A stretch of DNA of 64,000 nucleotides from Xanthomonas hyacinthi (lineage in GTDB: Bacteria > Pseudomonadota > Gammaproteobacteria > Xanthomonadales > Xanthomonadaceae), in NCBI RefSeq assembly GCF_009769165.1, contig NZ_CP043476.1:2177001-2241000 (forward strand), given 5' to 3'. The notes below the pieces were generated by a model. The model ran no database searches. It was given only the letters and a program-made list of their open reading frames with translations, and had not been told where the DNA came from. The position numbers and the translations under genes are program-made. This document shows positions 1 through 64,000 of the stretch, piece by piece; positions within the stretch are counted from its first letter, which is position 1, and the number at the start of each line of letters is the position of its first letter.

Positions 1-462
1 CTTGAGCGGACGCAGCAGCCATTGTTCGCCGATGCGCCGGGCACGCGCTTGCTGGAATGCCTTGGCCGCGCACAAACGCAGGTCGTCATCGAACCAGAAC
101 CTGACCCAGGCCTGCAGATATTCGGTGGGGCGGTATTCGCTCCGGGGAGAGAACCAGGCGACCTCGACGTCCATTTCGTTCGCGGTGAACAGCGGCGTAC
201 CGCCGCCACCGCAGAAGCCGACCAACACGCCGGCCTTGGCCAGCTCGCGCATCGCGGCCTGGGTTATCGACGTGCCCGTTCCGAGCAACAGCGTGGTGGT
301 GTTCGCGATCGGGATGTTCCAGTAAAGCGAGCGCTTTCCCGCATCGGTCACATACTCGACGCGCCCGCCGTTGACCAGCACGCGGCAATGCTGGAGATAG
401 TAGAGATTCGCCCGCTTGGAATGCAGGATCGTTTTCAGATCCGAGGCCGCCAGTTCGTCCAT
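1..462 (-). CDS. cas1: CRISPR-associated endonuclease Cas1, subtype I-F (5' part only)
   Basis: Cas1 is the integrase that inserts new spacers into CRISPR arrays, acting as a Cas1-Cas2 complex. The reverse strand is open from an ATG at 460-462 to the window edge, giving 154 codons. The protein starts MDELAASDLKTILHSKRANL and continues through RVEYVTDAGKRSLYWNIPIA, LLGTGTSITQAAMRELAKAG and VGFCGGGGTPLFTANEMDVE. These match the beta-sheet N-terminal domain of I-F Cas1 closely, which is what sets the subtype. In I-F loci cas1 is the first gene, followed by the cas2-3 fusion and csy1 to csy4, so the rest of the system should lie to the left of the window. No frameshift is seen in the visible part. 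The start is the family's usual one. No CRISPR repeats are seen on this side. Confidence 0.93.
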   Translation of the reverse strand, partial: MDELAASDLKTILHSKRANLYYLQHCRVLVNGGRVEYVTDAGKRSLYWNIPIANTTTLLLGTGTSITQAAMRELAKAGVLVGFCGGGGTPLFTANEMDVEVAWFSPRSEYRPTEYLQAWVRFWFDDDLRLCAAKAFQQARARRIGEQWLLRPLK

Positions 463-669
463 GTACGCTCCGTGGGGCCGGCAGCCATTGCCTATGCATC
501 GGATCTGCAGCCCGTTCAGCCTTGGATATTAGACCAAAGTTGCCGCGATCCTGGATTCAGGCGGCGGACAATTTTTTCCCGGCTTAGAACATGGCATTGC
601 AGCAGCTGGCCGAGCGGAGGCTGGTTTGCGATCCGCTCATCCCGGGGCCGGGAGCGGAGCTTGCCGGCC

Positions 670-945
670 TCACCCCTCCGACCACACCGCCAACTCGTAG
701 CTGTCGCGGTCGGCGAAATGGAAGCGGCGGCCGCCGGGGAATTCGAACCGCGGGCGGACGATGCGGCCGCCGCGGTCAGTGTGGCGTGGCCGGGTGCCAG
801 GCGCAGGAAGCGCTGCAGGCGCAGGAAGCGCTGCAGGCGCAGGATGCGTTCCAGGGTCTTGGCGCCGTAGCCGAACGCGTTCTGGCAGCGGCGCCGCAGC
901 GAGCGCTCGCTGATGCCCAGGCCGCGCAGCGCATTCAGATCGCTC
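670..945 (-). pseudogene. Fused relic of an AraC-type regulator and a VOC (glyoxalase-like) protein
   Basis: At about 945-790, reading leftward, the peptide DLNALRGLGISERSLRRRCQ, then NAFGYGAKTLERILRLQRFL, matches the helix-turn-helix part of AraC-family regulators. An 18-bp direct repeat at about 800-840 duplicates LRLQRF in frame. In the next frame, about 782-670, the peptide RGGRIVRPRFEFPGGRRFHF then ADRDSYELAVWSEG and a stop looks like the C-terminus of a VOC-superfamily protein. Neither gene has its other half. The two genes were probably neighbours and a deletion joined them. No function is expected. Confidence 0.6.
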
Positions 946-969
946 TTTGTAGCTGCCGCATATTCTGAT

Positions 970-1420
970 CGTGACTTGCTCAGGTATGGAATTCCTTTAT
1001 CCTTAAGAGAGAAGGTGTAAGAACTCCCACCTTCAACAGCATAATTGAGTGCAGTACCGATTCTCATCGCGCATTCTGTGTGCGGAGCGATATGGAGGTG
1101 GTTCGGCTCAGCAACGGACGAAAGTTCGATGGAAATCCCATTGTATGGCATGGGTTTTCCACCGCTAGAAACTACATTGAAGATGTCCTCCGATAATTGG
1201 CCTTCAGAATTTGCAATTGATACTCTTTAGTCGGGATATCGAAGGGCTGATTGCCTATATTCATCAGATTCAATTCGATTTCGCCAGTTCCCGTGTCCAT
1301 CCGTTGGTTCGATTGATTCGCCGGATAGCGCAGTTCAACGCTCAGTCGTCCGCCGCATAGGAGGAGTTCGCAACGAACGAGCACATGCCAAAATCAATAT
1401 CATCGCCAGCTTGCTCATGG
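970..1420 (-). pseudogene. Frameshifted secreted protein, resembling the propeptide of M35 (deuterolysin/Lys-endopeptidase) metallopeptidases
   Basis: A possible signal peptide (MSKLAMILILAC) begins at about 1419. The reading continues in other frames as LSVELRYPANQSNQRMDTGT and IELNLMNIGNQPFDIPTK. After a frame change near 1225 it runs SEDIFNVVSSGGKPMPYNG and then GGSSYTFSLKDKGIP before breaking off. The order (paired structural stretches, 'GKPMPYNG', a final strand ending in YTF) resembles the N-terminal prodomain of M35 peptidases. No catalytic HExxH domain is present. At least two frameshifts are needed to read it, and it runs straight into the AraC relic. The family assignment is a recollection of motif pattern, not an alignment. 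Confidence 0.4.
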
Positions 1421-1505
1421 CCGAATTTCCTTTATTTGGTTGCGAAGTATTTCGTAGACATTCGCGAGTCGCTCGGCGACGCCATGTGGGGCACCGGTGC
1501 GCCGT

Positions 1506-2474
1506 TCAGCGCTCCGACGGCCCACTCTCGTCGTAGCCGCGCGGGGTGAACAGGTCCGGCTGGATCAGTTCGATGAAGGCGCGCGCCTGCGCCGACAGGT
1601 ACTTGCCCTTGCGCACCACCACGCCGTAGCTGCGCGAAGGGAAATAGTCGCTCAGCGAGCGCGTGACCAGCTTGCCGCGGTCGGCCTCGGTGACGCAGAT
1701 CGAGCTGACGATGGAGATGCCCATGCCCATCGCCACGTACTGCTTGATCACCTCCCAGCCGCCCACCTCCAGTGCCACCGTGTACGGCACCCGCGCCTGC
1801 TGGAACACCAGGTCGACCAGGCGGTAGGTCACCTGGCGCTTGGGCGGCAGGATCAGCGGATACGGCGACAGGTCGTGCAGGGTCAGCTTGGGCTTGTTCG
1901 CCAGCGGGTGCTCGCGCGGGGCGATCAGCAGTTGTTCGAAGCGGTACACCGGCGCGTAGCTGAGGTCGGCCGGCACGTCGAGCATCGAGCCCACCGCCAA
2001 GTCCACCGCATCTTCGCGCAGCAGCTCGGTGCCGTCGGCGCTGATCGCGTTGTGCAGGGTCAGGCGCACGTCCGGGTGGCGGGCGCGGAAGTTCTCCACG
2101 ATCTTCGGCAGCAGATACAGGATGGTGGAGCTGTTGGCAGCGATGTTCAGTTCGCCGGCATCCAGCCCGCGCGCCTTCTCGCGGAAATCGGCTTCCAGCC
2201 GGTCCAGGCTTTCCACCAGCGGCTGCGCCATCTCGTACAGCAGCTGGCCCTCGCGGCTGGGGATCAGGCGGCGCCCGCTGCGCTCCAGCAGCACCACGCC
2301 CAGTTCGCGCTCCAGCGCCTGCAATTGCAGGGTCACCGCCGGCTGGCTGACGAACAGCGCCTCGGCCGCCCGTGAGACCGAACCCAGGCGCACCGTCTGG
2401 CAGAACGCGCGCAGTGGCTTCAGCCGGTCGGATTTGTAAGGAAAACGCGGGGTTGCGGTGCCGCGTGCGGTCAT
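1506..2474 (-). CDS. LysR-family transcriptional regulator divergent from aceB
   Basis: 322 residues, the normal size for LysR regulators. The winged helix-turn-helix lies at about residues 18-80 (LKPLRAFCQTVRLGSVSRAA, ALFVSQPAVTLQLQALEREL). A substrate-binding domain of CysB-like type fills about 105-310, with GGWEVIKQYVAMGMGISIVS matching the effector-domain hinge. The gene is transcribed away from aceB across a 108-bp gap that contains a LysR-type palindrome. Such regulators usually control the divergent gene and themselves, so control of the glyoxylate shunt is the natural inference. The inducer is unknown. A longer frame running leftward to 1432 is a different reading frame and is not used. 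Confidence 0.9.
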   Translation of the reverse strand: MTARGTATPRFPYKSDRLKPLRAFCQTVRLGSVSRAAEALFVSQPAVTLQLQALERELGVVLLERSGRRLIPSREGQLLYEMAQPLVESLDRLEADFREKARGLDAGELNIAANSSTILYLLPKIVENFRARHPDVRLTLHNAISADGTELLREDAVDLAVGSMLDVPADLSYAPVYRFEQLLIAPREHPLANKPKLTLHDLSPYPLILPPKRQVTYRLVDLVFQQARVPYTVALEVGGWEVIKQYVAMGMGISIVSSICVTEADRGKLVTRSLSDYFPSRSYGVVVRKGKYLSAQARAFIELIQPDLFTPRGYDESGPSER

Positions 2475-2486
2475 GGCGTAACAACT

Positions 2487-2501
2487 ATAAGGTCTACTTA
2501 T
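2487..2501. promoter_or_regulatory. LysR-type operator palindrome in the lysR-aceB intergenic region
   Basis: The sequence reads ATAAG-N5-CTTAT, a perfect interrupted palindrome, and the flanking bases give the T-N11-A form typical of LysR sites. It lies 12 bp from the regulator start and about 80 bp from the aceB start. A possible -35 element for aceB (TTGATA, 2510-2515) follows directly, but no convincing -10 box is seen. The AT-rich stretch 2480-2535 stands out from the GC-rich surroundings. Confidence 0.5.
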
Positions 2502-2582
2502 TTAATGCATTGATAAAACTGTATTGTCAAATACTTGTTGCGGCAGCACGGTGAAGGCCCGGAAACATCGAGGAACCCCACC

Positions 2583-4226
<1,644 letters not shown>

Positions 4227-4227
4227 T

Positions 4228-4262
4228 TGGAGCTGGGAGTGGGGAATTGGGAATGGGGAATC
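4228..4262. repeat. Short GGGAAT-type tandem repeat between aceB and aceA
   Basis: The gap between aceB and aceA carries a degenerate run of GGGAGT/GGGAAT/GGGAAT units. Similar runs occur near 27115-27140 and in the long inverted repeat before cydA. These purine-rich runs are common between genes in Xanthomonas. The gap otherwise holds only the aceA ribosome binding site (GAGGAGAA, about 4364-4371). Confidence 0.6.
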
Positions 4263-4378
4263 GTGAGAGCGATGTCCCTGCGTCCGACCTCTTCCGTGCG
4301 GCAAGGCTGCCTTCCACATTTCATCCGACACATCGCTTCACCGTTTCATCGCCGTATCCATTCCGAGGAGAACGCAAG

Positions 4379-5674
4379 ATGAGCACCACGCTGCAGACCG
4401 CCGAACAGATTCAGCACGACTGGGACACCAATCCGCGCTGGGCCGGGATCACCCGCAACTACACCGCCGCCGACGTGGTGCGCCTGCGCGGCACCGTGCA
4501 CGTGGAGCATTCGCTGGCCCGGCTCGGCGCCGAGAAGCTGTGGACCTACCTGCACGAAAAGGACTTCGTCAACGCGCTGGGCGCGCTGACCGGCAATCAG
4601 GCGATGCAGCAGGTCAAGGCCGGGCTCAACGCGATCTACCTGTCCGGCTGGCAGGTCGCCGCCGACGCCAACCTGGCCGGGCAGATGTATCCGGACCAGT
4701 CGCTGTACCCGGCCGATTCGGTGCCGGCGGTGGTCAAGCGCATCAACAACACGCTGCTGCGCGCCGACCAGCTGCACCATGCCGAAGGCAAGGACGAGAT
4801 CGACTTCCTGCAGCCGATCGTGGCCGATGCCGAGGCCGGTTTCGGCGGCGTGCTCAACGCTTTCGAACTGATGAAGGCGATGATCGAGGCCGGCGCCGCC
4901 GGCGTGCACTTCGAGGACCAGCTGGCTTCGGTGAAGAAGTGCGGGCACATGGGCGGCAAGGTGCTGGTGCCGACCCGCGAGGCGATCGAGAAGCTCAACG
5001 CCGCGCGCCTGGCCGCCGACGTGCTGGGTGTGCCGACGCTGCTGGTCGCGCGCACCGACGCCGAGGCCGCCGACCTGGTGACCAGCGACATCGACCCCAA
5101 CGACCGCCCGTTCACCACCGGCGAGCGCACCGTCGAGGGCTTCTTCAAGACCAACAAGGGCCTGGACCAGGCGATCAGCCGCGGCCTGGCCTACGCCCCG
5201 TACGCCGACCTGATCTGGTGCGAGACCGGCAAGCCGGACCTGGCCTTCGCGCGCCAGTTCGCCGAGGCGATCCACGCCAAGTTCCCGGGCAAGCTGCTGG
5301 CCTACAACTGCTCGCCGAGCTTCAACTGGAAGAAGCACCTGGACGATGCGACCATCGCCAGGTTCCAGCAGGAGATCGCCCGCTACGGCTACAAGTTCCA
5401 GTTCATCACCCTGGCCGGCTTCCATGCGCTGAACTACTCGATGTTCAACCTGGCGCACGGCTATGCGCGCCGGCAGATGAGCGCCTTCGTCGAGTTGCAG
5501 GAAGCCGAGTTCGCCGCCGCCGATCGCGGCTTCACCGCGGTCAAGCACCAGCGCGAGGTCGGCACCGGCTATTTCGATGCGGTCGCCCAGGCGATCCAGC
5601 AAGGTCAATCCTCCACCACCGCACTGAAGGGCTCGACGGAAGAAGAGCAGTTCCACGGCGAAAAGGCCGCCTGA
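4379..5674 (+). CDS. aceA: Isocitrate lyase
   Basis: Splits isocitrate into glyoxylate and succinate, the first step of the glyoxylate shunt, which allows growth on acetate and fatty acids. 431 residues, a normal length for the short bacterial form. The family signature with the catalytic cysteine, [14 protein letters not shown], is present, as are [17 protein letters not shown] and the Mg-binding AEAGFGG stretch. The ATG is preceded by GAGGAGAA, 7 bp away. An intrinsic terminator follows 46 bp after the stop, closing the aceB-aceA unit. Confidence 0.97.
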
Positions 5675-5720
5675 TTTGCAGCCAGGCGTTCATTGCCTGC
5701 CGATCCCCAAAGGGAGAGAA

Positions 5721-5745
5721 CCCGGGTTCGCCCGGGCTTCTTTTT
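5721..5745 (+). terminator. Intrinsic terminator after aceA
   Basis: A 6-bp GC stem CCCGGG-TTCG-CCCGGG with a UUCG tetraloop is followed by CTTCTTTTT. It lies 46 bp downstream of the aceA stop in the same orientation, so it should end the aceBA transcript. Confidence 0.85.
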
Positions 5746-5762
5746 AGATCATTGGCTTTTTG

Positions 5763-6400
5763 AGGGAAGTTGACGCAGGCGTCCCAGTCAATCAGGTATG
5801 CCGGAAGCACGGGTTCAACGAAGCGTCGTACTGCCTGTGGCGCAGCACGTTCGGCGGGCGGTGTGGTCGATGGACTTCGTGTTTGATCGCGCCGCCGATG
5901 GCCGGGTGCCGAAGTGCCTGACCATCGTGGATGACGCGACCAGCGAATGTAGCGTGATCGAGGTGGAACGGGCGATCTCGGGGCAGGGCGTGGCGCAACG
6001 TCTGGCACACAGTCGTGGCCTTCCGAAGGTGATCCGCAGCGACAACGGCAAGGTATTCATCGGCAAGGCAATGGCGATATAGGCGCATGATGCGAAAGTG
6101 GATCCGCGCCTGATCGGGCCGGGCAAGCCGACGAACCAGAATGCCTACGTCGAATCGTTCAATGACCGCTTCCGCGATGAAGGTTTGGACGAGGAAATGA
6201 AATGTTTACCAGATCTGCTGTACGCCCGTGCCGTGATCGAACTCTGGCGGCGCGAGTACAATGAGGAACGAACGACCGCAGAAACGAGTGAATGGATTGA
6301 CGCCTGCGGCCTATGCAAAGCGACTAGCTGCCACAGCAGGTCGAAGAGAAGGTAAAGTAATCTTGGACTCTAAACCTGCCGCTACTGAAAGTGGGAGCGT
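5763..6400 (+). pseudogene. Decayed IS3-family (IS407-like) transposase, orfA and orfB remnants
   Basis: 5763-5855 reads EVDAGVPVNQVCRKHGFNEA then SYCLWRSTFGG, the helix-turn-helix end of an IS3 OrfA. A deletion then joins it to OrfB: VWSMDFVFDRAADGRVPKCL, the catalytic-domain pieces TIVDDAT and PKVIRSDNGKVF, and NQNAYVESFNDRFRDEGLDE with the catalytic Glu. A TAG at 6080-6082 interrupts the frame. A later frameshift near 6265 puts the end (TPAAYAKRLAATAGRREGK) in another frame. Not functional. It lies just downstream of the aceA terminator and marks the start of a region full of mobile-element debris. Confidence 0.85.
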
Positions 6401-6825
6401 CGGCAGGGCGCCAATGAGCGAATGACGCGGCGCGTAGCCCATGCAACGGCCCGGCCGAACAAAGCCAAGGATCTCTCGACGTTGTGCGAAGAGATCGATA
6501 TCAGGTCTGGGCGCTGCTTGATGGGGACTCTGCAGAAGCACGCTCTGATGAGGATGGTTTCAATGGATCCCAGATGGCTAGTCGATGGCCTGATCCAAGA
6601 CCAAAGATACTCGCCGATGTCACTTTTTTTGGGACTAAATTGTTTTTCTGCGCATATTTATCTACAGCAAGCTGGAGCAGAGATGCTCCACCGGTGTTGC
6701 AATTTCCAACCTTGTCAGATGCGTGCGGCGGTAGTCGCTGAAATCTTGGAGTAGATGCCGCCAGGCGATCACGGCGCGCAGTATCAGCTATTGGGGGAAA
6801 GAGCGCGGAGGGGACTCCAGTTCCA
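6401..6825. other. Gap with no recognisable gene
   Basis: About 425 bp between the IS3 remnant and the downstream end of the effector-like gene. Short open frames exist (for example 6484-6741, forward) but none resembles a known protein and none has a good ribosome binding site. GC content falls around 6600-6680, which includes a run of seven T. It is probably decayed mobile-element DNA or the old flank of the transferred gene. Confidence 0.5.
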
Positions 6826-8031
6826 TTACTGGCCTAATAACTCGTCTTGGTAAAGCTGATGGAGGGTAAACTGCTGTTTTACTCCCATTAAGTCGATGCT
6901 GTCTACGTCAGATATTTTCTTGAGACTAACCTTGCGCCCTATGGCTTTTGGAAGGTTCTCAAACGCCCGAAGATCCCGCTCGGCTGCGGCTGGCCTCGCG
7001 ACTCTGTAATCATCGGCTTTCTTCGGCCACATCTCCATCGTTGACAGTGGCAAAAGGCGATATATTGATGAAATCTCGCCATGCAGGGTTAAAGGATCGC
7101 CCGCATCGCCTCTGACTCGACAATATGCATTGTGAAAGTCTTCGCGAGTGGCAAAGGATTGGCCAGCGAGCGCCGAAAGCGCTGCTTTGACAGGCTCCGA
7201 GAAATTTCGCGCATCTTTCCGCCCCGCTTTCCCGATAAGATGACGCAGCAGCTTGTCATCCAAAATAACGGGGCCACGTTTTGGATCACCTCCGACGCCA
7301 TACAAAATTGCACCGCTCTTGCGTCCTCGGTTTGGATCGCCCGCAACTACATAGCCATGCGTGGGAAGCACATACCCGCGCGTGTTCCTGTTGACGTAAT
7401 GAACAGGAACTCTGCGTAACGCCTCAGCCCCGGAAAATTTGAGTGCGTGAAGTACGGTATCAAATGCCTCCCGCTCCTTGCCTTCAGGCAGCGCAGGGAA
7501 TCTGCCTGGATGCCGCGCATCCACAACCCTCCCTTCTTCGTTACATTGGTAGTCGATCGAAGCCATCTTTCCGCCGGAAAAGCGCGCAGCTCGCGTCCAG
7601 CCATCACCTAAATCGAGCGTCGTAGCGTCTGGCTTACCCTTTCCATCAGCCATGAATTCGACGAACGCCCGGACACGAGACTCCGGATTTCGCATGCCCA
7701 AGAGGGATTGGATCTTGTGTCCGATTTTTGCGGCAACTCCCGACGCCTGAGTCCAATCGACACGCTTTTTCTCAGCGTGCAACTTGCTTCGCACCTGCGG
7801 ATCTTCGGCTATCTGCTTGGAGGAAGATATGGACCTTCTACTATCACTTGAGAGAGCGTGTCTCGGCGCTCTACCCAGACCTGCGAGCGTAGAGTGAATA
7901 GCGCTATCGTATCGGCTGGAAGCGCCGACGGTAGCGGAACAAGATGCATGCTGGCCAAGTTCTTCACCAAGATGGTGCGGGACATCCACATTGGCCTTGT
8001 TGTGAAGATTGTGTTCTTTGATAGTGAACAT
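6826..8031 (-). CDS. Orphan protein of unknown function, candidate secreted effector
   Basis: 401 residues with no family I can name. The N-terminal 90 or so residues are polar and rich in Ser, His, Asn and Ala, with no signal peptide (SSDSRRSISSSKQIAEDPQV). This is the composition of many type III effector secretion regions. The rest is a mixed alpha/beta domain with Gly- and Asp-rich stretches (YVVAGDPNRGRKSGAILYGV, GGDPKRGPVILDDKLLRHLI). No membrane segment or coiled coil is seen. Base composition is clearly lower in GC than the surrounding core genes. It sits between a dead IS3 and a MITE-like element plus a dead ISL3, with no operon partner. No plant-inducible promoter box (TTCGC-N15-TTCGC) was found upstream, so secretion is only an inference. 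Confidence 0.55.
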   Translation of the reverse strand: MFTIKEHNLHNKANVDVPHHLGEELGQHASCSATVGASSRYDSAIHSTLAGLGRAPRHALSSDSRRSISSSKQIAEDPQVRSKLHAEKKRVDWTQASGVAAKIGHKIQSLLGMRNPESRVRAFVEFMADGKGKPDATTLDLGDGWTRAARFSGGKMASIDYQCNEEGRVVDARHPGRFPALPEGKEREAFDTVLHALKFSGAEALRRVPVHYVNRNTRGYVLPTHGYVVAGDPNRGRKSGAILYGVGGDPKRGPVILDDKLLRHLIGKAGRKDARNFSEPVKAALSALAGQSFATREDFHNAYCRVRGDAGDPLTLHGEISSIYRLLPLSTMEMWPKKADDYRVARPAAAERDLRAFENLPKAIGRKVSLKKISDVDSIDLMGVKQQFTLHQLYQDELLGQ

Positions 8032-8274
8032 TCGCCAATCCCGGAAAGAGTGAAATTTGTTTCATGACTATCTGGATCTTGCCATGTTACTAAATCCGTC
8101 GATGCAGAGGGATTCTGTCGAGCAGCCTCGCTCCGATTCCGATAGCGATTGTTCAGCGTAGCGTCGCGATCGAGTTGGCCACATGGCGCTGGGCGCGCGA
8201 CAGCCGCGCCACGCGGGGGGTCATTCGCGGGTAAGGCAGGTTTTTGGCGCCGTGACGGTTCTTTTTGATTCTTC

Positions 8275-8561
8275 TCCCACCTAGGGCCTCTGTTAACGCT
8301 ATCGGGCCAGGCCAGGCCACGCCGTGCTTGGGCGCGTAAGCGGCAAGGAAGCGCGAGGGAGCTTATGTCGATAAGCGACCGCGCGATGACGCCGTCGTGT
8401 GCGCGCCCAAGCGCGGCCATTCGGGTTGCCGTGTGCGGCGCCCAGGCGGCCGCGCGTGGCGTGGACAGGCGGCCAGCCTGCCACGGCGCCACGCACCACC
8501 ACCTGAGCGGCGCACACGGCAACGTGGCCTATCCCGATAGCGTTCACGGACCCTAATGGGA
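8275..8561. mobile_element. MITE-like element: imperfect terminal inverted repeats around large hairpins
   Basis: The two ends are inverted copies: the left end (8275-8306) contains GTTAACGCTATCGGG, and the right end (8533-8561) contains its complement with one difference, plus a shared TAGGG block nearer the tip. The similarity continues inward (AGGCCACG). The interior has no gene but forms nested inverted repeats: GCTTGGGCGCG near 8326 pairs with CGCGCCCAAGC near 8402, and TTGCCGTGTGCG near 8428 pairs with CGCACACGGCAA near 8512. This is the layout of a non-autonomous transposable element. No clear target duplication was found. Confidence 0.5.
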
Positions 8562-8620
8562 AAGGCGCACGGCCGACCTTCAGAATTGGCGTTGTCTAGA
8601 TAGCAAAACGGGGATCGGCC

Positions 8621-9140
8621 GTGGCCGCGGTGGATTGTATTGGGCAGTTGAGTAGCTGGGGGGGCATGGTGTCGCGGTTGCGTCTGGCCTGCGCGCACTG
8701 CCGACCGCGTCTGGAGCGCCTGGATTGGCTGGACCGGCATGCCCGCCTCACGCGTTGGCTGGCCGACAATGTGGCGCGGCTGTGCGCGGCGACCACCATC
8801 GTGCATGCCGCGCACTGGTTCGGGCTGGACGGGCAGACGGTGAAGCGGATCGACGTCCAGCACCTGGAGCGGACGCTGGGACCGATTGACCTGAGCGGGG
8901 TGACGGTGCGCGATGGATGAGTACGCGATCCAGAAAGGCCGCCGTCGCGCGACGCTGCTGGTCGAGCCGCAGCGCAAGCGCATGCTGTGGGTGGCCCGAG
9001 GACGTTCCCGGGCCGAGGCGCGCCCGTTCTTCGCGCTGCTGGGACCGCACGGCTGCCACCGTCTGCGTGCCGTGGCGATGGACATAAATGCCGCCTACGA
9101 CTTGGAAGTGAGGCAGCACGGCCCTCCCGGACTTGGGTGA
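8621..9140 (+). pseudogene. Truncated, frameshifted ISL3-family transposase
   Basis: Two overlapping frames together give part of an ISL3 transposase. The first (8621-8920) contains CAHCRPRLERLDWLDRHARL and RWLADNVARLCAATTIVHAA, ending in GPIDLSGVTV. The second (from 8913) continues MDEYAIQKGRRRATLLVEP and HRLRAVAMDINAAYDLEVR, the start of the DDE catalytic core. One frameshift lies near 8917. Both the N-terminal zinc-finger region and the whole C-terminal half are missing. It is inactive. Confidence 0.85.
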
Positions 9141-9372
9141 AGAACTTTTTTTGTCGCGCGGCGGCGCGATTAGCGGCGCCAATGCAGTGTCTACGTGTTG
9201 CGCCAGGCTTGTGCGCCGCATTGTTGCGTGACGGCGGCGGTAGCGATCGATTCCAGGTCTTTTGCGGTCTCTGCTGGATGCGAGATCGGCGGCGACCGCA
9301 CTGTGGGCGCGCTGTTCAGGTGCTATGCTCCGTCCAAGATGGCGGGCCACGCCAGGAGCAGTAGGGGGTTGG

Positions 9373-10419
9373 ATGAGCTGCGACAGCGCCGCGTCCAATG
9401 CACGCGAGACAATTTCGACGGTTGCTGTGGTCGCCCCTAAGCCGAGCGAGCTGGCGGTGCTGACCGCGGCGGAGCTGCGCCTGTTCTCAGAGTTCGGCCG
9501 TTCGCGCACGGTGCGTGCCGGCGACGTGCTGTTCCGGCGCGGCGACGGCGGCAGCGCCATGTTCGTGATCGGCAGCGGTGTGATCGACCTGGATTTCGGC
9601 GAGGACCTGGTGGTCAAGCATCTCGGACATGGCGAGTTTTTCGGCGAACTGGGGCTGTTGATCGGCAGCCACATGCGCAGCGCCGATGCGATCGCCGCCA
9701 GCGACGGCGTGCTGGTCGAACTGGACCACGACGATTTCCAGCGCCTGGTGGAGCGCGACCCGGGCCTGGTCGCCTACTTCCTGCGCCGCACCATCATGCG
9801 CGTGGTGATGAACGAGCAAACCCTGATCCGCCAGCTGCGCCGCCGCAACCACGACCTGGAAGCGGCGTTGGACAATCTCTACGCCACCACCCACCAGCTC
9901 ACCCAGACCGAAGAGCTGGTGCGCACCGATGAACTGACCGGCCTGCACAACCGTCGCGGCCTGATCCTGCGCCTGCAGGAGTGCCGACGCGATGGCCGCT
10001 CGCCCGGGCCGGGCCTGCTGCTGATCGACTGCGACCGCTTCAAGCACATCAACGACGAGCACGGCCACCTGGTCGGCGACCGCGTGTTGCAGAACGTCGC
10101 CAACATCCTGCGTTCCGTCGCCGGCCAGGACGACATCGCCTGCCGCCTAGGCGGCGACGAATTCTGCCTGCTGGTGTCCACCGGCAACGTGCAAGACCTG
10201 CGCCGCATCGGCGAGTTCGTGATCGCCACCGTGCAGAACCTGCTTGGCGTGCCGCATCCCTCGCCGCATATCTGCCCGGTCAGCATCGGCATCAGCCGGG
10301 TCGACCCGCAATCCGACTGGAACGACTGGTACGCCAACGCCGACGCCGCGCTATACGAGGCCAAGCGCCTCGGCGGCAACCGGCTGTACTGGCACGACCT
10401 CGCCTCCGCATCCCAATGA
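9373..10419 (+). CDS. Diguanylate cyclase with an N-terminal cyclic-nucleotide-binding domain
   Basis: Predicted to make c-di-GMP under control of a bound ligand. 348 residues. Residues about 27-145 form a cNMP-binding (CRP-like) domain with the phosphate-binding cassette GEFFGELGLLIGSHMRSADA. A short helical linker (about 150-180, NHDLEAALDNLYATTHQLTQ) leads to a GGDEF domain from about 183 (DELTGLHNRRG). The catalytic motif RLGGDEF is intact. The RxxD inhibitory site five residues upstream is absent, so product inhibition is unlikely. The ATG follows AGGGGG. The next gene, 25 bp downstream, encodes a nucleotide cyclase. That pairing suggests the cyclase product is the ligand for this protein. 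Confidence 0.93.
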   Translation: MSCDSAASNARETISTVAVVAPKPSELAVLTAAELRLFSEFGRSRTVRAGDVLFRRGDGGSAMFVIGSGVIDLDFGEDLVVKHLGHGEFFGELGLLIGSHMRSADAIAASDGVLVELDHDDFQRLVERDPGLVAYFLRRTIMRVVMNEQTLIRQLRRRNHDLEAALDNLYATTHQLTQTEELVRTDELTGLHNRRGLILRLQECRRDGRSPGPGLLLIDCDRFKHINDEHGHLVGDRVLQNVANILRSVAGQDDIACRLGGDEFCLLVSTGNVQDLRRIGEFVIATVQNLLGVPHPSPHICPVSIGISRVDPQSDWNDWYANADAALYEAKRLGGNRLYWHDLASASQ

Positions 10420-10444
10420 CCGTGCGCGCGCCCTCGAGCTGCCC

Positions 10445-12955
10445 ATGAACGACGCTCACCCGCCGCAGCCCGAGGTCCCGCAGCTCCGCACCCTGCTGCT
10501 GACCGACCTGTGCGATTCGATGGCGCTGGTGGAGCGGCTCGGCGACGCCAACGCTGCCGAACTGTTCAAGCTGCACGACGCGCTGGTGCTGGAACTGCAG
10601 CAGCGCTGGCGCGGGCGCCTGATCGACCGTTCCGACGGCCTGCTGCTGCTGTTCGAACGGCCGATCGACGGCCTCGGCTTCGCCCTGGACTACGCCCGCG
10701 GCCTGCACGCGCTGGGCACGCAGCGCAAGCTGGAACTGAAAGTGCGCGCCGGCCTGCACGTCGGCGAGGTGCTGACCTGGCGCAACAGCGACGCCGCGGT
10801 GCAGGTCGGCGCCAAGCCGTTGGAAGTGGAAGGCCTGGCCAAGCCGACCGCGGCGCGGCTGATGACCCTGGCCCGGCCCGGACAGATCCTGCTGTCGGCG
10901 GTGGCCGAGTCGCTGACCCACCGCGCCGCGCGCGAGCTGGGCGAGCGCGGCGAGCGCCTGCTGTGGAAATCGCACGGCCGCTGGCGCTTCAAGGGCGTGC
11001 CGACGGCGCAGGAGATCTACGAAGTCGGCGAGATCGGCAACACCCCGCTGCGCGCGCCGAAGCCGACGCCGAAGGCGTGGCGGGACATCCCGCTGTGGCG
11101 GCGGCCGGCGGCGCTGCTGGCAGAGATCGGCCTGATCGCCGCGGTCGCGGTCGGCGTCTGGTTCGTCACCCGCCCGCAGCCGGCCATCGCGTTCGCCGAG
11201 CGCGACTGGGTGGTGGTGGGGGATCTGCGGAATCTGACTGGCGACGTCGCGCTGGACGACTCGCTGCAACAGGCCTTTCGGATCAGCCTGGAACAGTCGC
11301 GCTACGTCAATGTGCTCAGCGATCTGAAAGTGCGTGAGACCCTTGGGAGAATGCGGCGCGATCCGGAAAACACGGCCCTTAACCGGGAAATCGCATCCGA
11401 AGTCGCCTTGAGGAGCGGCGCGCGTGCGGTGATTCTTCCAACCGTTTCGGAATTCGGCGGTAGGTTGCGGATCAGCGCGGAGGTGGTCGATCCCAGAACC
11501 CAATCCACCGTCTATGCGCAGGTTGCCGATGGCAGGGGCATCGGCTCCGCGTTGGCCTCCGTAGACACGATCACCCATGAGTTGAGACAGAATTTCGGCG
11601 AAGCACTGGAGAACGTGGAGACGGAGTCCATTCCGTTGCCCAAGGTGGCCACCGCCAACCTCGATGCGTTGAGAGCCTATGCACTCGGCCTGGAAGCCTA
11701 TGGCCGATCCAAGCGAGATCAGGCACTGGCGCTGTATCGCCGAGCCGTCGAGCTGGACCCGGGGTTCGCGCTCGCCTACCTAGGGATGCTGAGGGTGTAT
11801 GTCAGCGCCAGCGACAATGCAAATGCCGAGAAGTACCTGCAACTGGCCATGAAACTTCGGGACCGGTTGCCGCCGCGCGACAGGCTCTATCTGGATGCGT
11901 GGAGCGCGGAGTTTTCGGAAAAACCCACAATGAACTCGCCCGAGCGCTGGAAGACGCTGGCCGATATCTATCCCGACTACTACGCGGGGACGGCGAACTA
12001 CGCATGGAGCGCCTTCGTTGCAGGCGACTACGAAGGTGCGTACACGACGGCGCAGCGCGCATCCGTACAGCAGAATCCCTTGCGTGGATTCGCGATCGAC
12101 ACGATGGCGCGCGCGCGATTGGCGGAGAACAACTACGCCTCGGCGCTGGACCTATTTCGTGAAAGCGAAGCGTCGCGCGGCCTGAGCGCAACGCGGCAGA
12201 GGGTCGCGGCACTTGCTGCGATGGGCCGCCTGGACGATGCGGAGAAGCTCCTGAAGTCTCTCTCCAGGCAGGACGCCTTGTCAGAGGCGAACCAGTCTGC
12301 GGGCTTCGAGACGATCAGCATCGCGGTCGACCGGCAGGAATGGAAGGGCGCCCGCCGCACTGCTACGACCTATGCTGAACACTTCAAGTCGCGCAACGAG
12401 CAGGTCTATCAGCAGTTCGTCTTCATGCGGCACTGCGTCGATTTCCTCGCCAGCGGATTCCTGAAGACATCGGAGCTTGAGGCCGGCTATGCGCAGGCGG
12501 TCGCTGCGGCGGCGCGAGCCAATCCGGCGGATCGATCGGATCTGGCCTTCATCGCCCTTAGCTACGCCTATCTCGCGCAGCGCTCGGGAAGCGCAAAGCT
12601 CTACACCGAGCGAGCGGCGCAGATGGAATCCATCACGCGCGCGACGGGCGATAGCAACGTCTCCCAGCTTCTGTCGATCTTGAAGGCAGGCGATCTGCGC
12701 CTAAAAGGAAATTGCGCTGGATCGATCAGTTCGATCAAGGAGCTGCTCTCGGGCCGGGAGATATTCCAGGCACATGTCGCGCTGCGTGATGCCGCAGAGG
12801 CATGCCGGGAAAACGGCCTGGTCGCGCAGCAGAATGCGTGGCTGGAGAAAAACCGCGGACTGGCCTATATCCAGGCCGCGGGGAGTATCGTCATGCAGCC
12901 CTTGAACGTGAGCGATACCAGGGCAAGGCGTGGGGATCGCGTCGCGCTCAACTAA
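10445..12955 (+). CDS. Membrane-anchored class III nucleotide cyclase with TPR-like C-terminus (putative peptide modification system cyclase)
   Basis: 836 residues. Residues 15-190 are a class III adenylate/guanylate cyclase domain: the first metal-binding Asp sits in LLLTDLCDSMALVERLGD (D21), and the second in DRSDGLLLLF (D64). GLHVGEVLTWR and the GLAKPTAARLMTLARPGQIL stretch are typical. One membrane helix at about 221-240 (LLAEIGLIAAVAVGVWFV) places the remaining 590 residues outside the cytoplasm. That part has a TolB-N-like domain followed by TPR-like helices (YALGLEAYGRSKRDQALALY). The size, architecture and neighbours fit the family annotated as 'putative peptide modification system cyclase' beside NHLP-type precursors. 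The base or substrate (ATP or GTP) cannot be told. The start chosen gives a 25-bp gap after the preceding gene. Confidence 0.88.
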   Translation: MNDAHPPQPEVPQLRTLLLTDLCDSMALVERLGDANAAELFKLHDALVLELQQRWRGRLIDRSDGLLLLFERPIDGLGFALDYARGLHALGTQRKLELKVRAGLHVGEVLTWRNSDAAVQVGAKPLEVEGLAKPTAARLMTLARPGQILLSAVAESLTHRAARELGERGERLLWKSHGRWRFKGVPTAQEIYEVGEIGNTPLRAPKPTPKAWRDIPLWRRPAALLAEIGLIAAVAVGVWFVTRPQPAIAFAERDWVVVGDLRNLTGDVALDDSLQQAFRISLEQSRYVNVLSDLKVRETLGRMRRDPENTALNREIASEVALRSGARAVILPTVSEFGGRLRISAEVVDPRTQSTVYAQVADGRGIGSALASVDTITHELRQNFGEALENVETESIPLPKVATANLDALRAYALGLEAYGRSKRDQALALYRRAVELDPGFALAYLGMLRVYVSASDNANAEKYLQLAMKLRDRLPPRDRLYLDAWSAEFSEKPTMNSPERWKTLADIYPDYYAGTANYAWSAFVAGDYEGAYTTAQRASVQQNPLRGFAIDTMARARLAENNYASALDLFRESEASRGLSATRQRVAALAAMGRLDDAEKLLKSLSRQDALSEANQSAGFETISIAVDRQEWKGARRTATTYAEHFKSRNEQVYQQFVFMRHCVDFLASGFLKTSELEAGYAQAVAAAARANPADRSDLAFIALSYAYLAQRSGSAKLYTERAAQMESITRATGDSNVSQLLSILKAGDLRLKGNCAGSISSIKELLSGREIFQAHVALRDAAEACRENGLVAQQNAWLEKNRGLAYIQAAGSIVMQPLNVSDTRARRGDRVALN

Positions 12956-12964
12956 CGGCGTGGC

Positions 12965-13270
12965 TCACTTCTTTCCGATCGATCCCAGGATCTTGCCGGC
13001 TTCGAAGCAATGTGGATTGGTTTGAGACGCATGCGAGGTCAAGTAGGCGCGAAGCTCCTCGGCAGCCCGGATGATCTCCTTCTTGGGCGCAATCTTGTGA
13101 ACGATCAGGCATGGCGGGGCCGGGCAACCTTTCGGCGGTTTGCACCCGATGCTGATGAGAGCATCCAAAGGCGAATTCTTGAACAACTTGCGGAACGTGT
13201 TGTCCGTACTCAATTTTTCCAAAAGCTTTTCTACGACAGCCTGATTCAGCTTTATCGTCTCTGCGGTCAT
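12965..13270 (-). CDS. NHLP-related RiPP precursor peptide A
   Basis: 101 residues from the ATG at 13268-13270, which follows AGGGGAA at 7 bp. An open extension upstream to 13396 has no such site and looks unlike protein. The first 45 residues form a helical leader of the NHLP/Nif11-like kind (LNQAVVEKLLEKLSTDNTFR, then SPLDALISIGC). A Cys/Pro-rich centre follows, GCKPPKGCPAPPC, with Cys at 43, 49 and 54, and a fourth Cys at 88 near the end (TNPHCFEAG). It shares its leader and C-terminal pattern with the second peptide at 14833-15177. It is convergent with the cyclase, 9 bp from its stop, and divergent from the dehydrogenase. Likely the substrate of the locus. The modified residues are not known. 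Confidence 0.82.
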   Translation of the reverse strand: MTAETIKLNQAVVEKLLEKLSTDNTFRKLFKNSPLDALISIGCKPPKGCPAPPCLIVHKIAPKKEIIRAAEELRAYLTSHASQTNPHCFEAGKILGSIGKK

Positions 13271-13522
13271 ATTAATTCCCCTGTAGTTAATGATACTGCT
13301 GCGCGCGTCGGACACTGCGGTGTATCCTGTCGCGGGCCTCAGCTTAGCATGCGAGTCGTTGGAGAGGCGTGGCGCGCATGCGCATAAATAGAACAAAATC
13401 AGGCAGATGCGTCATGGGGCTTCAGGGGTGGTCGTAGGTGTGGCTGTAATGTGCAGTCCATATCTATTTGCTCTCAAATAAATATATATCATAAATAAGT
13501 ATTATTAAAAATCGAGATTTAT
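13271..13522. promoter_or_regulatory. Divergent promoter region between precursor A and the dehydrogenase
   Basis: 252 bp without a gene. The last 70 bp (about 13455-13522) are strikingly AT-rich for this genome, with runs such as AAATAAATATATATCATAAA, and must hold the dehydrogenase promoter. The dehydrogenase start has only a weak ribosome binding site (CGAGA). No operator palindrome or CRP-type site (TGTGA-N6-TCACA) was recognised. Confidence 0.45.
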
Positions 13523-14698
13523 ATGAAAATACGGCGTTGTGCTGTGGTCTATTTTGAAAGCAGGGAAGATGCCGCTTTCAGCCTGGAATCAATACTTCAA
13601 GGTGGGGATGGTCTGGTACGCACCAAGCGTTGGCTCGCATTGGCTGCTCATCTGGACGAGGAAACCGAAGTCAGCCCGCTCGAAATGGCGCTGCTCGGAA
13701 CGATGAGCGCTCATCAGTGGATATCGAGCGAACAAATAAGTTTCCACCCCGAGGAGTTGGTGGTTGGTCTTCTGCAAAAGGGGCTGTTGGTGAGCGATGG
13801 CAGAAAATACGCCGCTCACCAGCAGCGCGACGAATCGATACGTTCGGTGCATTGGTGGCCTGCCGCTGCGTTGATGCAACGTCTCAGCCGCTGGCGTGGC
13901 CTGGACAGCGCAGCCGCGATGGAAGCAGGAGGTATGGCGACGGCTGCGGATCTGTGTGCAAAGTTGGGAGCGCCCCCCTCGGAAAATCATTCTTTGACAG
14001 ACCCGAGTCGCCGCGTTCCGCTGGCGCGCCAAGCAGGGAACTCGTTCGACGCTCTGTTGGCCAGAAGATCGACGTGTCGGAATTTCGACCAGGTTCGATC
14101 GGTCTCCGGCGAGTTGCTTTCCCACATGCTGCAAAGAGTGCTGATGGCGCAGGCGTTGGTTCGCGTGGAGAACGAAGCGACCTTTCTGAAAAAGAACGTC
14201 CCTTCGGGCGGCGGCCTACATCCGACCGAGGCGTATCTGATCGTGCAGAACGTCGATGGCATTGCACCAGGAATCTACCATTACCATCCGGTCGATCATG
14301 CACTGGAGCCGATGGCGATCGAGTATCGCGCGCTACCTGACCTGTCGAGAGAAGCGCTGGCTGGCCAGTACTGGTTCTCCAATGCGCCTGTGCTCATGGT
14401 TCTCACTACGCGCTTTGAGCGAAGTTTCTGGAAGTACCGACGGCATGCGAAGGCATATCGCGCCACTATCCTCGATGTCGGGCATATCGCTCAGACACTC
14501 TATCTCAGCGCGACCGAGCTTGGCTTGGGGGCATTCGTCACCTCGGCGATCAACGAAGTGGACATCGAAATGCGGTTGGGTTTGAATCCGATGGAAGAGG
14601 GCGTGATGGCCATATGCGGATTCGGGTGGCGTGCGGATCATATGGAGACGAGCGAATTCGATCCTCTGCACGAGGTATGGATCGAAAAGCAAGCATGA
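13523..14698 (+). CDS. SagB-like flavin-dependent peptide maturation dehydrogenase
   Basis: 391 residues. Residues 1-170 form a poorly conserved N-terminal part that may bind the peptide leader. Residues about 175-390 are a nitroreductase-fold SagB-type domain: FMN-binding ARRSTCRNFDQVRS, the signature VPSGGGLHPTEAYLIVQNV, PGIYHYHPVDHALEPM, and DVGHIAQTLYLSATELGLGA. SagB enzymes oxidise azoline rings in thiazole/oxazole peptides, but no YcaO cyclodehydratase is encoded nearby, so the reaction here may differ. It lies between the two precursor genes, which both run the opposite way. This matches the family annotated as 'putative peptide maturation dehydrogenase' in Xanthomonas and Lysobacter. 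Confidence 0.88.
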   Translation: MKIRRCAVVYFESREDAAFSLESILQGGDGLVRTKRWLALAAHLDEETEVSPLEMALLGTMSAHQWISSEQISFHPEELVVGLLQKGLLVSDGRKYAAHQQRDESIRSVHWWPAAALMQRLSRWRGLDSAAAMEAGGMATAADLCAKLGAPPSENHSLTDPSRRVPLARQAGNSFDALLARRSTCRNFDQVRSVSGELLSHMLQRVLMAQALVRVENEATFLKKNVPSGGGLHPTEAYLIVQNVDGIAPGIYHYHPVDHALEPMAIEYRALPDLSREALAGQYWFSNAPVLMVLTTRFERSFWKYRRHAKAYRATILDVGHIAQTLYLSATELGLGAFVTSAINEVDIEMRLGLNPMEEGVMAICGFGWRADHMETSEFDPLHEVWIEKQA

Positions 14699-14786
14699 AC
14701 AGCGTGAGCTCGGGTGGAGAGCGCGCGGAGATCTGGATTCGGCAAGATGGTATGCCAGCCGCGAGCCTTGACGATCTGATATGAGC

Positions 14787-14814
14787 AGCCCGGCGAGCCG
14801 ATGCCCGCCGGGCT
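14787..14814. terminator. Hairpin between dehydrogenase and precursor B
   Basis: A 9-bp GC-rich stem (AGCCCGGCG pairing with CGCCGGGCT) with a 10-nt loop lies between the convergent ends of the dehydrogenase and precursor B. There is no strong T-run on either side, so it is a weak or factor-assisted terminator at best. Confidence 0.45.
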
Positions 14815-14832
14815 TACCTTGCGAGATCGTTT

Positions 14833-15177
14833 CTAGTTGCTGGCCTTCAGGAGCTTCTTGGACACTTGCCCGGATTCAAAATAATGAGGATTCTGGAACA
14901 CGCTGCTCGATGTCAGGTAGCTATAAAGATGAGCTTTCGACGCATTCAATTCATCCTTCGATGCCAGCGATTTGACGGTCATGCAGAAGTTGGAGCTTCC
15001 TTTTTCTGGATAAACTCCGATGAGTGAAAGCGCTGTAATCGGATCCTCTTCAAACTTGGCCCTGAAACCGTCGTCTTCGGCAAGCAACGACAACAATTTC
15101 GAGGCTTGAACGTCGCTCAATTGATTTAAAGATTTACGTGCATCCTTCGTCTGTGAAAATTTCATTTCAGAGTGCAT
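14833..15177 (-). CDS. NHLP-related RiPP precursor peptide B
   Basis: 114 residues with AAGGTGAACC directly before the ATG at 15175-15177; a second Met at position 5 is possible. The layout parallels precursor A: helical leader (SLNQLSDVQASKLLSLLAED), the pattern DPITALSLIGVYPEKG matching SPLDALISIGCKPPKG, and a C-terminal block (SVFQNPHYFESGQVSKKLL) matching QTNPHCFEAGKIL. It has only one Cys (C65, in SSNFCMTVKS), against four in precursor A, so the two products would be modified differently. The gene is convergent with the dehydrogenase. An IS30-family element lies about 130 bp upstream and could affect its promoter. Confidence 0.8.
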   Translation of the reverse strand: MHSEMKFSQTKDARKSLNQLSDVQASKLLSLLAEDDGFRAKFEEDPITALSLIGVYPEKGSSNFCMTVKSLASKDELNASKAHLYSYLTSSSVFQNPHYFESGQVSKKLLKASN

Positions 15178-15310
15178 GGTTCACCTTATCCTTTCGATTG
15201 AAGTGTATTTCGCTACCGGGGTTCCTTGCTGAAGCCATCCATCGCACACGCTGTTGGTGCTTTTTCGACATTAGCATAAATTCTAGGCGCCTCATGCTTC
15301 CCTTGGCAGA

Positions 15311-16373
15311 CTCAACTTCCAAGTGCAACACCTGACAGAGCGTAGGGTGTTGCGATGGGAAGACAGTACAGTCATCTGAGTAGTGAGGAACGCGCGGTGC
15401 TTCAGGTCGAACGCGATCGGGGAACGAGTCTTCGTGGGATCGGTCGCCGCCTGGGGCGTAGCGCATCGACGCTGAGCCGCGAGATCCGGCGTCTGGACAG
15501 CGGCGTGTACTCGGCGCATGCGGCAGCCCTGGTGTATCGATCGCGGCGATCGCGCAGCGTACGAGCACGCAGGCTGATCGCGGGCGCGGTGCTGTTCGAG
15601 TTCGTCCACGACCGTCTTGTGTTCGATCGCTGGTCGCCGCAGCAGATCGCGGCCACACTGCGGGACATGCATCCAGACGACGCCAGCCAGCGGGTCAGTC
15701 ACGAGACGATCTACGCGGCCATCTACGCGCATCCGCGCGGCGGCCTGAAGCAGGCCCTGGTCGATGCATTGCGCCAGAGCAAGCCCACGCGAGGCCGCAG
15801 GCGCACCACAGCAGCGGCGCGCACCTGGGTACCGGAGGAGCTGCGCATCGTGCATCGGCCCGAAGCGGTGGAACAGCGCCTGCTGCCGGGGCATTGGGAG
15901 GGCGACCTGATCAAGGGCGCGTTCAACCGGTCCTGCGTGGGCACGCTGGTCGAGCGCAAGACACGCTTCGTGGTGCTGTGCAGGATGGATGGCTGCACCG
16001 CGGACGCCGCGCTGGAAGGCTTCACTCGCCAGATGAAGAAGCTGCCGGCCTTCCTGCGCGAGAGCCTGACCTACGACCGCGGAACGGAACTGACCTGTTA
16101 CGAGGAGCTGATGCGACGGTTGAACATCGACGTGTGGTTCGCCGATCCGTATGCGCCGTGGCAGCGGGGCAGCAACGAGAACACCAATGGCCTGCTGCGC
16201 CAGTTCCTGCCCAAGGGCGTGGACTTGTCGCAAGCGAGCCAGGAGTACCTCAATCACGTCGCCAAGCTGATGAATGGGCGTCCTCGCCAGACATTAGGCT
16301 GGGCCACGCCGGCAGCGGCCATGGAGAAGGAAATCCTCGCCTTCAAATCACGTGTTGCACTTGATTCTTGAGA
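15311..16373 (+). mobile_element. IS30-family insertion sequence, apparently intact
   Basis: Imperfect inverted repeats containing AAGTGCAACAC-TGA flank one transposase gene (left about 15312-15334, right about 16346-16370). It lies between precursor B of the peptide-modification locus and a fragment of a SulP gene, so it may mark a rearrangement point. Exact ends and target duplication could not be fixed by eye. Confidence 0.8.
15355..16371 (+). CDS. IS30-family transposase
   Basis: 338 residues, full length. The N-terminal helix-turn-helix (YSHLSSEERAVLQVERDRGT, SLRGIGRRLGRSASTLSREI) is followed by the DDE domain: WEGDLIKGAFNRSCVGTLVE with the first Asp, YDRGTELTCYEELMRRL with the second, and WQRGSNENTNGLLRQFLPKG with the Glu. 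The terminal PRQTLGWATPAAAM is the usual IS30 ending. No frameshift is seen, so the element could be active. Confidence 0.95.
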   Translation: MGRQYSHLSSEERAVLQVERDRGTSLRGIGRRLGRSASTLSREIRRLDSGVYSAHAAALVYRSRRSRSVRARRLIAGAVLFEFVHDRLVFDRWSPQQIAATLRDMHPDDASQRVSHETIYAAIYAHPRGGLKQALVDALRQSKPTRGRRRTTAAARTWVPEELRIVHRPEAVEQRLLPGHWEGDLIKGAFNRSCVGTLVERKTRFVVLCRMDGCTADAALEGFTRQMKKLPAFLRESLTYDRGTELTCYEELMRRLNIDVWFADPYAPWQRGSNENTNGLLRQFLPKGVDLSQASQEYLNHVAKLMNGRPRQTLGWATPAAAMEKEILAFKSRVALDS

Positions 16374-16517
16374 CCGCCCTTTCTATGCTGAGTGAAGAAC
16401 GAGTTCATGCCGCCCGGCTTTGTTTCGGTCGAGGCGGCGTTTCGTACAAGGGCTCGATCTCGGTGCGAACGTGCAGCAGAGTTGGGAACCAAATGTTCGT
16501 TGAGGCCCCCACGGGCT

Positions 16518-16690
16518 GGCGAATACCACCAGTATCAGCAGCACGCTGCCGGCGATCAGCGCCGACAGACGACCGCGGTCGCCGGACTTCACCTTGATCA
16601 CCGATGGGCCGATCATCGCGCAGCCGGCCATGTCGCCGATCAGCCCGCTGGCGATGTTGGTGGTACCTGGGCGATGTATTCCGCTGCCCC
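16518..16690 (-). pseudogene. Fragment of a SulP transporter gene
   Basis: The reverse strand encodes [20 protein letters not shown] then SVIKVKSGDRGRLSALIAGS. This is nearly the same as part of the complete SulP gene at 18438-20060 ([20 protein letters not shown], then [20 protein letters not shown]). Only about 170 bp are present, and the fragment ends abruptly beside the DUF2884 gene. It is probably a scar of duplication or recombination rather than a gene. Confidence 0.8.
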
Positions 16691-16692
16691 GC

Positions 16693-17508
16693 TCAGTGCG
16701 CCTCGCTGTGCGGCGATTCGGTTGCGGCCACGGTCGCCTCGCCGGGCATGGCCGACTTTGCCGGCTTCTCGCTGTGTTCCAGCAGGTCCAGCCGCTTGCC
16801 GCCGGGGAGCCGGTAGTCCAAATCCTGCTCCAGCGCATCCAGCGCCGCGACCTTTACGCATAGCGCGTCGGCCCTGGCTTCCAGGGCCTTGCCGCGCGCC
16901 TCCATGCGCCGCTCCATGTCCTTCTCCATCGCGTCGGTGCGTTTCTCGATGTCGTCGGCGCCGCCGGTGAACACCGCGAACATAACGCCGCGGGTCAGCG
17001 CGCCGGCCATTTCCTCGGCGGCGGCGCTAACGTTGGCCTCGAATGCCTTGTCGAACAGGTCCTGCTGCCATCGGCCTTTGCCGAGGGTGCGGTCCAGGTG
17101 GGCGAGGGCGGCGTCGCGGTGCCGCTCGATCTTGCGCGCTTTGCTGCGGCTACCGGTGATCGCTTCGACCACGCCGCCGAAGGCGTCGAAGGTGATGCCG
17201 ACCACTTCGCGGGCGATGCCGGCCACTTCGGGGATCAGCGCCTGCGCGCCCTGTTCCATCTGCCGCAAGCGCTGGGCGTCGGCACTGCTGAGCGGCTGCG
17301 CGACGCCGTCCACCTGCAGGCGGCCGTCATGCAGGAACACGGTCTTCGGCGTGCCGGCGCTGCGGGTCAGGGCGACGCCGGTCCGGTCGACGATGACGTC
17401 GTAGGGCGTGGAAAAGCCGCATTGCTGCGAGGAGAACTGCGGGCCGGCGCTGGCGCTCGCGGCGGCACCGAGCAGGGCGAGGGTGCAGGCGGAGAGCAGC
17501 AGGCGCAT
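16693..17508 (-). CDS. DUF2884 family exported protein (YggN-like)
   Basis: 271 residues with a signal peptide (MRLLLSACTLALLGAAASAS, cleavage near ASA-GP). The DUF2884 body includes CGFSTPYDVIVDRTGVALTR, FLHDGRLQVDGVAQPLSSAD and ALIPEVAGIAREVVGITFDA. A charged, helical stretch (DDIEKRTDAMEKDMERRMEA) may be a coiled coil. The function of the family is unknown; location is periplasmic. The SulP fragment begins 2-3 bp after its stop, so the gene's downstream flank has been replaced. Confidence 0.88.
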   Translation of the reverse strand: MRLLLSACTLALLGAAASASAGPQFSSQQCGFSTPYDVIVDRTGVALTRSAGTPKTVFLHDGRLQVDGVAQPLSSADAQRLRQMEQGAQALIPEVAGIAREVVGITFDAFGGVVEAITGSRSKARKIERHRDAALAHLDRTLGKGRWQQDLFDKAFEANVSAAAEEMAGALTRGVMFAVFTGGADDIEKRTDAMEKDMERRMEARGKALEARADALCVKVAALDALEQDLDYRLPGGKRLDLLEHSEKPAKSAMPGEATVAATESPHSEAH

Positions 17509-17629
17509 GGCGGCGGTTCCTTTGGGCGTGGCTGCAGCATCGGCGCTGGGCTATGCCGTGTCCTCTGCGGGAAGTCAGGGTGCGGGAAGTCATGCCCGCA
17601 CCGCAGCGCGTCGGCAAGCCCGCTCAGAT

Positions 17630-18136
17630 CTAGCCCGGACTCTCAGGCATCTTCCAGTGCTGGAGAAGGGGGCCTTGCCGGCCGGCGACGGGATCGCTGG
17701 GCGGGAATGGCAACTGGGCGATGCGCTGGATCGTTTCGGCGCTGGGCGCCCGCCGGCGGATATCCCAGTCCTGCCCGACGGGATAGGCGCCGACCACCAG
17801 GACGTCGCTGCTGCAGGCGATGCAGCAATGGCCGGTGCCGGCCGGCAGCAGCAAGGCGTCGCCGGCCGCCAGCGCGGTTTCGGGGCCGCCTGGGCCGCCG
17901 ATGAGCAGCCGCGCGCTGCCGCTGGCCACGCCAAGCACCTCGTGGGCAGTGGAATGGTAGTGGTGGTAATCGTAGATGCCATCGCGCCATTGCGGTGGCC
18001 AGCCGTTGGCGGCAAAGCGGCGTTCGAAGCCGTCGGCATCGCTGTCGCCGTCGACCTGGCGGTACAGCAGCACTGGCAGAAACGGATGATTGGGCACCCA
18101 GTCGTGCCGAGGCAGTAGCCAGTGTTCCAGGCGCAT
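17630..18136 (-). CDS. Cupin-domain protein (YjlB-like)
   Basis: 168 residues, cytoplasmic. A single cupin barrel is seen: the first metal-site motif [20 protein letters not shown] supplies three His and a Glu, and [20 protein letters not shown] gives the second motif with its His. This is the arrangement of the YjlB-type cupins annotated as 'cupin domain-containing protein'. The substrate is not known. It runs the same way as the DUF2884 gene 121 bp further on. Confidence 0.85.
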
Positions 18137-18254
18137 CGGTTGATCCTCGCGGGCTTGGCGTCGGGCAGTGGTCGGGTGGCGCTGTGCCGCCTCAGGAACA
18201 TGCTAGCCAGGCCACGTCGCGGCCGCGTCATCGCATGCGTAGGCGGTCACGACT

Positions 18255-18345
18255 CATCCCGGCTGCGCGCTGATCGGTCAGACGGTGATCAACGTGAAGT
18301 CCGGCGGTCGCGGTGCCTGTCGGCGCTGGTCGCCGGCAGCGCGCT
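18255..18345 (+). pseudogene. Second, inverted fragment of the SulP gene
   Basis: On the forward strand the sequence reads [18 protein letters not shown] and, after a one-base frameshift, [11 protein letters not shown]. These match the intact SulP protein ([29 protein letters not shown]). The fragment has the opposite orientation to the complete gene that starts only 0.1 kb away and to the fragment at 16518-16690. The DUF2884 and cupin genes therefore lie between two inverted SulP pieces. Confidence 0.7.
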
Positions 18346-18437
18346 GCGGTCGTGACCCGTGCAGGTCCGCCGCGGGCGACCCGCGCGCGGCGCAAGAGGC
18401 AGCGACGCGGGCATCGCTACAGGCGCCGCCGCACTCC

Positions 18438-20060
18438 TCAATGCAGCGAAGCCGGCCCCGCGTCGTCCCGATGATGCGTGCCCAGGTCTCCGACCATGGC
18501 GGCGCTGGCGGCGTTCAGCCCCACCACCTGCACCTGCGCGCCATGGCGGCGGAACTTCAGCACCACCTTGTCCAGCGCGCCGATGGCGCTGACGTCCCAC
18601 AGATGCGCCTGCGTCAGGTCGAGCGTGACCCGCGCCGGTGCGTGCGCATAGTCGAATGCCAAGGCGAAACTGCCGGCCGAGGCGAAGAACAACTGGCCGC
18701 TGATCCGGTAGGTGTGGCCGCCATCGGCGTCCTCGGTTTTGGCGATGTCCAGCATGCGCCCGACCTTGCGCGCGAAGAACAGCGCCGACAACAGCACGCC
18801 GGTCAGCACGCCGCGCGCCAGGTCGTGGGTGGCCACGGTCACCACCACGGTGGCGAGCATCACCAGGCTGGAGCTCTTCGGGTGCGTGCGCAGTTGCGCC
18901 AGCGAGCGCCAGCTGAAGGTGCCGATCGAGACCATGATCATCACCGCCACCAGCGCCGCCATCGGGATCTGCCGCACCCACGCGCCAGCGAACACCACCA
19001 GCATCAGCAGCACGCTGCCGGCGACCAGCGCCGACAGGCGCCCACGGCCGCCGGATTTCACGTTGATCACCGACTGCCCGATCATCGCGCAACCGGCCAT
19101 GCCGCCGATCAGCCCGCTGGCGATGTTGGCCGTGCCCTGGCCGATGCATTCGCGGTTCTTGCCGCTGGGGGTGTCGGTCATGTCGTCGACGATCTGCGCG
19201 GTCATCATCGATTCCAGCAGGCCGACCATCGCCAGCGTCGCCGACACCGGGAACACGATTTTCAACGTCTCCAACGTCCATGGCACGTCCGGCAGCAGGA
19301 ACGTCGGCAGGCTGTCGGGCAACTGGCCCTTGTCGCCCACGGTGGGCACCACGATGCCGAAGTACAGCGCCAGTCCGGTCAGCAGCACGATCGCCACCAG
19401 CGGCGGCGGCAATGCGAGCGTGCGCGTCCAGCGGTGACCGAGCAGCAGGGCGGCGGCACCGATCGCCGCCACGGCGTACAGCGCACGCGCATCGAGGCTG
19501 CCGGCGGTCAGCGCGGCGCCCAGTACCAGCAGCCACAGGCCGAGTCCGGCGAAGGTGCGCTGCGACAGCCACGGCAGGCCGTAGATCACCAGCAGGCCCA
19601 GCGCCACCAGCGGATACACCAGGGTCGGCACGCCGATCAGCTCGGGCAGCTGCGCCATGAAGATCAGGATCGCCAGCGCGTTGACGAAGCCGGTGATCAC
19701 CGAGCGCGAGACGAAGCGCATCAACGCGCCGAGCTTCAGCACGCCGGCGAGGATCTGCAGTACGCCGGTCAACAGCGTCGCTGCGAGCAGGTAGTGCAGG
19801 CCGTGCTCCTTGACCAGGCCGACCATCAGCAGCGCCATCGCGCCGGTCGCGGCGGAGATCATGCCGGGCCGGCCGCCGACGAAGGCGATCACCACGCAGA
19901 TGCAGAACGAGGCGTACAGCCCGATCTTGGGATCGACTCCGGCGATGATGGAGAAGGCGATGGCTTCGGGGATCAGCGCCAGCGCCACGACCAGACCGGC
20001 GAGCACGTCGCCACGGAGGTTGCCGAACCATTGCTGGCGCAGCGGGGGATGGAGATTCAC
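18438..20060 (-). CDS. SulP-family anion transporter with STAS domain
   Basis: 540 residues from a GTG at 20058-20060, preceded by CAGGAGCG; a longer reading to 20159 adds unlikely residues. An inner-membrane protein with about 10-12 helices. The SulP region includes [40 protein letters not shown] and the conserved [16 protein letters not shown]. The C-terminal STAS domain (about 430-530) has [20 protein letters not shown]. SulP proteins carry sulfate, bicarbonate or dicarboxylates; the substrate here cannot be told. Two broken fragments of the same gene lie downstream at 16.5 and 18.3 kb. Confidence 0.93.
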
Positions 20061-20160
20061 GAGAAAACGCTCCTGACGCCGCGCCCGTCGCAGGGCGGCG
20101 CTACACGAAATGGAAAGCCAGAAAACCCGAGTCCCGCAGGGGGACGGCGTGAAGAACAAG

Positions 20161-20512
20161 GCGCGGGTGTCAGGGTGGCGTCATGTCGTGGCGTGGGGAG
20201 CGGAGGAACGCGCGCGGCGATGCGTGCCACGCCAGTATAGAACACTCGTGCCATGCCGGTTTTGGGCTGCTTCGCAGTTGTGCGTGCTGTGCATGGCGCT
20301 GTGCTGGTGGGGCGCTGTGCATGGCAGGCATGCGGCCGCATAGCGATCAGCAGGAAGCCGGCCTGGACGGCCACTCGCAGCCGATGGCATGCTTGCCCGG
20401 GTCGAGCCGCGGAACGCGTCGTCCCATTGCCGGAGCCGATGCGGCGCACAATCTCCCCACGATTTGCGCGCAGAATGCGCCGATCAGACTGCGCCACATG
20501 GAGCGCCGGCGA
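20161..20512. other. Gap upstream of the SulP gene, no gene seen
   Basis: About 350 bp between the divergent SulP and hypothetical genes, presumably carrying their promoters. No clear promoter, palindrome or RNA was recognised. Open frames here are antisense or composition artefacts. Confidence 0.5.
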
Positions 20513-20932
20513 ATGAACGATTTACGCATCGACCGTGTCGACGCTGCCTTGTCCGCGCTGGACCAGGCCGACCCGCAGCGCAAGGCGGCGTTGTGGCAGT
20601 GGGCGTATCTGGAAATGCTGCACGAGACCCTGAGCGCGCTGCATCAGCTGGCGCATCGGGTCGGCGTGGCCGAGCTGGTCGCCGATGCCTGGCTGGCGCC
20701 GGTGGACGTGATCGCGTTGGAACAACCGTTCCTGGACCGTGCCACGCTGGCCGACCCGCGTGTGCAGGGGTTCGCGCTGGCGCTGGCCGAGGCATCCTCG
20801 CGCCAGTCGCGCGCCGAGTTGTGGCGCAGCACGTATGCCGGTGCGGTGCAGGCGACGCTGCAGGGCATGCAGGCGCTGGCCGGCAAGCACCGGATCGACG
20901 CGCAGGTCGCTGCGCCGTTGTCGCCAGCCTGA
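20513..20932 (+). CDS. Hypothetical protein, mainly helical
   Basis: 139 residues from the ATG at 20513; an ATG at 20498 would add MERRR. The protein is almost all helix (ALWQWAYLEMLHETLSALHQ, LEQPFLDRATLADPRVQGFA, TYAGAVQATLQGMQALAGKH). It has no signal peptide, membrane segment or known motif. I do not recognise the family. Codon usage is that of a real gene in this genome. Confidence 0.65.
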   Translation: MNDLRIDRVDAALSALDQADPQRKAALWQWAYLEMLHETLSALHQLAHRVGVAELVADAWLAPVDVIALEQPFLDRATLADPRVQGFALALAEASSRQSRAELWRSTYAGAVQATLQGMQALAGKHRIDAQVAAPLSPA

Positions 20933-21103
20933 TCGCCTCGACGCCGTTCACGCCTGGAGCCCGCAATGACGCGCGGTGTCGTTGGTGCGCGCTTGCGAGG
21001 GAGGATGCAGGCGCTTCCATCTTCGGCAGCTCGATGCATTGCCGACGCGCCAGGCACGCGGCGTTCACCATGGCGCAACGCTATCTCCGACAGCCTTGGT
21101 CGC

Positions 21104-21316
21104 ATGGCCGACCTACCCCGCCATCCGCCTTCGCCATCGACCGTCGCGTATCCAGCACCGCTTGCGCGCGACACGCCTGCCGATGCTTCGGGTAGCACGG
21201 AGGCGCGTGCTTGGTGCCGGCAATTGCGCGCCGCGTTGCCACGCTGGCTGCTCGCCGTGCTGTCGCTGCTCGGCCTGGGTGCGGCCCAGCCGCTGTTCTG
21301 GTACGCCCGTGCTTGA
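21104..21316 (+). CDS. Possible small membrane protein
   Basis: 70 residues, beginning MADLPRHPPSPSTVAYPAP and ending with a hydrophobic helix (WLLAVLSLLGLGAAQPLFWY). No good ribosome binding site is seen and no family is recognised. It precedes the DUF3182 gene by 31 bp. It may be a real small protein or just an open frame. Confidence 0.3.
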   Translation: MADLPRHPPSPSTVAYPAPLARDTPADASGSTEARAWCRQLRAALPRWLLAVLSLLGLGAAQPLFWYARA

Positions 21317-21347
21317 CCTCCTGTCCTCCTCGAGCGGAGTACCGCGC

Positions 21348-22439
21348 ATGGCGCCATCTGCCGCACACGACCATGTCCGTCGCTGCAGCGTACGCACGCA
21401 TCCGCCCGGCGGGCACGAGGCCGCCACGCATGCCTGGATCGCCGCCGAAGTGGCGCGGCTGATGCGCCTGCCGTTGCAGGATGCGAGTGCGGCACAGCGC
21501 GGTTTCTACGTGCCGGACGACACCTTGACCGCCGCACAGGCGCAGCACCTGGGCGTGCGCGTGGCGGCCGACCTGCTCGGTGGCGTGGTGCCGCATGCAT
21601 TCGTCGCCACCAAGGCGATCAGCCATCCGTTGGTCGATCCCGGCGCGGCCGCGCCGCAGGGCTGGAACCATGCGCTCGGCGCCGCATTGGCCGCGGCGAC
21701 GGTGCCCGGCTACACCGCGTTCGCGGCGGCCGATGCGCGCACGGCGTATGCGCGCCTGTGCGGCGGCGGCCAGGTGCGATTGAAGTTGCCGCATGGCATC
21801 GCCGGGCAGGGCCAGCTGTTGCTGCACGACGCGCCCGCATTGGATACCGCGCTGGACGCAGCGGCGGCGACGGATCTGGCGCAGCAGGGCGTGGTGCTGG
21901 AACGGCAGCTGGACCGCTCGACCACCTTCAGCGTCGGCGAAGTGGACTGCGCCGGCATGACCATCGCCTACTACGGCACGCAATCGGCCACCGCGGACGG
22001 CGCCGGCCACGAGACCTACGGCGGCTCGCACCTGTTCGTGATCCGCGGCACGCTGGATGCGCTGCTCGAACGCGCGTTGCCGCCGCCGCAGCGCGAGGCG
22101 GTGCTGAAGGCGCGCCACTACGATCGCTGCATCGCGCAGGCCTATCCCGGCTTCTACGCATCGCGCCGCAACTACGATGTGATCGACGGCATCGCCCAGG
22201 ACGGCACGCGCCTGCGCGGCGTGCTCGAGCAGTCCTGGCGCATCGGCGGGGCGACGCCGGCGGAACTGGCCGCGATCGCTGCCTTCCAGCGCGAACCGGC
22301 GCTGCACGCGGTGGTCGCGGCCACCGTCGAGCGCTACGGCGCGGCGGCTCTGCCGGCCGGCGCCGAGGTCTACTACACGGGCGAGGATCCGCGCGTGGGC
22401 CGCCTGACCAAGTACCGCTATGCGAGCGTTGCAGACTGA
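21348..22439 (+). CDS. DUF3182 family protein
   Basis: 363 residues. The pattern [20 protein letters not shown], then [40 protein letters not shown], and [20 protein letters not shown] followed by [20 protein letters not shown], is that of DUF3182. The overall form (substrate-like charged strands, glycine loops) is reminiscent of ATP-grasp proteins, but the function is unknown. The alpha/beta-hydrolase gene follows 2 bp after its stop, so the two are translated from one message. Confidence 0.82.
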
Positions 22440-22441
22440 CC

Positions 22442-23329
22442 ATGGAAACCAAGCTCTCCAGCATCGATATCGCGGTGGACGGCGCCGCCTTGAGCGGCAC
22501 CTTGCTGACCCCGACCAACGGCATGCCCGGCGTGCTGTTCGTGCATGGCTGGGGCGGCAATCAGCATCACAACCTGGTGCGCGCGCGCGAAGCGGTCGGC
22601 CTGGGCTGCGTGTGCCTGACCTTCGACCTGCGCGGCCACGAAGGCCTGGCCTCGATGCGCGAGACGGTGACCCGCGCGCAGAATCTGGACGACATCAAGG
22701 CGGCCTACGACCGCCTGGTGGATTGCCCGCAGGTGGACCCGGAGTCGATCGCGGTGGTGGGCCTGAGCTACGGCGGCTATCTCGCCTCGCTGCTGACCCT
22801 GGAACGGCCGGTGGAATGGCTGGCGCTGCGGTCGCCGGCGCTGTACAAGGACGCGCACTGGGATGGCCCGAAGGTGGCGCTGAACCAGGATCCGGAGCTG
22901 ATGCCGTACCGGCACCGCGCGGTGGCGCCGGCCGACAACCTTGCGCTGGCCGCGTGCCAGCGCTTCCGCGGCGACGTGCTGCTGGTCGAGGCCGAGCAGG
23001 ACGCGATCGTGCCGGGGCAGGTGCTGAAGAACTACGCCGCGGCGTTCTCCAATGCGCGTTCGCTGACCTCGCGGGTGATCAAGGGCGCCGACCACGCGCT
23101 GACCCGCAAGGAACACCAGCTCGAATACACCCGCTATCTGATCGACTGGCTCACCGAGATGGTGGTCGGGCGCCGCGTGGCGCTGGCCAAGAACGTGGTC
23201 GAGCGGCGCAAGCAGCAGCTCAAGATCGCGCAAGGCGATGCGGCCACATCGCCCGGCCAGGGGTCGAAGGAGTTCCAGGGCCGCATCGAGGCCAAGGAAC
23301 GCACGTCCGACGCGCCGCCGTCGCGGTGA
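22442..23329 (+). CDS. Alpha/beta hydrolase of dienelactone-hydrolase type
   Basis: 295 residues, cytoplasmic. The fold is clear: the oxyanion stretch [24 protein letters not shown], the nucleophile elbow GLSYGGYLA (Ser), [14 protein letters not shown] with the acid residue and GADHAL with the catalytic His. The last 40 residues are charged and probably disordered ([20 protein letters not shown]). It is the second gene of the pair with DUF3182. The substrate is unknown. Confidence 0.88.
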
Positions 23330-23418
23330 GCCACCGGCACGAGGCGCGGCGCGAGGGTTTGCGCACCGCGCTGCAGTGTGCAGCGCGACCATTCTTCCCG
23401 GCGCGCCCGCGGGTGCCG

Positions 23419-23736
23419 TCAATGACTGCGGCCGGATTGCTCCAAATGGTGCCAGGCATGGCGGACCAGCCAGCGCGCTTCGTCCCACGGCACCGACAGC
23501 GACGGTGCCAGGTGGTGATAGGACTCCTGCAGCACGCGGTACAGCTGCGCCTCGGTGGCGCGCGGATAGGCCAGATAGACGTCGTAGCCCATCTTCAGCA
23601 GCGAGGCGTAGTCGGAGAAGCCATGGTGACCGAGGCGGCCATTGGCATGGGCACGCCGCCAATAGGCCATTTCGGCATCCAGATCGACGACGGGACGCGC
23701 GTGGGCAGGACGAGCGAGAGCGGAAGCGGTCTGCAT
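23419..23736 (-). CDS. Conserved hypothetical protein
   Basis: 105 residues from the ATG at 23734-23736, which is preceded by GGAG. The protein has a short disordered N-terminus and then a compact helical domain with many aromatic residues (AEMAYWRRAHANGRLGHHGF, SDYASLLKMGYDVYLAYP, WDEARWLVRHAWHHLEQSG). It resembles small conserved Xanthomonas proteins of unknown function. No localisation signal is seen. Confidence 0.65.
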   Translation of the reverse strand: MQTASALARPAHARPVVDLDAEMAYWRRAHANGRLGHHGFSDYASLLKMGYDVYLAYPRATEAQLYRVLQESYHHLAPSLSVPWDEARWLVRHAWHHLEQSGRSH

Positions 23737-23760
23737 GGGTAGGACTCCTCTCGAGGCCAC

Positions 23761-24129
23761 CCCCCTGTCGCTCCGATCCTAGCGGATATTTCCGGCGATG
23801 TGCGCCGACGGGGACGACATTGCGCGCGCATTGCTGAACCGATCAGCGAGATGAGCGGGCAGGTGCCTTGGAAGCGTTTGCAACGCGGCGTTTGCAATGC
23901 GGCGCTGCGTCCCGGCGCGCCGGTTGCGACGTCGCGTAGCGCGACGGGACGCCTTGCGCGCGCCCGACGCCTCGGCTGCGGTTGCAGGCCGGTCGTTGTG
24001 GCGATGGCAAGACCGCCGGTCCCAGCATTGCAGCGCCGCGATGGTTTGTGGCAGCGCTGCAATGCGGCTGTTGCGTCAGGCGTGCCGGCGCCGCTTCGCA
24101 GATGCTTGCTGCCGGCGCGCGTCTCGGCC
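23761..24129. other. Gap with repeated GCAATGCGG-like words, no gene
   Basis: About 370 bp between the hypothetical gene and the end of dkgB. Related words such as TTTGCAATGCGGCGCTGC and GCAGCGCTGCAATGCGG recur on both strands, giving a few weak inverted repeats. No gene, promoter or terminator could be supported. Confidence 0.4.
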
Positions 24130-24933
24130 TCAGTCCCAGTCCGGCGCGATGCCGGCCGGGTTCGCCAGGCGCTCGCCACGGTCCAGCGTGGCGATCTGCG
24201 CCATGTCCTCGGCGTCCAGGCGCAGCGATTGCGCGAGCAGATTGCTGGCCAGGTTCTCGCGCTTGGTCGAGGACGGGATCACCGCATAGCCCTGCTGCAA
24301 TGCCCAGGCCAATGCCACCTGCGCCGGGGTGGCGGCGTGGCGCGCGGCGATCGCGGCGATCACCGGATCCTGCAGCACCTTGCCGTAGGCCAGGGTCATG
24401 TACGAGGTGACATGGATGCCCTGCTCGTGCAGGAAGCCGATCAGCTTGCGGTTCTGCAGGTAGGGATGCACTTCGATCTGCTGGGTGGCGATGGCCTCGG
24501 CGCCGAGGATCGCGATCGCCTGCCTGGTCAGCGCGATGGTGAAGTTGGACAGGCCGATCCGGCGGGTCAGCCCCTGTTCGCGGGCGGCGGCCAGCGCATG
24601 CAGGTACTCGGCCATCGGCACCGCATCGCGCGGCGATGGCCAGTGCACCAGGGTCAGGTCCACGTAGTCGCTGCGCAGCTTGTCCAGGCTCTGCCGCAGG
24701 CTCGGCAGCAATGCGTCGGTGGCCAGCTTGTCGGTCCACACCTTGGTGGTGACGAACAGGTCCGCGCGCGGCATGCCGGAGGCGGCGATGGCCTGGCCGA
24801 CCTCGGCTTCGTTGCCGTAGATCTGCGCGGTGTCGATGGCGCGGTAGCCCAGTTCGAGCGCGTTGCGGACCGAGTCGATGACGACCTGGTCCTTGAGCCG
24901 GAACGTCCCCAGGCCGAAAGCGGGAATGCGCAT
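24130..24933 (-). CDS. dkgB: 2,5-diketo-D-gluconate reductase B (aldo/keto reductase)
   Basis: 267 residues, the length of DkgB. NADPH-dependent reductase acting on 2,5-diketogluconate and small aldehydes such as methylglyoxal. The tetrad is visible: Asp in [17 protein letters not shown] with its Tyr, Lys in [11 protein letters not shown] and His in [14 protein letters not shown]. The C-terminal cofactor motif [15 protein letters not shown] and the ending are close to E. coli DkgB. The ATG at 24931-24933 is used. It stands alone, with a broken MFS gene behind it. Confidence 0.92.
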
Positions 24934-24999
24934 GCGATGACTCCTTGCGAAATAAGGAAGGGGGAGCAAATGCGGGTTTCAGTATGCGGGCGCAGCGGC

Positions 25000-25175
25000 G
25001 CCTGCGCGACCACGGACACCTGCAGGTCGGGCACATTGCCGAACGCGACCACGCCCCAGGCCAGCACCGTCGCCGGCACCCGCCAGCGCTTGCCGGCGGT
25101 GACGCCGAGTGCGAGCAGCACCAGGGTCGGCAACGCGAAGATCAGGGTCGGCGCGGCGATCGGGCCGCAGCGTCG
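25000..25175 (-). pseudogene. Fragment of an MFS (sugar/drug efflux) transporter
   Basis: The reverse strand encodes APTLIFALPTLVLLALGVTA then VPATVLAWGVVAFGNVPDLQ and VSVVAQA. This is the pattern of the tenth-eleventh helix region of AraJ-like MFS efflux proteins. Nothing of the gene's other parts is present, and the frame ends 20 residues later. It lies immediately upstream of dkgB, so a deletion probably joined the two. Confidence 0.6.
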
Positions 25176-25642
25176 CCGGTGCGCTGCGCGGCACGTCGCG
25201 GCACGAACGCCGGGAAGATGGGGGCGACCAGGCCAACCCAGCCCCCAGGAGCCCCGGATGAACCTCCATAAACGTGCCCGTTCGACGCCTCGAGGTCGCG
25301 CCCTGCTCGTTCAGCGCATTCTCCAAGAGGGCTCGCGTCCGGTCCGGGAGCCGGAATCGCTGCGCCATGTACGCACGCAACGCGTGCGGTTGCGCTCGTT
25401 CGATGGCCGTCGATCGCCGGCTCGATCGCTGGTCGAGCGAAGCGCTCCGGCATCGGGCACGTCGCCATCGCCGACGCATGCGCAGCGGATTGGCAAAGAC
25501 CCGGTTCCAGTTCTGGTGTTTTGGTTTCGGCGCGATGCGGCCTGCTAGGCTCGCGGTGCGTCCTCCAGCAGCCAGGCACTTACTTTCCGGTAACTGGGTA
25601 GCGCCCGCGATCAAGCCATTTCCCACGACCGGAGCCATCGAA
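25176..25642. other. Gap without a recognisable gene
   Basis: About 470 bp between the MFS fragment and the SnoaL-like gene. An open frame joined in phase to the next gene runs through it, but its composition is Arg-rich and unlike protein. I see no RNA, terminator or repeat. The promoter of the SnoaL-like gene should be in the last 100 bp. Confidence 0.4.
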
Positions 25643-26131
25643 ATGAACATCCGCCTGCATGCGTATCTGCTCGCCTTGCTGCTCGCGTTCCCCGCTGCCG
25701 CCGCGTTCGCGCAAACCGCGGTCACCGCCAATCCCGACCACCAGCAGCTGCTGCAGGGGTCGGATCGGCGGACCACGGCGAACAAGCACACGGTCTACGA
25801 CTTCTGGCGCATCGTGTTCGAAGCCGGGCACACCGAGGACGCGCCGAGGTACATGGCCAAGGACTATATCCAGCACAATCCGACCGTGGCCAACGGCCGC
25901 GACGCATTCCTGCAGTTCCTGACCGCGTTCGTCAAACCGCAGCCGATCAAGCCGCGCGTGCAGCTGCCGCTGGTGGCGATCCTTGCCGAGGGCGACTACG
26001 TGACCCTGGTGTCGGTACGCACGCTGCCCGATCCCAAGGACGCGACCAAGACCTACACGACCACCTGGTTCGACATGTTCCGCATCCAGAACGGCAAGAT
26101 CCAGGAGCATTGGGACCCGGCGACCAAGTGA
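25643..26131 (+). CDS. Exported SnoaL-like (NTF2 fold) protein
   Basis: 162 residues. The ATG at 25643 follows GGAGCCATCGAA, and a signal peptide begins there (MNIRLHAYLLALLLAFPAAA, cleavage after AFA). The mature part is a SnoaL-like polyketide-cyclase fold: YMAKDYIQHNPTVANGRDAF, EGDYVTLVSVRTLPDPKDAT, and FDMFRIQNGKIQEHWDPAT at the end. Such periplasmic proteins often carry the 'nuclear transport factor 2 family' label, without a known reaction. Confidence 0.85.
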   Translation: MNIRLHAYLLALLLAFPAAAAFAQTAVTANPDHQQLLQGSDRRTTANKHTVYDFWRIVFEAGHTEDAPRYMAKDYIQHNPTVANGRDAFLQFLTAFVKPQPIKPRVQLPLVAILAEGDYVTLVSVRTLPDPKDATKTYTTTWFDMFRIQNGKIQEHWDPATK

Positions 26132-26281
26132 CATGGGCCGGGGCGGGCCGTAGCGGCGCTGCGCCGCTGCGGCACGCAGCGACGGCTCGGCATGTCGGCA
26201 GGGCATGAGGAGGCTAGACTCCCAGACTCCGATCGCGGCCGACGGTCGCGCGCGTCTCCTTCCCTAGCCGACATCGCCGCC

Positions 26282-27061
26282 ATGCCCTTCCTCGAACTTG
26301 TGACGCATCGCCTGCACTACCGCATCGACGGCAGCGAAGGCCGTCCATGGCTGACCTTTTGCAATTCGCTCGGCACCGATCTGCACATGTGGGACGCGCA
26401 GATCGACGCGCTGGCACCGTACTACCGGGTGCTGCGCTACGACCGCCGCGGCCACGGCGCGTCGAGCGCCGCGCCGGGACCGTATCGGATCGAGGACCTG
26501 GCCGGCGATGTGCTGGCGCTGCTCGATGCGCTGTCGGCGGAGCGCACCCATTTCTGCGGCCTGTCGATCGGCGGGCTGACCGGGCAGTGGCTGGGCATCC
26601 ATGCCGGCGCGCGCCTGCACACGCTCACCGTGTGCGCGACCGCGGCCAGGATCGGCACCGAGGATGGCTGGCAGGCGCGCATCGCGCAGGTGCAGGCCGA
26701 CGGACTGGCGCCGCTGCTCGCCGGCACCCGCGAGCGCTGGTTCACCCCGGCCTTCGTCGAGATGCAGCCGGCGACGGTCGAGGCGATCCTGGCGAGCTTC
26801 CTGGATACCGATGCGCAGGCCTATGCCGCGTGCTGCGAAGCGTTGGCCAGCACCGACTTCCGCGGCATCCTGGGCGAGATCGCCACGCCGCTGCTGGCAT
26901 TGGCCGGACACGACGACCCGGTGTGTCCGCCCGACGATCTGCAGGCGATCGCGACGCAGGCGGCGCGCGGCAGCTTCGCCCAGGTGCATGGCCGGCACCT
27001 GTGCAATGTGGAATCGCCGCACGCCTTCAACGACGCGCTGCTGCGCTTCCTGTTGCAATAG
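26282..27061 (+). CDS. pcaD: Alpha/beta hydrolase of 3-oxoadipate enol-lactonase type
   Basis: 259 residues, the length of PcaD. It would open 3-oxoadipate enol-lactone in the beta-ketoadipate pathway. Seen: TFCNSLGTDLHMWDAQIDAL, YDRRGHGASSAAPGPY, nucleophile elbow FCGLSIGGLTGQWLGIHA (Ser), acid in LALAGHDDPVCPP and His in HLCNVESPHAFNDALLRFLL. No other pca gene is close, so a different lactone or ester is possible. The ATG at 26282 is used; the upstream extension looks noncoding. Confidence 0.82.
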   Translation: MPFLELVTHRLHYRIDGSEGRPWLTFCNSLGTDLHMWDAQIDALAPYYRVLRYDRRGHGASSAAPGPYRIEDLAGDVLALLDALSAERTHFCGLSIGGLTGQWLGIHAGARLHTLTVCATAARIGTEDGWQARIAQVQADGLAPLLAGTRERWFTPAFVEMQPATVEAILASFLDTDAQAYAACCEALASTDFRGILGEIATPLLALAGHDDPVCPPDDLQAIATQAARGSFAQVHGRHLCNVESPHAFNDALLRFLLQ

Positions 27062-27134
27062 CCACGGGCAGGGCTGCGGAGACAGTCGCCGCGTGATCGC
27101 GACCGCGCAGCGCAGGCTGTCCAATCCCGAATCC

Positions 27135-28181
27135 CTAATCCCGGCTCTCATCCAGCTTCACCACCAGCTTGCCGAAGTTGCCGCCGCCGAGCATGTCGAT
27201 GAAGGCCTGCGGCGCGTTCTCCAGCCCGTGCACGACATGCTCGCGGTAGCGCACGCGGCCGTCGGCCAGCCATGCGCCCATCTCGCGCAGGAACTCGGGG
27301 TAGAGCTTGACGAAATCGCCGACGATGAAGCCGCGCACCGTCAGCCGCTGACGCAGCACCTGGTTCAGCAGCGCCGGCAGGCGGTCCGGCCCCGGCGGCA
27401 GTTCGCCTCGCTTGTTGTAGGTGGCGATGGTGCCGCACACCGGCACCCGCGCGAAATCGTTGAGCAGCGGCAGCACCGCGTCGAACACGTGGCCGCCGAC
27501 GTTCTCGAAATAGACGTCGATGCCGTCCTGCGCGGCGGCGCGCAGTTGCTCGGCGAAATCCGCGGCGCGATGGTCCAGCGCCACGTCCACGCCCAGTTCC
27601 TCGCGCAGGTAGCGGCATTTGTCGGCGCCGCCGGCGATGGCGATCACTTTCGCGCCGCGCAACCGGGCGATCTGCGCCACGCTGGCGCCGACCGGGCCGG
27701 TGGCGGCGGCGACCGCCAAGGTTTCGCCGCTCTGCGGCTTGCCGATCTCGTGCAGGCCGGCATAGGCGGTGAAACCGGGCATGCCGTAGACGCCGAGCGC
27801 GGTGCTCGGCGGCAGCGGCGACTGCGGATCGAGCTTGCGCCGCAGGCCGGCGCCATCGGCCACCACATGCGTCTGCCAGCCGCCGTTCTGCACCAGCACC
27901 AGATCGCCGGGCTTGAGGTCGGCATGGTGCGATTCCAGCACCTCGGCGACGCTGCTGCCGACCATCACCTCGCCCAGTTGCACCGGCGGCGCGTACGAGG
28001 GCGCATCGCTCATGCGTCCGCGCATATACGGATCCAGCGACAGCCAGCGGTTGCGCAGCAGCACCTGGCCGGGGCCGGGTGCGGCCAGCGGCGCCTGTTC
28101 GATACGGAAATTCTGCGTGGTCGGCGCACCCTGCGGGCGCGAGGCGAGAACCACGCGGGTGGTGTGGGAAGCGGAACTCAT
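27135..28181 (-). CDS. NADP-dependent medium-chain oxidoreductase (YncB/CurA type)
   Basis: 348 residues. An MDR-superfamily reductase of the leukotriene-B4/curcumin reductase branch, which reduces alkenal double bonds with NADPH. Seen: NRWLSLDPYMRGRMSDAPSY, YGMPGFTAYAGLHEIGKPQS, the Rossmann motif VAAATGPVGASVAQIARLRG and DVYFENVGGHVFDAVLPLLN. The start overlaps the stop of the upstream aldo/keto reductase gene by 4 bp (ATGA), so the two form an operon. The frame stays open far upstream, but that part belongs to other genes. Confidence 0.9.
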   Translation of the reverse strand: MSSASHTTRVVLASRPQGAPTTQNFRIEQAPLAAPGPGQVLLRNRWLSLDPYMRGRMSDAPSYAPPVQLGEVMVGSSVAEVLESHHADLKPGDLVLVQNGGWQTHVVADGAGLRRKLDPQSPLPPSTALGVYGMPGFTAYAGLHEIGKPQSGETLAVAAATGPVGASVAQIARLRGAKVIAIAGGADKCRYLREELGVDVALDHRAADFAEQLRAAAQDGIDVYFENVGGHVFDAVLPLLNDFARVPVCGTIATYNKRGELPPGPDRLPALLNQVLRQRLTVRGFIVGDFVKLYPEFLREMGAWLADGRVRYREHVVHGLENAPQAFIDMLGGGNFGKLVVKLDESRD

Positions 28182-29137
28182 GGGGTTTCCTTGCTGGCGG
28201 TATCCAGTTGCGCGACGTCGTCGGCCGACAGCGCCAGGCGCGCGGCGGCCAGCAGTTGCTGCAACTGCTCGATGCTGGTCGCGCTGGCGATCGGTGCGGC
28301 GATGCCGGGACGCGCGATCAGCCACGCCAGGGCCACCTGGGTCGGCGTGGCCGCGTGCTTGCCGGCGATGTCGTCGAGCGCGGCGAGGATGCGCAGGCCG
28401 CGCGCGTTGAGATAGCGCGCGATCACGCTGTCGCCGCGCGCCTGGCTCTTGGCGGCATCGGCGGGGCTGCGGTACTTGCCGCTGAGGAAGCCGCGGGCCA
28501 GCGCGTAGTAGCAGAGCGTGCCCAGGCCCTGCTCGCGCACCAGCGGTTCCAGGCCGGCTTCGTAGCCGCTGCGGTCGTACAGGTTGTATTCGGGCTGCAA
28601 GGTCTCGTAGCGCGGCAAACCATATTGCGCGGAGACCTTCAGTGCCTGGGCCAGGCGTTCGGCGCTGTAGTTGGAGGCGCCGATCGCGCGCACCTTGCCT
28701 TGCTCGATCAACCGCCCGAACGCGGCCAGCGCGGCTTCCAGCGGCACCGACTCGTCGTCCTCGTGCGCCTGGTACAGGTCGATCACGTCGGTCTGCAGGC
28801 GCTGCAGCGATTCTTCCACCGCCGCGGCGATGTTGTCGGCGGACAGGCCCGGGCGTTCGGCCCATTTGCCGACCTTGGTCGCGATCAGCACCTTGTCGCG
28901 CTTGCCGCTGCGCTTGAGCCACTGGCCGATGATGGTTTCCGACTCGCCGCCGCGGTTGCCGGGCACCCAGGCCGCATACACATCGGCGGTGTCGATCAGG
29001 TTGTAGCCGGCCTCGACGAAGGCGTCGAGCAAGGCGAAGGAGGTCTTGGCGTCGGCGCTCCAGCCGAACACATTGCCGCCGAAGGCGAGCGGCGCCGCGT
29101 GCAGGCCGGAACGGCCGAGTTCGCGCGTGTGCAGCAT
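28178..29137 (-). CDS. Aldo/keto reductase
   Basis: 319 residues. Catalytic tetrad residues are seen: Asp and Tyr in LIDTADVYAAWVPGNRGGES, Lys in VLIATKVGKWAERPG, and His in VIDLYQAHEDDES. The NADPH-binding end is at PIASATSIEQLQQLLAAARL. It resembles the YajO/YdjG-like branch of the family. First gene of an operon with the MDR oxidoreductase. The two together suggest reduction of carbonyl or enone compounds, but the substrate is not known. Confidence 0.9.
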   Translation of the reverse strand: MLHTRELGRSGLHAAPLAFGGNVFGWSADAKTSFALLDAFVEAGYNLIDTADVYAAWVPGNRGGESETIIGQWLKRSGKRDKVLIATKVGKWAERPGLSADNIAAAVEESLQRLQTDVIDLYQAHEDDESVPLEAALAAFGRLIEQGKVRAIGASNYSAERLAQALKVSAQYGLPRYETLQPEYNLYDRSGYEAGLEPLVREQGLGTLCYYALARGFLSGKYRSPADAAKSQARGDSVIARYLNARGLRILAALDDIAGKHAATPTQVALAWLIARPGIAAPIASATSIEQLQQLLAAARLALSADDVAQLDTASKETP

Positions 29138-29312
29138 GGGGAACGCTCCGCTGTGGGGAAGGGCGACAGGATAGTCGCCCGAGGTTTCGGTATCGGGGCG
29201 ATGGTGGCGAAAACAGCGTTCCGTTTGCGTGATTCGCGCTAACGCGACGACAACATTCGGGCGCGCAGGCGTGCATGCTAGGCTCGCGCCACATCGACAA
29301 CGGACGGACGCC

Positions 29313-30170
29313 ATGAGCCTTCTCACCACGCTTGCCTGCGCTTGTACCCTGGCCATTGCCGCGACGCTGGCGATCCCGACCGCACAGGCGCTCAAGCCTG
29401 CCGACAGCGCCAGCTTGCCGGTGCCGGATGCGGCGCTGCGGGCCGCCATCGACGGCAGCTGGCGCGACCGCGTCTATGTCGCGCGCGATGCCTACCGGCA
29501 TCCGGGGCAGACTCTGGCGTTGTTCGGCATCACGCCGACCCTGACGGTGATCGAGATCACCCCCGGCGGCGGCTGGTATTCGGAAATCCTGGCGCCGTAC
29601 CTGCGCGAACGCGGCCAGTACATCGCCGCGGTAGTCGATCCGGCCGCGGTGCCGGAAGGACGCGGCCGCGACGATCAGCAGAAGGCGCGCGCGACGCTGG
29701 AGCAGAAGTTCGCCGCCGCGCCGGCGCAGTACGACCACGCCAGGCTGGTGGCGTATTCGCCCGCCGCACCGGTATTCGGTCCCGCGGCGTCGGCCGACCT
29801 GGTGCTGACCTTCCGCAACGTGCACAGCTGGCGCATGGCCGGCCAGGCGGAGGGCATGTTCAAGGGCTTCTACCAGGTGCTCAAGCCCGGCGGCGTGCTC
29901 GGCGTGGTCGAACACCGCGCCAAGGCCGACGTGCCGGCCGACGACAAGAGCGGCTACGTCGGCCAGGCGCAGGTGATCGCGATGGCCGAGGCGGCCGGCT
30001 TCACGCTGGCCGGCAAGAGCGAGGTCAACGCCAATCCGCGCGACACCAAGGATTACCGGGGTGGCGTGTGGACGCTGCCGCCGAGCAACAGCCACGACGC
30101 GGCCGACGACGCCAAGTACAAGGCCATCGGCGAGAGCGACCGGATGACGCTGAAATTCGTCAAGCCCTGA
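29313..30170 (+). CDS. Exported class I SAM-dependent methyltransferase-like protein
   Basis: 285 residues with a signal peptide (LACACTLAIAATLAIPTAQA, cleavage near 26). The body is a methyltransferase fold: the Gly-rich loop VIEITPGGGWYSEILAPYLR, VLTFRNVHSWRMAGQAEGMF, and VLKPGGVLGVVEHRAKADVP. A methyltransferase with a secretion signal is odd, because SAM is not normally found in the periplasm. Many Proteobacteria carry this family, so the signal is real and the enzyme may bind another ligand. Confidence 0.83.
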   Translation: MSLLTTLACACTLAIAATLAIPTAQALKPADSASLPVPDAALRAAIDGSWRDRVYVARDAYRHPGQTLALFGITPTLTVIEITPGGGWYSEILAPYLRERGQYIAAVVDPAAVPEGRGRDDQQKARATLEQKFAAAPAQYDHARLVAYSPAAPVFGPAASADLVLTFRNVHSWRMAGQAEGMFKGFYQVLKPGGVLGVVEHRAKADVPADDKSGYVGQAQVIAMAEAAGFTLAGKSEVNANPRDTKDYRGGVWTLPPSNSHDAADDAKYKAIGESDRMTLKFVKP

Positions 30171-30276
30171 GCGACGGCGGCGGGAACGGACATCCGGCGT
30201 GGGAGAATGGCCCACGCCGCGCGCGCCGTCGCTGCTTCGCCGGTTTCCGCATCTTCGCTCTCCAATCCCCGCTTCC

Positions 30277-30813
30277 ATGCTGATCGCGTTCAACAAGCCG
30301 TTCAATGTGCTGTGCCAGTTCACCGATCGCAGCGAACCGCCGCGGCGCACCCTGGCCGAGTTCGGCCTGCCCGCCGACGTGTACGCGGCGGGGCGGTTGG
30401 ACTACGACAGCGAGGGCCTGCTGCTGCTCACCGACGACGGCGCGCTGGCGCACCGCTACACCGATCCGCGGCACAAGCAACCGAAAACGTACTGGGTGCA
30501 GGTGGAAGGCGTGCCGCAGCCCGAACAGCTGCAGCGCCTGCGCGAGGGCGTGGTGTTGAACGACGGAGCGACCGCGCCGGCGCAGGTCAGCGTGCTGGAG
30601 ACGGCGCCGGACCTATGGCCGCGCGATCCGCCGGTGCGCTTCCGCAAGACGGTGCCCGATGCCTGGCTGCAGATCGTGCTGCGCGAAGGACGCAACCGCC
30701 AGGTGCGGCGCATGACGGCGGCGGTCGGTTTGCCGACCTTGCGCCTGGTGCGGGCGGCGATCGGCACGCACAGCTTGCAGGGGTTGGCGCCTGGCGCGTG
30801 GCGGGCGCTGTAA
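30277..30813 (+). CDS. rluE: 23S rRNA pseudouridine(2457) synthase
   Basis: 178 residues, RsuA/RluE family without the S4 domain, as in RluE. Isomerises one uridine in domain V of 23S rRNA. The active-site motif GRLDYDSEGLLLLTDDGALA carries the catalytic Asp; the family's second motif is LREGRNRQVRRMTAAVGLPT. It begins MLIAFNKPFNVLCQF. A repeat hairpin and then a strong terminator follow. Confidence 0.93.
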   Translation: MLIAFNKPFNVLCQFTDRSEPPRRTLAEFGLPADVYAAGRLDYDSEGLLLLTDDGALAHRYTDPRHKQPKTYWVQVEGVPQPEQLQRLREGVVLNDGATAPAQVSVLETAPDLWPRDPPVRFRKTVPDAWLQIVLREGRNRQVRRMTAAVGLPTLRLVRAAIGTHSLQGLAPGAWRAL

Positions 30814-30836
30814 CGCCATGTCCAGATACAAGGTTT

Positions 30837-30886
30837 GGCTTCAGCCGCGACGGGTCTTCCCGTGAAAACTTGTCGCGGCTGAAGCC
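30837..30886. repeat. Dispersed palindromic repeat (GGCTTCAGCCGCGAC family)
   Basis: Two 15-bp inverted arms, GGCTTCAGCCGCGAC and its complement, enclose a 20-nt middle that has its own small hairpin (ACGGG-TCTT-CCCGT). The same arm sequence recurs at 51089-51115 and 60191-60258. It lies just after rluE, like a REP element. Confidence 0.8.
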
Positions 30887-30945
30887 GCTCTATAGGAAGC
30901 AACCCGTAGCGGGCATCACGTGGTCTGCGGACGTTAAACGAAAAC

Positions 30946-30980
30946 AGCGACCGGATGCGTCATCCGGTCGCTGCTTTTTT
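30946..30980 (+). terminator. Strong intrinsic terminator after rluE
   Basis: A perfect 12-bp stem (AGCGACCGGATG with its complement) and a 3-nt loop are followed by GCTTTTTT. On the other strand a T-rich tail (GTTTTCGTTT) also follows, so it probably works in both directions between rluE and the convergent gene at 31031. Confidence 0.92.
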
Positions 30981-31030
30981 AGGCGCTGCTGCTGTCGCCG
31001 CCGCTGTCGCCAGCACCGATCCTGCCAGCC

Positions 31031-31432
31031 TTATTCCTCGGTGGCTTCCTGCGCGGCGGCGGCGCGGCGCGAGGTCCGTGCCGCAGAGCGACGCGCGCCG
31101 GCGTTGCCGCGCTTGCTGGCGTCGATGCGCTGCGAATCGCCTTCGATCGGCGCGTTCTTGCCGCGCTGGCGCTTGCGGTAGATCGCATAGCCGAGCAGAC
31201 CGACACCCACCGCGGCCGCCGCGATCGCGATGACCGGATTGCGCCGCACCGCGATACGCGCGACCTTGGTCCCGGTCTTCACCGCGCCCAGCGCCGCACC
31301 GGTCTTGAGCGCGCCGATGGCGGCGCCGGACTGCAGCCACTTGTTGGCCTGCGGCCCGATGTGACGGAGGCTGTCGCCAGCATGGCTGGCGAGATCCAGC
31401 GCGCGGTCGGTGATGATGGTCAGCTTGCTCAT
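31031..31432 (-). CDS. Hypothetical protein with one membrane helix
   Basis: 133 residues. A weakly amphipathic N-terminus (AIGALKTGAALGAVKTGTKV) leads to one membrane helix (NPVIAIAAAAVGVGLLGYAI) and then a basic, Arg/Ala-rich tail (ASKRGNAGARRSAARTSRRA). No family is recognised. The basic tail may bind nucleic acid or the membrane surface. It ends 50 bp from the bidirectional terminator. Confidence 0.68.
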   Translation of the reverse strand: MSKLTIITDRALDLASHAGDSLRHIGPQANKWLQSGAAIGALKTGAALGAVKTGTKVARIAVRRNPVIAIAAAAVGVGLLGYAIYRKRQRGKNAPIEGDSQRIDASKRGNAGARRSAARTSRRAAAAQEATEE

Positions 31433-31547
31433 GGGGGCGTCCCTACTGGCAGGAATAAGGGCCGCAGTGTCCCCTGCACACCGTATAGACGGCGTTAGCG
31501 CGCCAGCATGGAGTCGTCTGCCGGCTGAATGCGCGGCGGCCGCACGC

Positions 31548-34163
31548 TCAGGTGCCGCGCGGCTTCGCGCGATGGCTGGCGGCGGCGGTCCACGGATCGT
31601 CCGGCCATGGGTGGCGGGGATAGCGGCCCTTCATTTCCTTCTTCACGTCCGGATAGGTGCTGGACCAGAAGTTGCGCAGGTCCTGGGTCACCTGCAGCGG
31701 GCGTCCGCCGGGCGAGAGCAGGTGCAGCAGCAGCGGCACGCGGCCGTCGGCGACGCGCGGGGTGTCGGCCAGGCCGAACAGTTCCTGCAGTTTCACCGCC
31801 AGCACCGGCGGTTGCGGTTGGCCGGCGTGGTCGAGCGCGTAGTCGATGCGCCGCTCCATGCCCGAGGGCACGGTGATCCGGGTCGGCGCGTGGTGCTCGA
31901 GCGCCTGCCGCTGGTCCCACGGCAGCAGCGACTTCAGCGCCTCGCCGAGTTCATCCTCGCCCAGCGCGTCGAGCCGGGTCTTGCCGGCGAAGGCCGGGCG
32001 CAGCCAAGCGTCCAGCCCTTCCAGCAGCGCCGCATCGCCGAGATCGGGCAGGGCCAGCTCCGGCATCCACGCGCGCAGGGCGACCGCGCGTGCGCGCCAC
32101 TGGCTCAGCGGCGCGCTCCACGGCAGCGCCTGCAGGCCGAGTTCGCGCACCGCCTCGGTCAGCGCCGCCGCCGCATGCGCCGGATCGACGCGGCCGGCGG
32201 GGCGGCTGTCGAGCACGATGCGGTCGAAGCGGGTTTCGCGCAGCGCACTCAGTGCGCGCCGCTCGGCGTCCCAGCGCACCACGTCCTGCTGCACGAAGCG
32301 CTGCGGGAAATCGGCGCGCAGCCGCGCCTCGTCCACCGGTGCGGCGCGCAACAGCAGCGCGTCCTTGGCCTCGTAGCGCAATTCGGTGGCGACCAGCCAC
32401 GGTTCGCCGCGCAGGTCGCTGTGCTCGAACAGGCGCGCGCTGCGGCCGTTGGCCAGCAGGTAGCGCAGCGGATCGGCCGGATGCCGGGTGGCGATGCGGT
32501 CGGGGAAGGCGTGGGCGAGCAGGTCGCCGAGTTCGTGCGCTTCCACGTTGTCCGGCGGCGTGGCGTCGCTGCGCAGGCGCCGCCGCCATTGCCTGGCCGC
32601 CGCGTCGATCGCGGCCAGGCCGCCGCGGTTGGCATCGTGCGGGGCGCGGCCGCGGCGCAACGCGGCCAGCGCGCGCCAGCGTGTCGCCAGCGCGTCGCCG
32701 CCCTGGCGCAGCGGGTCGCGCGCCTCGACCAGTGCGGCCAGGTCGCAGGCCAGTGCCTGCGCGCGCGCATCCGGCGCGGCCAGCAGCATCGCCGCCAGCC
32801 GGGGGTGGGTGCCGAGTGCGAGCATGCGCCGGCCGCTCGCGGTGATCGCATGGTTCTCGCGCAAGGCGCCCAGCCGCTGCAGCAGTTCGCGCGCGGCGGC
32901 CAGCGCGCCGGCCGGCGGCGGATCGACGAAGCGCAGCGCGTCGCTGCCCCAGGCCGCCAGTTCCAGCGCCAGGCCGGCCAGTTCCACCTGCAGCATTTCC
33001 GCGCGGCGCTGCGCCTCCAGCCGCTGCGACTGCGGCCACAGCCGGTACGCCCAGCCCGAGGCGACGCGGCCGGCGCGGCCGGCGCGCTGGTCGGCCGAGG
33101 CCTGGGCGATGGCGGTCACGTCCAATCGCGAGAAACCGCTGTTGGGATCGTAGTGCGGCTCGCGCGCCAGCCCGGCATCGATCACCACGCGCACGCCGGG
33201 CAGGGTGACCGAGGATTCGGCCACATTGGTCGCCAGCACCACGCGGCGGCGGCCATGCGGATCGGGCTGCAGCACCTTGGCCTGCTGCTCGACCGGCAAC
33301 TCGCCATGCAACGGCAAAACGTCGACACCGCCACTCCCTTCTCCCCCCGGGAGAAGGTGGCGCGCAGCGCCGGATGAGGGTACGCCCGAGGCGGTGCCGG
33401 ATGAGAGGGCGCCAGAAGCGGCCCCTGATGCGGGCATCCCCAAACCCACCCCAGCCCCCTCCAACGCCGCCTGCACCCGCGCGATCTCGCGCTGCCCGGG
33501 CAGGAACACCAGCACGTCGCCGGGATGCTGCTGCAGCGCATGTTCGATGGCGCGGCGGGTCTGCGCTTCCAGCGCCTCCTCGCGCCGCGCCGGGAAGTGC
33601 GCGATCTCCACCGGATAACTGCGGCCGGCACTCGACAGGCGCGGCGCGTCCAGGAACTGCGCCAGGCGTTCGCCGTCCAGCGTCGCCGACATCACCACGA
33701 GGCGCAGGTCCTCGCGCACCTGCGCCTGCACGTCCAGCGCCAGCGCCAGGCCCAGGTCGGCGGCCAGGTGGCGTTCGTGGAATTCGTCGAACAGCAGCGC
33801 GCCGACGCCGTCGAGCATCGGGTCGTCCTGGATCATCCGGGTCAGGATGCCTTCGGTGACCACTTCGATGCGGGTGCGCGCGGACACCTTGTTCTCGAAG
33901 CGGATGCGGTAGCCCACGGTCTCGCCCGGCGCCTCGCCGCGCTGCCGGGCCATGAACGTGGCGGCGCTGCGCGCGGCGACCCGGCGCGGCTCCAGCATCA
34001 CGATGCGGCGGCCCTGCAGCCACGGCGCCTCGAGCAGCGCCGGCGGCACCTGGGTGGTCTTGCCGGCGCCGGGCGGGGCTTCCAGTACCAGCCGCGGATG
34101 CGCGGCGAGGCTGTCGCGGATCTGCGGCAGCAGCGGATCGATCGGAAAAACGGGAGAGGCCAT
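31548..34163 (-). CDS. hrpB: ATP-dependent helicase HrpB
   Basis: 871 residues, DEAH-box RNA helicase of the HrpB type (not the Hrp secretion regulator). Walker A is EAPPGAGKTTQVPPALLEA, DEAH-type motif FDEFHERHLAADLG (DEFH), motif III VMSATLDG, motif VI QRAGRAGRVASGWAYRLWPQ. The C-terminal HrpB domain is present to WSSTYPDVKKEMKGRYPRHP. ATG at 34161-34163 (MASPVFPIDPLLPQ). About residues 243-284 is a low-complexity stretch (SGAASGALSSGTASGVPSSG) with no place in the family. It is the translation of an inserted intergenic-type repeat, yet the frame stays open. Tolerated because it lies in a loop between the two helicase lobes. Confidence 0.94.
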   Translation of the reverse strand: MASPVFPIDPLLPQIRDSLAAHPRLVLEAPPGAGKTTQVPPALLEAPWLQGRRIVMLEPRRVAARSAATFMARQRGEAPGETVGYRIRFENKVSARTRIEVVTEGILTRMIQDDPMLDGVGALLFDEFHERHLAADLGLALALDVQAQVREDLRLVVMSATLDGERLAQFLDAPRLSSAGRSYPVEIAHFPARREEALEAQTRRAIEHALQQHPGDVLVFLPGQREIARVQAALEGAGVGLGMPASGAASGALSSGTASGVPSSGAARHLLPGGEGSGGVDVLPLHGELPVEQQAKVLQPDPHGRRRVVLATNVAESSVTLPGVRVVIDAGLAREPHYDPNSGFSRLDVTAIAQASADQRAGRAGRVASGWAYRLWPQSQRLEAQRRAEMLQVELAGLALELAAWGSDALRFVDPPPAGALAAARELLQRLGALRENHAITASGRRMLALGTHPRLAAMLLAAPDARAQALACDLAALVEARDPLRQGGDALATRWRALAALRRGRAPHDANRGGLAAIDAAARQWRRRLRSDATPPDNVEAHELGDLLAHAFPDRIATRHPADPLRYLLANGRSARLFEHSDLRGEPWLVATELRYEAKDALLLRAAPVDEARLRADFPQRFVQQDVVRWDAERRALSALRETRFDRIVLDSRPAGRVDPAHAAAALTEAVRELGLQALPWSAPLSQWRARAVALRAWMPELALPDLGDAALLEGLDAWLRPAFAGKTRLDALGEDELGEALKSLLPWDQRQALEHHAPTRITVPSGMERRIDYALDHAGQPQPPVLAVKLQELFGLADTPRVADGRVPLLLHLLSPGGRPLQVTQDLRNFWSSTYPDVKKEMKGRYPRHPWPDDPWTAAASHRAKPRGT
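33337..33357. repeat. Palindromic repeat core inserted in the hrpB reading frame
   Basis: CCTTCTCCC and its complement with a 3-nt loop, followed by the GCGCGCAGCGCCGGATGAGG type tail. This is a common intergenic repeat in Xanthomonas, closely related to the one at 35860-35882. Here it sits inside the hrpB gene and adds about 40 residues. Confidence 0.75.
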
Positions 34164-34273
34164 CGGCCAAGGATACGGATCGGCCGCGCCGCTGTAGAGC
34201 GCGTCCATCTCGCCGGTAGCGCCGGCCCCGTACAATCTCCCGCTTTCCTGCCCGGCTTCCTCGGCATCTGCGC

Positions 34274-35065
34274 ATGACTCTGATCGATATCGGCGCCAAC
34301 CTCACCCACGACTCCTTCGATCGCGACCGCGACGCGGTGCTGCAGCGCGCCCGCGACGCCGGCGTCGCGCAGCTGGTGGTCACCGGCGCCAGCCGCGAGC
34401 ACTCGCCGCTGGCGCTGCAGCTGGCGCAGCGGCATCCCGGTTTCCTGTACGCCACCGCCGGCGTGCATCCGCACCACGCGCTCGAGTACACCGCCGAATG
34501 CGATGCCGAGCTGCGCGCGCTGCATGCGCATGCCGCGGTGGTGGCGGTGGGCGAGTGCGGGCTGGACTACTTCCGCGACCTCGCGCCGCGCCCGGCGCAG
34601 CACCGCGCCTTCGAGCGGCAGCTGCAGCTGGCCGCCGACACCGGCAAGCCGCTGTTCCTGCACCAGCGCGACGCGCATGCGGATTTCCTGGCGCTGATGC
34701 GCCAGTTCGACGGCAAGCTCGGCCCGGCGGTGGTGCATTGCTTCACCGGCACGCGCGAGGAGTTGTTCGACTATCTGGACCGCGACTGGCACATCGGCAT
34801 CACCGGCTGGCTGTGCGACGAGCGCCGCGGCGCGCATCTGCGCGAGCTGGTCAAGAACATCCCCGCATCGCGGCTGATGATCGAGACCGACGCGCCGTAC
34901 CTGCTGCCGCGCACGCTCAAGCCGCTGCCGAAGGACCGGCGCAACGAGCCGGCGTTCCTGGCGCACATCGTCCAGGAGCTGGCGCGCGACCGCGGCGAGG
35001 ACGTGGCGGCGACCGCGGCGGCGGCGACCGCCACCGCGCGCGGGTTCTTCCGCTTGCCTGGCTGA
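34274..35065 (+). CDS. tatD: TatD-family metal-dependent DNase
   Basis: 263 residues. TIM-barrel hydrolase with metal ligands seen in IDIGANLTHDSFDRD (usual HxH replaced by N-x-T-H, as in TatD), VAVGECGLDYFRD (Glu), PLFLHQRDAH (His), VVHCFTGTREEL (His) and MIETDAPYLLP (Asp). Acts as a 3'-5' exonuclease in DNA repair. Divergent from hrpB with 110 bp between. Confidence 0.92.
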   Translation: MTLIDIGANLTHDSFDRDRDAVLQRARDAGVAQLVVTGASREHSPLALQLAQRHPGFLYATAGVHPHHALEYTAECDAELRALHAHAAVVAVGECGLDYFRDLAPRPAQHRAFERQLQLAADTGKPLFLHQRDAHADFLALMRQFDGKLGPAVVHCFTGTREELFDYLDRDWHIGITGWLCDERRGAHLRELVKNIPASRLMIETDAPYLLPRTLKPLPKDRRNEPAFLAHIVQELARDRGEDVAATAAAATATARGFFRLPG

Positions 35066-35079
35066 GCCGGACGGCCGCG

Positions 35080-35448
35080 CTATTCGATCTGCGCGTCCTC
35101 GCGCCTGGCCTCGGCCCTCGCCTCCGGCTCCAGCTCCTCGGCGCTGTGGTTGAGCTTGACGAACACGCCCCAGGCGATCAGCAACAGCGCCGCGCACAGG
35201 CCGACCGCGGTGGCGTAGGGCAGCTTGGCCGGATCGTCGTGCATCAGTTCGAAGACCGAGACCAGCGTCTCGATCGCCAGGGCGATGACGATGGCCACGA
35301 AGAACCGCCACAGGTAGCGGCGCACCCGCGGCGGCCCGCTGATCTTGACGTCGCGCTGCACCTGTCCCTCGAAGAGGGTCTGGCCAAGCTCCAGCGTCGC
35401 CAGCGCCACGGCGAGCAGGCCGATCGCCTCCAGCACCACGGGCCTCAC
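35080..35448 (-). CDS. Hypothetical inner membrane protein
   Basis: 122 residues with three hydrophobic helices (VVLEAIGLLAVALATLELGQ, LWRFFVAIVIALAIETLVSV, ATAVGLCAALLLIAWGVFVK) and a highly charged C-terminus (EELEPEARAEARREDAQIE). No family name known to me. Its start overlaps the stop of the DUF2782 lipoprotein gene by 4 bp, so the two are an operon. Confidence 0.72.
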   Translation of the reverse strand: MRPVVLEAIGLLAVALATLELGQTLFEGQVQRDVKISGPPRVRRYLWRFFVAIVIALAIETLVSVFELMHDDPAKLPYATAVGLCAALLLIAWGVFVKLNHSAEELEPEARAEARREDAQIE

Positions 35449-35732
35449 CAGCTATACAGCTTCCAATACACCGGCGACACATTGTCCTTGTTGCCGTCCA
35501 TGTGGCCGTCGCCGTTCTGGTCGTATAGGTAGTAGGCCGGGGCATTGGCCGGGGTCACCTTGACCATGCGCAGCTGGCCGGACACCCGGTATTCCTCCAC
35601 GGTGTCGCCGTTGTCCATCGTGCGTTTGCTCACGTCCGCGCCGCGCGCGTCCATCGGCGCGCCGTCCGGGCCAAGGCCGGTCGTGGCGCAGCCCGCCAGC
35701 AGCAACAGCGGAACCAGCATCAGGGCTTTCAT
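35445..35732 (-). CDS. DUF2782 family lipoprotein
   Basis: 95 residues from the ATG at 35730-35732. An in-frame GTG 15 bp further up would put the ribosome binding site (GGAGAA) inside the gene, so the ATG is preferred. Signal peptide with lipobox LLLAGC. The DUF2782 core is EEYRVSGQLRMVKVTPANAP then YYLYDQNGDGHMDGNKDN. The gene lies divergent from polA, as commonly in this genus. Function unknown. Confidence 0.83.
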   Translation of the reverse strand: MKALMLVPLLLLAGCATTGLGPDGAPMDARGADVSKRTMDNGDTVEEYRVSGQLRMVKVTPANAPAYYLYDQNGDGHMDGNKDNVSPVYWKLYSW

Positions 35733-35859
35733 CGCAGCGTTCTCCACAGCCGAAGTCGTCGCCGCCGATTATGCGCCGCGCCGCCGCATTCGGCGTGCGA
35801 AGGGTGGAGCCGCGTGCGCCCAACTCCGCGAGACGCTTCGCGCCTTACCCTCACCCCAA

Positions 35860-35882
35860 CCCCTCTCCCGGGGGGAGAGGGG
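35860..35882. repeat. Palindromic repeat upstream of polA
   Basis: A 10-bp perfect stem, CCCCTCTCCC and its complement around GGG, follows CCCTCACCCCAA. Same family as the copy inside hrpB. Just after it, 35890-35935 has degenerate CCCGAGTCC units like those behind polA. Confidence 0.75.
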
Positions 35883-35950
35883 CTAAGGCGCTCCCCGATC
35901 CCGAGTCCCAAGCCCCGAGTCCCGAGCCCCGCCCAGCGTAGAATCGGCCA

Positions 35951-38719
35951 ATGAGCCGATTAGTCCTGATCGACGGGTCCAGTTACCTGTATCGCGCGTT
36001 CCACGCGCTCCCGCCGCTGACCAACCCCGCCGGCGAGCCCACCGGCGCGCTGTTCGGCGTGGTCAACATGCTGCGCGCCACCTTGAAGGAGCGCCCGGAG
36101 TACGTCGCCTTCGTCGTCGATGCGCCGGGCAAGACCTTCCGCGACGACCTGTACGCGCAGTACAAGGCCAACCGCCCGCCGATGCCCGACGACCTGCGCG
36201 CGCAGGTCGAGCCGATGTGCCAGATCGTGCACGCGCTGGGCATCAGCATCCTGCGCGAGGACGGCGTGGAGGCCGACGACGTGATCGGCACGCTGGCCCT
36301 GCAGGGCGCCGGCGACGGCCTGCAGGTGACCATCTCCACCGGCGACAAGGACTTCGCCCAGCTGGTGCGCCCCGGCGTGCAGCTGGTCAACACCATGAGC
36401 GGCAGCCGCATGGACTCCGACGCGGCGGTGATGGAGAAGTTCGGCGTGTGGCCGGGCCAGATCGTCGATCTGCTGGCGCTGATGGGCGACGCCATCGACA
36501 ACGTGCCGGGCGTGGACAAGTGCGGCCCCAAGACCGCGGCCAAGTGGCTGGCCGAATACGGCTCGCTGGACGGGGTCATGGCCAACGCCGACGCGATCAA
36601 GGGCAAGATCGGCGAAAACCTGCGCGCGGCGCTGGCGCGGCTGCCGCTGAACCGCGAACTGGTCACGATCAAGACCGATGTGGCCCTGCCCGGCGGCCCG
36701 CGCACGCTGGCCCTGCGCGAGCAGGACCCGGAGCAACTGCGCGGCCTGTACCAGCGCTACGGCTTCACCCAGGCGCTGCGCGACCTGGACGGCGGCGTGG
36801 CCGCCCCGGCCGGCGCCGCCGAGGTCACCCCCAGCCTGCGCGGCACCGCCGCCGGCTATGCTCGCGCCGCCGCGCCCATCGATGAATCGCTGGACCCGGC
36901 GCTGGCCGCCAAGGGCGAATACACCGCGATCATGACCCCGGAGCAGTTCGAGGAATTGCTCGCGCGCCTGCGCGCGGCCGACGGCTTCGCCTTCGATACC
37001 GAGACCGATGCGCTGGACGCGATGCGCGCCAACCTGGTCGGGCTCAGCTTCGCGATCGAGCCTGGCCGCGCCGACTACCTGCCGCTGGGCCACGACTACC
37101 CCGGTGCGCCGGTGCAACTGGACCGGACCCTGGCCCTGGCGGCGCTGAAACCGCTGCTGGAAGACCCGGCCAAGGCCAAGGTCGGCCAGCACGGCAAGTA
37201 CGACCTGCACGTGCTGCGCCGCCACGGCGTGGACGTGCGCGGCTACGCCGACGACACCATGCTGGAAAGCTTCGTGCTCAATTCCACCGCCAGCCGCCAC
37301 GACATGGACTCGCTGGCGCGGCGCTACCTGGGCTACGAGACGGTCAAGTACCAGGACGTGGCCGGCAAGGGCGCCAAGCAGATCGCGTTCTCGCAGGTGG
37401 CCATCGACGACGCCACCGGCTACGCCGCCGAGGACGCCGACATCACCCTGCGCCTGCACCGCACGCTGTCCGCGCAGCTGGACGCCGTGCCGGCGCTGGC
37501 CAGCGTCTACCGCGAGATCGAGATGCCGCTGGTGCCGGTGCTGGCGCGGATCGAGGCCAACGGGGTCAGTGTGGACATGGTCGAACTGCGCAGGCAGAGC
37601 CAGGACCTGAGCCAGCGCATGCTGGCCGCGCAGCAGAAGGCCACCGCACTGGCCGGGCGCACCTTCAACCTGGACTCGCCCAAGCAGCTGCAGGCGGTGC
37701 TGTTCGACGAGCTGAAGCTGCCGGCGCTGCTGAAGACCCCCAAGGGCCAGCCCAGCACCAACGAAGAGGCGCTGGAGGCGATCGCCGAGCAGCACGAACT
37801 GCCGCGGGTGATCCTGGAATACCGGGGCCTGGCCAAGCTGCGCAGCACCTATACCGACAAGTTGCCGGAGATGATCAATCCCGATACCGGCCGCGTGCAC
37901 ACCAGCTACCACCAGGCCGGCGCCGCCACCGGGCGGCTGTCCTCGGCCGATCCGAACCTGCAGAACATCCCGATCCGCACCGACGACGGCCGCCGCATCC
38001 GCCGCGCCTTCGTGGCCCCGCCGGGACGCAAGCTGATCGCCTGCGACTACTCGCAGATCGAACTGCGGATCATGGCCCACCTGTCTGAGGACCCGGGCCT
38101 GCTGCGCGCCTTCGGCGCCGGCGTGGACGTGCACCGCGCCACCGCCGCCGAGGTGTTCGGGCGCAAGCTCGAGGAGGTGACCGGCAACGAGCGCCGCGCC
38201 GCCAAGGCGATCAACTTCGGCCTGATGTACGGCATGAGCGCGTTCGGCCTGGCCCGCAACCTGGGCATCGGCCGCGGCGAGGCGCAGGACTACGTGGCGC
38301 TGTACTTCAGCCGCTACCCGGCGGTGCGCGACTTCATGGAGCGCATGCGCGAGCAGGCGCGCACCCAGGGCTACGTGGAGACCCTGTTCGGCCGCCGCCT
38401 GTACCTGAACGACATCAACGCCAAGCAGCAGGGCCTGCGCGCCGGCGCCGAGCGCGCCGCGATCAACGCGCCGATGCAGGGCACCGCCGCGGACATCATC
38501 AAGCGCGCCATGGTGACCGTGGACGCCTGGCTGGAGAACCACCGCGAACGCGCGCTGATGATCCTGCAGGTGCACGACGAACTGGTGTTCGAGGCCGATG
38601 CCGACTTCGTCGACATCCTGCTGCCCGAGGTGACCCGGCGGATGGCCGGCGCCGCCGCGCTGAAGGTGCCGCTGGTGGTGGACAGCGGCGTCGGCGACAA
38701 CTGGGACGAGGCGCACTAG
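35951..38719 (+). CDS. polA: DNA polymerase I
   Basis: 922 residues, full length. 5'-3' exonuclease domain about 1-290 (LVLIDGSSYLYRAFHALPPL, YKANRPPMPDDLRAQ, LALMGDAIDNVPGVDKCGPK). 3'-5' proofreading domain about 330-520 with intact Asp/Glu in FAFDTETDALDAM and the DAYAAEDAD-type Exo III region (GYAAEDADITLRL). Polymerase domain with motif A KLIACDYSQIELRIMAHLSE, motif B ERRAAKAINFGLMYGMSAFG and motif C LQVHDELVFE. Fills Okazaki gaps and repair patches. The sX13-like RNA lies downstream. Confidence 0.97.
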   Translation: MSRLVLIDGSSYLYRAFHALPPLTNPAGEPTGALFGVVNMLRATLKERPEYVAFVVDAPGKTFRDDLYAQYKANRPPMPDDLRAQVEPMCQIVHALGISILREDGVEADDVIGTLALQGAGDGLQVTISTGDKDFAQLVRPGVQLVNTMSGSRMDSDAAVMEKFGVWPGQIVDLLALMGDAIDNVPGVDKCGPKTAAKWLAEYGSLDGVMANADAIKGKIGENLRAALARLPLNRELVTIKTDVALPGGPRTLALREQDPEQLRGLYQRYGFTQALRDLDGGVAAPAGAAEVTPSLRGTAAGYARAAAPIDESLDPALAAKGEYTAIMTPEQFEELLARLRAADGFAFDTETDALDAMRANLVGLSFAIEPGRADYLPLGHDYPGAPVQLDRTLALAALKPLLEDPAKAKVGQHGKYDLHVLRRHGVDVRGYADDTMLESFVLNSTASRHDMDSLARRYLGYETVKYQDVAGKGAKQIAFSQVAIDDATGYAAEDADITLRLHRTLSAQLDAVPALASVYREIEMPLVPVLARIEANGVSVDMVELRRQSQDLSQRMLAAQQKATALAGRTFNLDSPKQLQAVLFDELKLPALLKTPKGQPSTNEEALEAIAEQHELPRVILEYRGLAKLRSTYTDKLPEMINPDTGRVHTSYHQAGAATGRLSSADPNLQNIPIRTDDGRRIRRAFVAPPGRKLIACDYSQIELRIMAHLSEDPGLLRAFGAGVDVHRATAAEVFGRKLEEVTGNERRAAKAINFGLMYGMSAFGLARNLGIGRGEAQDYVALYFSRYPAVRDFMERMREQARTQGYVETLFGRRLYLNDINAKQQGLRAGAERAAINAPMQGTAADIIKRAMVTVDAWLENHRERALMILQVHDELVFEADADFVDILLPEVTRRMAGAAALKVPLVVDSGVGDNWDEAH

Positions 38720-38725
38720 CCTTTT

Positions 38726-38760
38726 CTCGGGACTCGGGACTCGGGACTCGGGACTCGGGA
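38726..38760. repeat. Five perfect 7-bp tandem units (CTCGGGA) behind polA
   Basis: Five exact copies of CTCGGGA start 7 bp after the polA stop. Related, degenerate units lie before polA at about 35890-35935. This is a likely length-variable tract. Confidence 0.85.
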
Positions 38761-39204
38761 TCGGTCAGGGCCGGTGCGGTGGACAGCGGCGCGTGCGCCC
38801 CGCCCAGCGGGCCGGGCGCCTGGGCCAACGACCACGGCGGACGGCGCGCCGGCGATGGCCGCAATACGCCTGAATGCCGTCTTCGGCACCGCGTACGCGT
38901 CTGGCGGAAGGATGCAGGGGCGGAAGCGGAAGCGGCGACCGTGCCTGGGCTGCTCCCCGTCATCGCTGGAATGCGCAGCCGGACGCATCGATGCTGGAGC
39001 ATTGACGCACCAAATGGCGCACAGCGCACGCTTTCGGGATCCAGTCCGCATCGCAAACGATCGGCCGTAGCGCTCTTGCGCACGGATCCACCCTATAAAG
39101 AGCAGTCGTTTCTGGAACCCTGCGTTGCGTGGGATTTCGCGAATGAATCGGTCCTTAATTCGATGAATTTTTAACTAAAATCTTCACGAACTAGCAAGGT
39201 GCAA
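38761..39204. other. Gap between polA and the sX13-like RNA
   Basis: About 440 bp. The first 350 bp are GC-rich with no gene I recognise. The last 70 bp (about 39140-39204) turn AT-rich (GATGAATTTTTAACTAAAAT) and should contain the promoter of the small RNA. The -10 box could not be fixed. Confidence 0.45.
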
Positions 39205-39346
39205 AGTGTTTTTATGTCCCTCGACAGGCGCAATACCTGTCGCGGATCTCCTCCCATCCCCTGGAGCAGATCTAGGAACGGCGACTCCTCCCCAAGTCTC
39301 CGTTCCCTGGCCCCGCCGACCTCCCCCTGGTCCGCGGGGCTTTTTT
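39205..39346 (+). ncRNA. sX13: sX13-like small regulatory RNA downstream of polA
   Basis: Four hairpins in a row, three of them with C-rich single-stranded loops. First CGACAGG...CCTGTCG (39222-39242). Second, GATCT and CTCC arms with loop CATCCCCT (about 39245-39272). Third, GGAACGG and GACT arms with loop TCCTCCCCA (about 39275-39306). Fourth, GCCCCGC...GCGGGGC with loop TCCCCCT, followed by TTTTTT (39310-39346), which is the terminator. Unpaired CCCC loops bind G-rich ribosome binding sites. In Xanthomonas sX13, a regulator of virulence genes, has this kind of structure and lies beside polA, as Spot 42 and ErsA do elsewhere. The 5' end is uncertain; the first hairpin may not belong to the transcript. 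Confidence 0.75.
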
Positions 39347-39425
39347 ATTGGGCCCGAGAAAATCCAGTGCGCGGCCATCGCCGTCGGCGTAAGGTCGCAG
39401 CTCCACCCACCCTGCGAGCCGTGCG

Positions 39426-39905
39426 ATGCCCGATCTTTTCCGTCTGTCGATGCCGTGGTGGGAATTCATTTTCCGTGCGGTGGTGGTGTACGTGGCGGTG
39501 CTGGCGATGGTGCGGGTGTCGGGCAAGCGCGCGATGGGCCAATTGACACCGTTCGACATGCTGCTGATCGTGCTGCTCGGCAATGCGGTGCAGAACGCCC
39601 TGCTCGGCGAGGACACCTCGCTCGGCGGCGGCCTGTTGCTGGCGGCCACGCTGATCGCGCTGAACTTCGGCGTCGGCCTGATCACCTCGCGCAGCGAGCG
39701 CGCCGAGCGCTTGATCGAAGGCGAACCGGTGGTGCTGGCGCGCGACGGCCACGTGTTCCGCCAGGTGCTGCGCCGCGAACTGGTCAGCAACGCCGACTTC
39801 GAGTCGGCGATGCGCCAGCAAGGCTGCCCGCGGCTGGACGAGATCAAGCTGGCGATGCTGGAGACCAACGGCCACATCACCATCCTCACCAGCAAGCACG
39901 ATTGA
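39426..39905 (+). CDS. DUF421 (YetF-like) membrane protein
   Basis: 159 residues. Three N-terminal membrane helices (FIFRAVVVYVAVLAMVRVSG, MLLIVLLGNAVQNALLG, GLLLAATLIALNFGVGLIT) and a small cytoplasmic domain with the family motif EGEPVVLARDGHVFRQVLRR then ELVSNADFESAMRQQGCPRL. The role of the family is not established. Begins 80 bp after the sRNA terminator. Confidence 0.9.
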   Translation: MPDLFRLSMPWWEFIFRAVVVYVAVLAMVRVSGKRAMGQLTPFDMLLIVLLGNAVQNALLGEDTSLGGGLLLAATLIALNFGVGLITSRSERAERLIEGEPVVLARDGHVFRQVLRRELVSNADFESAMRQQGCPRLDEIKLAMLETNGHITILTSKHD

Positions 39906-40021
39906 GCGGTGGGGAGGGGGGTGCGCGGCGGTGTGCGCCGGCAACCGCGGGCGGCCGCAGCGCTGGTGCGGGGCAGCGTGTTGCATCTGTGGGAGCGGCA
40001 TCGGCGCAACTTGCGGTGCGG

Positions 40022-41211
<1,190 letters not shown>

Positions 41212-41323
41212 CTAAAACGCGGGGGAGGGTGCGCCAGGCGCCGACGATGGTCGACAGGGTGGGGCGCATGGCCATTATGGCGCGGCCGCTATGCCGCGGG
41301 TGCCGTGCGGTGCGCGCGGCGGT

Positions 41324-41887
41324 TCAGGTGCGGAATTCGGCGCGGATCGTGGGTCGGTACAACTGGTAGACGATCCAGCCGTGCAGCGCGGCGAACACCA
41401 GCGCGGTCGCCGTGGCGGTGGCGATGCCGACCATGCGCCCGGTCTGCAGCTGGCCAAGCAGCTGCGCGCCGTCGGCGCTATGCCGCATCGCCTCGGGCAG
41501 CATCTGCTGCATCGCGCCGAAGAATTGCCACAGCAGCGGCAGGCTGGCGAAGTTGGCCAGGGCGGTGCCGACCAGAAAGGCCACGAAGCTCAGCCGCGCC
41601 CATTCGCGCCGTCGCAGCAGTCCCCAGGCGGCGGCGCTGAACAGCAGCGCCAGCAAGGCCGACAGCAGCGACAGGGCGAGCAGATGGTCCAGGCACCATT
41701 GCAGCAGCGCCGGCAGCGTGATGCCGATGCGCAGTACCACCCCTTGGAGCGCGTCATCGGGCAGCAGCGCCAGCAGCGCCAGCTGGCCCAGCGCGGACAG
41801 CAGCCAGACCACGCCGACCACCAGCGAGATCTTCGCCATCGTGTCGATCATCGGGTTGCGCGCGGCAGGCAGGGGCGGGGGCGGCAT
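41324..41887 (-). CDS. Hypothetical four-helix inner membrane protein
   Basis: 187 residues with about four membrane helices: ISLVVGVVWLLSALGQLALL, LLALSLLSALLALLFSAAAW, LSFVAFLVGTALANFASLPL and IATATATALVFAALHGWIVY. No family is recognised. A second Met at position 13 (MIDTMAKISL) could be the true start, since the first 12 residues are Pro-rich. It stands between hemF and the S9 peptidase gene, all on the same strand. Confidence 0.72.
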   Translation of the reverse strand: MPPPPLPAARNPMIDTMAKISLVVGVVWLLSALGQLALLALLPDDALQGVVLRIGITLPALLQWCLDHLLALSLLSALLALLFSAAAWGLLRRREWARLSFVAFLVGTALANFASLPLLWQFFGAMQQMLPEAMRHSADGAQLLGQLQTGRMVGIATATATALVFAALHGWIVYQLYRPTIRAEFRT

Positions 41888-42050
41888 CGGCGGTCTTTCG
41901 GTGGCGCAGCGCAGCGGGAGCGCCGCGAAGCGTTCGGCAAGGATAGGGCGCGTTGCTGCCGGTGCAAGCGGGCTGCCGGTCGCTGGCAGGTCCCGTCGGT
42001 TACCGGGAAGCCAGCGCTTCGTTCGTCGCGACTGCTTGCCGCAGGCAGGC

Positions 42051-44429
42051 CTACTTCAGCTGCTGCTCGAACAGCTTCAGCACCCGCTTGTACTCGTCCA
42101 GCCACGAATCGGCGCGGGTGAAGCTGTGCCGTTCCAGCGGGTACGGGGCGATCTCCCAGTTGTCCTTGTGCAGCTCGATCAGCTTCTGACTCATGCTGAC
42201 CGAATCGCGGAAGAACACGTTGTCGTCGATCATGCCGTGGGCGATCAGCAGGTGGTCGCGCAGGCCGGCGGCGTATTCGATCGGCGAGGAGGCGCGGTAG
42301 GCCTGCGGGTCCAGCTCCGGGGTGTTGAGGATGTTGGCGGTGTACTCGTGGTTGTACTGGGTCCAGTCGCCGACCGGGCGCAGCGCGGCGCCGGCCTTGA
42401 ACGTGCCCGGGCTGCGGAACAGCGCCATGTAGGTCATGAAGCCGCCGTAGGAGCCGCCGTAGATGCCGGCGCGGTCGCGGTCGCCCTGCTTGTCGGCGAC
42501 CAGCCAGTCGAGACCGTCCAGGTAATCGTCCAGCTCCGGGTGGCCCATGTTGCGGTAGATCGCGGTGCGCCAGTCGCGGCCGTAGCCGGCGCTGGCGCGG
42601 TAGTCCAGATCGAGCACCACGTAGCCCTGCTGCACCAGCAGGTTGTGGAACATCTGCTCGCGGAAGTACGGGGTGTAGCGCGCCGACACGTTCTGCAGGT
42701 AGCCGGCGCCGTGCACGAACATCACGATCGGATAGCGCTTGCCGGGCTCGGGATGCTGCGGGCCGTAGTACTTGCCCCAGACCACGCCAGCGCCGTGCCT
42801 GGACGGCACCTGCACATACTGCGGCTGGATCCAGTCGCGCGCCTTGAACGCGGCGCTGCGCGTGTCGGTGAGGGTGCGCGCGCTGCCGCCGGCCACCGGC
42901 AGCACCGCCAGCTGCGGCGGCAGGTAGCTGCCCGAATAGCGCACCAGCAACTGCTGGCCGTCCGGCGACAACGCGAAATCTTCCACGCCGTCGAGCGCGG
43001 TCAGCTCGCTGACGCGGTCGTCGCGCAGGTCGAGCCTGCACACCTCGTAGTCGCCCGGCCACTTGCGGTTGCACAGGAACAGAAAGCCCTGGCCGTCGGC
43101 AGTGGCGACCGGCGCGGAGACTTCCCATTTGCCCGAGGTGCGCTGCCGCGGCGTGTCGCTGCCGCGCTGGGTGTACAGGTGCGCATAGCCGGACTGTTCG
43201 GACAGCAGCCACAGCGTCTGGTTGTCGGGCAGCCAGCCGAAGTCGTTGAAGTTCCAGCCGATCCAGGCCGCATCGGTGAGGCGGTGGCGGTTGCGCAGCG
43301 TGGCCTTGTCCAGGTCGACGCTGGCGATCCAGCGGTCCTTGTTGTCGACCGCGCGCAGCATCACCGCGGCATTGCGGCCGTCGGCGCTCCAGTGCAGCGC
43401 CGGACCGGCGCCGTCGCCGTCGGTCTCCACGCGGATCGCGCGCGGTCCCTTCAGCGGTTCCTGCTTGGCCGCCTTGCGCAGCGCCGCCAGCGGATCGGCG
43501 TCGATGCCGGGCAGGCCGGCCACGTCGAGCTTGCGCGCGCTGCCGGCGACCACGTCCACCAGCCACAGGGTCTGCGCCAGCGGCGGGTTGCGGCCGACGC
43601 GGGTGCGCGCTTCCTGGAATTCCTCGTAGCCCGATTCGGTCACGTACTTGGGCATCTTGCCGTCGCGGCCTTCGTCGCCGCCCTTGGCGTGGGTGACCAC
43701 CAGCAGGTGGCGGCCGTTCGGCGACAGCGCGCTGTCGTCGATGGCCACGTCCTCGCCCAGATACACCGGCGCCGGCGCGCGGCTACCGTCGGCGCGGCGC
43801 CAGGCCTGCTCCTGCTGCCGCGCCAGCTCGCGCTGCGCGCGATCGCGGGCCAGGGTCTCCAGGGTGCGCAGCTGCTGTTCGCGCAGCGCATCGGGCTTGG
43901 GCGCGGCGTCGGGATCGCGCTCGGCCTTGAGCACCGCAGCCTGCAGCGTGCCGCCGCCGGCGCTCCAGCGGTACCAGTCGTTGCCGACCCGCCACAGCGC
44001 GCCGCCGTCGGTGCTGAACTGCGGGCGCGCCGCGGCCTCGTTGCTGCGGGTCAGCTGGGTCAGCGCGCCGCTGCGCAGGTCGCGCAGGAACACGTCGCCG
44101 TTGCGCACGAACAGCATGCGCTGGCGGGACGCGTCGTAGACCGGATCGGCCGCATCCAGCGCGCTGCGCTGGGTGTCCTCCACGCGTTGCGCGGCGGCGC
44201 CGTCGACGCCCTGGCGGTAGCTATCGCGCACCGGGCTGCCGGCGCGCTTGAGCTGGTACTGCACCTGGCGCCCGTCCCAGGCCCACCAGGCGGCCTCGAC
44301 CGGCGGCCCGATCCAGTCCGGATCGGCCATCGCCTGCTCGATCGTCAACGGGGCGGCGTCCTGCGCGGCGGCCCGTGGCGCCAGGCAGGACAGGGACAGC
44401 AACACAACGCACAAGGGGATGCGACGCAT
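42051..44429 (-). CDS. S9 family (dipeptidyl peptidase IV-like) exported peptidase
   Basis: 792 residues with a signal peptide (IPLCVVLLSLSCLAPRAAAQ). N-terminal beta-propeller of about 480 residues with DPP-IV-like repeats (ADPVYDASRQRMLFVRNGDV, GWNFNDFGWLPDNQTLWLLS), then a catalytic alpha/beta-hydrolase domain: nucleophile GIYGGSYGGFMTYMALF (Ser), GMIDDNVFFRDSV (Asp), and YPLERHSFTRADSWLDEY (His). It would release dipeptides from peptides in the periplasm. The ATG at 44427-44429 gives a clean signal peptide. Confidence 0.94.
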   Translation of the reverse strand: MRRIPLCVVLLSLSCLAPRAAAQDAAPLTIEQAMADPDWIGPPVEAAWWAWDGRQVQYQLKRAGSPVRDSYRQGVDGAAAQRVEDTQRSALDAADPVYDASRQRMLFVRNGDVFLRDLRSGALTQLTRSNEAAARPQFSTDGGALWRVGNDWYRWSAGGGTLQAAVLKAERDPDAAPKPDALREQQLRTLETLARDRAQRELARQQEQAWRRADGSRAPAPVYLGEDVAIDDSALSPNGRHLLVVTHAKGGDEGRDGKMPKYVTESGYEEFQEARTRVGRNPPLAQTLWLVDVVAGSARKLDVAGLPGIDADPLAALRKAAKQEPLKGPRAIRVETDGDGAGPALHWSADGRNAAVMLRAVDNKDRWIASVDLDKATLRNRHRLTDAAWIGWNFNDFGWLPDNQTLWLLSEQSGYAHLYTQRGSDTPRQRTSGKWEVSAPVATADGQGFLFLCNRKWPGDYEVCRLDLRDDRVSELTALDGVEDFALSPDGQQLLVRYSGSYLPPQLAVLPVAGGSARTLTDTRSAAFKARDWIQPQYVQVPSRHGAGVVWGKYYGPQHPEPGKRYPIVMFVHGAGYLQNVSARYTPYFREQMFHNLLVQQGYVVLDLDYRASAGYGRDWRTAIYRNMGHPELDDYLDGLDWLVADKQGDRDRAGIYGGSYGGFMTYMALFRSPGTFKAGAALRPVGDWTQYNHEYTANILNTPELDPQAYRASSPIEYAAGLRDHLLIAHGMIDDNVFFRDSVSMSQKLIELHKDNWEIAPYPLERHSFTRADSWLDEYKRVLKLFEQQLK

Positions 44430-44463
44430 CTGGATTCCGGACGAACGGGAAGCGGCGAGGGTA

Positions 44464-44606
44464 GCAGGGGGGCTGGGAATCGGGAATGGGGAATGGGGAA
44501 TGGCAAAGGCGCTTTGCCCGCGCTTCGTCTTGCACGCGCAATCAAAGCAACACGAAACCGCTCTTGCCATTCCCCATTCCCCATTCCCGATTCCCAGCCC
44601 CCCTGC
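44464..44606. repeat. Perfect 43-bp inverted repeat with GGGAATGG units
   Basis: Arms 44464-44506 and 44564-44606 are exact complements over 43 bp, with a 57-nt loop. Each arm contains repeated GGGAATGGGGAAT units. It lies between the divergent S9 peptidase gene (start at 44429) and cydA (start at 44682), so it sits in both genes' upstream regions. Confidence 0.92.
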
Positions 44607-44681
44607 GACAAGACGTCACACGCAATTTCACGCGACGGGGCCAACAATGGCGGCCAGTTACGGTTTCCTGAGTGAACGCCC

Positions 44682-46082
44682 ATGGACGCAGTGCTGCTCT
44701 CGCGCATCCAGTTCGGATTCGTCATCAGCTTCCACGTGCTGTTCCCGGCCTTCACCATCGGCCTGTCGAGCTGGCTGGCGTTCCTGGAATGGCGCTGGCT
44801 GCGCACCCGCGACACGCTGTGGCGCGACCTGTATTTCTTCTGGCTGAAGATCTTCGCGGTGTCGTTCGGCATGGGCGTGGTCAGCGGCATCGTGATGAGC
44901 TTCCAGTTCGGCACCAACTGGTCGGTGCTCAGCGAACGCGCCGGCAACATCCTCGGCCCGCTGCTCAGTTACGAGGTGCTGACCGCGTTCTTCCTGGAAG
45001 CCTCGTTCCTCGGGGTGATGCTGTTCGGCTGGCGCAAGGTGCCGGAGAAGCTGCATTTCCTGTCCACCTGCCTGGTCGCGCTGGGCACGCTGATCTCCAC
45101 GTTCTGGATCCTGTCGGCCAACAGCTGGCTGCACACGCCGGCCGGCTATGCCATCGTCGATGGCGTGTTCCAGCCGGCCAGCTGGCGCGAGGTGATCTTC
45201 AATCCGTCGTTCCCGTACCGGCTCGCGCACATGGTGCTGGCCGCGTTCATCACCACCTGCTGCGTGATCGGCGGGGTCAGCGGTTGGTACCTGCGCTGCG
45301 GCGTGCACGTGGCCGTGGCGGGGCGGATGCTGAAGCTGGCGGTGGCGTTCGCCGCGATCGCGGTGCCGCTGCAGATCGCCGCGGGCGATGCGCATGGCCT
45401 GAACACGCTCGAGCACCAGCCGATCAAGGTGGCGGCGATGGAGGCGCACTGGCATGGCGAGGCGCCCGGCGCCGGCGTGCCGCTGGTGCTGTTCGCGGTG
45501 CCAAACGAGAAAGCAGAGCGCAACGATTACGAGGTCAAGATCCCGCGCGTGGGCAGCCTGATCCTGACCCATACCCTGGACGGTGAGATCGCGCCGCTGA
45601 CTTCGGTGCCCGCCGCCGAACGGCCGCCGGTGAAGCCGGTGTTCTACGCGTTCCGGATCATGGTCGGATTGGGCATGGCAATGCTGCTGCTGGCGTTCGT
45701 ATCGCTGTGGTTCTGGTGGCGTGGCACGCTGCTGCGGCGGCGCTGGCTGCACCTGGCCTGGAACGCGATGCTGCCGGCCGGGTTCGTGGCCTTGCTGGCT
45801 GGCTGGTTCGTCACCGAAATCGGCCGCCAGCCGTACGTGATCTATGGCCTGCTGCGCACTCGCGATGCGGTCAGCGCGATCCGCCCGGCGATGGTGTGGG
45901 TGTCGCTGAGCGTGTACGTGGCCGCCTACGCCTTCGTGTTCGGTTTCGGCGGCTGGTACATCCTGAAGATGCTGCGCAAGGGGCCGCTGCCGCACGCGCC
46001 CGAGCCGCGCCTGCACGACGGCGACAAGACGCCGGCGCGGCCGATCTCGGCGGCCGGCGACGACCTCGAGGAGGCGCGCTGA
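44682..46082 (+). CDS. cydA: Cytochrome bd-type ubiquinol oxidase subunit I
   Basis: 466 residues, nine membrane helices. Reduces O2 to water with quinol, without proton pumping. Heme ligand His in the first helix is in VISFHVLFPAFTIGLSSWLA (H18). The quinol site has the short Q-loop form (QPIKVAAMEAHWHGEAPGAG) typical of the cyanide-insensitive (CioA) branch. GRQPYVIYGLLRTRDAVSAI near the end is also conserved. The stop overlaps the cydB start (TGATG). Preceded by the 43-bp inverted repeat. Confidence 0.94.
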   Translation: MDAVLLSRIQFGFVISFHVLFPAFTIGLSSWLAFLEWRWLRTRDTLWRDLYFFWLKIFAVSFGMGVVSGIVMSFQFGTNWSVLSERAGNILGPLLSYEVLTAFFLEASFLGVMLFGWRKVPEKLHFLSTCLVALGTLISTFWILSANSWLHTPAGYAIVDGVFQPASWREVIFNPSFPYRLAHMVLAAFITTCCVIGGVSGWYLRCGVHVAVAGRMLKLAVAFAAIAVPLQIAAGDAHGLNTLEHQPIKVAAMEAHWHGEAPGAGVPLVLFAVPNEKAERNDYEVKIPRVGSLILTHTLDGEIAPLTSVPAAERPPVKPVFYAFRIMVGLGMAMLLLAFVSLWFWWRGTLLRRRWLHLAWNAMLPAGFVALLAGWFVTEIGRQPYVIYGLLRTRDAVSAIRPAMVWVSLSVYVAAYAFVFGFGGWYILKMLRKGPLPHAPEPRLHDGDKTPARPISAAGDDLEEAR

Positions 46083-47098
46083 TGGACATGGCCACCATGC
46101 TGCCGGTGATCTGGTTCGGGGTGATCGGCTTCGGCGTGCTGATGTACGTGCTGCTGGACGGTTTCGTGCTCGGCCTGGGCATCCTCGCCCCGTTCGCCGA
46201 GGATGAGGACCAGCTCGACCTGATGATGAACACCGCCGCGCCGATCTGGGACGGCAACGAGACCTGGCTGGTGCTCGGTGGCGCCGGCCTGCTGGCCGCG
46301 TTCCCCAAGGCCTACGCGCTGATCCTGTCGGCGCTGTACCTGCCGGTGCTGCTGATGCTGATCGCGCTGGTGTTCCGCGGCGTGGCGTTCGAATTCCGCT
46401 TCAAGGCGCATCGCTCCAAGTCCCTGTGGGGCTGGGCGTTCGCGCTGGGCTCGCTGTGCGCGGCGTTCTGGCAGGGGGTGATCCTCGGCGCGCTGGTCGA
46501 GGGCATGCCGCTGCAGGGCGGCAAGTATCTGGGCGGCGTGCTGGGCTGGTTCAGCCCGTTCTCGATGTTGACCGGCGCGGCAGTGGTGTTCGGCTATGCG
46601 TTGCTCGGCGGTAGCTGGCTGATCCTGAAGACCGAGGGGCCGATGCAGCGCATCGCGCGTTCGCTGACCCGGCCGCTGGTGCTGGTGGTGGTGGTGTTCA
46701 TGGGCCTGGTCAGCGCGTGGCTGCCGTTCCTGGATTCGCGGATCATGGCGCGCTGGTTCCACGGCGGCAATTTCTGGTGGCTGTCGCCGGTGCCGCTGCT
46801 GGTGCTGGTCAACGCGTTCGCGCTGTGGCGCGCGGCGATGGCGCAGGGCCGCGATGCGCGCCCGTTCGTGCTGACCCTGTGCTTCTTCGTGCTCGGCTTC
46901 TTCGGCCTGGTGCTGGGCATCTGGCCGAACATCGTGCCGCCGGGGCTGACCATCTGGGAGGCGGCGTCGCCGCCGTCCTCGCAGGGCTTCGTGCTGGCTG
47001 GGCTGGTGCTGCTGCTGCCGGTGATCCTGGGCTATACCGCATGGTCGTACCGGGTGTTCCGCGGCAAGGTCAGCGCCGACAGCGGCTACCACCACTGA
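46082..47098 (+). CDS. cydB: Cytochrome bd-type ubiquinol oxidase subunit II
   Basis: 338 residues, eight membrane helices. Signature at the start: LPVIWFGVIGFGVLMYVLLD then GFVLGLGILAPFAEDEDQ and PIWDGNETWLVLGGAGLLAA. Translated from the same message as cydA by stop-start overlap. No small CydX-like subunit is seen behind it. Confidence 0.95.
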   Translation: MDMATMLPVIWFGVIGFGVLMYVLLDGFVLGLGILAPFAEDEDQLDLMMNTAAPIWDGNETWLVLGGAGLLAAFPKAYALILSALYLPVLLMLIALVFRGVAFEFRFKAHRSKSLWGWAFALGSLCAAFWQGVILGALVEGMPLQGGKYLGGVLGWFSPFSMLTGAAVVFGYALLGGSWLILKTEGPMQRIARSLTRPLVLVVVVFMGLVSAWLPFLDSRIMARWFHGGNFWWLSPVPLLVLVNAFALWRAAMAQGRDARPFVLTLCFFVLGFFGLVLGIWPNIVPPGLTIWEAASPPSSQGFVLAGLVLLLPVILGYTAWSYRVFRGKVSADSGYHH

Positions 47099-47243
47099 GT
47101 TGCTCGGTGTCGCCGCGGTGCGCGTGCCGCGCGCCGCGATCGCATGGCCGGCGCGCCCGGCTTGCCAGCGGCCGCGGCGGCGGCCAAGCTAGGGACTCGC
47201 GCCGCCCGCTGCGGGTCAGTCGCCCGCCGAGCCGTCGCCACGC

Positions 47244-48605
47244 ATGCCTGCCGCTTCTTCCGTCGTTCCCACGCCACTCCTGCACCCGCTTGCCGTTGGC
47301 GACCTGCAGCGTCCGCTGGCCTATGCCGGCGGCCAGCACATCGATCTGGCCACCTTCCTCGGCCATGTGCGCGGCCTGGCCGCGGTGCTGCCGCCGGGCC
47401 GGCATGCGCTGAACCTGTGCGAGGACCGCTACCGGTTCATGGTCGCGTTCTGCGCGGTGGCGCTGCGCGGGCAGACCTCGCTGCTGCCGTCCTCGCGCGC
47501 GCCGGCGGTGGTCGCCGAAGTGCAGCGCAGCCATGCCGACAGTTATTGCCTGGGCGATCTGCTGTTGCCCGAGCCGCCGCCGCGCTATTGGCAGCTGCCC
47601 GAGCCGCTGCCGAGCCTGGACGGGGAGATGCCGCAGCTGGCGGCCGACGCGTTGGTCGCGATCGGTTTCACCTCCGGCAGCACCGGCACGCCCAAGCCCA
47701 ATCCCAAGACCTGGGGCAACTTCCTGACCAGCACGCGCCAGGACCTGCTGGCGCTGGTCGGCCTGTGGGACGCGGACGCGGTGCCGCAGGTGGTGGCGAC
47801 GGTGCCGCCGCAGCACATGTACGGCATGGAGCTGTCGGTGCTGCTGCCGCTGGTGACGCCGTTGGCGGTACACGCCGGGCGGCCGTTCTTCCCCGAGGAC
47901 GTGGCGCGCGCGCTGGCGCAAGTACCGGCGCCGCGGCTGCTGGTGACCACGCCGGTGCACCTGCGCGCGTTGGTCGAATCCGGCGTCGCCCTGCCGCCGC
48001 TGGCCGGCATCGTCTCGGCCACCGCGCCGCTGGCGCAGGAACTGGCGGCCGCCGCCGAGGCGCGCTTCGGCGGCGAGGTGCGCGAGATGTTCGGTTCCAC
48101 CGAAACCTGCGTGTTCGCCAGCCGCCGCACCGCCTGCGAGGCGCAGTGGACGCCGCTGCCCGGCGTGCGCGTAGCGCCGCAACCCGACGGCACGCTGGTG
48201 CACGCGCCGCACCTGCCGCAGCCGGTGCTGCTGGCCGATCTGATGGACGTGGACGCCGACGGCCGTTTCCAGGTGCGCGGCCGCCAGGCCGACCTGCTGG
48301 AGATCGCCGGCAAGCGCGCCTCGCTGGCCGACCTGACCCGGCGCCTGCTGGCGCTGCCGGGTGTGGTCGACGGGGCGATGCTGCAACTGGAGCCGGAGCC
48401 CGGCCACACGGTGGGCCGCATCGCCGCGGTGGTGGTCGCGCCGACACTGGACGAAGCCGCGATCCTGGCCGCACTGCGCCACGAACTGGACCCGGTGTTC
48501 CTGCCGCGCCGCCTGCGCAAACTCGACGCCTTGCCGCGCAACGAAACCGGCAAACTGCCGCGCGATCGATTGCTGGCGCTGTTGGCGGGGGCGCGGGAGG
48601 GTTGA
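47244..48605 (+). CDS. xanA2: Hydroxybenzoate:ACP ligase of the xanthomonadin locus (XanA2-like)
   Basis: 453 residues, AMP-binding superfamily. ATP-binding loop IGFTSGSTGTPKPNPKTWGN; adenylate motifs MFGSTETCVFASRRT and ADLMDVDADGRFQVRGRQAD; C-terminal lysine in RNETGKLPRDRLL. In xanthomonadin synthesis the enzyme activates 3- or 4-hydroxybenzoate and loads it on the carrier protein. It is separated from the chorismatase gene by a two-gene toxin-immunity-like cassette. ATG at 47244. Naming rests on context and size, so the exact substrate is inferred. Confidence 0.85.
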   Translation: MPAASSVVPTPLLHPLAVGDLQRPLAYAGGQHIDLATFLGHVRGLAAVLPPGRHALNLCEDRYRFMVAFCAVALRGQTSLLPSSRAPAVVAEVQRSHADSYCLGDLLLPEPPPRYWQLPEPLPSLDGEMPQLAADALVAIGFTSGSTGTPKPNPKTWGNFLTSTRQDLLALVGLWDADAVPQVVATVPPQHMYGMELSVLLPLVTPLAVHAGRPFFPEDVARALAQVPAPRLLVTTPVHLRALVESGVALPPLAGIVSATAPLAQELAAAAEARFGGEVREMFGSTETCVFASRRTACEAQWTPLPGVRVAPQPDGTLVHAPHLPQPVLLADLMDVDADGRFQVRGRQADLLEIAGKRASLADLTRRLLALPGVVDGAMLQLEPEPGHTVGRIAAVVVAPTLDEAAILAALRHELDPVFLPRRLRKLDALPRNETGKLPRDRLLALLAGAREG

Positions 48606-48778
48606 GTTGCGGATGGGCGCTGCGCCGATAACGCGGCGCTGATTTCTTATCGCGTCCGCGTCCGCGTCAGGGCGGGTTGTGCATTGGCCGGCGATCCGAT
48701 GACGGCCGAGGATCGATGGATTTAGAGAGCTTGGTTCGTATACTGAACCTGTCGCTCCGTGCACCAGGGACGTTTCGC

Positions 48779-49459
48779 ATGCGCTATCGCGCTTCTCCCG
48801 TTTTCGTCGCCGTGTCCCTCTTGGGTGCCTGCACCTACGTCCCTGCGCGAACGCCTTCCGTTCCGACTCCCGCCAAGGAAACTCCTGCCATGACCTCGTC
48901 CGCCACGCCCGGCGCTGCCGATCAGGCCGCTGCGCCCTCGTCTCCGAAGTTGACGGCCGGACAGATGCTGACGCGATTGCTGACCTTGATTCGCACCAGC
49001 AAGAGCGTTGCCGAGTTCACGCCGCAGCGTTTGAGCGAGGTGATGGGGGTGGACATCGAATATGCGAGTGAGGGACGGGCTCGTTACGGGTTCGGCGAGA
49101 AAGTGAGCCAAAACTGGACGCATGGCTTTGAAGTTGAGATGGACAAGGCGCATCCACGTTTGGATTTCAGCTTCTATCCCGTCACGCCGGGGGCGTCGCC
49201 GGATATGCGCGAGATATGCGGGTTCGATTTCGATCGATTCTCCGGTGAGCTGGAGACGATGGGCTTCACCCGTGCGCATAACTTCGACTCTCCTCCGCAG
49301 CCCTCGCCCGGGCAGCCCCCTCTATTGAATGGGCGCCTTCTGTACGATTATTTCGATCGTCCAGGCATGCATATAGAGGTCTATCCAGAAGGAGAGCATG
49401 ACTGGACACCGGAGGCTGGTAGTGGGCGTAGCTGCGTGAAAATGGTTGTTATCACCTGA
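48779..49459 (+). CDS. Lipoprotein, candidate immunity protein for the adjacent effector
   Basis: 226 residues. Signal peptide with lipobox SLLGAC (Cys 18). A Pro/Thr/Ala-rich linker about 22-55 leads to a compact C-terminal domain without a known family (LTAGQMLTRLLTLIRTSKSV, HPRLDFSFYPVTPGASPDMR, LYDYFDRPGMHIEVYPEGEH). The effector gene follows after 15 bp on the same strand. Effectors of the Xanthomonas type IV secretion system are regularly encoded beside a periplasmic lipoprotein that neutralises them. Codon use is less biased than in neighbours. The start at 48779 follows CACCAGGGACG. Confidence 0.72.
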   Translation: MRYRASPVFVAVSLLGACTYVPARTPSVPTPAKETPAMTSSATPGAADQAAAPSSPKLTAGQMLTRLLTLIRTSKSVAEFTPQRLSEVMGVDIEYASEGRARYGFGEKVSQNWTHGFEVEMDKAHPRLDFSFYPVTPGASPDMREICGFDFDRFSGELETMGFTRAHNFDSPPQPSPGQPPLLNGRLLYDYFDRPGMHIEVYPEGEHDWTPEAGSGRSCVKMVVIT

Positions 49460-49474
49460 TGACGGGAGCCCGCC

Positions 49475-50989
49475 ATGGCGGCACTTACCCACCAAGCTCA
49501 AGGCATCATCGCAACGTTTGCGACGCAGCCGGGCGTCACCCGAGATCAGGTTGGCAACCTGTTGACGATCATCAATTCGTCTCCTGCCCTGGTCGATCAG
49601 TTCAATTTGGCAGTGGAGCGGCGGCACCTACAGCAGATCGTGCCGCTGGCGAATCCGAACGCGGGCGGTGAATACGATCCTCAGAACCATGCTATGCGTC
49701 TGCCTTTGGCGAGGCTCACGACAACGCCGGGTGGACAATTGCCAACAGCGGGAGAGGTCGCCTTCGTTCTGGGCCACGAACTGCAGCATGGATTCAATGC
49801 GGCCGATTCCATGCGAGCGCTCACGGATTTCAGGGGCGCGATCGGTGAGATTGCCGGAGGTAATTCACCGCTGCGTGACTATACGGCTCCCCTTGGCGAG
49901 TTGTTGGCGCAGAATCGCCGCGACGAGGCAGGGGCGGAAATTGCTGGGTGGAATGCAATTGTCAGCCGGGTAAAATCCGCGAATCCGAATCCGACACTTG
50001 GGGAGATTTACAGGGAACAGCCGGGGCGAATGGCTGACTTCATCGACGTGACGAGAAATGGAGTTGGCCTCTCGTACACGCTAAAGCCAAATCTTGCACT
50101 GAATGCCGATCTTACGCTTAGTCCCACGCAGTCCAATCTCGAGGCGATGGGCCAGAATTATTTTGACAAGCCCGCCAGGAATCCTGGTGGGCTGGGTGCC
50201 CTCGGCAACTCCGACTACGCAAATTATTACGCCGCCAACCCGATCAGCTACATCGCCCAGGTAGAGCGCTCACGGCATCCTCCCCAGCCCGGCGACAACA
50301 CCCCGCAAATGACGCTGAATCTATCGCGCCTGCATCTGCGCGAGTCGCTGCTGGAGGAAAACGGACTGAACCTCGGCCGTAACACGCAACCGCTGCCGTA
50401 TTTGGACGGCAGTACGCAGCCGCCTACCGCAGGGTTGTTCCAGCACACCATCGACACCCACCGGCATGTCGCACCAGTCGCGAACCAGTTGCCGGAGGTC
50501 GAGCCGGCCTCCAGACATGGCGGTATGCCTGACCACGGATCCGACCCCACCCAGCTAGGGCACCCCGACCACGCACTGCTGCAACAGATCCGCACCGGCA
50601 TGCGCAAGGTCGATGCCGACCTGGGCAAGTCCTACGACGACAACAGCGAGCGCCTCAGCCGGAGCCTGCTGGCGGCGTGCAAGGACAACCGCGACATGTA
50701 TCCGGGCAAGGCCGATTATTCGCTTGCGGGCAATGCGCTGGATCGGGTCGATCACGTCGTGCTGGGCAAGACCGGCAACCTCATCGCCGTGCAGGGCGCG
50801 CTGGACGATCCGGCGATGAAGCGCGCGGTCGTTCCGGTGGAGCAGGCGCTGGCTACGCCGGTCGAGCAGTCGGACCAGAAGCTGGCGTTGGCCAATCAGG
50901 CGCTCGCGCAGGAGCAGCAGCGCAGCGTGCAGCAGCAGGAACTCGCCCGCGGCGTGGACGAGCCGTCGCGTGCGGTGCCGGCGCGTTAG
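49475..50989 (+). CDS. Type IV secretion effector: zinc peptidase-like domain with XVIPCD-like tail
   Basis: 504 residues, no signal peptide. N-terminal metal site VAFVLGHELQHGFNAADSMR, HExxH at 101-105, with a downstream Glu candidate ligand in RRDEAGAEIAGWN about 45 residues on. The middle (about 160-345) is Pro- and Asn-rich and variable. From about 348 the C-terminus has the features of XVIPCD, the domain recognised by the X-T4SS coupling protein: LGHPDHALLQQIRTGMRKVD, KSYDDNSERLSRSLLAACKD, ALDRVDHVVLGKTGNLIAVQ, then ALATPVEQSDQKLALANQAL and a Gln-rich end. These effectors kill rival bacteria, often by cutting peptidoglycan. The target here is unknown. The lipoprotein gene just upstream is the likely antidote. 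Confidence 0.88.
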   Translation: MAALTHQAQGIIATFATQPGVTRDQVGNLLTIINSSPALVDQFNLAVERRHLQQIVPLANPNAGGEYDPQNHAMRLPLARLTTTPGGQLPTAGEVAFVLGHELQHGFNAADSMRALTDFRGAIGEIAGGNSPLRDYTAPLGELLAQNRRDEAGAEIAGWNAIVSRVKSANPNPTLGEIYREQPGRMADFIDVTRNGVGLSYTLKPNLALNADLTLSPTQSNLEAMGQNYFDKPARNPGGLGALGNSDYANYYAANPISYIAQVERSRHPPQPGDNTPQMTLNLSRLHLRESLLEENGLNLGRNTQPLPYLDGSTQPPTAGLFQHTIDTHRHVAPVANQLPEVEPASRHGGMPDHGSDPTQLGHPDHALLQQIRTGMRKVDADLGKSYDDNSERLSRSLLAACKDNRDMYPGKADYSLAGNALDRVDHVVLGKTGNLIAVQGALDDPAMKRAVVPVEQALATPVEQSDQKLALANQALAQEQQRSVQQQELARGVDEPSRAVPAR

Positions 50990-51088
50990 CGGCGGCGTTT
51001 TTCTTGGCCGTATACCAACGGCCGGTTCCTGGAGAGCAACCTCGGGTGGCTTTGGGTCGGTTGCAACCGACGCGATCGGTGATGCCCG

Positions 51089-51115
51089 GTCGCGGCTGAA
51101 GCCGCTCCTGCAGGA
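51089..51115. repeat. Single arm of the dispersed palindromic repeat
   Basis: GTCGCGGCTGAAGCCGCTCC, the same arm as at 30872-30886 and 60232-60258, lies here behind the effector gene. The matching second arm is missing or strongly degenerate. Confidence 0.7.
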
Positions 51116-51149
51116 ACGGCGCCATGTCTTTCGCTATCGACGCGCACGC

Positions 51150-52160
51150 TCACCCATGCACGCCATCGATCTCCACCGCCAGTTCGTTGCGGCAGATCAC
51201 CGCGTGCAGCAGCAGGCGCGGGACGCGCTCGCCGAAGCGGGCATCGAGCGCGGCGGCCACCAGCGGCAGGTCGGCCGCTTCGCGCACGTAGACCTTGAGC
51301 CGGGTGCCGTCGCCGAACTGCGCGGGCAGGTCCGGGCGGTGGCTGCGGGCGGCGGCCAGCAGCGCGTCGAAGTTGGCGAAGGTTTCCTCCAGCTGCGCCA
51401 GCAGCTGGCCGCTATGCATCGAGGCGTGGCCGACCACGCTGGCGGTGCCGGACAGCAGCAGCGGCATGTCGCTGCCGGCCGGCGGCAGCATCGCGCGGGC
51501 GAAGCTCGGCGATTGCGGGCCGTACTGACGCGGGTAGCGGTAGGCGCTGACCTGGCGCGGGTTCTCCAGCGGCGTGCCGGCCTGCGCGGCGGCCAGCCAG
51601 TAGATCTGCATCACCCGCGCCTCGTCGCAGCGGCCGACCGCGGTGGCGGCCGGCAGCTGGCTGACGTCGAAGTCGCCCAGCCCGCGCGCGCGGCCCACGC
51701 AGAACTGGCGGTAGCGCTCGCGGTCGCCGCTGCCCAGGGTGATCGCATCGAGATAGTTCCAGATGCGCAGCAGCCGCGGCGTGGCGCTGCCGGCGACGAA
51801 GGCGCTGATCTGCGCATAGGCCAGCGCCGAAGCGTCCTCGATGTGCAGCGCCTGCTCGTCGATCTCGATCACGCCGAACTGCAGGCGCCCGTCGCTGGCC
51901 CAGGCGATGTCGCCGTCGCGGCCGCTGCCGACCGCCGCGTCGCTGCGCCACACCTCGAACATGCGCGGGCCGTGCGGCTGCAGCGGCACGCGCAGGTAGC
52001 GCGGATCGGCGTGGCGCGGGGCCTCGTTGCCGAAGCCGAACACCGCCAGCACCCGTTCGTCGCGCAGCAGTTCGCCCGGATCGGTCTCGGCGACGTAGTC
52101 CACCTGCAGCTGCGGATGCCGCTGCTCGTGGGGCGGGAACTGCGGGTGCGGCCGGCTCAT
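51150..52160 (-). CDS. xanB2: Chorismatase, 3-/4-hydroxybenzoate synthase (XanB2-like)
   Basis: 336 residues, FkbO/Hyg5 type. Splits chorismate to hydroxybenzoates and pyruvate. The product serves xanthomonadin, ubiquinone and diffusible factor synthesis in Xanthomonas. Seen: LLRDERVLAVFGFGNEAPRH, LLRIWNYLDAITLGSGDRER, YRQFCVGRARGLGDFDVSQL, ENPRQVSAYRYPRQYGPQSP, and LLSGTASVVGHASMHSGQLL. Its start overlaps the stop of the preceding FAD oxidoreductase gene by 4 bp. ATG at 52158-52160. Confidence 0.93.
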   Translation of the reverse strand: MSRPHPQFPPHEQRHPQLQVDYVAETDPGELLRDERVLAVFGFGNEAPRHADPRYLRVPLQPHGPRMFEVWRSDAAVGSGRDGDIAWASDGRLQFGVIEIDEQALHIEDASALAYAQISAFVAGSATPRLLRIWNYLDAITLGSGDRERYRQFCVGRARGLGDFDVSQLPAATAVGRCDEARVMQIYWLAAAQAGTPLENPRQVSAYRYPRQYGPQSPSFARAMLPPAGSDMPLLLSGTASVVGHASMHSGQLLAQLEETFANFDALLAAARSHRPDLPAQFGDGTRLKVYVREAADLPLVAAALDARFGERVPRLLLHAVICRNELAVEIDGVHG

Positions 52161-53548
52161 GATTTGTCTCCGTGCAAGGTGTCGCCGTGGAACTGTTCGC
52201 GTGCCTGGCGGCGACGCTGGCGCCAGGCGCTGCATGCGCGCGGCAGCATCGCCACCGCGGACATGGCGTAGATCGCGCGGAACACGCGCAGCCGGCGCCG
52301 CACTGCGCGGTTGTCGAACACATCGCCGGCCAGCATCGCCACCACCGCCTGTTCCACCTGCAGCACGTTGCGCGGCTGCGAGAACAGCTCGCGCATGGTG
52401 GGCGAGGTGAAGCGGTAGATGAACCACTTGAATTCGTTCAGGCCGCCGCGCAGGTGTTTCTCCAGGCGCCGCTGCAGCCGCGCCTCGCGCGCCGGATCGC
52501 GCAGCGCCGCATCCACCATCGCCGCGCCGCGCTCGGCGCTGTGCATGGCCAGGTACACGCCGGAGGAGAACATCGGATCGACGAAGGCATAGGCGTCGCC
52601 GAGCAGCAACCAGCGCGGCCCGCTCATGCGCGTGCACTCGTAGGCATAGTTGCCGGTGGCGTGCACCGGCGCCACGCGCTGCGCGCCGGCCATGCGCGCG
52701 GCCACGTCGGGATTGAGCGCCAGGGTGCGCAGCAGCAACGCCTCGCTGTCGCCCTGGCGGGTCTTCATGTACTCCGGAGAGCACACTGCGCCGACGCTCA
52801 TCACGTCCTCGGGCAGCGGGATCAGCCACATCCAGCCGTGCGGATGGCGGTAGATGCTGATGTTGCCGGCATCTTCGCCGGGGCGCCGCGCCACCCCGCG
52901 GAAATGGCTGAACAGCGCCGCCGACTGGTGCCGCGCGTTGGCGCGCTTGAGCTTGAGCGTGTTGCCGAGGACGGTGTCGCGGCCGCTGGCGTCGATCAGG
53001 TAGCGCGGGCGGAAGCTGCGCACGCCGTCGGCGCCGCGCGCCTGCACCAGCGGCTGCGCGCCGTCCAACTGTACCGCCTCGACCTTGGTCTCCTCGCGCA
53101 GGTCGGCGCCGGCGGCGCGGGCGCGGGCGAACAGGACCCGGTCGAAGTCGGCGCGCGGCACCTGGAAGGCGTAGTCGGACTGCGCGCCCAGCGCCTGCGC
53201 GAAGCGGAAGGTGTTGTAGCCGCCGCTGTCGTTGGGAAAGTCGGCGCCGAGCTTGAGCACGCCGATCGCGCGCACCTGCTCCAGCACGCCCAGCCGCTGC
53301 AGGATCGGAATGTTCATCGGCAGCAGTGATTCGCCGATGTGGAAGCGCGGGTGGCGGCCCTTCTCCAGCAGGGTCACCTGCCAGCCCTGTTGCGCCAGCA
53401 GGATCGCCGCGGCGCAACCGGCCGGGCCGCCGCCGATCACCAGCACATCCGGTGTTTCCGCCGCGCGCGCCTGCGCCGCGGCGGGGGACGGTGCGGGTGC
53501 GCAGACGGGGACGGTGCAATGCATCTGTGAAAAACCTGCGCTGGACAT
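52157..53548 (-). CDS. FAD-dependent oxidoreductase of the tryptophan-halogenase-like family
   Basis: 463 residues. Rossmann FAD motif VLVIGGGPAGCAAAILLAQQ (about 35-54), HIGESLLPMNIPILQRLG as in halogenases and geranylgeranyl reductases, and the second FAD site WLLLGDAYAFVDPMFSSGVY. Xanthomonadin is brominated, so a halogenase or hydroxylase role is possible. The Lys and WxWxIP motif of true tryptophan halogenases appear in altered form only (GWMWLIPLPEDVMS). Operon with xanB2. An ATG at 53524 is a possible later start. Confidence 0.87.
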   Translation of the reverse strand: MSSAGFSQMHCTVPVCAPAPSPAAAQARAAETPDVLVIGGGPAGCAAAILLAQQGWQVTLLEKGRHPRFHIGESLLPMNIPILQRLGVLEQVRAIGVLKLGADFPNDSGGYNTFRFAQALGAQSDYAFQVPRADFDRVLFARARAAGADLREETKVEAVQLDGAQPLVQARGADGVRSFRPRYLIDASGRDTVLGNTLKLKRANARHQSAALFSHFRGVARRPGEDAGNISIYRHPHGWMWLIPLPEDVMSVGAVCSPEYMKTRQGDSEALLLRTLALNPDVAARMAGAQRVAPVHATGNYAYECTRMSGPRWLLLGDAYAFVDPMFSSGVYLAMHSAERGAAMVDAALRDPAREARLQRRLEKHLRGGLNEFKWFIYRFTSPTMRELFSQPRNVLQVEQAVVAMLAGDVFDNRAVRRRLRVFRAIYAMSAVAMLPRACSAWRQRRRQAREQFHGDTLHGDKS

Positions 53549-53654
53549 GTCGGTCGAACGTCATGATAGCTTGCCTGCCAGGACCGGACAGTTGCGTCGC
53601 TGCGCCCGATGCACCATCGTGTCGCACCTTTCCTCATCGCCTGGAAGCCTCTGG

Positions 53655-53924
53655 ATGTCTTCGCAAACCGCCGCTGAACGTGAACTGGCCGAGCTGCTGG
53701 TCGAGAGCCTGAACCTGGAAGACGTGCAGCCCGGCGACATCGATCCGGAGGCGCCGCTGTTCAATACCGGGCTGGGACTGGACTCGATCGACGCGCTGGA
53801 ACTGGCGCTGGCGATCAACAAGCGCTATGGCTTCCAGCTGCGCTCGGACAACGACGAGAACCGCCGCATCTTCGCCTCGCTGCGCGCACTGTCGGCGCAT
53901 GTCGAAGCCAACAAGACCAGCTGA
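53655..53924 (+). CDS. xanC: Acyl carrier protein of the xanthomonadin locus
   Basis: 89 residues. Phosphopantetheine site GLGLDSIDALELALAINKRY (Ser in LDS). Carries the hydroxybenzoyl starter and the growing polyene chain. Begins 106 bp from the divergent FAD oxidoreductase, so the two operons share a promoter region. The end overlaps the next gene by 26 bp. Confidence 0.92.
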   Translation: MSSQTAAERELAELLVESLNLEDVQPGDIDPEAPLFNTGLGLDSIDALELALAINKRYGFQLRSDNDENRRIFASLRALSAHVEANKTS

Positions 53925-54633
53925 TTCGCCGGCCGCCGCCGCGCCGTGGGCGCTGGCGCTGGGCGCGTTGCTGGCGCTGGCGTATTCGCCGCTGGCGCAC
54001 TGGGCCAACGCCGCGCACCGTTCCGACCTGGCGGTGCTGGCCGGCGCGGCGCTGGTGCTGATGGTGCTGGTGGAGCCGCTGGCGCGGCGGCGGCCGTGGG
54101 CCTGGGCGCTGGCGTTGCCGGCGCTGGCCGGGCTGGTGCCGCTGTGGCGCTCGCCGCACGCGTTGCTGCTGCTGGCCGCGCCGCCGGTGCTGTTCACCGC
54201 CTGGGTGGCCTGGTTCTTCGGGCGCAGCCTGCGGCGCGGGCGCACGCCGCTGATCTCGCGCATCGTCGAGGCCCTGTACCGCCAGGCGGGCATGCCGATC
54301 ACCCCCGCGCAGCTGCGCTACACGCGCCGGCTGACCCTGGCCTGGACGCTGCTGCTGGCCGCCATGACCGTGCTGAACCTGGTGCTGGCGCTGTGCGCCG
54401 TGCCCAGCGGGGTGCTGGCGCAGCTGGGCGTGGCGTCGCCGCTGCCGATCGGCGACGCGCGCGCCTCGCTGTTCGCCAACCTGCTGGGCTACGGGGTCAT
54501 CGGCGGCTTCTTCGTCGGCGAGTACTTCCTGCGCGGGCGCTGGTTTCCGCAGCGTCCCTACCGTAATCTGCCTGACTTCCTGCACCGGTTGGCGCGGCTG
54601 GGGCCGGTTTTTTGGCGCGATCTGTTGCGCTGA
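53899..54633 (+). CDS. Polytopic membrane protein of the aryl polyene locus (COG4648-like)
   Basis: 244 residues with about six membrane helices (PWALALGALLALAYSPLAHW, VLAGAALVLMVLVEPLARR, AWTLLLAAMTVLNLVLALCA, FANLLGYGVIGGFFVGEYFL). Aryl polyene clusters carry this family; its old label 'ketosynthase' has no support in the sequence. The start inside the carrier protein gene gives the tight overlap expected for one operon. The role is unknown. Confidence 0.82.
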   Translation: MSKPTRPADSPAAAAPWALALGALLALAYSPLAHWANAAHRSDLAVLAGAALVLMVLVEPLARRRPWAWALALPALAGLVPLWRSPHALLLLAAPPVLFTAWVAWFFGRSLRRGRTPLISRIVEALYRQAGMPITPAQLRYTRRLTLAWTLLLAAMTVLNLVLALCAVPSGVLAQLGVASPLPIGDARASLFANLLGYGVIGGFFVGEYFLRGRWFPQRPYRNLPDFLHRLARLGPVFWRDLLR

Positions 54634-54650
54634 CGCGCGCATCTCGGGGG

Positions 54651-55439
54651 ATGCAGAGGGTTGTGCAGATCATCAAGGACAAACTGAAGATGCCGCGGGC
54701 AGGGATGCCGTCGCGCATGGCCTGGGCCGTGTGGAATACCTTGCAGCTGCTGTTCACCCTGGCGTTCACCGGGCTGGGCATCGTCGTGGCGCTGGGCCTG
54801 TTGCTGCTGGCCGGGCCGCGGCTGCCGCTGCGCATGGGCGCGCGGGTGTGGGCGCCGGTGCTGTTCTTCGGCGCCGGCGTGCGTTTCGAAGTGGAAGGCC
54901 GGGAGCGGGTGGACTGGTCGCGCAACCACCTGTTCGTCAGCAACCACCAGTCGATCATCGACATCTGCGCGCTGTTCGCGGCGCTGCCGGTGCCGCTGCG
55001 CTTCCTGCTCAAGGACGAAATGCTGCAGGTGCCGTTCGTGAGCTGGTACGCGCGCGCCACCGGCATGCTGTTCCTGGACCGCGACAGCCGCCGCGCCGGG
55101 GCCATGGTGCGGCGCCAGGCCGCGGCGCTGCTGCGCCAGGGCCAGGACCTGTGCCTGTTCCCGGAAGGCACCCGCAGCCGCAACGGCGAACTGGCCGCAT
55201 TCAAGGCCGGGCTGTTGCAGGCCGCGATCGATGCCGGCGTGGACGTGGTGCCGGTGGCGTTGGACGGGGCGGGCAAGGTCTTGCCGCCGACCAGCCTGTT
55301 CCGGGTCCGGCCCGGGGTGATCCGGGTGCGGATCGGCACGCCGATCAACGTGAACGGCGCCGATGGCCCGCTGGACCGGCAACAGCTGGCCCAGCGCGCG
55401 CAGCAGGCCGTCCGTGCCATGCTCGACCCCAGGATCTGA
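54651..55439 (+). CDS. 1-acyl-glycerol-3-phosphate-type acyltransferase (PlsC family)
   Basis: 262 residues. One N-terminal membrane helix (LLFTLAFTGLGIVVALGLLL), then the PlsC motifs: NHQSIID (HX4D), FPEGTRSRNG (block III) and the Pro block VDVVPVALDG. In the aryl polyene locus it probably attaches the polyene acid to a glycerol lipid anchor. The first ATG (54651) sits in good register with GGGGG upstream; MPSRMAWAVW is a later alternative. Confidence 0.9.
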   Translation: MQRVVQIIKDKLKMPRAGMPSRMAWAVWNTLQLLFTLAFTGLGIVVALGLLLLAGPRLPLRMGARVWAPVLFFGAGVRFEVEGRERVDWSRNHLFVSNHQSIIDICALFAALPVPLRFLLKDEMLQVPFVSWYARATGMLFLDRDSRRAGAMVRRQAAALLRQGQDLCLFPEGTRSRNGELAAFKAGLLQAAIDAGVDVVPVALDGAGKVLPPTSLFRVRPGVIRVRIGTPINVNGADGPLDRQQLAQRAQQAVRAMLDPRI

Positions 55440-55452
55440 GTCGCTGAGCCTT

Positions 55453-55740
55453 ATGGATTTTGTCGTACCGCATGATCATCCCAGCCTGCCAGGGCATTTC
55501 CCGGGCCACCCGGTGGTGCCCGGCGTGGTGGTGCTGGACCACGTGCTGCAGGCGGTGGAGGCCGTGCACGGCGCGTGCGGGCCGCTGCGCCTGCCGCAGG
55601 TGAAGTTCCTGCAGCCGCTGCTGCCCGGGCAGCCGGCGCGGGTGGAGCTGGACGGCGCCGCGCCGCGCTGGCGCTTCCGCGTGCGCCGCGGCGAGGAGCT
55701 GCTGGTCAGCGGCGACCTGGTCGCCGAGGCGGCGCCATGA
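55453..55740 (+). CDS. Hot-dog fold dehydratase (FabZ-like), small subunit
   Basis: 95 residues, truncated relative to FabZ. Retained motif VPHDHPSLPGHFPGHPVVPG with the catalytic His, in the form H-PSLPGHFPG. Probably removes water from 3-hydroxyacyl chains as the conjugated double bonds are built, perhaps paired with the other dehydratase at 59728. The stop overlaps the next start (ATGA). Confidence 0.83.
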   Translation: MDFVVPHDHPSLPGHFPGHPVVPGVVVLDHVLQAVEAVHGACGPLRLPQVKFLQPLLPGQPARVELDGAAPRWRFRVRRGEELLVSGDLVAEAAP

Positions 55741-56711
55741 GCGCCAGCTGGAAGCACCGCCCCGAGGGCGGCAGCCGCTTCGCGCTGTGGCTGATCCGCA
55801 GCATCGCCCGCTACGGCGGCCGCGCGCTCGGGCGCCTGCTGCTGTATCCGATCACCCTGTATTTCCTGCTGGTGCGCGGCCCGGAGCGGCGCGACTCGCG
55901 CGACTACCTGGGGCGCGTGTTCGACCGCCCGGCCACGCTGCTGGACGTGGCCCGGCACATCCACACCTTCGCTTCGACCATCCTGGACCGGGTGTTCATG
56001 CTGTGCGGGCAGATGCACCGCTTCCGGGTCGACATCCAGGGCCTGGAGCAACTGCACGCGCAAATGGACCGCGGCCGCGGCGTGCTGATCTTCGGCTCGC
56101 ACCTGGGCAGCTTCGACGCGCTGCGGGTGCTGGCCACCGAGCGGCCCGACGTGCAGGTCAAGGTGGTGCTGGACAAGGCGCACAACCCGGCGATGACCGA
56201 GCTGCTGGGCGCGCTGAACCCGCAGCTGGCGGCCAACATCATCGACGCCGGCATGGACAGCACCTCGATCGTCATGGCGATCAAGCAGGCCACCGACGAA
56301 GGCGCGCTGGTCGCGCTGCTGGTGGACCGGCCGCGCCCGGAGGATCCGGCGCTGCCGGCCGCGTTCATCGGTCAGGGCGCGCTGTTCCCGACCTCGCCAT
56401 GGCTGATCGCCGCGGCGCTGAAGGTGCCGGTGGTGCTGGCGTTCGGCCTGTACCGCGGCGGCAACCGCTACCAGCTGGTGTTCGAGACCTTCAGCGAAGG
56501 CCTGGACCTGCCGCGTCGGCAGCGCGCGCCGGCACTGGCCGCGCTCATCCGCGATTACGCCGCCAGGCTGGAACATTACACGCGCTCCGCGCCGTACAAC
56601 TGGTTCAATTTCTACGATTTCTGGAACAACCGCCATGCCGATGCGCCGCAGCTTGCCGTGGATGCTGATACTGCTGTGCAGCGCCGCACCGCTGTGCGCC
56701 GCGTCGCCTGA
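55737..56711 (+). CDS. LpxL-family acyltransferase of the aryl polyene locus
   Basis: 324 residues. N-terminal helix (FALWLIRSIARYGGRALGRL). LpxL/HtrB motifs: GVLIFGSHLGSFDALRVLA (H-x4-D type), ALLVDRPRPEDPALPAAFIG, and APYNWFNFYDFW at the end. It transfers an acyl group to a lipid or sugar at the inner membrane, possibly the polyene itself. Overlaps the next gene by 77 bp, so the translation is coupled. Confidence 0.89.
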   Translation: MSASWKHRPEGGSRFALWLIRSIARYGGRALGRLLLYPITLYFLLVRGPERRDSRDYLGRVFDRPATLLDVARHIHTFASTILDRVFMLCGQMHRFRVDIQGLEQLHAQMDRGRGVLIFGSHLGSFDALRVLATERPDVQVKVVLDKAHNPAMTELLGALNPQLAANIIDAGMDSTSIVMAIKQATDEGALVALLVDRPRPEDPALPAAFIGQGALFPTSPWLIAAALKVPVVLAFGLYRGGNRYQLVFETFSEGLDLPRRQRAPALAALIRDYAARLEHYTRSAPYNWFNFYDFWNNRHADAPQLAVDADTAVQRRTAVRRVA

Positions 56712-57282
56712 GCCGCTGGACCCCGGCTGGATCCTGCAGAAGCTGGCGCGGCCGGTCCCGGTCAGCACCAAGTTCGTCGAACTGCGCAGCTCGGCGCTGC
56801 TGAAGGCGCCGCTACGGGTGCAGGGCCAGTACCGGCGCCCGGACAGCGACACGCTGGTGCGCGAGGTCACCGCGCCGTACCGCGAGACCACCACCTTGCG
56901 TGGCGGCGAAGCGACGCTGGAGCGCGCCGGCAAGGCGCCGCGCCGTTTCTCGCTGACGCGGGTGCCGGAACTGGCCGGCCTGCAGAACGGCTTCGGCGCG
57001 CTGCTGTCCGGCGACCGCGCGCAACTGCAGCAGCATTACACGCTGAGCAGCAGCGGCACCCGCGAACGCTGGCAGCTGCAGTTGCAGCCCAAGGATGCGG
57101 CACTGGCCGCGCAGCTGCGCAGCCTGCGCCTGTACGGCCGCGGCGCCGAGCTGCGCTGCATCGAGACCACCCCGGCCAAGGGCGACGTGCAGCGCACCCT
57201 GCTGGCCGGCGCCGCGCGCGACGCGGCCAGCCTGGCCGAGACCGATGCGCTGACCGCGCTGTGTCACGGCGACGCGCGCTGA
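56635..57282 (+). CDS. LolA-like periplasmic protein of the aryl polyene locus
   Basis: 215 residues with a signal peptide (LPWMLILLCSAAPLCAA). LolA-like fold: WILQKLARPVPVSTKFVELR then SALLKAPLRVQGQYRRPDSD, and LYGRGAELRCIETTPAKGDV. LolA carries lipoproteins through the periplasm; this relative probably carries the lipid-linked pigment with the exporter that follows. Confidence 0.87.
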   Translation: MPMRRSLPWMLILLCSAAPLCAASPEPLDPGWILQKLARPVPVSTKFVELRSSALLKAPLRVQGQYRRPDSDTLVREVTAPYRETTTLRGGEATLERAGKAPRRFSLTRVPELAGLQNGFGALLSGDRAQLQQHYTLSSSGTRERWQLQLQPKDAALAAQLRSLRLYGRGAELRCIETTPAKGDVQRTLLAGAARDAASLAETDALTALCHGDAR

Positions 57283-57364
57283 TGTCCGCCCGCGGTAGCT
57301 GCAGGCGGGCCGTGCTGCGTGCGGCCCTGGGTAAGAACGTGCTGGCGCTTGCTTGGTCGAATCG

Positions 57365-59731
57365 ATGAAACGCCAACTGAGTTCGAAGGCACGCATTTCG
57401 CTGGCGCTGCTGTGGCTGGCGCTGCTGACCGTGGGCGGACTGTGGCTGGGCAACGTGCTGCAGGTGTCGGGGGATCTGCGCAAGTTCATGCCGGAAGCCC
57501 AGACCCCCGCGCAAAGGTTGCTGCTCGACGAACTCGGCGAAGGCCCGGGCTCGCGGCTGCTGCTGCTGTCGCTGTCCGGCGCCGATGCGCCGACCCTGGC
57601 GCGGCAGTCGCAGGCGATACGCGCGCAGCTGGCCGCGCAGCGCGACACCTTCGAGCTGGTCGCCAACGGCGCCGATGCCGGCCTGGACGCAATCCCCGAG
57701 CGCCTGCTGGCCTACCGCTACCTGCTCAGCGACAGCTTCGACGCCCACCCGCTGGATGCGGCGACGCTGGCCGACGCGCTGCAGGCGCGGCTGCAGGACC
57801 TGGGCTCGCCGGCCGCGGCGATGGTCGAGCCGCTGCTGCCGCGCGATCCGACCCTGGAAGTGCTGCACCTGGCCGAAAGCCTGCAGCCGGCCGGCGGCCC
57901 GCAGCCGCGCGACGGGGTCTGGTTCGATCGCGCCGGCACGGACGCGCTGCTGGTCGCGCAGACCCGCGCCGCCGGGTTCGATCCGACCGGGCAACAGCGG
58001 GCGGTGGACGCGATCCATGCCGCCTTCGCCAAGGCCAGCGCCGGCAGCGCTAGCCGCCTGACCCTGACCGGCCCCGGCGCGTTCTCGGTGGAGATCGGCG
58101 GGCGCACCCAGAACGAGGCGCAATGGATCGGCATGCTGGATACGCTGGGTCTGATCGTGCTGCTGCTGGTCGCCTACCGCAGCTGGAAGATCCCGGTACT
58201 CGGCGTGCTGCCGCTGGCCAGCGCCGGCCTGGCCGGGCTGGGCGCGGTGGCGCTGCTGTTCGACGGCGTGCACGGCATCACCGTGGCGTTCGGCTTCACC
58301 TTGATCGGCGTGGTCCAGGACTATCCGATCCACCTGTTCAGCCATCAGCGCCCGGGTCTGGATCCGCGCGCCAATGCGCGCCACCTGTGGCCGACCCTGG
58401 CCACCGGCGTGGTCTCCACCTGCATCGCCTACGTCACCTTCCTGTTCTCCGGCGTGGACGGCCTGCGCCAGCTGGCGGTGTTCACCATCGCCGGGCTGCT
58501 GGTGGCGGCGCTGACCACGCGCCTGCTGCTGCCGGCGCTGATCGATCCCTCGCCGCGCGACCATGCCGATTCGCCGGCGCTGGCGCGGCTGTGGCACGGC
58601 ATCGCGCGGTTGCCGCGGCCGCGCTGGTCGCTGCTGCCGCTGGCGCTGGTCGCGGCGGCGGTGATCGCGTTCGCGCCGGGCCCGTTCTGGCAGAACGACC
58701 TGTCCAAGCTGACCCCGGTGCCGGCCGACGGCCTGGCCCGCGACGCGCATCTGCGCCAGGAACTGGGCGCGCCGGACGTGCGCTACGTGCTGGCCCTGCC
58801 CGCAGCATCTGCCGACGCCGCGCTGGCCGCGTCCGAACGGCTGCGCCCGCGCCTGGACGCGCTGGTCGCGCGCGGCGAGCTGGCCGGCTACGACATGGCC
58901 GCGCGCTACCTACCCAGCGCGGCGACCCAGCGGCGCCGCCAGGCCGCGTTGCCGGATGCGGCGCAGGCGCGCGTGCTGACCGCCGCCGCGGTCGCCGCCA
59001 CGCCGTTCCGCGCCGACGCCTTCGCCCCGTTCCTGGCCGACCTGGAGCGCGCGCGCCGCGCGCCGCCGCTGACCGCGCGCGACCTGCACGGCACGCCGTT
59101 GGCGACCAGCGTCGATGGCCTGTTGCTGGACCGCGCCGACCACGCCACCGCCCTGGTGTCGCTGACCGGCCTGCGCGACCCGGCGCTGTTGGCCGGTGCG
59201 GTGCAGGGCAGCGGCGCGCAGCTGATGGACCTGAAGGAGGCCTCCGAATCGCTGGTCGCCGCCTACCGCGGGCGCGTGCTCGGCGCGCTCGGCATCGCCG
59301 CGCTGCTGTTGGCGCTGACCGTGGCGATCGCGCTGCGCACGCCGCGCCGGATCGTGCGCGTGTTGTTGCCGATGGCGCTGACCACGCTGCTGATCCTGGC
59401 GATCCTGCGCGGCTGCGGCGTCGAGCTGAATCTGTTCCACCTGATCGCGCTGATCCTGGCCGCTGGCCTGGGCCTGGACTACGCACTGTTCTTCGACCAC
59501 GCCGGCGCCGACCGCGCCGACCAGTTGCGCACGCTGCACGCCTTGATCGTGTGCAGCCTGATGACGCTGCTGGTGTTCGCGCTGCTGGCCGCCTCCAGCA
59601 TCCCGGTGCTGCGCGCGATCGGCAGCACGGTGGCGCTGGGCGTGCTGTTCAACTTCGTGCTGGCGTTGCTGATTTCGCGCGAGACCGCCAGCGACGCGCC
59701 GGCCGTGGCGCACCAGGAGCACGCGGCATGA
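57365..59731 (+). CDS. RND/MMPL-family exporter of the aryl polyene locus
   Basis: 788 residues, about 12 membrane helices in two halves, each with a large periplasmic loop. Conserved pieces: LVAYRSWKIPVLGVLPLASA, GVVQDYPIHLFSHQRPGLDP (first half), LILAAGLGLDYALFFDHAGA (second half, with charged residues in helix 4/10). It probably moves the pigment precursor from the inner membrane. ATG at 57365 (MKRQLSSKAR) is preferred; one at 57353 is also in frame. Overlaps the dehydratase gene by 4 bp. Confidence 0.9.
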   Translation: MKRQLSSKARISLALLWLALLTVGGLWLGNVLQVSGDLRKFMPEAQTPAQRLLLDELGEGPGSRLLLLSLSGADAPTLARQSQAIRAQLAAQRDTFELVANGADAGLDAIPERLLAYRYLLSDSFDAHPLDAATLADALQARLQDLGSPAAAMVEPLLPRDPTLEVLHLAESLQPAGGPQPRDGVWFDRAGTDALLVAQTRAAGFDPTGQQRAVDAIHAAFAKASAGSASRLTLTGPGAFSVEIGGRTQNEAQWIGMLDTLGLIVLLLVAYRSWKIPVLGVLPLASAGLAGLGAVALLFDGVHGITVAFGFTLIGVVQDYPIHLFSHQRPGLDPRANARHLWPTLATGVVSTCIAYVTFLFSGVDGLRQLAVFTIAGLLVAALTTRLLLPALIDPSPRDHADSPALARLWHGIARLPRPRWSLLPLALVAAAVIAFAPGPFWQNDLSKLTPVPADGLARDAHLRQELGAPDVRYVLALPAASADAALAASERLRPRLDALVARGELAGYDMAARYLPSAATQRRRQAALPDAAQARVLTAAAVAATPFRADAFAPFLADLERARRAPPLTARDLHGTPLATSVDGLLLDRADHATALVSLTGLRDPALLAGAVQGSGAQLMDLKEASESLVAAYRGRVLGALGIAALLLALTVAIALRTPRRIVRVLLPMALTTLLILAILRGCGVELNLFHLIALILAAGLGLDYALFFDHAGADRADQLRTLHALIVCSLMTLLVFALLAASSIPVLRAIGSTVALGVLFNFVLALLISRETASDAPAVAHQEHAA

Positions 59732-60171
59732 GCGAACTTCCGCACGGCCGCGACGCGATCGCGGCGCTGATCCCGCACCAGGGCCTGATGTGCCTGTGGG
59801 AAGCCGTGGTCGCCTGGGACGCGCAACGCATCGTGCTGCGCAGCGGCGCGCACCGCGCGGTCGACCATCCGCTGCGCAGCGGCGGCCGCCTGCGCGCGCT
59901 GCACCTGTGCGAATACGGCGCGCAGGCGATGGCGGTGCACGGCGGCCTGCTCGGCCGCGCCAGCGGCAAGCCGGTGCGCCCGGGCATGCTGGTCGCGCTG
60001 CGCGGCGTACAGCTGCACGTGGCCGATCTGCATGAGCTGCCGGAGGCGATCGAATGCGAGGCCGAGGTCTTGCTGCAAGCCGAGGACAGCCAGCAATACG
60101 GCTTCCGCATCGTGCACCGCGCGCAGCTGCTGGCCGACGGCCGCGCCACGGTGATGTTGGGCGCGGCGTAG
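59728..60171 (+). CDS. 3-hydroxyacyl-ACP dehydratase, FabA/FabZ-like
   Basis: 147 residues, hot-dog fold. GRDAIAALIPHQGLMCLWEA carries the catalytic His in its usual place (PHQGLM). CEYGAQAMAVHGGLLGRASG is the Glu-bearing helix typical of the aryl polyene dehydratases. Works on the ACP-bound chain after ketoreduction. The last gene before the large hairpin repeat. Confidence 0.88.
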   Translation: MSELPHGRDAIAALIPHQGLMCLWEAVVAWDAQRIVLRSGAHRAVDHPLRSGGRLRALHLCEYGAQAMAVHGGLLGRASGKPVRPGMLVALRGVQLHVADLHELPEAIECEAEVLLQAEDSQQYGFRIVHRAQLLADGRATVMLGAA

Positions 60172-60190
60172 CGTCTTCACCGGCGGCGTC

Positions 60191-60258
60191 TGTAGGAGCG
60201 GCTTCAGCCGCGACAGGATCCATCGGTAACCCCTGTCGCGGCTGAAGCCGCTCCTACA
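60191..60258. repeat. Dispersed palindromic repeat, full copy
   Basis: A perfect 27-bp inverted repeat with a 14-nt loop. The arms contain GAGCGGCTTCAGCCGCGAC, as in the copy behind rluE (30837-30886) and the half copy at 51089. It lies between the dehydratase and the ketoreductase genes and may act as a partial transcript stop. Confidence 0.9.
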
Positions 60259-60336
60259 ACAGCGGGCACGCGCTGGCGCCACGCCCGCGAATCGCTAGGA
60301 TGGCGGCCCCGCCTCCATTTCGCCCGAGGAACCACG

Positions 60337-61074
60337 ATGTCCCAGCCTTCTTCCCCGCGCCGCGCCCTGGTCACCGGCGGCAGCGGCGATCTCGGCGGCG
60401 CGATCTGCCGGCACCTGGCCGCGCAGGGACTGCACGTGATCGTGCATGCCAACGGCAATCTGGCGCGCGCCACTGCGGTGGTGCAGGAGATTGCCGCCGC
60501 CGGCGGCAGCGCCGAGGCGGTGGCATTCGACGTGGCCGATGCCGATGCCAGCGCCGCCGCGCTGGCGGCGCTGCTGGAAGCCGGGCCGATCCAGGTGCTG
60601 GTCAACAACGCCGGCATCCACGATGACGCGCCGATGGCCGGGATGCGCGCGGCGCAATGGCACCGGGTCATCGATGTGTCGCTGCACGGCTTCTTCAACG
60701 TGACCCAGCCGCTGCTGCTGCCGATGGCGCGCACGCGCTGGGGCCGCATCGTCAGCGTGTCGTCGGTGGCGGCGGTGCTCGGCAATCGCGGGCAGACCAA
60801 CTACGCCGCGGCCAAGGCCGCGCTGCACGGCGCCAGCAAGTCGCTGGCGCGGGAGATGGCCAGCCGCGGGATCAGCGTCAACGTGGTCGCGCCCGGGGTG
60901 ATCGAAGGCGCGATGGCCGGCGCGGCGTTCGCGCCGGAGGCGATCAAGCAGCTGGTGCCGGCCGGCCGCCCCGGCAAGCCGCAGGAGGTCGCCGCGCTGG
61001 TCGGCTTCCTGTGCTCGGACGCGGCCGGCTACATCAACGGCCAGGTGATCGGCATCAACGGCGGCATGGGCTGA
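60337..61074 (+). CDS. 3-oxoacyl-ACP reductase (FabG-like) of the aryl polyene locus
   Basis: 245 residues, short-chain dehydrogenase. NADPH motif ALVTGGSGDLGGAICRHLAA, then VLVNNAGIHDD, Ser in VSVSSVAAVLGN, and catalytic YAAAKAALHGASK (Tyr and Lys). Reduces the 3-keto group of the ACP-bound chain. It runs after the 27-bp repeat; on its right the next genes run in the opposite direction. Confidence 0.94.
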   Translation: MSQPSSPRRALVTGGSGDLGGAICRHLAAQGLHVIVHANGNLARATAVVQEIAAAGGSAEAVAFDVADADASAAALAALLEAGPIQVLVNNAGIHDDAPMAGMRAAQWHRVIDVSLHGFFNVTQPLLLPMARTRWGRIVSVSSVAAVLGNRGQTNYAAAKAALHGASKSLAREMASRGISVNVVAPGVIEGAMAGAAFAPEAIKQLVPAGRPGKPQEVAALVGFLCSDAAGYINGQVIGINGGMG

Positions 61075-61095
61075 GGCCCACGTCACCGTCTGCGC

Positions 61096-62721
61096 TTACG
61101 CGGCGCGCGCGTACCAGCTGTCGGCCAGCGCGCGCTCGCCCTGCAGCGCATCGGCGAGCAGCGCGTCCAGGCCGTGGTCGTCGATCTGCGGGTGCTGCGC
61201 GCGCGCCTGGCCCAGCACTTCGCGCGCCAGCCAGCTCATCCGCGCGACGTTGCCGCGCAGGCGCGCGACGAAGGCCGTGTCGTCCAGCACGTCCGACAGC
61301 GCCGCGTTGAGCTGGTGGAACCAGCCGATCAGGTACTGGTCGAGCAGCCGCGCATCGGTCTCGGGACGGCCCTGCGCGTCGTTATGGCGGCCCCAGTCGC
61401 GCAGCAGCGCCTGCATGCCCAGGTTGAGCGCGCGCGCGCGCATGAAGTGCGGGCGTAGCCGGCCCAGCGTGGGCAGGTCGGCGATGCGGTCGGAGAAGTA
61501 CAGCGGCGCCAGCAGCGCCCAGTAGTAGGTGTAGTCCCAGATCACCTTGACCGGCATCACCTGCGCGTCGCCGAACAGCGGGTACTGGTCCTGGTACAGG
61601 GTCAGGGTGTTGGCGTAGAACGAGAAGTACAGCTGCTGGTACAGCTGGGCATAGGGCGCGAAGTTGTTCCCGGCGCGATCGAGTCCGATCAGTTCGCAGA
61701 TGTAGGTGTTGGAGATGGCGATGAAGTCGCTGCCCGGCGAGTAGAACGGATCCAGGAACACCCCGGCCTCGCCGGTCAGCGCCCAGCGCTGCGCCGAGAA
61801 CACCTGCTTGCAGCCATGCGAGAACTTGCGCAGGAACATGAAGTCCTGCAGCGCGTGCTGGCCCTGCTCGAGCGTGCGCGCCACCTGCGGCTGGTGCTTG
61901 CGCAGCCAGGCCATCGCCTTGTCGTGGGTGTTCATCGTCTCCAGCGGATGCATCTGCGCATCGCACACGATGCCCAGCGAATGCGCGCCGGAGGACAGCG
62001 GGATCAGCCAGAACCAGTAGCCGGGGCCGCACATGTGGTTGGTCGAGCGCCAGCGGTCCGGCGGCGTGCAGCGCTGCAGCCAGGCGTTGTCCTGCGACCA
62101 GGCATTGGGATCCACCACCCCGTCCACCCGCCACCACACCGCATTGGCGTGGTGCGCGTTGTCCTGGGCCAGGCCCAGCTTGCGCTTGAGCAGGCCGGCG
62201 CGGCCGCTGGCGTCCACCACCCAGCGCGCGCGCAGCGTCGCTGCGGCGCCGTCGCGCTCGTAGCGCACCTGGTGGTCGGCGTCGTCGTCGGCCAGGTCGA
62301 TGCCGCGCACCGTGCAGCCGTCGATGAACTCCACGCCCAGCGCGCGCGCGCGTTCGCCGAGGAAATTCTCGAAGCGGCCGCGATCGATCTGCCACGACGG
62401 CGTCGGCAGCAGCCGGCTCACGCCCAGTTCGGTGCAGCGGTCGATGTCCTCGCGCCCATCGGAGAAGAAGAAGCGGAAGCCGAACTTGCGGATCTGCTCG
62501 GTGTCCAGGTGCTCGCGCAGGCCGAGCACGTTGGCGAAGTAGTGCGCGCCGATCTCCACCGAGGATTCGCCGACCTTGAACGCGGCCTCGCGCACCGGGT
62601 GCGCGCGCCGTTCCAGCACGCTGATGCGCAGTTGCGGATCGCGCTGGCGCAGCTGCAAGGCCAGGGTCAGCCCGGCCAGGCCGCCGCCGGCGATCGCCAC
62701 ATCCGCATGCCGTTCGTTCAT
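61096..62721 (-). CDS. FAD-dependent oxidoreductase of tryptophan-halogenase type
   Basis: 541 residues. FAD motif VAIAGGGLAGLTLALQLRQR, then KVGESSVEIGAHYFANVLGL, ARWVVDASGRAGLLKRKLGL and WALTGEAGVFLDPFYSPGSD. Length and pattern are those of the flavin-dependent halogenase-like proteins of aryl polyene loci. Candidate for bromination or hydroxylation of the aryl head. Like the 52.2 kb protein it carries the motif in altered form (GPGYWFWLIPLSSGAHSLGI). The start overlaps the end of the glycosyltransferase gene by 4 bp. The frame stays open further upstream, but that is coincidence. Confidence 0.88.
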   Translation of the reverse strand: MNERHADVAIAGGGLAGLTLALQLRQRDPQLRISVLERRAHPVREAAFKVGESSVEIGAHYFANVLGLREHLDTEQIRKFGFRFFFSDGREDIDRCTELGVSRLLPTPSWQIDRGRFENFLGERARALGVEFIDGCTVRGIDLADDDADHQVRYERDGAAATLRARWVVDASGRAGLLKRKLGLAQDNAHHANAVWWRVDGVVDPNAWSQDNAWLQRCTPPDRWRSTNHMCGPGYWFWLIPLSSGAHSLGIVCDAQMHPLETMNTHDKAMAWLRKHQPQVARTLEQGQHALQDFMFLRKFSHGCKQVFSAQRWALTGEAGVFLDPFYSPGSDFIAISNTYICELIGLDRAGNNFAPYAQLYQQLYFSFYANTLTLYQDQYPLFGDAQVMPVKVIWDYTYYWALLAPLYFSDRIADLPTLGRLRPHFMRARALNLGMQALLRDWGRHNDAQGRPETDARLLDQYLIGWFHQLNAALSDVLDDTAFVARLRGNVARMSWLAREVLGQARAQHPQIDDHGLDALLADALQGERALADSWYARAA

Positions 62722-63539
62722 GTCGTTTCTTCTTTGTCGAAAGGGGTGGCCCGCACCGCAAACTCGCCGGCCGTGTCGTCGATCAGCACCGGGTTGGCGC
62801 GGGCGCGGCGGTATTCGCGCAGCACATGGCCGTACTGCCAGACCTGCACGATCACGTGCGAGGTGATCTTCCACAGATCGCGGACCAGGCGGAAATGGCT
62901 CTTGCGAAAGTTGCCAGGCGTCTGCTTGGCATAGCGTGTCTCGATCGGCACCGCGACCACGCGCGCGCCGGCCTGGCGCGCGGCGGAGATCAGCAGTTGC
63001 GCCTCGAACACGAAGCCTTCGCCGGGCACATTCGGCAGCGTGTACACCGCCTGCGGATACAGGCGCTGCCCGCTCTGGCTGTCGACCAGACGGAAGCCGC
63101 AGCCCCAGGCGATGCCCCAGTCGCCGAAGTCGTTGCCGATGCGGCGGATGGTCGGCTGGCTGGCGCGCTTGCGCAGGCGCGCGCCGACGATCACGCAGCC
63201 GGGATGGCGATTGGCTGCGGCCAGCAGGCGCGGGAAATCGGCGGCGCTGTGCTGGCCGTCGCCGTCCATGGTCATCACCGCGCGCGCGCCCTGGCGCTGC
63301 GCTTCGGCGAAACCGCTGCGCAGCGCGGCGCCCTTGCCACGCCGCTGCGGATGGCGGATCAGCGTCACCGGCAGGTCGGCGATGCAGTCGCTGGTGCCGT
63401 CGTCGGAGCCGTCGTCGACCACGATCACCCGCGGGCAGTGCGCCAGCGCGTCGCTGACCACTTCGCGGATGCGCAGCGATTCGTTCAGCGCCGGAATCAG
63501 GATTGCGGCATCGGCGGCGCTCAGCGCGATCCGGCTCAT
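62718..63539 (-). CDS. Family 2 glycosyltransferase (dolichyl-phosphate mannose synthase-like)
   Basis: 273 residues. GT-A fold: AAILIPALNESLRIREVVSD, VIVVDDGSDDGTSDC, metal-binding MTMDGDGQHSAADF, and FVFEAQLLISAARQAGARVV. C-terminal segment with an aromatic helix (LWKITSHVIVQVWQYGHVLR) that may bind the membrane. It probably adds a sugar to the pigment or its lipid carrier. The start at 63537-63539 overlaps the stop of the ketosynthase gene by 4 bp. Confidence 0.9.
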   Translation of the reverse strand: MSRIALSAADAAILIPALNESLRIREVVSDALAHCPRVIVVDDGSDDGTSDCIADLPVTLIRHPQRRGKGAALRSGFAEAQRQGARAVMTMDGDGQHSAADFPRLLAAANRHPGCVIVGARLRKRASQPTIRRIGNDFGDWGIAWGCGFRLVDSQSGQRLYPQAVYTLPNVPGEGFVFEAQLLISAARQAGARVVAVPIETRYAKQTPGNFRKSHFRLVRDLWKITSHVIVQVWQYGHVLREYRRARANPVLIDDTAGEFAVRATPFDKEETT

Positions 63540-64000
63540 GCCTGCAGCTCCACGTGCAGGCAGCGGCCGCCGCCTGCGTCCAGCGTGCAGCTGGCGGCAC
63601 CGGCGGCCAGCGCATCGAACAGGACCAGCATCGGCGCCATCGCGTTGCCGGCGGCATGTCGCGCCAGTGCGCCATTGCCGGCGGCGGCGTCGCCATCGGC
63701 CAGGCGCACGCGCAGACGCGGCTTGCCGGGCAGCGCGGCGGCGCCGAGCACCAGCGCGCCGCCGAGCAGGCCTTCGCTGTGCGAGACGCGTCCGAGCGGG
63801 CCGGTCGAGCGGCTGTCGTAGCCGGCCAGCAGCACGGCTTCTTCGCCAGCGGCCAGCTGCGACAGCGCTTCCAGCAGGCCCTGCGCGAAGCTGGCGTTGT
63901 GCGCGCTGATCGCGGTCGCCGCGGCGGTGGCGCCGGCGCCGATGGTCCAGTAGCCGGCGGCGGCGTTGTGCACCGAGTTGTGGAACTTGGTCGGCGAGAT
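63536..64000 (-). CDS. Beta-ketoacyl synthase (chain-length-factor type), C-terminal part
   Basis: The last 155 codons of a gene that starts beyond the right edge. SPTKFHNSVHNAAAGYWTIG with the conserved His, then GATAAATAISAHNASFAQGL, and AVLLAGYDSRSTGPLGRVSH, fit the ketosynthase chain-length factors of aryl polyene loci. It works with a partner ketosynthase (off-window) to elongate the ACP-bound chain. First visible gene of the leftward operon KS, glycosyltransferase, FAD oxidoreductase. Confidence 0.85.
   Translation of the reverse strand: MSPTKFHNSVHNAAAGYWTIGAGATAAATAISAHNASFAQGLLEALSQLAAGEEAVLLAGYDSRSTGPLGRVSHSEGLLGGALVLGAAALPGKPRLRVRLADGDAAAGNGALARHAAGNAMAPMLVLFDALAAGAASCTLDAGGGRCLHVELQA

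What the first reader, a model, noticed from the sequence alone, without database searches (positions are those of the whole stretch)
9373..15177. RiPP-like locus wired to two nucleotide cyclases
Five genes lie together: a cNMP-binding diguanylate cyclase, a membrane-anchored class III cyclase with a TPR-like outer domain, two NHLP-type precursors with the same leader logic, and a SagB-like flavin dehydrogenase. Seen: intact GGDEF, both cyclase Asp residues, the FMN and SagB motifs, Cys-rich GCKPPKGCPAPPC in one precursor. From memory, the three families 'modified peptide', 'peptide modification system cyclase' and 'peptide maturation dehydrogenase' co-occur, but I know of no defined product. 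Inference: the outer domain senses an envelope or peptide signal, the cyclase makes a cNMP, and the neighbour turns it into c-di-GMP. A secreted or sensed peptide feeding c-di-GMP would be a new signalling layout.
Basis: partly seen in the sequence, partly recalled or inferred. Interest (0 to 1): 0.88.

Follow-up and report, generated by a model that had tools for sequence, protein, structure and literature searches.

The report
Swappable peptide-sensor cassette on cyclase relay
Xanthomonas and its relatives carry a conserved cyclic-GMP to cyclic-di-GMP relay whose outer sensor part, a small peptide and a peptide-modifying enzyme are exchanged together as matched sets, which looks like a bacterial peptide-signal system with many 'dialects'.

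Summary
The two-cyclase wiring is not new: the orthologous pair XC_0250/XC_0249 of X. campestris was shown in 2013 to run from guanylyl cyclase through cGMP and a cNMP-GGDEF protein to c-di-GMP, with no known input; the cGMP-contact residues are kept here. My searches found no paper joining that relay to the neighbouring peptide and SagB-like dehydrogenase, yet the four genes stand together in 100 of 101 sampled neighbourhoods from 24 genera. The new observation is allelic. Against 17 species of the own genus the window's diguanylate cyclase and cyclase domain are 91-98% identical, while the cyclase's outer TPR domain, the peptide and the dehydrogenase fall into discrete types that travel together; between types the TPR half has almost no matching DNA. 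Breakpoints lie inside the cyclase gene; three types occur on both sides of the best-supported split of the transmitter tree. This is the signature of pherotype systems such as ComQXPA. Most likely the modified peptide is the cognate ligand of the outer domain. Secretion, modification and binding are inferred, not shown; no peptide exporter was found beside the module and no YcaO in the genome.

The parts
9373..10419 (+). cGMP-responsive diguanylate cyclase (cNMP-binding domain + GGDEF), orthologue of XC_0249; conserved transmitter
   Evidence: PF00027 + PF00990; cGMP-contact residues F75, E92, H100, N147, E148 present; GGDEF intact
10445..12955 (+). membrane guanylyl cyclase, TIGR04510, orthologue of XC_0250
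   Evidence: 1142 bits; AlphaFold2 mean pLDDT 89
10481..11032 (+). class III cyclase domain (residues 13-196), conserved part
11102..11167 (+). single transmembrane helix (residues 220-241), N-in/C-out by positive-inside reading
   Evidence: helix 220-241; topology read from the sequence by eye
11204..11626 (+). alpha/beta ('TolB-like') part of the outer domain (residues 254-394); the own-genus breakpoints lie in or just behind it
   Evidence: the name TolB-like is recalled
11660..12949 (+). TPR superhelix of the outer domain (residues 406-835), type-specific
12965..13270 (-). NHLP-related RiPP-like peptide precursor 1 (101 aa)
   Evidence: TIGR04509 82 bits
13271..13522 (.). AT-rich divergent promoter region between precursor 1 and the dehydrogenase
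13523..14698 (+). SagB-like FMN peptide dehydrogenase, TIGR04511
   Evidence: 541 bits; KY motif and two Arg conserved in 99 of 100
14833..15177 (-). second peptide precursor (114 aa), an extra copy behind the dehydrogenase
11493..11697 (+). 5' edge of the exchanged block in the window, measured against two relatives of other types (long DNA match ends at 11493 vs L080, at 11697 vs L065)
16682..16682 (.). point where the DNA match to the downstream flank of relatives resumes (vs L065; one base earlier vs L080)

Best explanation
A polymorphic peptide-signal ('pherotype') system wired to the known cGMP/c-di-GMP relay. The precursor peptide is oxidised by the SagB-like flavoenzyme, leaves the cytoplasm (by an exporter encoded elsewhere), and the mature product is read by the periplasmic TolB-like/TPR domain of the guanylyl cyclase of the same type. 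Binding changes cGMP synthesis; cGMP binds the cNMP domain of the neighbour and raises c-di-GMP, which sets biofilm and related traits. The recognition half (TPR domain, peptide, dehydrogenase) diversifies and is replaced as one block by recombination inside the cyclase gene; the transmitter half stays fixed. Shown here: gene content, conservation, discrete co-segregating types, breakpoints, types that cut across the transmitter tree. Shown by others in X. campestris: guanylyl cyclase activity, cGMP-stimulated diguanylate cyclase. Inferred: modification, export, peptide binding, cognate specificity.
For: Module kept whole: of 101 sampled neighbourhoods (24 genera), diguanylate cyclase in 101 (one broken, L119), peptide in 100, dehydrogenase in 100. 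Own genus, 17 relatives: 109 different-type pairs have 100% of cyclase codons 8-250 and of the 1 kb upstream in a blastn match, but a median of 0% (0-13) of TPR codons 401-836; 27 same-type pairs have 100% of each of these, and a median of 100% (78-100) from the cyclase's end to the dehydrogenase's end against 26% (0-69) between types. In the pairs looked at singly the match resumes within or beyond the dehydrogenase. Among 189 pairs with cyclase domains at least 90% identical, TPR type and peptide type agree in 183 at a 70% line, and TPR identity is bimodal. Partial Mantel, cyclase domain and diguanylate cyclase controlled: TPR-peptide 0.54, TPR-dehydrogenase 0.64, dehydrogenase-peptide 0.57, p 0.001 each; cyclase domain-peptide given diguanylate cyclase 0.03, p 0.32. 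Types B, D, E rejected as clades on the transmitter tree (AU p 3.5e-5, 0.0012, 4.2e-8). The module sits at one fixed site, behind malate synthase and isocitrate lyase genes, in most loci (95 of 101 have the malate synthase on that side), so types differ within a fixed setting. cGMP-contact residues kept in 97-100 of 100. Dehydrogenase KY motif and two Arg in 99 of 100. Same design as ComQXPA, where the receptor's sensor part varies and its cytoplasmic domain is conserved (PMC4008528 passages).
Against: No peptide exporter was found beside the module (30 flanking proteins of 5 loci scanned) and the precursors have no signal sequence that I can see. TPR A-helices, which usually line a ligand groove, are not more variable than B-helices (33% vs 26% identity across types). 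Dehydrogenase and TPR are not perfectly tied: 16 of 189 pairs share a dehydrogenase type but not a TPR type, 3 of which also share the peptide type; two pairs outside that set share TPR (74-75%) with unlike peptides (28-32%; L155/L163, L156/L163). L154 has the two cyclases alone. The diguanylate cyclase is missing from L195 and from 3 of 12 stretches of other families. A fixed chromosomal site explains part of the gene linkage without function, and co-inheritance as a block could be hitch-hiking. The flank 0.2-2 kb beyond the dehydrogenase is variable in same-type and different-type pairs alike (median 56% and 60% matched), so the 3' edge is less sharp than the 5' edge. Pairs are not independent. 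Type A is not rejected as a clade (p 0.39), and the tree's bootstrap had not settled. One genome per species was available, so polymorphism within a species was not seen; old shared polymorphism instead of recent exchange is possible.
Confidence: 0.6

Rival explanations
1. Antagonism rather than signalling: the peptide is an antibacterial made by the dehydrogenase, and the outer domain detects or neutralises it (a sensor/immunity part) so that producers adapt their surface through c-di-GMP. An arms race makes the set diverse.
For: Matched sets exchanged as a block, with second peptides in 6 of 101 loci and tandem sets or tandem peptides (L196, L195), also fit toxin/immunity loci. Some NHLP-type peptides are bioactive (recalled).
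Against: No further gene is fixed in the module and no peptide exporter was found among 30 flanking proteins; the only partner that co-varies with peptide and enzyme is a signalling receptor; the output shown in X. campestris is biofilm and virulence regulation (PMC3770947).
Confidence: 0.2
2. The outer domain is polymorphic because phages or hosts recognise it, and the peptide and dehydrogenase merely lie inside the exchanged segment.
For: The TPR part is the most variable stretch (11-30% identity in the 20-residue windows of residues 601-700 across types), as expected of exposed targets; recombination tracts can carry neighbours.
Against: Peptide and dehydrogenase diverge to the same discrete types although they are not surface parts; TPR-peptide correlation remains after also controlling for the dehydrogenase (0.27, p 0.001). 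A periplasmic domain is not directly exposed.
Confidence: 0.1
3. The TPR domain is a maturation or export scaffold for the peptide ('peptide modification system cyclase', as NCBI names it): it docks the peptide while it is processed, and cGMP only reports or gates the process.
For: NCBI's family name; peptide and TPR must match in either case; leader-like N-terminus of the peptide.
Against: The TPR domain lies in the periplasm by the topology read here, while a flavin dehydrogenase without signal sequence should act in the cytoplasm; a scaffold needs no cyclase or c-di-GMP partner.
Confidence: 0.1

Closest known systems
XC_0250/XC_0249 cGMP pathway of Xanthomonas campestris (An et al. 2013, PMC3770947)
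   Same: Adjacent gene pair with the same domains and the same cGMP-contact residues; a solved cNMP domain (5h5o) is 96% identical to the copy in L082 and 64% to the window's.
   Different: The paper (abstract, two of four parts of the body and term searches of the whole main text seen) contains neither 'peptide' nor 'dehydrogenase' and, in what I read, gives no input signal; it calls the TPR domain uncharacterised.
NCBI families TIGR04509/TIGR04510/TIGR04511 (modified peptide, cyclase, dehydrogenase)
   Same: The window's proteins are full members, all far above cut-offs.
   Different: The names do not include the diguanylate cyclase, state no function, and tell nothing of allelic exchange.
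ComQXPA quorum sensing of Bacillus (PMC4008528, passages seen)
   Same: Modifying enzyme + peptide + variable sensor part of the receptor, conserved intracellular transmitter, discrete specificity types.
   Different: Different kinds of protein throughout: here a flavoenzyme, an NHLP-type peptide, a single-pass cyclase with TPR outer domain and a second-messenger output in a Gram-negative group; activity of the peptide untested.
RRNPP peptide receptors (Rap, Rgg, PlcR, PrgX; recalled)
   Same: TPR domain proposed to read a peptide signal.
   Different: RRNPP receptors are cytosolic and bind re-imported peptides; here the TPR domain lies outside the inner membrane (by inference) and is joined to a cyclase.
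SagB/McbC dehydrogenases of thiazole/oxazole-modified microcins
   Same: Nitroreductase-like FMN enzyme, TIGR03605 match 130 bits, with KY and Arg motifs (role of KY recalled).
   Different: No YcaO cyclodehydratase match in the whole genome, so the substrate should not be an azoline made by one.

Membership tests
TIGR04510 peptide modification system cyclase | HMM score over curated cut-off (400 bits) | tested here: met
   1142 bits
TIGR04511 SagB-related dehydrogenase | HMM score over curated cut-off (240 bits) | tested here: met
   541 bits
TIGR04509 NHLP-related RiPP peptide | HMM score over curated cut-off (34 bits) | tested here: met
   82 and 79 bits
XC_0250/XC_0249 cGMP pathway | Adjacent class III cyclase-TPR and cNMP-GGDEF genes | tested here: met
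XC_0250/XC_0249 cGMP pathway | cGMP-contact residues F73, E90, H98, N145, E146 | tested here: met
   window F75, E92, H100, N147, E148; conserved 100, 100, 100, 97, 100 of 100 (the 101st, L119, has a gap)
XC_0250/XC_0249 cGMP pathway | Guanylyl cyclase activity; cGMP-stimulated c-di-GMP synthesis | not testable with these tools
   shown by An et al. for X. campestris only
Thiazole/oxazole-modified microcins | YcaO cyclodehydratase | tested here: not met
   0 matches to PF02624 in the whole genome; control rings in 5 of 14 genomes
NHLP/proteusin RiPP clusters | Nitrile-hydratase-like leader | tested here: inconclusive
   weak: TIGR03793 E 0.14 for precursor 1, below cut-off; the predicted fold's best PDB matches include nitrile hydratases and proteusin precursors, but at E 2-10
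NHLP/proteusin RiPP clusters | Clustered peptidase-type ABC exporter | tested here: not met
   none among 30 flanking proteins of 5 loci; the 8 C39 peptidase genes of the genome lie elsewhere
Pherotype-type peptide signalling (works like ComQXPA) | Enzyme, peptide and receptor sensor part polymorphic together, transmitter conserved | tested here: met
Pherotype-type peptide signalling (works like ComQXPA) | Different types within one species | not tested
   only one genome per species was available
Pherotype-type peptide signalling (works like ComQXPA) | Peptide secreted and activates its own receptor type only | not testable with these tools
   needs experiment
RRNPP receptors | Cytosolic TPR receptor of re-imported peptide | tested here: inconclusive
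   TPR superhelix predicted but C-terminal to a single membrane helix; topology is inferred only

The most novel reading that the evidence does not exclude
The Xanthomonadaceae possess a peptide pheromone system with dozens of dialects (73 TPR types at a 60% identity line in 101 loci) in which a flavoenzyme-modified NHLP-type peptide is the ligand of a receptor guanylyl cyclase: a peptide-gated bacterial cGMP to c-di-GMP relay, of which I know no other. Dialects are swapped between species by recombination inside the receptor gene, so communication groups do not follow species.
Probability: 0.5. Interest if true: 0.92.

Novelty: new variant of a known kind. Interest (0 to 1): 0.82.

Why it matters
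The 2013 work gives no input for this bacterial cGMP virulence/biofilm pathway, and the 2019 review passage that I saw (PMC8042644) still calls the TPR domain uncharacterised. The allelic pattern names a concrete candidate: the neighbouring peptide, in a form set by the neighbouring flavoenzyme and read by the matching TPR domain. It also joins two subjects that my searches did not find together (cGMP signalling and an orphan RiPP family), predicts communication groups across a family with many plant-associated species, and gives a natural matrix of matched and mismatched pairs with which to test it.

Tried and rejected
Operon reading rejected: the precursors run against the other genes. Azoline/thiazole RiPP rejected: no YcaO match in the genome. 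Dead cyclase considered, since the transition-state Asn is replaced by Pro in 101 of 101; not adopted, because the orthologous domain made cGMP in vitro (PMC3770947). The authors place the Arg as lost too, whereas my alignment keeps an Arg at that position in 101 of 101; I did not resolve this. Groove-diversification test of the TPR helices came out against expectation. Search for relics of another cassette beside the window's second peptide and in the upstream insertion found none. Peptide exporter next to the module: none among 30 flanking proteins of the window, L065, L082, L089 and L120 (only grouped frames of 35 loci and named none); a prolyl-oligopeptidase gene recurs beside the module in 26 of 101 and was not pursued. 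Crp/Clp-like sites in the peptide-dehydrogenase promoter: 11 of 94 regions within 2 mismatches against about 3 expected from shuffles; weak, not pursued. Fold search with the whole cyclase model was filled mostly by cyclase domains, so the outer domain was barely tested; three chains of APC/C TPR proteins were the other rows shown. A search of the class for the dehydrogenase at E 1e-40 found 3 of 274, all in the own family, the window's genome among them; four other families of the same order do have the cyclase over its cut-off. Literature: the listings show no paper that joins XC_0250 with a RiPP or a peptide signal; most subscription papers, and preprints, are not in that library.

Selection to bear in mind: the 100 neighbourhoods were hand-picked from the listed best rows to span genera (24 genera), so low-scoring members are missing; L195, of the same family but not in the sample, has no diguanylate cyclase in its stretch and another gene order. 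One search used 92 of 101 loci; dropped were six with two peptides (the window among them), L154 (no peptide or dehydrogenase), L119 (broken diguanylate cyclase) and one with a dehydrogenase fragment. The 146, 35 and 189 pairs come from those 92 loci, so the window is not in them; one search's DNA table used the 17 relatives, not the window. The six types of the own genus were named by me from the identity tables. The gene-order table used stop-to-stop frames, so distances there are approximate.

Full report
Observation. The diguanylate cyclase (9373-10419) has a cNMP-binding domain and an intact GGDEF domain. The cyclase (10445-12955) is a TIGR04510 member at 1142 bits. The two precursors (13270-12965 and 15177-14833, both minus) are TIGR04509 members at 82 and 79 bits. 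The dehydrogenase (13523-14698) is a TIGR04511 member at 541 bits. The genome, 4.96 Mb, holds no further copy of the cyclase, the precursors or, in its row, the dehydrogenase. Two relatives in the same genus group have contigs of the same lengths as named Xanthomonas records (L078 and L179, X. bonasiae FX4, 231473 bases; L074 and L174, Xanthomonas sp. AmX2, 146166 bases), so I take the window to be a Xanthomonas of that clade; this is an inference.

Known half. In X. campestris 8004, XC_0250 is a guanylyl cyclase with a TPR domain called uncharacterised, and the linked XC_0249 is a cNMP-GGDEF protein whose c-di-GMP synthesis rises when it binds cGMP; mutants of either have less biofilm and reduced virulence (PMC3770947: abstract, first two of four parts of the body, and searched passages). 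The residues that the authors showed to contact cGMP (F73, E90, H98, N145, E146) correspond to F75, E92, H100, N147, E148 in the window and are kept in 100, 100, 100, 97 and 100 of the 100 homologues with sequence there. PDB chain 5h5o, a cNMP domain carrying the same Asn-Glu pair, is 96% identical to the copy in L082 and 64% to the window's; the paper's own deposit is 4KG1 and I did not establish how the two entries relate. The main text of that paper contains neither 'peptide' nor 'dehydrogenase'.

The module. In a draw of 296 genomes of the family, 189 have TIGR04510 and 188 have TIGR04511 over the curated cut-offs (the overlap of the two sets was not counted). I took 100 neighbourhoods of up to 20 kb from 24 genera plus the window. 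In these 101 the cNMP-GGDEF gene lies upstream of the cyclase on the same strand in 101 (in L119 broken), the peptide lies downstream and convergent in 100, and the dehydrogenase is present in 100; only L154 has the two cyclases alone. The dehydrogenase runs the other way in L077-L080, L129 and L157, which have short peptides; five of the six end in FCR, L157's in VFKA. The site is fixed: malate synthase and a LysR-type regulator lie on the upstream side in 95 of 101 and isocitrate lyase in 89, so part of the linkage may be positional. The module also occurs in other families of the order (32 of 151 genomes over cut-off in the order draw, own family included). Of 12 stretches from other families with a full cyclase, 12 have a peptide, 11 the dehydrogenase and 9 the diguanylate cyclase; L201, L206 and L208 lack the last, and so does L195 of the own family.

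Allelic structure. Within the own genus the transmitter half is uniform: window against 17 relatives, diguanylate cyclase 91-97%, cyclase domain 92-98%. The recognition half is not: TPR part 23-37%, dehydrogenase 27-57%, the two peptides 17-46%. By these tables the 18 loci fall into six types: A (L064, L066, L069), B (L065, L067, L068, L070-L072), C (L073), D (L074-L076), E (L077-L080), F (window). Types ignore the similarity of the cyclase domains: L066 and L075 share 99% there and 43% in the outer domain. At DNA level, 109 different-type pairs have all of the 1 kb upstream and of cyclase codons 8-250 in a blastn match at about 90% identity, a median of 88% (27-100) of codons 251-400, 0% (0-13) of codons 401-836 and 26% (0-69) from there to the dehydrogenase's end; 27 same-type pairs match over 100% of the first three and of codons 401-836, and over a median of 100% (78-100) of the last. 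The 0.2-2 kb beyond the dehydrogenase are variable in both sets (median 60% and 56%). In single own-genus pairs the match runs up to between +1.05 and +1.25 kb of the cyclase gene, stops, and resumes within or beyond the dehydrogenase. Averaged over 146 different-type pairs from several genera, protein identity is 90-100% in 10 of the 13 twenty-residue windows up to residue 260 (82% at 1-20 and 81-100, 64% in the membrane helix), drops through residues 260-420 and is 11-48% from 421 on. The AlphaFold2 model puts the cyclase domain at 13-196, the membrane helix at 220-241, an alpha/beta part at 254-394 and a TPR superhelix at 406-835, so the drop spans the alpha/beta part and its junction with the TPR superhelix.

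Linkage of the three parts. Across 92 loci, Spearman correlation of pairwise identity is 0.68 for TPR and dehydrogenase, 0.58 for TPR and peptide, 0.61 for dehydrogenase and peptide, but 0.19 for cyclase domain and peptide. Controlling for cyclase domain and diguanylate cyclase, the first three stay at 0.64, 0.54 and 0.57 (p 0.001), and TPR-peptide keeps 0.27 after adding the dehydrogenase. Of 189 pairs with cyclase domains at least 90% alike, 183 agree in TPR and peptide type at a 70% line; three of the six exceptions are borderline (peptide 67-69%), the other three share peptide and dehydrogenase but have TPR parts 46-52% alike; 13 further pairs share only the dehydrogenase type. Thus the join between cyclase domain and TPR, within one gene, has been broken repeatedly, while the join between TPR and peptide, two genes, has rarely been. 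On the tree of the transmitter half, types B, D and E occur on both sides of the one starred split (100/99) and are rejected as clades (AU p 3.5e-5, 0.0012, 4.2e-8; type A p 0.39; the bootstrap had not settled). The exchanged half also has lower GC3 than the transmitter half: 76 (outer domain) and 64 (dehydrogenase) against 93 (cyclase domain) and 88 (diguanylate cyclase) in the window; outer domain below cyclase domain in 84 of 101 loci.

Mechanism. Peptide, modifying enzyme and sensor part varying together on a fixed transmitter is what ComQXPA shows, where the sensor part of ComP varies and its cytoplasmic domain does not (PMC4008528, passages). I therefore think that the mature peptide is the ligand of the outer domain. 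The dehydrogenase keeps its KY motif and two Arg in 99 of 100 (their catalytic role is recalled), and there is no YcaO match in the genome, so it should oxidise something other than a YcaO-made azoline; by a rough cut a Cys lies between leader and C-terminal helix in 89 of 106 peptides, a possible but untested target. Export is the weakest step: the genome has eight C39 peptidase genes, none in the module, and I found no peptide exporter among 30 flanking proteins.

What stands against it is listed with the explanation: no exporter, no excess variation in the TPR A-helices, some decoupling, an orphan receptor (L154), loci without the diguanylate cyclase, a fixed site, dependence among pairs, and no within-species data. 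The demonstrated part (a co-diversifying, exchanged block) I hold at about 0.95; the signalling reading at 0.6.

Window peculiarities. The window's locus has a second peptide whose nearest relatives are type D peptides (43-48% identity), an IS30 copy (15355-16371) between it and the conserved flank, and an insertion of about 3.4 kb directly upstream of the diguanylate cyclase.

Noticed in passing
window 5744-9145: An insertion of about 3.4 kb just upstream of the diguanylate cyclase, absent from L065 and L080; it holds a low-GC gene (6826-8031, minus, 401 aa) without a significant match in NCBIfam, Pfam or PHROGs and an ISL3-type transposase fragment (8600-8917).
   Followed up: partly
window 14833-16682: Second peptide gene followed by an IS30-family insertion; in L065 the conserved flank follows the dehydrogenase directly.
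   Followed up: partly
L196: Two complete sets in tandem behind one diguanylate cyclase (cyclase, peptide, dehydrogenase, twice).
   Followed up: partly
L195 4726-11131: Five tandem peptide genes about 400 bases apart, then dehydrogenase and cyclase in another order than usual, without a diguanylate cyclase in the stretch.
   Followed up: no
L194 12240-14357; L207 2357-5281: Open frames that match only the membrane helix and outer domain of the cyclase, without the cyclase domain: relics of an exchange or decoy receptors.
   Followed up: no
L154: Diguanylate cyclase and an 842-aa open cyclase frame without peptide or dehydrogenase: a possible receiver-only locus.
   Followed up: no
cyclase residues 134 and 138, 101 loci: The transition-state Asn is Pro in 101 of 101 while an Arg is kept at the Arg position in my alignment; the 2013 paper places both as substituted (Leu, Ala).
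   Followed up: partly
peptide-dehydrogenase intergenic regions of 94 loci: Crp/Clp-like palindromes within 2 mismatches in 11 of 94 against about 3 in shuffles; possible feedback by the c-di-GMP-responsive Clp.
   Followed up: no
flanks of the module in 101 loci: A prolyl-oligopeptidase (S9) gene lies beside the module in 26 of 101 loci, on either side, median gap 187 bases: a possible peptide-degrading or processing partner.
   Followed up: partly
upstream side of the module: The module follows a LysR, malate synthase, isocitrate lyase block: LysR and malate synthase in 95 of 101 loci, isocitrate lyase in 89; a link to glyoxylate-shunt control was not examined.
   Followed up: partly
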